Below are positions 1 through 26,211 of a stretch of 26,211 nucleotides of DNA, in pieces. Origin of the DNA: a virus. Under the pieces are notes generated by a model. That model had not been told where the DNA came from and ran no database searches. It was given only the letters and a program-made list of their open reading frames with translations. The number at the start of each line of letters is the position of its first letter. Position 1 is the first letter of the stretch. Location of the stretch: the IMG/VR virus record IMGVR_UViG_3300047388_000085, positions 1 through 26,211 of that record; one strand, 5' to 3'. The translations under genes were made by a program, and so were the position numbers.

Positions 1-1
1 G

Positions 2-367
2 CGCGGGTTCATCGACCACGTAACGATCGATCGGGAGGGGTACGTCGATGTCATCGATGATAAATCCGGAGCGAATCCGCCTACGGATCGATTCCAGCTT
101 GACGTGTACGCAAGCGCGCTTGAAAAAACTTACGATTTGGTTCCGGCGCGTGTTGCGTACGCCAATGCACGGGAACAGAAAAAGGGATCGCACTTAACCA
201 CGTACGCGTGGGATGGTTCGCGGCGGCTTCCCACTACTGAACGCATTCAGCGGATGGATCGGGCAGAGAGGGATCGCGTATACCTGCCCGTCGTCGGGAA
301 GCAGTGCAGCTATTGCAATGTGCGAAAGTCGTGCATGTTCGGCGGTACCGGAGAGGAGATCCTGTAA
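2..367 (+). CDS. Cas4/RecB-like PD-(D/E)XK exonuclease, C-terminal part (5' end outside window)
   Basis: The reading frame is open from the window edge, so the start lies upstream and only the last 121 residues are visible. They hold the RecB/Cas4-type nuclease core: an acidic residue in FIDHV (about residue 5), the D-x-K signature in VIDDKSG (about 18-24), and the QLDVYA helix motif (about 34-39). Near the C-terminus is CSYCNVRKSC, a C-x2-C-x5-C set of the kind that binds an Fe-S cluster in Cas4 and AddB-like nucleases. The family cuts or resects DNA ends and in phages often works in recombination; the putative ssDNA-binding protein downstream (1244-2011) fits that role. The stop codon overlaps the next start (TAATG). 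The missing N-terminus prevents a subfamily call. Confidence 0.75.
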   Translation, partial: RGFIDHVTIDREGYVDVIDDKSGANPPTDRFQLDVYASALEKTYDLVPARVAYANAREQKKGSHLTTYAWDGSRRLPTTERIQRMDRAERDRVYLPVVGKQCSYCNVRKSCMFGGTGEEIL

Positions 368-558
368 TGGAAGCGTTTTGGATACTGGCGGGCGTGGCAC
401 TCGTGCTCGCGGCATTCGCATTGCTGGCGTTCGGCATGGCCAAGTATGAAGCTGTGCAATTGGCCAAGCGCACTACCATGTCAGTACGGGACTGGAAGCC
501 TATCGGTGCGATAGATGACGAATCCCCGGTAGTATTGAGAGCGCGAAGGAAGGGGTGA
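367..558 (+). CDS. small membrane protein, 63 aa
   Basis: Short protein of unknown function. The ATG overlaps the stop codon of the nuclease gene (TAATG), which favours this start and suggests translational coupling. Residues about 4-24 (WILAGVALVLAAFALLAFGM) form one clear membrane helix; the rest is a charged tail ending in RARRKG, probably cytoplasmic. No enzyme motif is visible. Together with the next gene it forms a pair of small membrane proteins directly behind a DNA-processing gene. A membrane anchor or superinfection factor is possible but nothing in the sequence decides this. Confidence 0.65.
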   Translation: MEAFWILAGVALVLAAFALLAFGMAKYEAVQLAKRTTMSVRDWKPIGAIDDESPVVLRARRKG

Positions 559-565
559 CGGGTAG

Positions 566-802
566 ATGGTGATATTCGGATGGTATGTGCTCGGGGCAAT
601 GCTGATGTTCATGGGCGGATTCCTGTTTCACTGGGCGTTCTTTGCCCGCGGCAACTACGCCGACTATGAGGCGCAGGTGAACTCGTACCGCCGTGTGGTG
701 CGCAAGCTGGAAGCGTCCGACGCGCCAACGGTAGCGGTCTACCGTGCGCCGCGATCGGTGCCACTGCCACTTGCGCAGTCGGATCGGGATCTGCTAGGTT
801 GA
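566..802 (+). CDS. small membrane protein, 78 aa
   Basis: ATG start preceded by the purine-rich AAGGAAGGGG about 15 bases upstream, and only seven bases after the previous stop. Residues about 2-27 are hydrophobic (VIFGWYVLGAMLMFMGGF...) and form one membrane helix. The rest is soluble and mixed in charge, with a YRRVVRKLE stretch that may be helical. It is not recognised as a member of a known family. It is the last gene before the 440-base gene-free region, and a GC hairpin follows its stop by six bases. Confidence 0.6.
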   Translation: MVIFGWYVLGAMLMFMGGFLFHWAFFARGNYADYEAQVNSYRRVVRKLEASDAPTVAVYRAPRSVPLPLAQSDRDLLG

Positions 803-807
803 AGCCT

Positions 808-842
808 CTCCCCGGCGCCTTGAGTCCGATACTCCCGGGGAG
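808..842 (+). terminator. GC-rich hairpin after the 566-802 gene
   Basis: CTCCCCGG (808-815) pairs perfectly with CCGGGGAG (835-842) around a 19-base loop. It starts six bases after a stop codon and is followed by TGTTAGTT, which is only weakly T-rich, so this is a terminator-like hairpin without a classical U tract. Confidence 0.45.
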
Positions 843-847
843 TGTTA

Positions 848-928
848 GTTCCCCCGACCGGCCAAATCAGAGCGCTTCGCATGATCGGAATCACAGGCTT
901 CCGGAAGTTCTCGGCCGGTCGGGGGAAC
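848..928. repeat. perfect 16-bp inverted repeat with 49-base loop
   Basis: GTTCCCCCGACCGGCC (848-863) is the exact reverse complement of 913-928. The loop contains the palindrome CTTCCGGAAG (898-907) and a small GCG-CTT-CGC hairpin. It could be a structured RNA, a second terminator or a protein-binding site. It lies in a stretch without a convincing gene. Confidence 0.7.
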
Positions 929-1087
929 ACAAAATCTTGACAGGATGCGAATAGCAATCGGAAGAGAGTTCCGGGGCGCCTACTCCGGGTAAGGTGAACA
1001 CGCATTCGAACCGGCAACCGCGGTGGTCTCGTCAACCCTCGCCTACCCTGATTCGCTACCGGGGTAAAGGTTCCGGACAATTGAATA

Positions 1088-1125
1088 GCCTCGCCGGTAG
1101 AGTCGGAAGCTGTATCCGGCGGGGT
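1088..1125 (+). other. RNA-type stem-loop
   Basis: GCCTCGCCGG (1088-1097) pairs with CCGGCGGGGT (1116-1125); eight pairs are Watson-Crick and two are G-U, around an 18-base loop. The G-U pairs suggest an RNA rather than a DNA structure. It ends three bases before the tRNA-like element. Confidence 0.45.
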
Positions 1126-1128
1126 CAC

Positions 1129-1196
1129 GGGAATAGGCCGGTAGGCATCGGCGTGCTCAGCGAGCGCGAAACGCGGTTCAATTCCGCGGATTCCCC
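1129..1196 (+). tRNA. tRNA-like element, possibly degenerate or truncated
   Basis: The T-arm is canonical: CGCGG (1172-1176), loop TTCAATT (1177-1183), CCGCG (1184-1188), with G53-C61 and the TTCAA core. The acceptor strands GGGAATA (1129-1135) and GATTCCC (1189-1195) pair at six of seven positions. An anticodon-type arm, CGTGC-TCAGCGA-GCGCG (1152-1168), pairs at all five positions with one G-U; the loop would read AGC (alanine), but position 33 is C instead of the universal T. The D-arm (CCG and CGG around GTAGGCAT) is only 3 bp, and the total of 68 bases is short. No CCA is encoded. It could be a decayed tRNA, a tRNA mimic, or chance around a good T-arm. Confidence 0.35.
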
Positions 1197-1243
1197 CGAG
1201 CGGCATAAGCCGTGATGGATAACAGGATAGACAGGATGACACA

Positions 1244-2011
1244 GTGTCAGACGATGAAGTCAAGGGCTTGCTGAACGGCTCCGGGATTCCGTGGTACCCG
1301 TTCGACAAGGTAGGCGATGAAGTCCGCGGAGTGGTCGTCTCGGCGAAAGCCAAGGACGAAACCTACATGGACGATGGGCCGGGCTACAAGAAGGGTGACG
1401 TGAAGACGTGGCCCGACAGCAAGCCTAAGCGGATGATCGTGGTAACGGTGCAGACCGACATCACGAAAATCAACCGCTACGACGCACAGACCGGCCAGTA
1501 CGGCGAAGAGCTGGAAAGCGAATCGGGCAAGTGGGTTATCGGGCTGACCGGCAACAAGTACACGGCGGCCGCGCGCGTGCTCGGTAACGACATCATCGAA
1601 GGTTCCATCTTCGGGATGAAGTTCGTTCAGTACTCGGATCGTGCGCCAAAAGCGCAGGGATTCTCACGCGCCAAGCTGTTCGAGGCTTACTACGAGGAAG
1701 CTCCGAAGGGCGTCAACATTCAGACCGGCGAGGCTCCGACCCTAGCGAGTGCGACAGCGAGCGCACCGGCCGGTGGCTATGCCACGAGCACGCCGCAGTC
1801 AGGCAATCAGGGTGTGCTTATCCCGAACGGCGGGCGCCCGGACTACCTCGATCAGTCCACATGGGACGTGATGAGTCCGGGTGAAAAGGCCGAGCTGTCA
1901 CCGCCCGCACCGAGTCTCGTCAAGCCCGCCGCGGTGCCACAGGCCGCCTGGGACAAGATGAGTGACGACGTGAAGCGCAAGGTTCTCGGCGCGGCCAGTT
2001 CGCCCGTTTAA
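1244..2011 (+). CDS. putative single-stranded-DNA-binding-like protein, 255 aa
   Basis: GTG start; AGGATGAC lies just upstream and the nearby ATG at 1236 is out of frame. The first 160 residues resemble actinophage proteins annotated as ssDNA-binding: a WYPFDKVGDEVRGVVV opening like the first strands of an OB fold, then KTWPDSKPKRMIVVTVQT and a long beta-rich part (WVIGLTGNKYTAAARVLG). The C-terminal 90 residues look disordered and carry two similar segments, TWDVMSPGEKAEL and AWDKMSDDVKRKVL, perhaps docking motifs. A nearby Cas4-like nuclease supports a role in replication or recombination. I recognise the pattern but not a precise family. The stop codon TAA lies inside a GTTTAAAC palindrome. 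Confidence 0.5.
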   Translation: MSDDEVKGLLNGSGIPWYPFDKVGDEVRGVVVSAKAKDETYMDDGPGYKKGDVKTWPDSKPKRMIVVTVQTDITKINRYDAQTGQYGEELESESGKWVIGLTGNKYTAAARVLGNDIIEGSIFGMKFVQYSDRAPKAQGFSRAKLFEAYYEEAPKGVNIQTGEAPTLASATASAPAGGYATSTPQSGNQGVLIPNGGRPDYLDQSTWDVMSPGEKAELSPPAPSLVKPAAVPQAAWDKMSDDVKRKVLGAASSPV

Positions 2012-2013
2012 AC
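2006..2013. promoter_or_regulatory. GTTTAAAC palindrome, copy 1 (over a stop codon)
   Basis: Perfect 8-base palindrome, one of nine in the window. The TAA stop of the 1244-2011 gene is its central part, and it opens the 111-base gap before the glycosyltransferase gene. Confidence 0.55.
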
Positions 2014-2058
2014 TTCACGCCCGTGCTTGCCGGTCGGTAGCGCGGTAGTGAGGAAGTT

Positions 2059-2104
2059 CGCGACCCCCCGGAAACCATTGGTCTGGCTTGCCCGGGGGGT
2101 CGCG
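2059..2104 (+). terminator. perfect 13-bp GC hairpin before the sugar module
   Basis: CGCGACCCCCCGG (2059-2071) pairs exactly with CCGGGGGGTCGCG (2092-2104) around a 20-base loop. It sits between the 1244-2011 gene and the ATG at 2123, followed by TTCCTATCT rather than a T run. It may end upstream transcripts or protect the 5' end of the glycosyltransferase message. Confidence 0.6.
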
Positions 2105-2122
2105 TTCCTATCTGGAGATGAC

Positions 2123-3172
2123 ATGCTGAAATACTCCGCTTTCGGATGGGCCGCGGGTGACGACGCGTGCGCGTTCTACCGCCTAACCCTGCCCTTCCTG
2201 GCACTCAAAAACACGTACGGCTGGGAAGTCGCGACATCATTCGCAATGACCGATGCTCCGAAGAATGGTCACAATATCTTCGCTTCCCAGCGCGTCGCGC
2301 TACCGTACCCGCAGAAGCAATGGATAGCCGCGTGCGAGTCCGGTCGCTGGCGCACCGTGTTTGACATGGATGACGACGTGTGGTCAATCCCGCCGGACTC
2401 CGCGGCGTATTCAGGCTGGAATTACGTCGACATGCAACAGTCGGTAGAGGTGTGCACAACGTTCGCCGATGTCGTGACCACGACAACGCCCGCGCTGGCC
2501 GAGATTCTGCACGGGCTGAACCGTGACGGGAACGTGCACATCCTGCCGAACTGCGTGACTCCGGCATTGCTCAAGGCCAAGCGGACGCCGCATGCCGGCA
2601 TCAATGTTGGGTGGGGAGGTTCAGCCACCCACCGCGGCGACTGGCGCCCGTACGTGAGGGGCATCTTGGCGGGTGTGAGCGAGTCGCCAGGCGCACGGCT
2701 GATCCTGCGTGGCGCGAACTATCTCGGATCGGCCGGCGGACCGTACGCCGATATCGTGGAGGAACGCCCATGGGTGAAGGGCGTAACCGACTTCTGGCAG
2801 ACGTACGCCGATATCGATATCAACTTGGCGCCGCTGAAACAAACGCCGTTCAACGAGTCGAAGTCGTTTATCAAGGTTTTGGAGGCGGCCGCATGGGGGA
2901 TTCCTACTGTTGCGAGCGATGTTGGACCGTACCGGACTGCCATTGCGCATGGTGTAACGGGATTGCTCGTTACGTCCGCCGAAGAGTGGCGCGAGTCTAT
3001 TCGGCGACTCGCCATGGACAAGCCTTATCGCCTCCAGCTAGGGAGCAACGCTCGGGAATGGGCGAAGAAGTACACGATTGACAAGTGGGTGGGCAAGTAT
3101 TATGAGCTCTACACAACAGGAGATTGTCGGGATACTCGATACGTACCGCAATACCTATCTGATTCCGTGTGA
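2123..3172 (+). CDS. glycosyltransferase, GT-B fold (GT4-like), 349 aa
   Basis: Transfers a sugar from an activated donor to an acceptor that the sequence does not reveal. The start is ATG 2123, with GGAG seven bases upstream; an earlier in-frame start would run through the hairpin at 2059-2104. The N-terminal half has FDMDDDVWSIP and a second-domain opening at NVGWGGSATHRGDW. The C-terminal half carries the GT4 donor-site block FNESKSFIKVLEAAAWGIPT followed by VASDVGPYRTAI and HGVTGLLV. The length fits the family. It is the first gene of a module with an epimerase, two more transferase-like proteins and a cytidylyltransferase. No membrane segment is visible, so it is probably cytosolic. Fold and class are clear; donor and acceptor are unknown. 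Confidence 0.85.
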   Translation: MLKYSAFGWAAGDDACAFYRLTLPFLALKNTYGWEVATSFAMTDAPKNGHNIFASQRVALPYPQKQWIAACESGRWRTVFDMDDDVWSIPPDSAAYSGWNYVDMQQSVEVCTTFADVVTTTTPALAEILHGLNRDGNVHILPNCVTPALLKAKRTPHAGINVGWGGSATHRGDWRPYVRGILAGVSESPGARLILRGANYLGSAGGPYADIVEERPWVKGVTDFWQTYADIDINLAPLKQTPFNESKSFIKVLEAAAWGIPTVASDVGPYRTAIAHGVTGLLVTSAEEWRESIRRLAMDKPYRLQLGSNAREWAKKYTIDKWVGKYYELYTTGDCRDTRYVPQYLSDSV

Positions 3173-3275
3173 GTGCACGGCGTGCGGATACATGGTCGCG
3201 GCTAAGCCTGGCAAAGAAGACACAGCGCTTTGCGAGAAGTGCATGAAGGAAAGGCTAGGGATCGAAGATGGCTAA
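3102..3275 (+). CDS. small zinc-ribbon protein, 57 aa
   Basis: ATG start with GTGGGTGGG upstream. It overlaps the end of the glycosyltransferase gene by 71 bases in another frame and the start of the epimerase gene by eight bases. After a short helix (MSSTQQEIVGILDTYRN) comes a four-cysteine metal site: CECTACGYM and, 20 residues later, CEKCM. Two CxxC pairs of this spacing are a zinc ribbon. It could bind nucleic acid or act as an adaptor. The long overlap is unusual, but no later start would keep the first residues. Function unknown. Confidence 0.65.
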   Translation: MSSTQQEIVGILDTYRNTYLIPCECTACGYMVAAKPGKEDTALCEKCMKERLGIEDG

Positions 3276-4173
3276 GACAGTTCACGTCACGGGAGTATAC
3301 GGGTTCCTCGGAGACAAGTTCGTGGATCACTTCGATAGGCTTGGATGGAATGTCGAGGGATCGGAATATAACGATTGCGAGCACCCAAACGCGCTGCGAA
3401 TGTTCCGCAAATGGGCGTACGGCAAGAAGCTACCCGATCTCGTCATTCACTGCGCTTCCCACATCGGCGGACGTGCGGGCATCGAGAACGATCGGTCGGC
3501 ACTCGCGGCGAACCTTCACCTCGACTCCGCGTTGTTCGCATCGCTGTCGGCGTTCCCCGACGTGCCGATCATCTACTTCTCGTCAAGCGCCGCATACCCG
3601 ACAACGTGGCAACGGAAGGAATCATCGCATCGCCTAAGCGAGGGTATGGCGATACGGTCTGAACTCGCCGATGCTGATTACGGTTACGCGAAAGTCATCG
3701 GCGAAAGGCTTGTTGAACGGCATCGGGCCATCGGTGGAGACGTGACAATGGTGCGCCCGTTCAGCGGGTACGGGATCGGGCAGTCGATGGACTATCCCTT
3801 CCCGAGCATCATGCATCGCGCGATCGATGGCGAAATACCTTTCAAGATTTGGGGCGACCCAACATCCTGCCGCGACTGGATTCACGTATCCGACATTGTT
3901 GGCGCGGTGGATGTGCTGCGCCAAGTCCCGAAAGACAAGCGACCGACTGTCGTCAATCTCGGAACGGGTATCGGCGTGGCAATGGAAACGCTGGCGCAAC
4001 TCGCATGGAACTATGCCGGCAACCGGCCGGAAGACTTCCGTACCGAGGCAGTTCCGGGCTCACCCTACGGCGTGCACACCCGGTATGCTGACGTCTCCCT
4101 AATGACGCGCTATTGGACTCCGAAGGTCGGCCTGACCGCGGGCGTCCGCGAGTACATTAATGCCATGACGTGA
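3268..4173 (+). CDS. NAD(P)-dependent sugar epimerase/dehydratase (extended SDR), 301 aa
   Basis: Nucleotide-sugar modifying enzyme of the extended short-chain dehydrogenase family, which includes UDP-glucose 4-epimerase and GDP-fucose synthase. Seen in the sequence: the Rossmann motif TGVYGFLG at about residues 8-15, SSSAAYP at about 109-115 (substrate serine), the catalytic pair Y-G-Y-A-K at about 139-143, then VRPFSGYG and DWIHVSDIVGAV, all at family positions. The length is normal. An AAGGAAAGG stretch precedes the ATG. It probably makes or alters the sugar donor used by the neighbouring transferases. The opening MAKTVHVTG and the SHIGGRAGI segment are closest in style to GDP-fucose synthase or GDP-mannose enzymes, but the exact reaction cannot be read from motifs. 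Confidence 0.85.
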   Translation: MAKTVHVTGVYGFLGDKFVDHFDRLGWNVEGSEYNDCEHPNALRMFRKWAYGKKLPDLVIHCASHIGGRAGIENDRSALAANLHLDSALFASLSAFPDVPIIYFSSSAAYPTTWQRKESSHRLSEGMAIRSELADADYGYAKVIGERLVERHRAIGGDVTMVRPFSGYGIGQSMDYPFPSIMHRAIDGEIPFKIWGDPTSCRDWIHVSDIVGAVDVLRQVPKDKRPTVVNLGTGIGVAMETLAQLAWNYAGNRPEDFRTEAVPGSPYGVHTRYADVSLMTRYWTPKVGLTAGVREYINAMT

Positions 4174-4174
4174 G

Positions 4175-4182
4175 GTTTAAAC
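4175..4182. promoter_or_regulatory. GTTTAAAC palindrome, copy 2 (between SD and start codon)
   Basis: It lies right after the epimerase stop codon and directly before the GTG at 4183. The likely Shine-Dalgarno bases GAGG (4172-4175) touch its left edge, so a bound protein would cover the start site. Confidence 0.55.
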
Positions 4183-4350
4183 GTGACCACTATCGACCGG
4201 CCGATCGATCCGGCCGTACACAGCATCATCGTCCGACTCCGTGACGTACGCGGGCGGCTTCCCACGCTCCCCCAACGCGTCGAGCTCGACGCCATCATGG
4301 CCGAGATTGCGAGGCTACGAAGTGACAACGGAACCGACACCGCCGAATAA
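4183..4350 (+). CDS. hypothetical protein, 55 aa
   Basis: GTG start directly after a GTTTAAAC palindrome, with GAGG eight bases upstream. The protein is a charged mostly helical peptide: TTIDRPIDPAVHSIIVRLRD followed by LPQRVELDAIMAEIARLRSD, which could form a short coiled coil. It overlaps the start of the next gene (4322) by 29 bases, as real genes do in this cluster. No family is recognised. It probably belongs to the sugar module by position only. Confidence 0.55.
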   Translation: MTTIDRPIDPAVHSIIVRLRDVRGRLPTLPQRVELDAIMAEIARLRSDNGTDTAE

Positions 4351-4618
4351 GATCGAGATCGAAACCGGTTCCGGGAAGATCACCATTGAGGGATGGAACG
4401 ACTACCCGCTCTCGGATGTGATTGCCCGCATAACGAGACTGTGGAGAGCCACAGTCGAGCGCGAGCGCAAGGACACTCCGGAGGATGTGAAGCCACAGCC
4501 GTTTGGCTTTACATTGGAAGACGGTAAGATAGTCACACTTGAAATCGTGACCGAAAGGGCAGAACCTGATGACGAGATTTCTGATGGCAACGACGATGGC
4601 GGCCTTTTACACGGATGA
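4322..4618 (+). CDS. hypothetical protein, 98 aa
   Basis: GTG start at 4322, with GAGG nine bases upstream and inside the end of the previous gene; the longer frame from 4241 has no ribosome-binding site. The protein has a beta-rich first part (IEIETGSGKITIEGW), a helix with basic residues (SDVIARITRLWRATVERERK), and a second strand pair (FGFTLEDGKIVTLEIVTERA), ending in an acidic tail. It overlaps the next transferase gene by 50 bases. Function unknown. Confidence 0.6.
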   Translation: MTTEPTPPNKIEIETGSGKITIEGWNDYPLSDVIARITRLWRATVERERKDTPEDVKPQPFGFTLEDGKIVTLEIVTERAEPDDEISDGNDDGGLLHG

Positions 4619-5348
4619 TCCCGACACGTGGGGAGCGTGGCTGTATCCCGCGGAATACATGGTCGCGGAAGCGATCCAACGCGGCGACGAGTTCGGCATT
4701 TTCGCGGCGCTGCAAGTCGACAAGCGAGGCATCGAACCATTCGCACCCTTGCTCGCCAGGTTCCGCGAGATCACGGACAAGTTTCCGAATGTCGAGGTTA
4801 AATGGTGGACGTATTCGCTCGATGACGGCCGTACGAAGGTGACCACACACAACCGGTTGCGACACATCACATGCGGTCAGAATCTCTGCAATGACTTCGC
4901 GGTCGCCGATGGGTACGACTACATGCTGTTTATGGCGTCGGACTGCGAACCGACCCATGACGCGCCATGGAAGCTTGCCGAAACCGGTAGGCAATACGAT
5001 GCGCATATCGTCGGTGGTCATGTCCCGACATACTGTCTCGATGGTCCGCCCGCGTGGTACGCGTTCAGCGAATACTACTCGCTAGCGGAAGGGCTATCCG
5101 ATCCGGGTAAGGACGTGCGTGCGCACATGCCCACCGCGGCGTTCGTCCAGCTTAACCGTGAGGCTTTCCGCCTACTCCGCTGGCGCTGGGATCTCGATGC
5201 CGGCATGTCGGATGATCCGTGCCTGTATGCCGACGCGACCGCCCGAGACATGATCGTTGTGGTTGACCATGAGGTAATCGGCCAGCACTACCCGGAGACT
5301 ATCGGTGCAGTCGAAACCCGCGGGCATGACATGAAGGTGGTGCGGTAA
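4569..5348 (+). CDS. glycosyltransferase-like protein, GT-A type, 259 aa
   Basis: Predicted sugar transferase. The ATG at 4569 is preceded by GAAAGGGCAG six bases upstream, the start signal shared with four other genes here; internal ATGs at 4584 and 4596 are less well placed. The core resembles nucleotide-diphospho-sugar transferases: CNDFAVADGYDYMLFMASDC, where SDCE is in the place of the metal-binding DxD, then IVGGHVP and a late segment LDAGMSDDPCLYADA that could carry the catalytic acid. No membrane segment is visible. Its position between the epimerase and the cytidylyltransferase supports the call. The family is divergent, so donor and acceptor are open. Confidence 0.6.
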   Translation: MTRFLMATTMAAFYTDDPDTWGAWLYPAEYMVAEAIQRGDEFGIFAALQVDKRGIEPFAPLLARFREITDKFPNVEVKWWTYSLDDGRTKVTTHNRLRHITCGQNLCNDFAVADGYDYMLFMASDCEPTHDAPWKLAETGRQYDAHIVGGHVPTYCLDGPPAWYAFSEYYSLAEGLSDPGKDVRAHMPTAAFVQLNREAFRLLRWRWDLDAGMSDDPCLYADATARDMIVVVDHEVIGQHYPETIGAVETRGHDMKVVR

Positions 5349-5503
5349 TGAAGCGAATCGATAAGGTTAACGAAGTTGCGGCTATCATCGGCGATTTCGA
5401 GTGGGGCAATTTCGGTCTCGATGACGTAGAGATGGCCGAATCGTCCGAGTGGGCCTATACACTCGCTGACGAAATCGTGGCCAGGGTGGAGGTGTGGGAG
5501 TAG
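5348..5503 (+). CDS. hypothetical protein, 51 aa
   Basis: The ATG overlaps the stop of the previous gene (TAATG) and its own stop TAG abuts the next ATG, so it fills the gap exactly. It is a small acidic protein with a helical start (MKRIDKVNEVAAIIGDFEW) and end (EWAYTLADEIVARVEVW). No motif is recognised. The tight fit between two enzyme genes is the main evidence. Confidence 0.65.
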   Translation: MKRIDKVNEVAAIIGDFEWGNFGLDDVEMAESSEWAYTLADEIVARVEVWE

Positions 5504-5980
5504 ATGTACGTATACACTGGCGGAACGTTCGACAACTTCCACCCTGGCCACGCTCACCTGATTCGACTTGGCTTGAAGCTTTCTCAAGTCGGCGGAGATG
5601 CGCTGTATGTGGTCGCCGTGAACTCTGACAAGTTCGTGCGCGACTACAAGGGGAGATGGCCGACGCAAAAGGCACACGAGCGCATGAGCGCGATTCGCAA
5701 TCTCTACCCGGATGCGCATGTTGTGCTGAATACGGGTGACGCGAACTCAACCCAAACGATCCAATACCTGCACGACAACCACCGTGCGGATGCGTTCGGC
5801 AAGATTCCACCGACGTACCGCCGGTACCCTGACGTCGTACTCGTGGGAAGCGACTGGGCAAAGTCCGACTATTACGCGCAAATGGGCTTCACTCAACTGT
5901 GGCTTGACGCGCGCAATATCGACATCATCTATGCCCATCGTGTTGGCGATTGGGCATCTAGCGCAATGCGGGATGCGTAA
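5504..5980 (+). CDS. cytidylyltransferase-like nucleotidyltransferase (TagD-like), 158 aa
   Basis: Activates a phosphorylated alcohol or sugar with a nucleotide, releasing pyrophosphate. The N-terminal signature YTGGTFDNFHPGHAHLI (about residues 4-20) contains the HxGH motif of the cytidylyltransferase superfamily. The middle has VVLVGSDWAKSDYY, matching the GDDW region of glycerol-3-phosphate cytidylyltransferases, and the end HRVGDWASSAM takes the place of their RTEGISTT motif. The start abuts the previous stop and the stop overlaps the next ATG. In this module it probably supplies a CDP-linked donor. Other members of the superfamily (for example pantetheine-phosphate adenylyltransferase) cannot be excluded, but context favours glycan synthesis. 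Confidence 0.8.
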   Translation: MYVYTGGTFDNFHPGHAHLIRLGLKLSQVGGDALYVVAVNSDKFVRDYKGRWPTQKAHERMSAIRNLYPDAHVVLNTGDANSTQTIQYLHDNHRADAFGKIPPTYRRYPDVVLVGSDWAKSDYYAQMGFTQLWLDARNIDIIYAHRVGDWASSAMRDA

Positions 5981-6639
5981 TGGCTGACGAGATCATCACG
6001 TTGGTTCCGGTTTCCTGGCGTCGCATTCCCGAGATGGTGCGCATGATCGATTCAATGAGCATTCCGCCGAATCGGGTTGTGGCTGTAATGGCCGGAAGTC
6101 CGACTTACCCCGATCCGCCATTTCGGTATTCACTATCTATCCACCACCTGATATCCCTTCCCTATACGGGAATGCGCATCGCGCAATGGTGGAACATTGG
6201 CCTCGACTACATAGAGCACACATGGCCGCACGCCGATTACATCTTCATGCCAGGCTCGGACGTGACCGGCAAGCCGGGCGCCGTGACCAGACTGGCCGAT
6301 GAGATGTCGAAGGAACGCGCCGTGATGGGTGGCCCGGCATGGTGGACTGCTGGCGAGAAACGAATCTGGTCCGCGGATGACCGGCGTGACGTGCACAGCC
6401 GCGTACCCGGTTCGTGCTTCATGATCGACGCGATTCACAGATTGCGGTGCGACGCGCGCTACCGGTGGTGGTATTCGGACGATGATCTAGAAATGCAAGC
6501 GCGTAGAATAGGGCCGGTCGGCGTGTTCCCCGTGGATATGTTCCACGACAACGGGACATCACTAACCGATGAACAGTCCGTGCATGCAATTCAGGATCGC
6601 GAGTACTTCGTGAATAAGTGGGGCCATCAACCCTGGTAA
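5980..6639 (+). CDS. glycosyltransferase family 2-like protein, 219 aa
   Basis: GT-A-type transferase by pattern. ITLVPVSWRRIPEMVRMIDS opens like the first strand and helix of the fold, ADYIFMPGSDVTGKPGAV holds the likely metal-binding SDV in place of DxD (about residues 86-103), and VPGSCFMIDA followed by YSDDDLEMQARRIG (about 165-178) carries the acidic acceptor-site motif common in GT2 enzymes. The last part, GVFPVDMFHDNG, fits the final strand with a conserved His. It starts at TAATG overlapping the cytidylyltransferase stop. It is shorter than bacterial GT2 enzymes but near phage ones. Third transferase of the module; substrate unknown. Confidence 0.75.
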   Translation: MADEIITLVPVSWRRIPEMVRMIDSMSIPPNRVVAVMAGSPTYPDPPFRYSLSIHHLISLPYTGMRIAQWWNIGLDYIEHTWPHADYIFMPGSDVTGKPGAVTRLADEMSKERAVMGGPAWWTAGEKRIWSADDRRDVHSRVPGSCFMIDAIHRLRCDARYRWWYSDDDLEMQARRIGPVGVFPVDMFHDNGTSLTDEQSVHAIQDREYFVNKWGHQPW

Positions 6640-6650
6640 GGCGGTAACCG

Positions 6651-6959
6651 GTGCAGCGTAGGGCTATGCTCATTCTGGTCACAATTCTAACCATGGCGTC
6701 TCTATTGAGTGCCGGCTTTCAGGCTATCCTTTTTCGCTTCCATGGCGCGGCGCAAACCGTCGTGGGGCTCATTCTCGTACCCTTCGCGTTTCTCTCCGTG
6801 GTTATGATCGCAAACCTCGCCGGGAAGCTGATCGATAAGTATGAGGAGAAGAAGGTAGAGAACATCATCAATCAGATGGAAGACGATGACGTTGAGCGAA
6901 TCACCCGAGTTCTCGAAAAGCGACGCGCCCGACGCGACGGCGAAATCACCGGACCCTGA
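6651..6959 (+). CDS. membrane protein with cytoplasmic helix, 102 aa
   Basis: GTG start with TAAGGCGG six bases upstream; ATG 6666 is a possible alternative. Two membrane segments lie at about residues 5-27 and 35-57, followed by a long charged helix (KLIDKYEEKKVENIINQMED and VERITRVLEKRRARR) that could be a coiled coil. The layout resembles small phage membrane proteins of unknown role. It ends the sugar module and overlaps the next small membrane gene by 74 bases. Confidence 0.7.
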   Translation: MQRRAMLILVTILTMASLLSAGFQAILFRFHGAAQTVVGLILVPFAFLSVVMIANLAGKLIDKYEEKKVENIINQMEDDDVERITRVLEKRRARRDGEITGP

Positions 6960-7053
6960 TACGTACCTGCCCGGCCTCGGGTACCTCTTGCTCGGGGTGT
7001 GCGGCGCTGCCCTGCCCGTGCTCGTCTTCCTGCTGATCGTGCTGGCCACTTGA
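6886..7053 (+). CDS. small membrane protein, 55 aa
   Basis: ATG start with GGAAG just upstream, inside the end of the previous gene and in another frame. The first 25 residues are polar (SESPEFSKSDAPDATAKSPD), followed by one strong membrane segment, LPGLGYLLLGVCGAALPVLV continuing FLLIVLAT to the stop. A long hydrophobic stretch at a well-placed start supports a real gene despite the overlap. Its TGA overlaps the -35 element of the promoter at 7050-7078. Function unknown. Confidence 0.55.
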   Translation: MTLSESPEFSKSDAPDATAKSPDPDTYLPGLGYLLLGVCGAALPVLVFLLIVLAT

Positions 7054-7078
7054 CCCCGGCCCGGACCGGTGCTAGCGT
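7050..7078 (+). promoter_or_regulatory. sigma-70-type promoter overlapped by GTTTAAAC
   Basis: TTGACC (7050-7055), 17-base spacer, TAGCGT (7073-7078). The last two -10 bases are also the first two of the palindrome at 7077-7084, so a bound protein would block RNA polymerase. It would drive the SprT-like gene at 7115 from a start near 7085. Confidence 0.6.
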
Positions 7079-7084
7079 TTAAAC
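7077..7084. promoter_or_regulatory. GTTTAAAC palindrome, copy 3 (over a -10 element)
   Basis: Overlaps the end of the TAGCGT -10 element and the expected transcription start of the 7115 gene. Confidence 0.6.
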
Positions 7085-7114
7085 AGGACGTACCGCACAC
7101 CGGAGGGCAGGGGC

Positions 7115-7717
7115 ATGGACAAGCAAGATCAGATCACGCGCGAGGAATGGCTACAGCTTGCGGTGACCGAGATCCGACAGTACTTGACGCAGGTAGCGAG
7201 CGTCAAGGTTCCCGATGTGAATGTGAGCATCGGATGGGGAGTGAGTAAGCCTAAGGATACGCGTGGGGAATGTTGGCCCGCGGGCGCATCAACAGACGGC
7301 CGCAATAACATCTTCATCAGCCCGCGCATCAATAACGTGCATACTATTCTCTCGGTACTCTTGCACGAGTGCATCCATGCGGCGCTAGACTGTGTGAAGC
7401 CCGCGCACGGCGCGAAGTTCGCGAAGGTCGCGAAGGATGCCGGGCTAGAGGAACCATGGTCGACTGCCACATGTGGGCCGGAAGCGATCGCGTTCGTCGA
7501 GCAACTCAAGGACGAACTTCCGTCGTACCCGCTCGCAGCGATCCAGCTTGGCGATCCGAAAGACAAGAAGCAGACAACCCGACTTGTCAAGGTGTGGTGC
7601 GGTGACTGCGGGTATACCTTGCGCACGACGGCGAAGTGGTTAGCCGTAGGGCTTCCCACATGCCCCTGCGGGCGCGAGATGGAGTCCGACGTACCGGAAG
7701 GGGAAAGCAATGGGTGA
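7115..7717 (+). CDS. SprT-like zinc metalloprotein, 200 aa
   Basis: ATG start preceded by GGAGGGCAGGGGC, a strong ribosome-binding site. The metal motif HECIH (HExxH) at about residues 88-92 sits in VLLHECIHAALD, and a second HGAKF about 13 residues on gives the third ligand as in SprT and Spartan proteins. The C-terminal part has a zinc ribbon, CGDCGYT and later CPCGRE. Family members bind DNA and some cut proteins crosslinked to it; in phages the target is not known. The N-terminal 75 residues have a ITREEWLQLAVTEIRQYL helix. It opens the run of early-type genes behind the promoter at 7050-7078. Confidence 0.8.
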   Translation: MDKQDQITREEWLQLAVTEIRQYLTQVASVKVPDVNVSIGWGVSKPKDTRGECWPAGASTDGRNNIFISPRINNVHTILSVLLHECIHAALDCVKPAHGAKFAKVAKDAGLEEPWSTATCGPEAIAFVEQLKDELPSYPLAAIQLGDPKDKKQTTRLVKVWCGDCGYTLRTTAKWLAVGLPTCPCGREMESDVPEGESNG

Positions 7718-8045
7718 CGTGACACAGAGCTACACCGCTCGCGAGTGGGAGATCTACCGGGCCGGCCAGCGTGACGAGGCTGAGCGCGTGATAGAGCCAC
7801 ATAGGCGCGAGGTTTCGCGGGCGTACGACATGGGATATGACCGCGGGTACGTGGTCGGATGGAAGCACGCGAAGGAAGAAGATCATCCGCCCGAGGTACC
7901 CGCTGAGCTCCCGGACACGCGCCCGCTCGACTTCCCGGAGCGACAATGGACGGCCGTCGCGCCGCCACTCGACCCGCGGCCCGGCCGGAACGCGGCCATG
8001 CTGGAGAGCCACAAGCGGGGCATGCGCGGGGCCGAGGATGACTAG
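7710..8045 (+). CDS. hypothetical protein, 111 aa
   Basis: ATG start with GGAAGGGGAAAGC upstream, overlapping the previous gene by eight bases. The first 50 residues are strongly charged and probably helical (YTAREWEIYRAGQRDEAERV, then YDMGYDRGYVVGWKHAKEE), with a Gly-Tyr pattern. The second half is rich in proline and arginine and likely disordered. No family is recognised. Confidence 0.65.
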   Translation: MGDVTQSYTAREWEIYRAGQRDEAERVIEPHRREVSRAYDMGYDRGYVVGWKHAKEEDHPPEVPAELPDTRPLDFPERQWTAVAPPLDPRPGRNAAMLESHKRGMRGAEDD

Positions 8046-8271
8046 ACCGCAACAGCCCGGCAACATTCCCGACAGCGACCGAGCGTGGGTAGCGCAAGCG
8101 CAAGCGTACGCCCATGAGGTAGTCGGATGGGCGATCGGGCAGGGGTTCAAGATCGGGCACAAGCTGATGTTTGATCTGTACGAAGATCTTCCCGAGGTAG
8201 CGGTGAACATGTTCGCGGCCATCATCATCAGCGCTGGGTACCGGCCGTTCGTGAAGCGAATTCCGCGCTAA
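8038..8271 (+). CDS. hypothetical protein, 77 aa
   Basis: ATG at 8038 inside the end of the previous gene (8-base overlap); a longer frame from 7837 would overlap it entirely and lacks a ribosome-binding site. The protein is largely helical, with an alanine-rich segment (AWVAQAQAYAHEVVGWAIGQ) and a hydrophobic C-terminal helix (VAVNMFAAIIISAGYR) that could pack against a membrane or a partner. Function unknown. Confidence 0.6.
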   Translation: MTRPQQPGNIPDSDRAWVAQAQAYAHEVVGWAIGQGFKIGHKLMFDLYEDLPEVAVNMFAAIIISAGYRPFVKRIPR

Positions 8272-8289
8272 GAATCTTGACCGAACGGC

Positions 8290-8317
8290 TTGACGGCCCG
8301 TTTAAACGGCGTAGTGT
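8290..8317 (+). promoter_or_regulatory. promoter for a leaderless transcript, with GTTTAAAC in the spacer
   Basis: TTGACG (8290-8295), 16-base spacer, TAGTGT (8312-8317), an actinobacterial TAnnnT -10. The ATG at 8325 comes seven bases after the -10, so the message would have no or almost no leader, common in actinobacteria. A second -35-like TTGACC lies at 8277-8282. The palindrome at 8300-8307 fills the spacer, as an operator does. Confidence 0.65.
8300..8307. promoter_or_regulatory. GTTTAAAC palindrome, copy 4 (between -35 and -10)
   Basis: Sits in the middle of the promoter spacer, flanked by CC and GG so that the local palindrome extends to CCGTTTAAACGG (8298-8309). This is the best single candidate for a repressor operator in the window. 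Confidence 0.65.
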
Positions 8318-8324
8318 TCTAGGT

Positions 8325-8465
8325 ATGACAAGCGAACCGGCCGGAAGCGAAGCCCACGTGGCAGAAGATCAGGACGTCGATCGCCACTGCGCCGAAACGC
8401 TGGCCGAAGTCATCAACGCCGAAACCGACATCGAAGCCATCCGCATCTTTCTGGAGTCGAAATGA
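8325..8465 (+). CDS. hypothetical protein, 46 aa
   Basis: ATG 8325 is chosen because it is where transcription from the promoter at 8290-8317 should begin; the longer frame from 8277 would read through that promoter. The peptide is acidic with one helix (CAETLAEVINAETDIEAIRI). Its stop overlaps the next start (ATGA). No known family. A very short protein with its own promoter could be a regulator or anti-host factor, which is only inference. Confidence 0.6.
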   Translation: MTSEPAGSEAHVAEDQDVDRHCAETLAEVINAETDIEAIRIFLESK

Positions 8466-8776
8466 CCTTCACGCATGACGAGATCCGTACCGCGTACGCC
8501 GATCTCCCGACGCACGAGCTAACCCATGCCGCCAATGATCCTCACTTCCGCGAGGTTAACCCGTGCGGCTGGACCGAGTACGTGCGCGCGGAAGCGCTAC
8601 GCCGCGCAGATGAGGAAGGTGGACAAGCCATCCTTGACTACTACCGCGAGTACGGCGATGACTCCGAGATCGCGGAAGCTGAGGCCGCACAACGCGAGTT
8701 CGGTAGCTACGACTTCTCGCAGGTTCGCGACGCGGTAGCGGAAGACTTCGACAACATCGACAATCACCTTCTCTGA
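8462..8776 (+). CDS. hypothetical acidic protein, 104 aa
   Basis: ATG overlaps the previous stop (ATGA), indicating coupling. The protein is acidic and helical, with TFTHDEIRTAYADLPTHELT at the start, RAEALRRADEEGGQAILDYY in the middle and an acidic end (VRDAVAEDFDNIDNHLL). No zinc ligands or catalytic motif are evident. It could mimic DNA charge, but this is speculative. Confidence 0.65.
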   Translation: MTFTHDEIRTAYADLPTHELTHAANDPHFREVNPCGWTEYVRAEALRRADEEGGQAILDYYREYGDDSEIAEAEAAQREFGSYDFSQVRDAVAEDFDNIDNHLL

Positions 8777-8791
8777 ACGGGAGATCAGATC

Positions 8792-9001
8792 ATGAGCACA
8801 CGCACCGAGGCAATGGAACAGCACCCGAGCAACCAGCCCGCTGACCTTCCGTTCCGACCGGCCGACTGTTGCCCCACGGCGCAAGCGGTGTCCACGTGGG
8901 AGTCCTACCTAGGCGCGGAGTACGTGCTCGAATTCTGCGGGCACCACACCCGCCTCTACGCCGAGAAGCTGAACGCGCAAGGTTTCGCCCGTACGTTCTG
9001 A
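8792..9001 (+). CDS. DUF7455-like small protein, 69 aa
   Basis: ATG start with GAACGGGAG upstream. The segment LEFCGHHTRLYAEKL matches the C-terminal half of the DUF7455 domain found in many actinobacterial and actinophage small proteins (…ELLFCAHHxxxxExxL), with an upstream cysteine pair (DCC) in the position of the first metal ligands, though the usual CxxC is not intact. Likely a small zinc-binding protein. Role unknown. It is the last gene of the rightward arm. Confidence 0.65.
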   Translation: MSTRTEAMEQHPSNQPADLPFRPADCCPTAQAVSTWESYLGAEYVLEFCGHHTRLYAEKLNAQGFARTF

Positions 9002-9028
9002 CCCGTGCTTCCCCCGAAGCCAAGACGC

Positions 9029-9060
9029 GGCCCGTACTCCACTACTCCGGAGTACGGGCC
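9029..9060. terminator. 12-bp perfect hairpin between converging arms
   Basis: GGCCCGTACTCC (9029-9040) pairs exactly with GGAGTACGGGCC (9049-9060) around an 8-base loop. It lies just after the last rightward gene and before the last leftward one, so it can act in both directions. Confidence 0.7.
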
Positions 9061-9073
9061 GACTGGCGTCAGG

Positions 9074-9095
9074 AACTCCCGAGAGTTCGGGAGTT
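9074..9095. terminator. second hairpin between converging arms
   Basis: AACTCCCGA (9074-9082) pairs exactly with TCGGGAGTT (9087-9095) around a GAGT loop. With the hairpin at 9029-9060 it forms a tandem bidirectional terminator. Confidence 0.7.
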
Positions 9096-9097
9096 TC

Positions 9098-9349
9098 CTA
9101 GATCAGTTTGTTGAGCAGCACGTACGAGCCGCCCGAGCGCACGCCGATCACGCGGTCAGCCACGACCGGCGTCGCATAGCTCGCTAGCCGCTTGAGAGCC
9201 ACCGTGTCGGCCGCGGGTTGCCCATCCCACTGCACATACAGAGGTGCCGTGCTCGTGACCGTACCGAGGCGCACGACCGGCGGTTCCTGATCGTGCGCGG
9301 GCTTCCGCGGCTCGACAATCTGCAAGAACAAATTAGGATCAGGTTTCAT
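9098..9349 (-). CDS. small minor tail/baseplate protein, OB-like, 83 aa
   Basis: Last gene of the leftward structural run; its start overlaps the previous tail gene by 11 bases. The motif pattern VRLGTVTSTAPLYVQWDG followed by VALKRLASYATPVVADRVIG and VRSGGSYVLLNK is that of short beta-rich proteins after the tail hub in actinophages, similar to the OB-fold start of tail spike or hub proteins. It probably caps or links the tail tip. Confidence 0.6.
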   Translation of the reverse strand: MKPDPNLFLQIVEPRKPAHDQEPPVVRLGTVTSTAPLYVQWDGQPAADTVALKRLASYATPVVADRVIGVRSGGSYVLLNKLI

Positions 9350-10508
9350 CGATGTTCACCACCCTGCGGATCGTGTGCGCCATCAGCCCGTCGAACGCGC
9401 ACGCGATCGAGAACGCTGTCTCCTGAAACATCACGCCATCCGTTGCGCCCGAGTCTAACGGCCCGTGCTGGAAATCGATCACATCAGCCTCGCCATGGTC
9501 CGGCATGATCGCGCTGTTAACCTGTCGCTCGAAATAGACCTGTGAAGCTTCCGCCGCAGACTTCCTCGTGAGCGCGTCAAGCGCTGTCTGAGATGCCGCC
9601 TGAACGTCCGTACGGAAATCGGTAACCGTATAGCCGAGCGAGACTTGAGACGTTGGCGACGTCGGGGCCCTGTTATCCACAGTCGACGTGAGTACGGACT
9701 GATCGGGTTGGCTTACCACGAATACCCAACGGTTCGGCACGTCCCAAATGGGTGCCGTCTCCGTCGCGTCCGGAGTCAGAATCGACTCATCGTCGGTGTG
9801 GTACACGTGGTCGGCTGCCCGATTCTGTGGCTCGACATATGGCCGCGCTACCGCGACGCCGTTAGGATCCATGAACAGCGAGCCATACCCGATCTGCTGC
9901 AAGAGATCCGAGACAACCTGCGCAGTCTTCGTACCCTGATCCCACGAACGCGCCGCAGTCATCGTCTCCGCGGATGGCGTGACCAGAATGTCAGCCAAGC
10001 CGACACCGGTCAGAATCGTTACCACCTGATCAGTGATGATCGCGCCCGCGGCGACAGTGTAAACCGCGGTGTCGATGTCCCGATCGAGGATGATCGTACG
10101 GTCGTACCCGCGGATTGTGCGCGTCGGTTCCCCCGTGGCCGAAGTGGCACGCTCGTGCGCATCCATCAGAAACGTACCGAGTGGCCAGTCATTCCACGTG
10201 CCATCGGGCATGAGTAGCTGAAAGTGTGCGCGTAGCTGATCGCTGAACGGGTCGACATCCGACCATGAGATCTCGTCATCGGCCAACGTCTCGGTTACCG
10301 ATTCGAGTATCTGGAATGCGCACGTGGTTTTGATGTCGTTAAAGTACCCATAATCAACCGTGCCGCCAGGCAGGATGCCGGCCAGATAACCGCGACGCGA
10401 GAACGTACCGTCACCCGTGTTGCGTTGCAAAACTTCGTACCGAAACCGGATGGTACGCGTTCCGGCTTTCAGCGCGTCATTGAGCTGTTCATCAGTCCAA
10501 ATCGTCAT
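9339..10508 (-). CDS. minor tail protein, hub/Tal-like, 389 aa
   Basis: Probably the tail-tip hub protein that connects the tail tube to receptor-binding parts. ATG start with CAGGAGC upstream; the stop overlaps the next gene. The sequence is beta-rich with repeated phrases of hub proteins, such as PLGTFLMDAHERATSATGEP, RTIRGYDRTIILDRD and LLQQIGYGSLFMDPNGVAVA. The length and place after the large minor tail gene match actinophage gene order. No enzyme domain is visible. It corresponds in position to gp27-like or Siphovirus Tal proteins; that structural link is inferred. Confidence 0.7.
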   Translation of the reverse strand: MTIWTDEQLNDALKAGTRTIRFRYEVLQRNTGDGTFSRRGYLAGILPGGTVDYGYFNDIKTTCAFQILESVTETLADDEISWSDVDPFSDQLRAHFQLLMPDGTWNDWPLGTFLMDAHERATSATGEPTRTIRGYDRTIILDRDIDTAVYTVAAGAIITDQVVTILTGVGLADILVTPSAETMTAARSWDQGTKTAQVVSDLLQQIGYGSLFMDPNGVAVARPYVEPQNRAADHVYHTDDESILTPDATETAPIWDVPNRWVFVVSQPDQSVLTSTVDNRAPTSPTSQVSLGYTVTDFRTDVQAASQTALDALTRKSAAEASQVYFERQVNSAIMPDHGEADVIDFQHGPLDSGATDGVMFQETAFSIACAFDGLMAHTIRRVVNIDET

Positions 10509-13156
10509 AGCTGCTCCTGAATGGACTGGTCACCGGCAACCGTCAGCGTAAACGACGCGGTCTGGCCACCGTAGTCGGCATCCGAAAGCTGCACGTTGTC
10601 AATCGACCCGCGGCAACGCCGCCCGCGGCCATCCCGATACGTCACCTGGCCCGGGTATGTCTCGTACGCTGCCCACGCTACGCGATCCGCGGAAGTGGGA
10701 AGCTCCAAGATGACATCGATTGAGCGAGTCCGCGCCGTACCTATTTGGATGTTCGGGAACTGGCGCCCTTCGAACTGAGTGAGCGACTTGACTACGCCGC
10801 GCTGCTCATTCTTGCCTTTCTGCACGTACACGAAGTTATAGGTACCGCTTACGGGATCAGACAGCCACACGCCAGTAAGCGTAACCACTGCGCCAGCGCT
10901 GTTTGAGTACGCTGATGTGAATTCGATTCCACCGAGCGTGCGTCGCGCACGCGAGCGATACGACCTGGCGACACCCGACGCCATGTCATAATCCACAAAG
11001 GACACAGTCGGACTGAGCGGATCAATCGGAAGTGACGCGAGCGTGTGCCAAGACGCGTCAATCGTGTTGCCCGGTTCCATGTACTCGATATCAATGTATG
11101 CAATACCGTTCTCGCCAATCCGCGGCAACCCTTGCTGCCAGGACTGGAGTGACAGTCCGCCTGTCGCCGCGCGCTTCACGACAGAGAGCCTGTCGAAGTA
11201 CATCGACTCGAACTGCGCCGTTGCCACGTACGTTTGGAGCTCGAAGTTCATGAACGCGGTACCGATCGGCGCAACCGTATAGATGCCGGACGCATCAGAG
11301 CTGAATGTCATATAGCCGCTAGACATGTCGTTCCATGCGGTTGTGCCGCCGCGACGAATACCGCCCGACGCCAACAATGTTAGGTTGCTATCGTAGAACT
11401 TCGTGATGAACTGACACTGTCCGCCGATCGTTGCCGGTGTGCCGTTCTCGATGCGCAACGACGCTGCTAGGGCGTATTGCTCATTCGGGTTGCATGGCAG
11501 GTAACCGCCCACCGGCCAGTTCGCGACCACTACGCCTGAACCCGATGCCGTGCGCGTAATCAATAGCGCTTGCGACCCTGGCCAACCAGTCTTTGATGTA
11601 CCTGTGACAACGGCCGTAGAGTTGCTGTCTGCCTTCCATTGCCCTCCCAAATCCTCGAAATCAGAGTTCGATGCGTCGATAAGGTTGGTACCTTGCAGAA
11701 CGAAACTCGGATGTGCCGCCGCGAAACCATCCCATAGGTTTTGCTGGTAGTAGAGCGCACCACCGCGGCCACCATCGTCGGGCGTGGCAAAGCTCCCAGA
11801 CTTAGGCGTGAACTGGATATCGTCAACATAGTGCACGAGCGAAGCGGCCGCGCTCGTGAAGAGAATTTCCATATGCGCCCATGCGGCCAACGCTGGCGCA
11901 GTCACGGATGCGGTAACGAGTTTCCATGTCGCACCGCCATTCTCGGCCACTGCGCCGCCACCCGACGTCGCGAGAGCCGCGCCCGTTGCGTCATACCAGA
12001 TAACGGCGAGCTCCACGTTTACCGCGCTAGCCGCGGGCGCCTGGCGCACATACATTGATGCGTAGTACGCTTGCCCCGGCGTAACCGGCGAATGAAAAGT
12101 CTTATTGACAATCTGCCCGGAACCCGATGATGGAAGCGTGACATTCATCGAGTACGGAGCACTGTGGAAAATGCTGCTCGATGGCGCGAGATTGACACCC
12201 GCGCTCGGAGTCCACTCTGATACCCCGCCATTCAACTGCGCATCATATGCTGAGAGGAGATTCTGCCCATGCTGCACAGTAATGGTTGCGTGATCACCCG
12301 ATGCGATTGCCGTCAGCTTAGGGATCGCATACGGCACCGATGCCATCGTGAATGAACCGGTCGTATTCCAGGGTGACCAGAAGTTCACCGCGGGTTGCTC
12401 AGTCGCGCCCGTCCACTGCTGCGACGTGCGAACCCAAAACGTGTACGCGGTATTGTCGGCCAGTGTGCCGGTCGGTACCTGGACCTGCGTATCCGCGGAA
12501 GCTACCTCGCCGGAATCCCATGTCAGCGACGCGCCCGCGTAAATCTGAACCTGGTAATGATCCTGCGAACTCAACCCATCGGGATCTGTGTACGACCATC
12601 GGATGATCGGATTCGGGTTGTCCGATACCGTTCCGGTCGGGGCGATGATGGTAGTCGTTGGCTGCTGATCGTACTGGATCTCGATCCAGACATCTTCGAT
12701 ACGCACGTCGGCACCGGCGCCGCCGAATCCAGCCATGTAAAGCTGGAAGTTATTGGCGTCCGACTGAGTGGCAAGCCTAGGCGTACCCGTGAGCCCATAC
12801 TGCCACTGCCCATAGTATGTGTTCGAATTGCCGTTGAGCTGAATGATGTTCAGGATTTTGTAGTCGTTTCCGAGGCCGCCATTTTCACGGATCGAGAACG
12901 AAACCTTGCGCACAAAACTCGCGTTGGTTCGGATGCCGCGGATAACCGGGCGCCAGGCGTAGAAGCGCGAGCCTGCCGGCACCACCGGATCAGCCATGTT
13001 TAAACGGATGTAGTCGGAAGTGTGGCCAGTCGGAGACACATACGAAGCGTCCGAGGCATCCGAGAGCGCAGCCTCACCCGATGCTGCGCCCGTCGTAGCA
13101 ATGCCCGAGAACGCCGCGGTTGTCACGGGCCGGATCGTGACCGTGGAGAATCCCAT
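10505..13156 (-). CDS. large minor tail protein with Fn3-like and carbohydrate-binding-like domains, 883 aa
   Basis: Large beta-rich tail protein directly after the tape measure, the place of distal tail or receptor-binding proteins. ATG start with CGGAGC upstream; four-base overlap with the next gene. Residues about 165-275 resemble a fibronectin type III domain (TTIIAPTGTVSDNPNPIIRW to AYTFWVRTSQQW). Two later stretches, about 310-455 and 490-660, look like CBM4/9-type jelly rolls, with HSAPYSMNVTLPSSGSGQIV and PGQAYYASMYVRQAP in the first. The last 100 residues (SDPVSGTYNFVYVQKGKNEQ and YRDGRGRRCRGSIDN) look like a tail-attachment part. It probably binds sugars on the host surface. A GTTTAAAC copy (12998-13005) encodes R-L-N near residue 51. 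Confidence 0.75.
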   Translation of the reverse strand: MGFSTVTIRPVTTAAFSGIATTGAASGEAALSDASDASYVSPTGHTSDYIRLNMADPVVPAGSRFYAWRPVIRGIRTNASFVRKVSFSIRENGGLGNDYKILNIIQLNGNSNTYYGQWQYGLTGTPRLATQSDANNFQLYMAGFGGAGADVRIEDVWIEIQYDQQPTTTIIAPTGTVSDNPNPIIRWSYTDPDGLSSQDHYQVQIYAGASLTWDSGEVASADTQVQVPTGTLADNTAYTFWVRTSQQWTGATEQPAVNFWSPWNTTGSFTMASVPYAIPKLTAIASGDHATITVQHGQNLLSAYDAQLNGGVSEWTPSAGVNLAPSSSIFHSAPYSMNVTLPSSGSGQIVNKTFHSPVTPGQAYYASMYVRQAPAASAVNVELAVIWYDATGAALATSGGGAVAENGGATWKLVTASVTAPALAAWAHMEILFTSAAASLVHYVDDIQFTPKSGSFATPDDGGRGGALYYQQNLWDGFAAAHPSFVLQGTNLIDASNSDFEDLGGQWKADSNSTAVVTGTSKTGWPGSQALLITRTASGSGVVVANWPVGGYLPCNPNEQYALAASLRIENGTPATIGGQCQFITKFYDSNLTLLASGGIRRGGTTAWNDMSSGYMTFSSDASGIYTVAPIGTAFMNFELQTYVATAQFESMYFDRLSVVKRAATGGLSLQSWQQGLPRIGENGIAYIDIEYMEPGNTIDASWHTLASLPIDPLSPTVSFVDYDMASGVARSYRSRARRTLGGIEFTSAYSNSAGAVVTLTGVWLSDPVSGTYNFVYVQKGKNEQRGVVKSLTQFEGRQFPNIQIGTARTRSIDVILELPTSADRVAWAAYETYPGQVTYRDGRGRRCRGSIDNVQLSDADYGGQTASFTLTVAGDQSIQEQL
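12998..13005. promoter_or_regulatory. GTTTAAAC palindrome, copy 5 (inside the large minor tail gene)
   Basis: In frame it is read as CGT TTA AAC ATG (R-L-N-M), using a rare TTA leucine codon. Confidence 0.45.
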
Positions 13157-16100
13157 TAGTTGCTCCGCTTTCCACTGCCGCGCCGCGCGGCCTGAGCCAA
13201 GTTGTCGAAGAAGTCTTTCACGTCCTTGAATTCTTTCATGTCGGCCACGCTGATCTGCACCTTAATATCGCCGCTGAACTGATCGCCCGTCTTATAGTCG
13301 CGATTCTGCTCGCGCGATAGCACGCGCTCGCCGGGCGTTAGCAAGCCGGCAACTGTGTCACCATTGCCGCTACCCACTACCTCGCCACCGCGCGTGAAGC
13401 CGGGCGCGCCCAGCGCCTTCAACATCCGCATAGCCGAGAAAGTCTGCTGATCGTAGCGCTCCGGGAACGCGGAACGCTGCACCGCTTGCGCCAACAAACC
13501 TGGCGTACCGGGCCAAGGTTCATGCTTCCGCATCGCGTTCATGAAGTCGGTAGTCGCACCCGAAACTGACGTCGCGTTATTCCATCCCTGACTCGGTCGC
13601 TGCTGCAAGAACCCCTGCGAATCCCTATCGCCACCCGCTAGGTTTTGCATACCCGACTCCGCATAGCCGGCATCAAACAGCGCAAGTAGCTCTTGCTTTG
13701 TCGCGCCTCTCAATAGAGCTGTGGTAAGCGCCAGTTTCCCGACTGCCATTGAGCCCATGTTCGTACCGTCCGGCCCGGCCTTGCTGCCCACGATGCCGGG
13801 CAGTGCGTCCGCGAACTTCTGCAAGCTGTTGTGCATGATTGTCATCGGCAAAGGCTTGTTCGGAACTGCACCGACAAGCTTGTGCAAAAGACTCGCCACC
13901 CTGCCCAATGCCCATCGTGCGATCGGGTTGCCGCCAGAACCGCCCGGAATGAAGTTGTCGCCAGCCTCGGGAAGGTGACCGATCCTGGCGAAGTTGTCCA
14001 CCGACGTCGCGCCGCTACCCACTAGCACCGCGGGCGGTGTGGCCTCGAACGCCATGCCAGACAGATTGCCGGCAGTGTGGCCTACGGAACCGCCGCCGCG
14101 CTCCCCGGGGTTCGCCCACCCAACCGTGTACGTTCCCTTGCCCGGCTTGAAGAAGTCACCTTCATTGCCGGTCGAGAACGTGTGCTGATACGGCTGGCGG
14201 CCCACGAGGATGTTATACACGGCGGAAGTCAGACCGGAACAGTCGTACCCGTTCGGGCCGGCTGACGCCCATACGTAAGGCTTGCCCCGCTGCGCAGTCA
14301 CAAACGCCTTAGCGCTGTTCACCTTGTCGCCGATGGAACCGCCACCGGCAAACCCGAGCGAGAACCCGTGACCCATGTCGCCACCGGTACCCTTAGGCAC
14401 CATGCCGAACTTATTGATGTAGTCGAGCACGCCAACGCCGATGCTCTTGACCGACTTGGCCTTGATAACGAACTCGTTCCGGGAAAGCCTGGCATTGATT
14501 GAATCGCTCGTCTCGCTACCCGGACCGGTAACCATGCCGCCGGTTGCGAACTTCTGCGAGCCACCCATTTTGCCGAGCGCGGCCGCGACGGATCCGCCCG
14601 TGGCAAGCTTAGGAATGTCCGGGATCTTCGGGATACCGACCTTCGTAATCACCCAGTTGATGCCGTGAATGACGCCATCGAGTACGCCGATCACCGCATT
14701 GATTGCGATTTTCAGGCCGCTAATACCCTTATTCCATGCGCCCGAAATGCTCGCGCCCATCTTGTCCATGATCTGCAAGACTGTATGACTCATGGACTTA
14801 TAGACGCTGATGACCTTGTCATGAACCCACGTGACGGCCGCGCTAGTCCACTTCTTGATATTCTCCCCGGCGGTTTTGATACCGTTCGCCATCTTGTTCC
14901 ACACCGTAGATACGTCATGGCCGATCTGTACGAACCAATGGCCGACGTTCTTAACCCAGTTGATAAGGTTCTTAAACCATCCGACCAGTGTCTGAATGAT
15001 TCGAATCTGAAAACCGAACACGCTGATAGCCGCGCGCACCGCGTTCACAAGTATCTTCGCGAATATCACTACAAGCTTCAGCAGGATCGGCACGAGGAAC
15101 TTGAACAGCCATTGCCCGATAGTGAAGACAACCTTAAAGAAGAGTCCGAACTGATGACTGTTGTCCTGTACCGTTTTGATGAGTGGCCTTAGGACCTTCT
15201 CGGCCGTCTTGGCAACAGCTTCCGCGAAACGCAGGATAGCCGGCCATAGCTTCTCGCTGATCCAATGCCACATATCCTTGAGCGCCGGTACAAGCTTCTC
15301 TTTCAGCCACTCGCGGAAAGTCTTGCTTCGCGCGGCCGCAATCACAAACGCCGCTGCGAGCGCAGCAACCGCCAGCGCTACCCACCCTAGCGGCCCAGCG
15401 CTGAGTAGGGCAACGGCAATCTTCATCGCGCCCAATAGCGAAGTGAAGATCTGAATGGCCTTGTTCGCAGCCATGAACGCTAGGGCAAGCGTGATAACGC
15501 GCTTCCAGGGAATGCGCGAGATCAGGTCAAAGATCTGATGTATCTTCTCGATGCCCTTGGCTGAACCCGACCACTTCGCGAATGACGCCGTTGCCTTTTC
15601 GAGGTTCGAAACAAAGTTGCCTTGTCCGCCAACGTGAAAGATATTGAACAGCGCAATAGAGATGTTGCCAAGAATCTTGCCCCACAATGCGGCCTGATCT
15701 CCCGCGCGCTTAAAGAACCTTTCAAGTCGGCCCGAGTCGGTGGCCTTGTCCGTGATGCGCTGCAAGTGGAGCGACGCGTCAGCAACCCAATGCGCGAACC
15801 TTTGCAGCATCGGCGTTGCGGCTTTCGCCAAGTCGAGGAAGATGCGCAGCCACGAAACGCTCGCCGAACCGAAGTCAGTGAGTGCCTTTGACCCTCCACC
15901 GATGGTGGCCTTAAGCTGGGAAGCCGTGCGCTTACTGCCCAGCGTGTCGCCGAGTTTTGTTTCCGTTTGCCCGATCGAACCCGACAACTGTTTCGCGGCG
16001 AGGCTCAGCGTTGGGATCAGATTGCGTGCCTTGATGAGAATGTGGTCAAGTCCAGTCAGAACCGGCTTGACATCGAAGCGCTTGATAACTTGCTGCCAAC

Positions 16101-16806
16101 CCAGCATGAGGGTTGCCGTCTTCGCAACCTGCGGGTTTAAACGCCCGAGTTCCTCGCGCCACGCCAGGTTGGCCTGAGCCTGAGTCTTCGTTCCCTTCCG
16201 AACCTGGTCCATGAGAGCCGCATGGTCAGTCAACCCGGCTTTAAGCGGGCCGAGAGCCAAGTACACGGACCCAAACGCGCCAGCCACAGTCAGCAACGCG
16301 GGAGCGGCTACGGCGCTTGTGGTGGCCACCATGGAGAGCGAACCGGCTGTCTGTGCGATCGCGGGTGCGGCGGCAACGGCGGCCGCGGTCAGCTTGCCCC
16401 ACATGCCGAGACCGCCGAACGGGTTCGACAAGTTCGAAAGCAAGCTACCCTTCGTAACCTGATTCGATAGCTTATTGAACCGCGACGTGAAAGACTGCAT
16501 GCCTTTTTCGGCGGATTTGTCAAGCTCACGGCCGAATGAGTCGCCGATTTGCCGACCAGCGCGGGAAGCCTCATTCAGAACCGAGCGATCAGCCTTGATA
16601 CCGACATGGATCTTCTCGCCAGCCGATGCCTCGAAGATGGCGCGCCGAACCTCGCCGCGAAGCCCGCGCGAGTCGATATGCAAACCGACCTTCGCGTCAA
16701 CACCATCGGTCGCGGCGGTAACCTTCTCACGGATCTCACGGCGCAGACCGCTACCATCCGCATGGAGCTCAACCCATGCCGATCCGATGGTCACGCGCCG
16801 TGCCAT
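13156..16806 (-). CDS. tape measure protein with two cell-wall-enzyme-like domains, 1216 aa
   Basis: Sets tail length and passes through the tail during DNA entry. ATG start with GAGGTGG upstream, next to the tail chaperones. The N-terminal 150 residues are charged, then alternating Ala-rich and hydrophobic segments follow (for example PAIAQTAGSLSMVATTSAVA and GPLGWVALAVAALAAAFVIA, the latter near residue 465). Around residue 835-930 there is an NlpC/P60-like peptidase region, GKPYVWASAGPNGYDCSGLT with the Cys and, 50 residues later, SVGHTAGN with the His. Around 1035-1090 a lysozyme/transglycosylase-like segment, AGYAESGMQNLAG and QGFLQQRPSQGWNN, holds a candidate catalytic Glu. Both could open peptidoglycan at infection. 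Activity is inferred from motifs. Confidence 0.9.
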   Translation of the reverse strand: MARRVTIGSAWVELHADGSGLRREIREKVTAATDGVDAKVGLHIDSRGLRGEVRRAIFEASAGEKIHVGIKADRSVLNEASRAGRQIGDSFGRELDKSAEKGMQSFTSRFNKLSNQVTKGSLLSNLSNPFGGLGMWGKLTAAAVAAAPAIAQTAGSLSMVATTSAVAAPALLTVAGAFGSVYLALGPLKAGLTDHAALMDQVRKGTKTQAQANLAWREELGRLNPQVAKTATLMLGWQQVIKRFDVKPVLTGLDHILIKARNLIPTLSLAAKQLSGSIGQTETKLGDTLGSKRTASQLKATIGGGSKALTDFGSASVSWLRIFLDLAKAATPMLQRFAHWVADASLHLQRITDKATDSGRLERFFKRAGDQAALWGKILGNISIALFNIFHVGGQGNFVSNLEKATASFAKWSGSAKGIEKIHQIFDLISRIPWKRVITLALAFMAANKAIQIFTSLLGAMKIAVALLSAGPLGWVALAVAALAAAFVIAAARSKTFREWLKEKLVPALKDMWHWISEKLWPAILRFAEAVAKTAEKVLRPLIKTVQDNSHQFGLFFKVVFTIGQWLFKFLVPILLKLVVIFAKILVNAVRAAISVFGFQIRIIQTLVGWFKNLINWVKNVGHWFVQIGHDVSTVWNKMANGIKTAGENIKKWTSAAVTWVHDKVISVYKSMSHTVLQIMDKMGASISGAWNKGISGLKIAINAVIGVLDGVIHGINWVITKVGIPKIPDIPKLATGGSVAAALGKMGGSQKFATGGMVTGPGSETSDSINARLSRNEFVIKAKSVKSIGVGVLDYINKFGMVPKGTGGDMGHGFSLGFAGGGSIGDKVNSAKAFVTAQRGKPYVWASAGPNGYDCSGLTSAVYNILVGRQPYQHTFSTGNEGDFFKPGKGTYTVGWANPGERGGGSVGHTAGNLSGMAFEATPPAVLVGSGATSVDNFARIGHLPEAGDNFIPGGSGGNPIARWALGRVASLLHKLVGAVPNKPLPMTIMHNSLQKFADALPGIVGSKAGPDGTNMGSMAVGKLALTTALLRGATKQELLALFDAGYAESGMQNLAGGDRDSQGFLQQRPSQGWNNATSVSGATTDFMNAMRKHEPWPGTPGLLAQAVQRSAFPERYDQQTFSAMRMLKALGAPGFTRGGEVVGSGNGDTVAGLLTPGERVLSREQNRDYKTGDQFSGDIKVQISVADMKEFKDVKDFFDNLAQAARRGSGKRSN
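16135..16142. promoter_or_regulatory. GTTTAAAC palindrome, copy 6 (inside the tape measure gene)
   Basis: Flanked as GGGTTTAAACGCCC. In frame it is read as CGT TTA AAC (R-L-N). Confidence 0.45.
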
Positions 16807-16807
16807 G

Positions 16808-17122
16808 TCAAACCACCTCTACCTCAAACAAACCCGAGAACTCATCATCGTGCAGCAGCGTATCCAATTCGACAACCGGTTCGACAACCGGGTTGTCGAC
16901 GGAAGCCTGTTCCTTCGTTCTTTGATACCACTCGAAAAGCGAACTCGCTGCCCTATTGTTCTCATCCGGTAGAATGTAGTTCCACAACCGTTCCGCTAAC
17001 ACGCAAGCCTTAGCGCCGCTCACGTAATCAATGTCGACGCCGAAGAAGTAGAGGCAATCCGTCCAGATATCAACCGGACAGAAATGCATCCATTCAATCT
17101 CCCTTAGCCGCGTGCCCCAAAT
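16808..17122 (-). CDS. tail assembly chaperone, frameshift extension (gpT-like)
   Basis: This frame is open from the slippery site at 17122-17128 to the stop, adding about 104 residues to the upstream chaperone after a -1 shift; the fused protein would be about 229 aa. The extension reads IWGTRLREIEWMHFCPVDIW and then DIDYVSGAKACVLAERLWNY and an acidic C-terminus. An internal ATG at 17089 with AAGGGAG upstream could also give a free 93-aa product. Position right before the tape measure gene is diagnostic for the G/GT chaperone pair of long-tailed phages, which keeps the tape measure protein soluble and starts tail assembly. Confidence 0.75.
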   Translation of the reverse strand: MWGTRLREIEWMHFCPVDIWTDCLYFFGVDIDYVSGAKACVLAERLWNYILPDENNRAASSLFEWYQRTKEQASVDNPVVEPVVELDTLLHDDEFSGLFEVEVV

Positions 17123-17496
17123 TTTCCCGGCCCGAGCACGATGTCAGTCACCGCATTTACGATCGAATCGAATGTATCGTCATCGATCATATCCGGGCCG
17201 GCGTCGCGCAGATACTCCCATGCCTTATCGCCCATCACTTCTCGCATCATCCAGATAATCGCAGCGCTCTCACCCTGCGTAGCCTGAATTTCGAGAAGCT
17301 TTGCAGTTGTCGAACGGGAAACCTCTTTCGGAATCCAGAACTCGCGATCATTCTTCGGATCGTCGTCATCCTGGACTTTGAACAGTAGAACCTCTTCGAT
17401 TTCGGGAACGTCGCGCTTGCTCAGCGTTGGCGCTTCCCACGACTGCGCTGTGATCGGCTTCGAAACTTCGCGCAACCGCTTGCGTGTGTTTGCCAT
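17104..17496 (-). CDS. tail assembly chaperone (gpG-like), 130 aa
   Basis: First of the two chaperone frames between major tail and tape measure genes. ATG start with AAAGGGCAG five bases upstream. The protein is acidic with a basic start (ANTRKRLREVSKPITAQSWE), a middle EIEEVLLFKVQDDDDPKNDR and a helical second half AAIIWMMREVMGDKAWEYLR, and ends FGARG. It wraps the tape measure protein before tail tube polymerisation. The frameshift site near its end makes a second, longer product. The family is fast-evolving, so the call rests on position, length, acidity and the slippery site. Confidence 0.8.
   Translation of the reverse strand: MANTRKRLREVSKPITAQSWEAPTLSKRDVPEIEEVLLFKVQDDDDPKNDREFWIPKEVSRSTTAKLLEIQATQGESAAIIWMMREVMGDKAWEYLRDAGPDMIDDDTFDSIVNAVTDIVLGPGKFGARG
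17122..17128 (-). other. -1 programmed frameshift site GGGAAAA
   Basis: The heptamer is read as G GGA AAA in the zero frame, the X XXY YYZ form required for -1 slippage. It lies six codons before the stop of the 17104-17496 gene, and the -1 frame is open into the following gene. Confidence 0.8.
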
Positions 17497-17521
17497 TTCG
17501 TCTGCCCTTTGCTAGTTGATT

Positions 17522-17552
17522 TCCGGGGGTCGGACCCTATCCGACCCCCGGA
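17522..17552 (-). terminator. 13-bp perfect hairpin after the major tail gene
   Basis: TCCGGGGGTCGGA (17522-17534) pairs exactly with TCCGACCCCCGGA (17540-17552), loop of five bases. It lies between the major tail stop and the chaperone start. No U tract follows on the reading strand, so it may reduce read-through or stabilise the abundant upstream message. Confidence 0.6.
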
Positions 17553-17557
17553 GATTA

Positions 17558-18115
17558 TCAGGTGGACTGAACGATTCGGTACGACCGAATCGAACTCGAC
17601 ACGTAGTGACTCGTGAACATGACCGTATAGGTCATCTGCGTTCCCTTGTCGCTTGACGTGTCAACGTTGTCCGTGTTCAGCACCTTGCGCATGAACACGC
17701 GACGCCGCTTCGCATTACCGGCCACGCCATCGAAGATGAGCGCCGTATAAGTCGGAGCGGAACCGGCCAACGGGTCGTCGGGCTCGTACTGATTCCACGA
17801 TGCACCCGTGGTGGGCGTACCGCCGGTCAGCGCGAGAACCAGGTTGGCGAATGTGACTTCGCCAAGCTGAGTCTTGAGCGTCACCTCACGCTTCGTGAGT
17901 CGACGTTCCGGAGTCTCGTAAAGCTGATCCACTTCGATTTCCACCCAAGTGTTGGCAATGGAAAGCGCAAGACCACCCTGAGTCCCCCCGACATCAGTCC
18001 ATGCCGAAGCCGCGGGAGTGTTGTTCACTTCCTGCGGCAACGGTTCCGGCGCCGAGAACGCTCCCGTGTAGAGAGTGCCCGGACCCATGGCGAGATTGGC
18101 TGTCGTTACAGACAT
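17558..18115 (-). CDS. major tail protein, 185 aa
   Basis: Forms the tail tube. ATG start with GAGGTG about 11 bases upstream. The sequence has the look of actinophage tail tube proteins: NLAMGPGTLYTGAFSAPEPL at the start, WTDVGGTQGGLALSIANTWV, VDQLYETPERRLTKREVTLK, and a last beta part DKGTQMTYTVMFTSHYV. The length and the place between tail terminator and chaperone genes fit. A strong hairpin follows directly, as often behind highly expressed structural genes. Confidence 0.85.
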   Translation of the reverse strand: MSVTTANLAMGPGTLYTGAFSAPEPLPQEVNNTPAASAWTDVGGTQGGLALSIANTWVEIEVDQLYETPERRLTKREVTLKTQLGEVTFANLVLALTGGTPTTGASWNQYEPDDPLAGSAPTYTALIFDGVAGNAKRRRVFMRKVLNTDNVDTSSDKGTQMTYTVMFTSHYVSSSIRSYRIVQST

Positions 18116-18122
18116 CTGTATT

Positions 18123-18383
18123 TCACCTCTTTTCGTCTCTGAAATCTGACTCCCTGAGTGGGAATTCCACGGAAGTCAGAGCGGGATGGTCCGCGAGCCG
18201 AAGTAGCTCACGCTCCCGAGCGAATTGCTCGGAAATCTCTATCACCTCAAGGCGATGCATTGTCTTCGCGAAAAGGAATTCCATTTCCGCCTTGTTATTG
18301 TGCACGAGTACGCGGCCGTTGTAGCTCAACAGCTCACCCGAACTGAGTGCCTTGAATGCGTATCGATAGATAGGTTTGCTCAT
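18123..18383 (-). CDS. hypothetical protein between tail terminator and major tail genes, 86 aa
   Basis: ATG start overlapping the previous stop (ATGA), with CAGGGCAGGA upstream. The protein starts with beta-type pairs (PIYRYAFKALSSGELLSYNG and RVLVHNNKAEMEFLF) and continues with a charged helix (EVIEISEQFARERELLRLAD). No known family. A gene at this place is not part of the minimal tail set; it could be a small tail-tube or decoration partner, or a chaperone. Coupling to both neighbours suggests a structural or assembly role. Confidence 0.65.
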   Translation of the reverse strand: MSKPIYRYAFKALSSGELLSYNGRVLVHNNKAEMEFLFAKTMHRLEVIEISEQFARERELLRLADHPALTSVEFPLRESDFRDEKR

Positions 18384-18832
18384 GATTCCTGCCCTGTCCA
18401 GAAAAACTGGAAGTCGGCCGATACGATTGCGGCCGAGAGATCACTACGGTAAAGCCGTTGCGGCATACGCGCCAGGAATGCGGAGAAGACACGCACATTC
18501 TGGCAACCCGAGTAGTTGGCGGGAAGCGTCAGCGTGCGCGCGATGTGCGCGTCATCATTGATCCCGCGCTGTACAGTCTCCATGAGATCATGCGCAGTGT
18601 TCCACAATGGCTTCCCACTACCCGCGCTCATCGCGTAGCAGTCAACCTGAACGATCGGGTGATACACGAACAGATCATGGTTGTACGTGCCACCGATCGC
18701 GGTGATTACCACGAAGCCGGTTGATGCCCATGCCTGATCTTTCGGCAGGGTGGTCGCTACGATGTTGTTTAAACCCGAGACGCCCTTAAGCCACGTGGTG
18801 ACCACTAGCTCCGAGTTCGGCCGCTGTCCCAT
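18380..18832 (-). CDS. tail terminator (tail completion) protein, 150 aa
   Basis: Caps the head-proximal end of the tail tube. ATG 18832 overlaps the upstream stop (TGATG) and lies six bases after GGGGTGA; GTG 18835 is possible but too near that site. The pattern resembles gpU/terminator proteins: TWLKGVSGLNNIVATTLP, GTYNHDLFVYHPIVQVDCYA, KPLWNTAHDLMETVQRGIND and the closing LYRSDLSAAIVSADFQFFW. Position right after the HK97-gp10-like gene supports it. A GTTTAAAC copy encodes G-L-N near residue 22. Confidence 0.75.
   Translation of the reverse strand: MGQRPNSELVVTTWLKGVSGLNNIVATTLPKDQAWASTGFVVITAIGGTYNHDLFVYHPIVQVDCYAMSAGSGKPLWNTAHDLMETVQRGINDDAHIARTLTLPANYSGCQNVRVFSAFLARMPQRLYRSDLSAAIVSADFQFFWTGQES
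18767..18774. promoter_or_regulatory. GTTTAAAC palindrome, copy 7 (inside the tail terminator gene)
   Basis: In frame it is read as GGT TTA AAC (G-L-N), again with a TTA leucine codon. Confidence 0.45.
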
Positions 18833-19206
18833 CACTCACCCCGCGCGTCGTGAGGCGCATACAGGGCCGGGCGTAGGTACGGCTGAGCGGGGTTCCCCGG
18901 ATGGTGCACGGTCTGGCCATGGCCGAACGCGTTGGGGATCAGGTGAGGCCGGGCGCCCATCTCCACCGAGGCCGCATACTCTTTGTCGGAACCGATCAGC
19001 GCGGTGAAGTCGTCAACGATCTCGACGTCGATCGAGTCCTTGAGATGTTCATGCGGGTGCTTCGGATCCTCCGGGCCGATCGGGGCAACCCGGGAAGCGT
19101 CGCGAGCTACCTTATGCGCGATGTGCTCCACGACGTTGGAGCGGATAACCCCGCGGAGTTGCTGCCATCCGCCTTCGTCGAATTCAAACGGTCGATTTAC
19201 TGACAT
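18832..19206 (-). CDS. HK97 gp10-like head-tail joining protein, 124 aa
   Basis: Neck protein that joins the head connector to the tail. ATG start preceded by AAAGGGGGG, a very strong ribosome-binding site. Family pattern: an N-terminal helix around NVVEHIAHKVARDASRVAP, then HEHLKDSIDVEIVDDFTALI, and the typical KEYAASVEMGARPHLIPNAF with a closing QPYLRPALY. Length is normal. The stop overlaps the next start. Confidence 0.8.
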   Translation of the reverse strand: MSVNRPFEFDEGGWQQLRGVIRSNVVEHIAHKVARDASRVAPIGPEDPKHPHEHLKDSIDVEIVDDFTALIGSDKEYAASVEMGARPHLIPNAFGHGQTVHHPGNPAQPYLRPALYAPHDARGE

Positions 19207-19228
19207 TGTGCAACCCCCCTTTACGGGA

Positions 19229-19594
19229 TTAGGTTCGCGAGGTACTTCTCTGCAAGTCCATAATCAGATCCGAGGCTATCCCGGATACGGGCCGTGTTCC
19301 CGAACCAATCTCACCAGCGCCGGCGTGAACGGCATTTACTACCCAAACCACGCCGGTTCCGTTATCCCTAAGCCGATCACCCTGGCGCACGTCGCGGTTA
19401 CCGCGGCATCGACCAACATAATATCGGATCGTTGCCGGCTTCTGGTCAGCCTCATTGCGTACCCGTTGGATCAGTTCGGCAATGCTAACCGGCATCCCAG
19501 TAATAACAATCGTGTCACTGTCTTCGACGTCGCCATTCGGAAGCGCCGTCGTACCGCGTAGGACATCAACTTTCGTGTTCGGAATCGCGTTCAT
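19229..19594 (-). CDS. head-tail connector (head closure-like) protein, 121 aa
   Basis: Probable second neck protein. ATG 19594 is chosen because CGGGTG lies just upstream; GTG 19600 would add two residues and overlaps the preceding stop. The sequence starts NAIPNTKVDVLRGTTALPNG and runs through short beta strands (TIRYYVGRCRGNRD, QGDRLRDNGTGVVWVVNAVH), the kind of small barrel seen in head-closure proteins. Position between the adaptor gene and the gp10-like gene agrees. Divergent, so the name rests largely on order. Confidence 0.65.
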   Translation of the reverse strand: MNAIPNTKVDVLRGTTALPNGDVEDSDTIVITGMPVSIAELIQRVRNEADQKPATIRYYVGRCRGNRDVRQGDRLRDNGTGVVWVVNAVHAGAGEIGSGTRPVSGIASDLIMDLQRSTSRT

Positions 19595-19596
19595 GG

Positions 19597-20988
19597 TCAC
19601 ACCCGATCGAACGAGACGCCAGTATTGGCCGGGCCGCCCGGATTCGGAAGCCTGACATACATTGTGCCCGCATACTGCTGATCGTCCGGCGCGGGGAGTT
19701 GCACGATCGGGAACTCAAACGTGATCGTGTTCGCATCAACAAACGTTGCCGGCAAAGCGAAGCCGCCCGAGTCGGGCGTATCCGAGACGTACACCTCAGT
19801 CACGTTGTTCGAGGTGAACCCCGACCCTGTACCGGTCATCGTCACGGTATCGATAAAAGTGCCGCTAGTCGTTACGGTGCTCGGTGCGACGCTGTCAAGC
19901 GTTCCCTGAGCGGGATTGTCAAGGGTGGGAAGCGCATAGCCCTGATGGCCGCGCCCGTCGTACGTGATGACCTGCGATGTCGTACCTGGCGCCGGCTTAT
20001 ACCACTTGATGAATTCGGTAACTGAATCCCAGTTGCCGGCCCATGCCTGCACGGCATCCACGTAGAAGTTATTCCCACCATCGGGATGGTGCAAGTACAG
20101 CACGGCATAGCTGTAAACCGGTCCGCCCGACGTATCGCCAAACGTGTAGTCAACCGTTGGCATGGTGCTCGTGAAGATCGGCGCGCCGCTCGACTTCCAC
20201 AAATCGGGGAAGTAGAAGACGTTAGTGGATGTCGGACTGCTCGCGTCGTGAACGCCCGCATACCCGAATCCCTTCCAGTCAACAACCCAATCGCGACCAT
20301 CCGCCTGCCACTTAACGGTGTCGCCAACCTTCACGTCAGCGGGATCACTTATCAGCGTGCATCCACTCATCGGCGCCCAGAAAGGCGGATTCGTATTGTC
20401 GCTGTTCTGTAGCAAGCACAAGCCGGTAGCGTCATCGTGGAACCAAACCTGATAGGGGTTCCCTGCGTACTCCATGAAGTTGCCATCATCGAACGGGCCG
20501 GGCGGAATCGGTACCGGAATCTCGACTTCACGCGTGAAGACTTCCAGCACAACCGGGATAGTCGTATCCCAAACACCATTCTCGTTCAGAAAGCCGGGCA
20601 ACATCCTTTGCCCACGACCACGCCGCTCGGTACGACTGCCCTTCCAGCTCAGATTCTTGAGAGCTCGCGCCGCCAGCGGTGCCAACGTGGTTGCCCACTC
20701 GCGCAAACCCTCCTGCGCGAAGCCGCCGTAATCGCGCGACTGCCCGTCCGCGGACTGCCGGCCGACAAGGTTCCGCGAGTACGCGTCAACCTGCTCAGAC
20801 AGCCATGCGGCTTGCCACTCAACCGCGGCCTTCATCCAATACAGGTCGGACGTTTGCATTCTGCCCGAGACAGCCTCGGTACGATTCGAGAACAGGTTAA
20901 TGGTACCGGTTGCCATCGTCAGGTTTTGCGTGGTAACCGTCGCGCCAGTGAGATCCGAAACAGATTGTGCCGATGCTCCCCAATACAT
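19597..20988 (-). CDS. unusually long head-tail adaptor-like protein with added beta domains, 463 aa
   Basis: First gene after the capsid, where a 120-200 aa head-tail adaptor is expected. The first 150 residues are helical and fit that role (LYWMKAAVEWQAAWLSEQVD, EWATTLAPLAARALKNLSWK). From about residue 165 the protein turns beta-rich: a Trp- and Tyr-rich region (VWFHDDATGLCLLQNSDNTN, VLYLHHPDGGNNFYVDAVQA) and, from about 360, a domain like IPT/TIG Ig folds (PSTVTTSGTFIDTVTMTGTG, then EVYVSDTP and YVRLPNPGG). ATG start with AGGGAGGT upstream. The added parts could stick out from the neck as whiskers or bind sugars. The frame is continuous, with no sign of assembly error. Confidence 0.65.
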   Translation of the reverse strand: MYWGASAQSVSDLTGATVTTQNLTMATGTINLFSNRTEAVSGRMQTSDLYWMKAAVEWQAAWLSEQVDAYSRNLVGRQSADGQSRDYGGFAQEGLREWATTLAPLAARALKNLSWKGSRTERRGRGQRMLPGFLNENGVWDTTIPVVLEVFTREVEIPVPIPPGPFDDGNFMEYAGNPYQVWFHDDATGLCLLQNSDNTNPPFWAPMSGCTLISDPADVKVGDTVKWQADGRDWVVDWKGFGYAGVHDASSPTSTNVFYFPDLWKSSGAPIFTSTMPTVDYTFGDTSGGPVYSYAVLYLHHPDGGNNFYVDAVQAWAGNWDSVTEFIKWYKPAPGTTSQVITYDGRGHQGYALPTLDNPAQGTLDSVAPSTVTTSGTFIDTVTMTGTGSGFTSNNVTEVYVSDTPDSGGFALPATFVDANTITFEFPIVQLPAPDDQQYAGTMYVRLPNPGGPANTGVSFDRV

Positions 20989-21009
20989 GCGGACCTCCCT
21001 ATGTCCAGT

Positions 21010-21044
21010 TCCCCCGGCGGTAAGGGCAGCAAACCGCCGGGGGA
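21010..21044 (-). terminator. 11-bp perfect hairpin after the capsid gene
   Basis: TCCCCCGGCGG (21010-21020) pairs exactly with CCGCCGGGGGA (21034-21044) around a 13-base loop, between the capsid stop and the adaptor start. No U tract follows. It may limit read-through so that capsid message exceeds neck message. Confidence 0.6.
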
Positions 21045-21057
21045 GATCAGGACGAAC

Positions 21058-22077
21058 TTACGGGGTGATTTCCAGAACCGCGTGAGCGAGACGAGTACCT
21101 GTCACGTAACCGCGACGAATCGCGGCCTTCATGTAGGACTCGTCATTCAGGAAGCCCGCACCGTTGGCGCTCGACTGGAGCGCGAAGCCCGGTGCACCCT
21201 GCGGGATACCCGGTGCCAGCGAAGCCTTGCCCGAGATTGCCAGGTTCCGGTTGCCGATGAACATCAGCGGGTTACCGGTCGGCGTCTGTGTTGCCACAGC
21301 CGACCGACGCGAACCCTTGCTGAACACACACTGGTAACCGAATACCGTGTACTCGGGCGCAGCCTGAATACCCGTGTTCCACCGAACGAGAATCGGGTTA
21401 CCCTGCGCGTCCTTGACGCCGCGGAGAAGTGACCGGAACTTGTCGGACGCGATCACGTACGTGTTCGCCTCATCGAAGTAGTCGGACTCTTCGTACTTGG
21501 CGAGCCACGTATTGATCTTGTCGTAACCGGTACCGGACGCGAGCGTCGCGATGAAGTTCGCATTGGTCACGGTCACAACGTTGTCGTTCGCGGAGTACGA
21601 GGACTCGACCGAGGAACCGTCGCCGTTGCTCGACAGCGCGCCGTACAGCGACACGTACGGGATCGTAGTCCCGTTCGCAGTCGTAGCGGTCACACCGAGA
21701 CAGGCATTGTCCTCGAACAGCGCCAGTGCGCGGGTAGCGGCCCGACGCTTCACGGCCAGCACATCCACGAGCGGATCGTGAAGATCCTCATCGAGAATGG
21801 CCTCTGCGCCGCCAAGCTTGCGCGCGGTCAGCGACACGTTGTCATTGCTGGAAGTGGAGAGCGCGTACGGCGCGGCCTTCGCAACGGTGCCAACGGTGAA
21901 GCCACCATCACGCGGAACCGTCTTCACGGCGGCGCCCATCGGCTCAGCGCGGAACAGTCGCTCAACGGCGCTGTTCTGCAATTCCTTCTCGATGGCGACG
22001 GCGGAATGCTCGTCATAGATCCAGTTCTCGAAGTTGTCGTAACTGTCTCTGGCCGGAGTCCACAGATTCTTACCCAT
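21058..22077 (-). CDS. major capsid protein, HK97 fold, 339 aa
   Basis: Builds the head shell. ATG 22077 is chosen because AAGGGGGG lies eight bases upstream; the longer frame to 22167 has no such site. The sequence shows the phage capsid pattern: a helical arm (YDNFENWIYDEHSAVAIEKE), the first core strands TVPRDGGFTVGTVAKAAPYA, then LTARKLGGAEAILDEDLHDP, the spine helix DVLAVKRRAATRALALFEDN, and the late LVRWNTGIQAAPEYTVFGYQ and NPLMFIGNRNLAI. No protease gene is visible nearby. Scaffold upstream and adaptor downstream fit. Confidence 0.9.
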   Translation of the reverse strand: MGKNLWTPARDSYDNFENWIYDEHSAVAIEKELQNSAVERLFRAEPMGAAVKTVPRDGGFTVGTVAKAAPYALSTSSNDNVSLTARKLGGAEAILDEDLHDPLVDVLAVKRRAATRALALFEDNACLGVTATTANGTTIPYVSLYGALSSNGDGSSVESSYSANDNVVTVTNANFIATLASGTGYDKINTWLAKYEESDYFDEANTYVIASDKFRSLLRGVKDAQGNPILVRWNTGIQAAPEYTVFGYQCVFSKGSRRSAVATQTPTGNPLMFIGNRNLAISGKASLAPGIPQGAPGFALQSSANGAGFLNDESYMKAAIRRGYVTGTRLAHAVLEITP

Positions 22078-22204
22078 AGCAAAACCCCCCTTAGTGGGAT
22101 CGAAATGATTTCGGATTAACGAGACCATCTCGGTTCTCTCACTAGGGAGGGTTTCCGCATCACGCATTCACGCTCTCAGCTATTCGGGAGTGTAGCATAC
22201 CCGA
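22078..22204 (-). other. capsid gene leader region
   Basis: This 127-base gap lies between the scaffold stop and the capsid start. It holds TGCTACACT (22190-22198 on the reading strand), an extended -10-like sequence without a clear -35, a small CGAGA-TGG-TCTCG hairpin and the strong AAGGGGGG ribosome-binding site. It may hold a separate capsid promoter; this is weak. Confidence 0.35.
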
Positions 22205-22765
22205 TCAGCGCCGTGCGGCTCGCATCATAGCCTCGGTAGCGCTCGACCAACCGCCGGGCGGCTTGCCCTTGCCGTCGCCCGTACCGGATGCCGAACCGCG
22301 CGCCGTGCGAACGCGAGGCTTAGGCTCCCCACTCTCCGCGGCATCGCCCGCCTTGCCCTTGAACTCCGGGAACAGTTCGAGCAATTCGGCCACCGCGTCA
22401 TCGAGACCATCCGGTGCCGTTGTGCTCAACAGCTTGACCATGCCGGCAACCTTCGAACGGTCGCCCTTCACGCCAGCCTCGCGCAATGCCTCGATCGCGT
22501 CCCGAACCTGAATCTCGCCGCGTAGCTTGTCCAGTTCCGCCGCGCGCTCGATTTGCTCGGTCGTCTTCGTGGCATCCGGCGCCTTCGATTCGTTGCGCAG
22601 TTTCGCGGCCTCGGCATTCGCCTTCTTGAGTGCAGCTTGCATCTTCACGTGCTCGGCCTTGAGTGTCGCCAGTTCCGCGGCGGCCGCGGTGGCCTCTGCG
22701 TTCTCGGCTGGCGGCTCAGTCTCGCCAGTACCTTCATCGAATGCCGGAAGGTAACGCTTATCCAT
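22205..22765 (-). CDS. scaffolding protein, 186 aa
   Basis: Guides capsid assembly and leaves the head before maturation. ATG 22765 has AAAGGGCAG five bases upstream; the longer frame to 22930 lacks one. The protein is acidic at the start (MDKRYLPAFDEGTGETEPPA), then a long Ala/Glu/Lys coiled coil (LATLKAEHVKMQAALKKANA onward to about residue 90), a helical middle (QVRDAIEALREAGVKGDRSK, LDDAVAELLELFPEF) and a basic glycine-rich tail that probably touches the capsid. Position between MuF and capsid genes is typical. It overlaps the MuF gene by eight bases. Confidence 0.85.
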   Translation of the reverse strand: MDKRYLPAFDEGTGETEPPAENAEATAAAAELATLKAEHVKMQAALKKANAEAAKLRNESKAPDATKTTEQIERAAELDKLRGEIQVRDAIEALREAGVKGDRSKVAGMVKLLSTTAPDGLDDAVAELLELFPEFKGKAGDAAESGEPKPRVRTARGSASGTGDGKGKPPGGWSSATEAMMRAARR

Positions 22766-23798
22766 GGTCTCTGCCCTTTCGTAGCATTGAACGCCCGCGC
22801 GCCTCGACAGTTTTGGGAAGCGCCGCGCCTTCGGCCAGCAACAGCGTTGCCGCACGCATCCTAGCAGGGTTCGATGCGTGTGGACTCTGCTGCAATGCGA
22901 CCACGCGCCGCGCCTCACGTTGCAACGCATCCGCCAATGTCGCTTCCGGATTGTGTGCCGTAGGGTTCAGGCTTGGCTTAGTGCCGAACCAAATACGCAG
23001 GTGACAACGGCAATGCGGATGGCGCGGCGGACCGAGCAATAGCATGCCTTGCGGAAATGACATCGGGTGACCAACGTCGAACGTCGCTTGAGTATTGAAC
23101 TCGTTTCCGGCGCTTTCAACACTGCCGGCCAATGCCAGGCAGGTTAAGCACGCATCGCGTTCCGACACCCAGATTACAGATGCGGATAGTTCCTTAGCAT
23201 CTCGTACAATACGTTCGGACTCAGCCCTGTGTGTGTCAAATCCTCTCGCGATATCAGACTTTTCATTTGGGGAGAGGAGATCAGCACGCGTCGCGGCATA
23301 CCGGACGCCTTCGGAACCACCGTGTCGAAGCGCGAACTCACTGGAAGCATGCAACTTCGACTGCAATGCAAGGGCTCGTTCGGCCGCGAATTTGGGTGGT
23401 GAAGTTGAGTTGACTTGCTGTTGCCATCGGATGTCGCGGCGGAAAGCCTCGATGACATGTCCGGAAGCGGGCACCCGCAAAGGTGGTGGGAACCGATCAG
23501 GGGAGACGTGGATAGCCCGTAATGCCTGCTGATATCCGAGCATCCGAATTCCATGAAGTTGTTCATTGAACATTCCTTGCGAGAATGCCGCCATGGCGAC
23601 AGTGAGAATATCGTTCGCGTGCTTCCTGCGGCTCTCCACTACGTGCTCGCTGGCATTGACTCCGATGGTGAGCAGCACCGAGGCAGCGCGTTTGATGATC
23701 GGATCAATCGGCGCATAGATAGCAACGAGCGCCTGATTGACCTGTGTGTCGAAAACAAGTTCGTCGTCTGGCGACAGAATCCCGACTGGCATCGTCAT
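22758..23798 (-). CDS. MuF-like head morphogenesis protein, 346 aa
   Basis: Minor head protein that is usually packaged with the portal. ATG 23798 is preferred (CGGGGTG upstream); GTG 23807 and ATG 23792 are alternatives. Helical N-terminal part, then the MuF signature near residues 235-285: WVSERDACLTCLALAGSVES, followed by PPRHPHCRCHLRIWF with its conserved His and Cys. The C-terminal tail is basic. In most phages this gene directly follows the portal; here six genes lie between them. No toxin-like C-terminal domain is seen. Confidence 0.85.
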   Translation of the reverse strand: MTMPVGILSPDDELVFDTQVNQALVAIYAPIDPIIKRAASVLLTIGVNASEHVVESRRKHANDILTVAMAAFSQGMFNEQLHGIRMLGYQQALRAIHVSPDRFPPPLRVPASGHVIEAFRRDIRWQQQVNSTSPPKFAAERALALQSKLHASSEFALRHGGSEGVRYAATRADLLSPNEKSDIARGFDTHRAESERIVRDAKELSASVIWVSERDACLTCLALAGSVESAGNEFNTQATFDVGHPMSFPQGMLLLGPPRHPHCRCHLRIWFGTKPSLNPTAHNPEATLADALQREARRVVALQQSPHASNPARMRAATLLLAEGAALPKTVEARGRSMLRKGRDHG

Positions 23799-23925
23799 TG
23801 TGCACACCCCGATTCATAATGTCTCCACACTCGAAACATTGCAAAGCATCCGGGATATACGCCATTTCTTTCAGCGCGTACCCCGGATGCCGGCATTGAC
23901 TGTCGCCGAAAAACTGAACTGCCAC
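23704..23925 (-). CDS. small Cys/His-rich protein, 73 aa
   Basis: GTG start overlapping the holin stop (TAGTG), which exactly fills an otherwise empty 120-base gap. It overlaps the MuF gene start by about 95 bases in another frame. Likely metal ligands: QCRHPG near residue 11, LQCFECGD near 34-37, and CYLCAD at the very end. The first half (VQFFGDSQCRHPGYALKEMA) reads like a real protein; the second half may only be the frame running under the MuF gene. Function unknown. Confidence 0.45.
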   Translation of the reverse strand: MAVQFFGDSQCRHPGYALKEMAYIPDALQCFECGDIMNRGVHNDDASRDSVARRRTCFRHTGQSGARCYLCAD

Positions 23926-24248
23926 TACTTCGGTTCGGCCGAGAGACCGAACTTGCCCAGAAATTCCTCCACGGCCGGAATCGCGAATACGCGCGCGATG
24001 CCACCGGCAACAGTCGCGGCACCCGCGGCCCACGCGAATTTCTCCGGGTTGAGGGAACCGGTCACGGTCGGAACGACGGCGCACAGCGCGAGAAGCGTCT
24101 GAATGCCGGTACGGACTGCCGAGCGCCACGGGTACACGGTCTGTGTCGGCGGGATCACGCCGGACTGAACCGGGAAGTTCTGGCCATCCTGCGGTGCCGT
24201 TGGTTCACCAGGCGCCGGTGTGCCAGCCAACGGGTCGGGCTGAGTCAT
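23925..24248 (-). CDS. holin, 107 aa
   Basis: Probable pore-forming membrane protein that times lysis. The ATG overlaps the previous stop (TAATG). After a polar, proline-rich start of about 40 residues comes YPWRSAVRTGIQTLLALCAV, a pattern typical of actinophage holins (WR-x-xVRT), then a membrane segment, a short turn (SLNPEKF) and a second one (AWAAGAATVAGGIARVFAIP), with a charged tail VEEFLGKFG. Two membrane segments and the neighbouring lysin support the call. Confidence 0.75.
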   Translation of the reverse strand: MTQPDPLAGTPAPGEPTAPQDGQNFPVQSGVIPPTQTVYPWRSAVRTGIQTLLALCAVVPTVTGSLNPEKFAWAAGAATVAGGIARVFAIPAVEEFLGKFGLSAEPK

Positions 24249-24358
24249 TACAGAACCCCTAACTTTTCGAGAATCACTGCTGCAAATGTCGCGGCGCTTG
24301 CTGTGAAGCTGAATCCGATGACTCCGACTCGCCAGACATGGAACTTCGCATTGACCAC
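24248..24358 (-). CDS. very small membrane protein of the lysis cassette, 36 aa
   Basis: GTG start with GGAG ten bases upstream, inside the end of the 24274-24510 gene. A short basic start (VNAKFHVWRVGVIGF) leads into one membrane helix (SFTASAATFAAVILEKLGVL). The stop overlaps the holin ATG. Coupling on both sides suggests a real gene, perhaps a second holin or antiholin; it is too short for a family call. Confidence 0.5.
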   Translation of the reverse strand: MVNAKFHVWRVGVIGFSFTASAATFAAVILEKLGVL

Positions 24359-24510
24359 AGGTTTCGTACTCCGGGCTCCCCTAGCAGAAGCGCCGCGAGT
24401 ACGAGAAGCTCCGGGGAGTACCGGCCCGTTATCGCCGCGTCGATGGCTAAGAACGCGCCCACGGCTATCGACACTAGGTCCCGTAGTAACGATATCCATG
24501 GATTGCGCAC
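24274..24510 (-). CDS. small membrane protein of the lysis cassette, 78 aa
   Basis: GTG start with AGGA about nine bases upstream, 15 bases after the lysin stop. The first part, NPWISLLRDLVSIAVGAFLA, then ITGRYSPELLVLAALLLGEP, follows a pattern I know from small membrane proteins in Streptomyces-type phage lysis regions. Two membrane segments are followed by a Ser-rich polar tail that overlaps the next gene by 85 bases. Likely holin-like or a lysis regulator. Confidence 0.6.
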   Translation of the reverse strand: MRNPWISLLRDLVSIAVGAFLAIDAAITGRYSPELLVLAALLLGEPGVRNLWSMRSSMSGESESSDSASQQAPRHLQQ

Positions 24511-24524
24511 CGTCCATTCCTGTT

Positions 24525-25430
24525 CTACTTAGGCGCAGTGAGTAGCGCCTTGATTTCGGCAATGGCTGTCTTCAACTCCGCATGCTCTTGATGGAGCTTG
24601 GCAACCTCGCCGCTCAACTCCGTGATACGATCGTTGGCCTGCTTGGCGTGCAGCCAAGTGTCGAACCACTGACCGCCCACGGTTTCGCCCGGAGTACCCT
24701 TCGCAGCACCGAACGGGTTGTTATCCGAGAACTTCACATCTTCACCTCCACTCGTATCAATCACGGGTTGAGATTGCCCCATGAAGTAGGTTCGCCCGAG
24801 ACGATAGCTCAGATCGCAGTCCTGACCGAGTACCTTGATCCCGTTCTGAACCTGAAACATTGACGCGCGCTTGTCCAGATAGAACTTGCGCGAGAAGTTC
24901 GGGATGCTGACGAGCTCGGCTGTGGTCGGCACGAATCCACCGTAGTAACCCGACCACGCGTAAGCTTGCCAGCCGTCGTCAATCAAGCCGTTGTCGAAAC
25001 AGTATTTGATCCACCAGTAGCCGCCGTACTCACCCATGCGGTAACCGGAACCGTGAACGACGTTCCTAGCAGCCTTCACGTAGGCGGTATAGGCCGGGTA
25101 ATCGGCGTGCTGCACGTCGGTGTCGCCGGTCGAGAACGGGATGGTGCAACCGGCCGTGTAGTGGGTTTCCTGCGCCAGCCTGACGGCCTCGCGCGCGTGA
25201 GCCTCACCCTTCACTGCGCCGCCCGCGCCATCCTGCGAAGCCTGCTCCCAGTTGAGCGCCAAGAGCAGACCTGCGCCGCGGATGGCGGCCGTCTCCTGCG
25301 GATGGTCGATTGCCTTGCCGTTGGGCAGGTAGCAGAGGTAACGCAGCACACCCTCATACCCGAGACGTGCGACCGCCTTCTGATCGGGCCGGCCGTACGA
25401 GTAGTCCAGCCACTTCGCAAGAACCTTCAT
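24525..25430 (-). CDS. endolysin with DUF1906 (Rv2525c-like glycoside-hydrolase) domain, 301 aa
   Basis: Predicted cell-wall hydrolase for lysis. ATG start; the AGGG just upstream runs into a GTTTAAAC palindrome, which ends one base before the ATG. Residues about 2-215 form the DUF1906 barrel: KWLDYSYGRPDQKAVARLGY, GVLRYLCYLPNGKAID, LLLALNWEQASQDGAG, CTIPFSTGDTDVQHADYPAY and the late WQAYAWSGYYGG with QDCDLSY, whose Asp and Glu residues sit where TIM-barrel hydrolases have catalytic acids. The last 45 residues form a coiled coil (ANDRITELSGEVAKLHQEHA). No classical wall-binding domain is seen, so the coiled coil may bring subunits together. Confidence 0.8.
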   Translation of the reverse strand: MKVLAKWLDYSYGRPDQKAVARLGYEGVLRYLCYLPNGKAIDHPQETAAIRGAGLLLALNWEQASQDGAGGAVKGEAHAREAVRLAQETHYTAGCTIPFSTGDTDVQHADYPAYTAYVKAARNVVHGSGYRMGEYGGYWWIKYCFDNGLIDDGWQAYAWSGYYGGFVPTTAELVSIPNFSRKFYLDKRASMFQVQNGIKVLGQDCDLSYRLGRTYFMGQSQPVIDTSGGEDVKFSDNNPFGAAKGTPGETVGGQWFDTWLHAKQANDRITELSGEVAKLHQEHAELKTAIAEIKALLTAPK

Positions 25431-25431
25431 C

Positions 25432-25439
25432 GTTTAAAC
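25432..25439. promoter_or_regulatory. GTTTAAAC palindrome, copy 8 (between portal and lysin genes)
   Basis: Contains the TAA stop of the portal gene and lies one base before the lysin ATG, with the likely Shine-Dalgarno AGGG on the far side. This matches the arrangement at 4175-4182. Confidence 0.55.
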
Positions 25440-26210
25440 CCTAATCGGTCGTTCGACTGTGGACGGCGGTATGCCCTGCTCGTTCCGTGTGGCAGTCATC
25501 GAAGCGTTCGGATCGCCTGGCATAACGGGATCAGGTTGCCGCGGTAGCGTACCTCCACCGGTAGGCTCGAACTGCGCCATAAGATCGGCGACAAGTTGCT
25601 TCGCGATCTCTTCATCCAGGAAGCCCAGATTTACCGCGGCACCGACCGACGAAACGGCTTGACCGAACTTGGCCAGCAAGTCAACGCCCGCCGCGGTCGC
25701 GGTGAGCTCTTGCTTATCCTTAATCCAGCGGTCGACCATATCGGCATCGATACCGGCATCGATCAGGGTTTCGCGAATCGGCACGCCCGACGCCTGCTTT
25801 GCGCCAACGACTTGCCAATCCTCGATCGAGGATGCGAGGCTAGCGGGCGCCCACTTACATTTGGCTTGCGTGGCTGTGATGTTCGAAATCTTGAGTGCAA
25901 ACCTGGCGATGTCCGACCACGCTGCACCAGCAACCGAATGGAACCGCTTAATCCGCGACGTGAGCGGCTTGTCCGCAATCTGGCGCGCGGCGGCCGATGG
26001 CTGCTCCCCGCCGGGTTTAAACGCGTACAACGGCGTGCCGGTCACCACGGACATGACTTGCATGTACATCTCGATCGGATCGATAAACGCCTTCGGATCG
26101 GCCGCCTGGAATGTGCCAACCGCCCGGATGCCATCGAAGAAATCGATCGTACCGGGCTTCCCACCATCCGCGAATGCCCTACGTTCGGCACGCTCATCGG
26201 CATCGCTCTC
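25434..26210 (-). CDS. portal protein, C-terminal part (5' end outside window)
   Basis: Ring protein through which DNA enters and leaves the head. The frame runs off the right edge, so only the last 258 residues are seen. The region PIEMYMQVMSVVTGTPLYAF with KPGGEQPSA is typical of actinophage portals of the SPP1 gp6-like group, followed by the helical core FHSVAGAAWSDIARFALKIS, and the clip/wing region with VVGAKQASGVPIRETLIDA and ATAAGVDLLAKFGQAV. The disordered end has prolines (GGTLPRQPDPVMPGDPNA). Its TAA is inside GTTTAAAC. A terminase gene is expected beyond the edge. Confidence 0.85.
   Translation of the reverse strand, partial: ESDADERAERRAFADGGKPGTIDFFDGIRAVGTFQAADPKAFIDPIEMYMQVMSVVTGTPLYAFKPGGEQPSAAARQIADKPLTSRIKRFHSVAGAAWSDIARFALKISNITATQAKCKWAPASLASSIEDWQVVGAKQASGVPIRETLIDAGIDADMVDRWIKDKQELTATAAGVDLLAKFGQAVSSVGAAVNLGFLDEEIAKQLVADLMAQFEPTGGGTLPRQPDPVMPGDPNASMTATRNEQGIPPSTVERPIRV
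26015..26022. promoter_or_regulatory. GTTTAAAC palindrome, copy 9 (inside the portal gene)
   Basis: In frame it is read as GCG TTT AAA CCC (A-F-K-P), another frame than the copies in the other structural genes, so no shared protein motif explains it. Confidence 0.45.
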
Positions 26211-26211
26211 G

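Follow-up and report, generated by a model that had tools for sequence, protein, structure and literature searches.

In the literature consulted here, virion glycosylation has been reported for only a few mycobacteriophages; these modify their capsid and tail-tube proteins with transferases of their own, and the modification shields the particles from antibodies (PMC12363180). One such locus is gp108-110 of mycobacteriophage Che8 (Freeman et al. 2023, as cited in PMC12363180). The window analyzed here is a 26.2-kb fragment of the virus record of a soil-type phage, for which a megablast search against phage records returned no match. On its plus strand, at 2123-6639, it carries five neighboring enzyme genes predicted to prepare and attach sugar-like groups, together with small ORFs.

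As in Che8, overlapping transferase genes form a run outside the structural operon of an actinobacterial siphovirus, and the two loci probably share a common purpose. Where an actinophage virion-glycosylation locus of the Che8/Corndog kind is recognized by at least two glycosyltransferase genes per run, the window has three transferase-like genes, one (GT4) assigned by family score and two by motifs and a low-confidence fold. Unlike the window, the Che8 stretch that we examined has no adjacent SDR nucleotide-sugar epimerase/dehydratase or TagD-like nucleotidyltransferase (NTase), and profiles of the GT4, GT2-like, and GT-A-like (GTA) transferases of the window scored about 10 bits or less against Che8 gp108-110, with hhalign probabilities below 10. 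The Che8 transferases have a weak similarity to those of the window at the GT-A level only and are not orthologous to them. Judged from its sequence, the window cassette would be a variant of the virion glycosylation known from actinophages that shares no orthology with the Che8 locus and has a putative virion acceptor and a putative sugar.

Gene content of the run

An earlier note had read three transferase-like proteins, an epimerase/dehydratase, and a TagD-like NTase in one run, and this was borne out: all five frames are open from an ATG to the stop that it gave, and the families or fold hints agree. The first gene (2123-3172, plus strand like all that follow) encodes a 349-aa GT4-type glycosyltransferase (GT-B) that matches Pfam Glyco_trans_1_4 (E 4.4e-11; 43.6 bits against a gathering score of 27) and the glycosyltransferase family phrog_7162 (E 2.4e-47), and shares 36% identity with gp5 of Streptomyces phage Zuko and gp6 of KimJongPhill. 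The 301-aa SDR (3268-4173) matches PF01370 (E 8.6e-24; 84.7 bits against a gathering score of 20.9) and phrog_540 (E 1.5e-35). Its family keeps the Rossmann TGxxGxxG motif and the S/Y/K active site (SSS, YGxxK), and its best PDB profile matches are GDP-mannose 3,5-epimerase and GDP-fucose synthetase. A small Cys4 zinc-ribbon-like ORF (3102-3275, with an alternative longer start at 3078; CxxC...CxxC, DZR_2 at a weak 0.0026, under the cut-off) overlaps the end of GT4 and the start of the SDR gene.

The two remaining transferases, GTA (4569-5348, 259 aa) and the GT2-like (GT-A) protein (5980-6639, 219 aa), had no significant family match as single sequences. The GTA family has invariant residues D125, D215-D216, and H240, but no Pfam or PHROG match (13.5 bits against PF00535, whose cut-off is 23.3), and its sequence matched nothing in the PDB at E<=1. 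The best fold match of its model is a GT25 collagen hydroxylysine galactosyltransferase (9EVJ; Foldseek E 6e-6), a likeness at the level of fold class only, given a TM-score of about 0.4 and a low-confidence model (mean pLDDT 53). We found 57 GTA loci in IMG/VR. In bacterial genomes, a search with alignment A1 found nothing, and one with alignment A7 found one prophage-like locus in Micromonospora (L337); the family was absent from 298 further genomes of the order of Micromonospora. GTA looks like a new, phage-restricted family by these searches. The GT2-like protein has the GT-A features but no Pfam match, PF00535 included. It shares the invariant pattern SDV...WWYxDDD...H with its counterparts in contig L032 and Zuko gp108, the latter falling just below the PF00535 cut-off (22.5 versus 23.3). 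Its model (mean pLDDT 54, low confidence) matched POMGNT1 (Foldseek E 1.8e-7) and many other GT-A enzymes, so that for both orphan transferases the GT-A fold is suggested by Foldseek matches from models at mean pLDDT 53-54.

The overlapping starts and stops that had been described hold for four groups, namely GT4/zinc ribbon/SDR, ORFx/GTA, GTA/o51, and NTase/GT2, the last through a shared TAATG at 5978-5982; the overlaps indicate coexpression. The stretches at 4174-4568 and 5349-5503, however, are occupied by small ORFs missing from the original list. These are o56 (4183-4350, 55 aa; an open frame only, preceded by a GTTTAAAC site), ORFx (4322-4618, 98 aa), and o51 (5348-5503, 51 aa; an open frame only, TAATG-coupled to GTA). 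ORFx overlaps the start of GTA and has no family match; a weak resemblance, 29% identity over the aligned part, links it to a small ORF next to the epimerase-GTA pair of another contig (L149). No sigma-70 promoter was found within the gene run. A strong GC hairpin without a U-tract lies just upstream of GT4 (2059-2109; MFE -40.9 kcal/mol and z -2.8 for the region 2040-2130) and is a possible operon boundary. On the 3′ side of GT2, a small membrane protein (6651-6959; hydrophobic segment KD 2.58, weak PF13796 under the cut-off) is a putative, unproven member of the module.

Related cassettes among head and packaging genes

Related cassettes, written below with GTA for the GT-A-like family, NT for NTase, EPI for epimerase, and MT for methyltransferase, recur among head and packaging genes, as observed over cassette loci alone. 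In the viral contig L259, GT4..GTA-NT-GT2 lies between the prohead protease and MCP genes, retaining four of the five window enzymes in the same order. L032 carries GT4-NT-GT2-GT2b between portal/MuF and scaffold/MCP, with an MCP of a different family (phrog_267), and GTA..EPI immediately precedes the MCP gene in both L002 and L283 (phrog_777 in the latter). Upstream of packaging genes we found GT4-EPI-GTA before TerL-portal in L337 and GT4-GTA-MT-EPI upstream of TerL in L298; the GT4-GTA-MT-EPI set occurs with overlapping genes in about 20 contigs. An MCP-GT4-GT2-NT-connector arrangement was present in 37 contigs, which are not independent because they form one lineage at 60% NTase identity. 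An epimerase lies within 3.5 kb of GTA in 37 of the 60 GTA loci. Local profiles placed head genes near 14 of 81 modules, an undercount because the MCP profiles are lineage-limited, and this tally is given no weight either way. The phages with related cassettes span several capsid families. The window and a relative (L324) both carry the cassette on the plus strand, distant from the head genes and facing the tail genes, and in Arthrobacter phage Racecar the related set lies among other genes. The recurrence of this enzyme set in phages that are not related to one another leads us to regard the run as a real functional unit beyond chance.

Among isolates, Zuko and KimJongPhill are the best relatives of the window GT4 (36%) and GT2 (about 30%), and their MCPs are among the best isolate matches to that of the window (37.5% and 36.9%). 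Neither has a GTA match, and Zuko differs from the window in having two loci: one, SDR-GT4, precedes the terminase, and the second, 2OG oxygenase-GT2-methyltransferase-GT2, lies near the opposite end. Zuko gp4, named a UDP-glucose dehydrogenase and considered as a clue to UDP-GlcA, proved to be an SDR. Streptomyces phage Moab (gp77-79) and Racecar (gp174-179) have transferases immediately followed by an NTase of the same subfamily (38-40% identity) but, unlike the window, no adjacent SDR of the window type.

Candidate acceptors

We read the run as a virion-glycosylation cassette, with a probability of roughly 0.6. The SDR would turn an NDP-sugar, probably supplied by the host, into the sugar desired by the phage, and the TagD-like NTase would produce a second activated donor. 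One transferase would then add the first residue to a side chain on some abundant protein of the virion, most likely of its head, and the remaining transferases would lengthen or branch the glycan. The phage's own shell proteins are the most likely target because, in several phages unrelated to one another, related sets adjoin genes for the capsid or for packaging. Neither the window nor the Zuko stretches examined contain collagen-like Gly-X-Y repeats that could serve as acceptor, and no convincing Ser/Thr-rich C-terminal tail was seen on MCP or tail tube. This failure to find an acceptor sequence weighs against the virion reading, as do the positions of the cassette in the window, L324, and Racecar, the lack of orthology with the Che8 transferases, and the shared lineage of the 37 syntenic contigs. 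The earlier note had slightly favored proteins or surface glycans; the gene neighborhoods and the absence of PF00303 from most relatives back the proteins, whereas no positive evidence emerged for the host surface.

Modification of the host surface, whereby the wall glycan or teichoic acid of an infected or lysogenized actinobacterium would be altered and superinfection blocked, is the best of the alternatives but an improbable one. Bacterial TagD produces a precursor of teichoic acid, and an apparent prophage (L337) contains a related cassette. Phage transferases are also known to change host serotype (PMC12619734), but gtr-like serotype conversion involves a membrane-bound transferase and a flippase, and the run has neither: all five enzymes lack membrane segments, and genes for a flippase, a GtrB-type protein, or a polymerase were not seen. 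The repeated adjacency of related cassettes to head genes likewise argues against it.

Slightly less probable still is a loose assortment of auxiliary genes, unrelated to each other, that serve differing acceptors and form no single pathway. Component combinations do vary between phages, with NT-GT2, GT4-EPI, and GTA-EPI recombining freely, yet L259 holds four of the five genes in the same order and the overlaps speak for coexpression.

Glycosylation of DNA occurs in other phages. The transfer of sugars onto hydroxymethylated bases to evade restriction is doubtful here, and is not favored because genes of the thymidylate-synthase fold (PF00303), the fold of base hydroxymethylases, are missing from most cassette-bearing records (the complete Racecar and Moab genomes, both with related sets, and 14 of 15 further records, mostly fragments); one record (G010) has such a gene, and the ThyA-like gene of Zuko adjoins those for dTMP kinase and dCMP deaminase, with which it makes up an ordinary dTMP set. 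The window, as noted earlier, shows no thymidylate-synthase homologue, but this is weak evidence because the window is a fragment of the virus record. A TET/JBP search found nothing but, run without a positive control, is uninformative.

The NTase and donor supply

The NTase (5504-5980, 158 aa) matches PF01467 (E 8.6e-9) and phrog_7878 (E 1e-19). The profile of its family matches Bacillus subtilis TagD, a glycerol-3-phosphate cytidylyltransferase, over the full length (1COZ; E 1.6e-24) and keeps HxGH. The phage signature DYYxQMGFTxxWL is lacking in TagD, and the window NTase lacks the exact RTEGISTT. An HldE/ADP-heptose pathway, suggested by the PHROG name of the match, may still apply, but the family aligns with TagD over its whole length and neither a sugar kinase nor a phosphatase was seen as a partner. 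The window NTase scored 35 bits against the HldE C-domain equivalog TIGR02199 (cut-off 181). NTases of the TagD/HldE fold act on substrates of the glycerol-3-P, ethanolamine-P, or heptose-1-P type, not on ordinary hexose-1-phosphates. The earlier claim that the module suffices for making a donor is not supported, because the NTase is of the TagD/HldE fold, far below the TagD equivalog cut-off (14 bits against 165 for TIGR01518), and the window has no kinase or RmlA/GalU-type enzyme.

Some sister cassettes include a 2OG-Fe(II) oxygenase next to a transferase of the same family. It is a speculative and unlikely extension that the NTase might make a CDP-polyol or similar phospho-donor instead of a sugar nucleotide, so that the capsid would bear a teichoic-acid-like phosphorylated glycan mimicking the host wall, and that with the oxygenase-bearing cassettes hydroxylated residues would carry the glycan, as they do in collagen. 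To our knowledge, no phage shell has been described whose glycosylation is teichoic-acid-like or depends on hydroxylation.

Phage virion glycosylation is already known; the gene set and one enzyme family, GTA, look new. The recombining cassette, which recurs near head genes of phages with several capsid families, predicts virion glycosylation for many more phages, and the products of GTA and its unusual NTase partner are open to assay. The prediction is directly testable because the sequenced isolates Zuko, KimJongPhill, Moab, and Racecar carry related cassettes; that of Racecar also includes a DUF932 gene.

Enzymes of the module

The module lies on the + strand of this 26.2-kb fragment of a virus record, as does the first gene on that strand, for a PDDEXK nuclease; the genes for portal, scaffold, HK97-type major capsid protein (MCP), tail tube, tape measure and minor tail proteins lie on the - strand. 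The five enzymes listed in the earlier note, a GT4 transferase (2123-3172), an SDR epimerase/dehydratase (3268-4173), a GT-A-like protein (GTA; 4569-5348), an NTase (5504-5980) and a GT2-like protein (5980-6639), are genuine open frames with these boundaries, but the list omitted a zinc-ribbon-like ORF (3102-3275) and three small ORFs between the enzymes (4183-4350, 4322-4618 and 5348-5503). The GT4, zinc-ribbon and SDR genes overlap, as do the 4322 ORF and GTA, GTA and the 5348 ORF, and NTase and GT2, which suggests co-translation. A strong GC-rich hairpin lies upstream of GT4. GT4 and SDR passed Pfam cut-offs and the NTase passed that of PF01467; family searches with the proteins at 4569 and 5980 gave no significant match.

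TagD (1COZ) aligns end to end with the NTase family profile (E 1.6e-24). The profile also matches ethanolamine-phosphate cytidylyltransferase, and the window protein falls well short of the equivalog thresholds for both TagD and HldE. Seven aligned phage NTases share the signature DYYxQMGFTxxWL. This ambiguity in the NTase substrate weakens the proposal that the module can make its own sugar donor. The family containing 5504-5980 and its relatives, phrog_7878, is named 'heptose 7-phosphate kinase/heptose 1-phosphate adenyltransferase', which is probably over-specific given the end-to-end match to TagD.

The 4569 protein is called GT-A-like rather than a GT2 member because PF00535 membership was not found. 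Searches of Pfam, PHROG and NCBIfam gave no matching model for its family; the predicted structure, of low confidence, matches GT25 and glycogenin-type GT-A enzymes, and Asp125, Asp215-Asp216 and His240 are invariant in the four members compared. Relatives occur at 57 IMG/VR loci and in one prophage-like Micromonospora locus; a further 298 genomes from the order to which Micromonospora belongs contained none. This Micromonospora relative and the window MCP, closest to Streptomyces phages (Zuko, 37.5%), make an actinobacterial host likely. Locus L283 carries two GTA paralogues in one cassette (4431-5177 and 6258-6956), with an HNH-like ORF between them and the MCP gene immediately downstream.

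In the 5980 protein, SDV, WWYxDDD and a late His are invariant in alignment with L032 and Zuko gp108, and its predicted model (mean pLDDT just 54) matches GT-A enzymes such as POMGNT1 (E 2e-7). Next to their window-type GT2 gene, Zuko-type phages encode a 2OG-Fe(II) oxygenase (L005 3823-6315; L260, L262, L264, L266, L268, L276, L089 and L279); in most of them a methyltransferase and another GT2 are present there as well. The oxygenase matches PF13640 (E 3e-15; L089 copy, 6e-14), and its position suggests hydroxylation-dependent glycosylation in those phages.

Genomic setting and acceptor

Several related sets lie beside head or packaging genes. L259 (one contig with L321) reads prohead protease-x-GT4-x-x-GTA-NT-GT2-MCP, where x is another ORF and NT the NTase, and L032 reads portal-MuF-GT4-NT-GT2-GT2b-scaffold-MCP (phrog_267). 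About 20 contigs of lower G+C carry overlapping GT4-GTA-methyltransferase-EPI genes (EPI, SDR epimerase), followed by terminase in L298; L283 has GT4-GTA-MT-x-GTA-EPI-MCP (MT, methyltransferase; MCP phrog_777), L002 GTA-MT-EPI-MCP, and the Micromonospora locus GT4-x-EPI-x-GTA-TerL-portal. Terminase immediately follows the set in L088 and L248. A further 37 contigs, a single lineage whose GT4 and GT2 are just distant relatives of the window's, read MCP-GT4-GT2-NT-connector. The set lies close to tail genes instead in L250, L252 and L261, and L324 resembles the window in layout, with nuclease, GT4 and GTA-NT followed by tail genes that converge on them and belong to the window's tail-gene families. 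Zuko gp4 (L004 1319-2380) and Arthrobacter phage Racecar gp163 (L003 1-1064), annotated 'UDP-glucose dehydrogenase', match the SDR epimerase/dehydratase families PF01370/PF16363, a probable misannotation.

Enzyme activity, sugars, transfer order and acceptor are all inferences. A virion protein would be the favoured acceptor, because related enzymes border head genes in phages of at least three PHROG capsid families; in the window and L324 the set lies away from such borders. The host surface is a possible acceptor, but one for which we found no positive support. DNA is less likely, as PF00303 genes are absent from the complete Racecar and Moab (Streptomyces phage) genomes and from 14 of 15 further records.

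Mycobacteriophage Che8 likewise carries its transferases, gp108-110, away from head-gene borders, at the right genome end, and PMC12363180 reports glycosylation of its virion proteins. Phage-encoded glycosylation of actinophage virions is already a known kind of system. What appears new by sequence comparison is a set not orthologous to that of Che8, with an additional SDR and NTase, and a GTA family outside the three model collections searched.

Other features of the window

An Rv2525c-like glycoside-hydrolase-like gene (24525-25430, - strand; PF08924, E 7e-12) is possibly a lysin; it sits with two small ORFs between the portal and MuF-like genes, an unusual position for a lysis gene. The tape measure (13156-16806, - strand) has an NlpC/P60-like motif at residues 841-866, under the Pfam cut-off, and also matches the endolysin family phrog_971.

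The palindrome GTTTAAAC occurs in nine exact copies (2006, 4175, 7077, 8300, 12998, 16135, 18767, 25432 and 26015), against 0.16 expected from dinucleotide shuffles and 0.05 from a trinucleotide Markov model, under which it is by a wide margin the window's most enriched 8-mer. None of the relatives compared had comparable enrichment. The copies are both intergenic and intragenic, and may be regulator, segregation or immunity sites.
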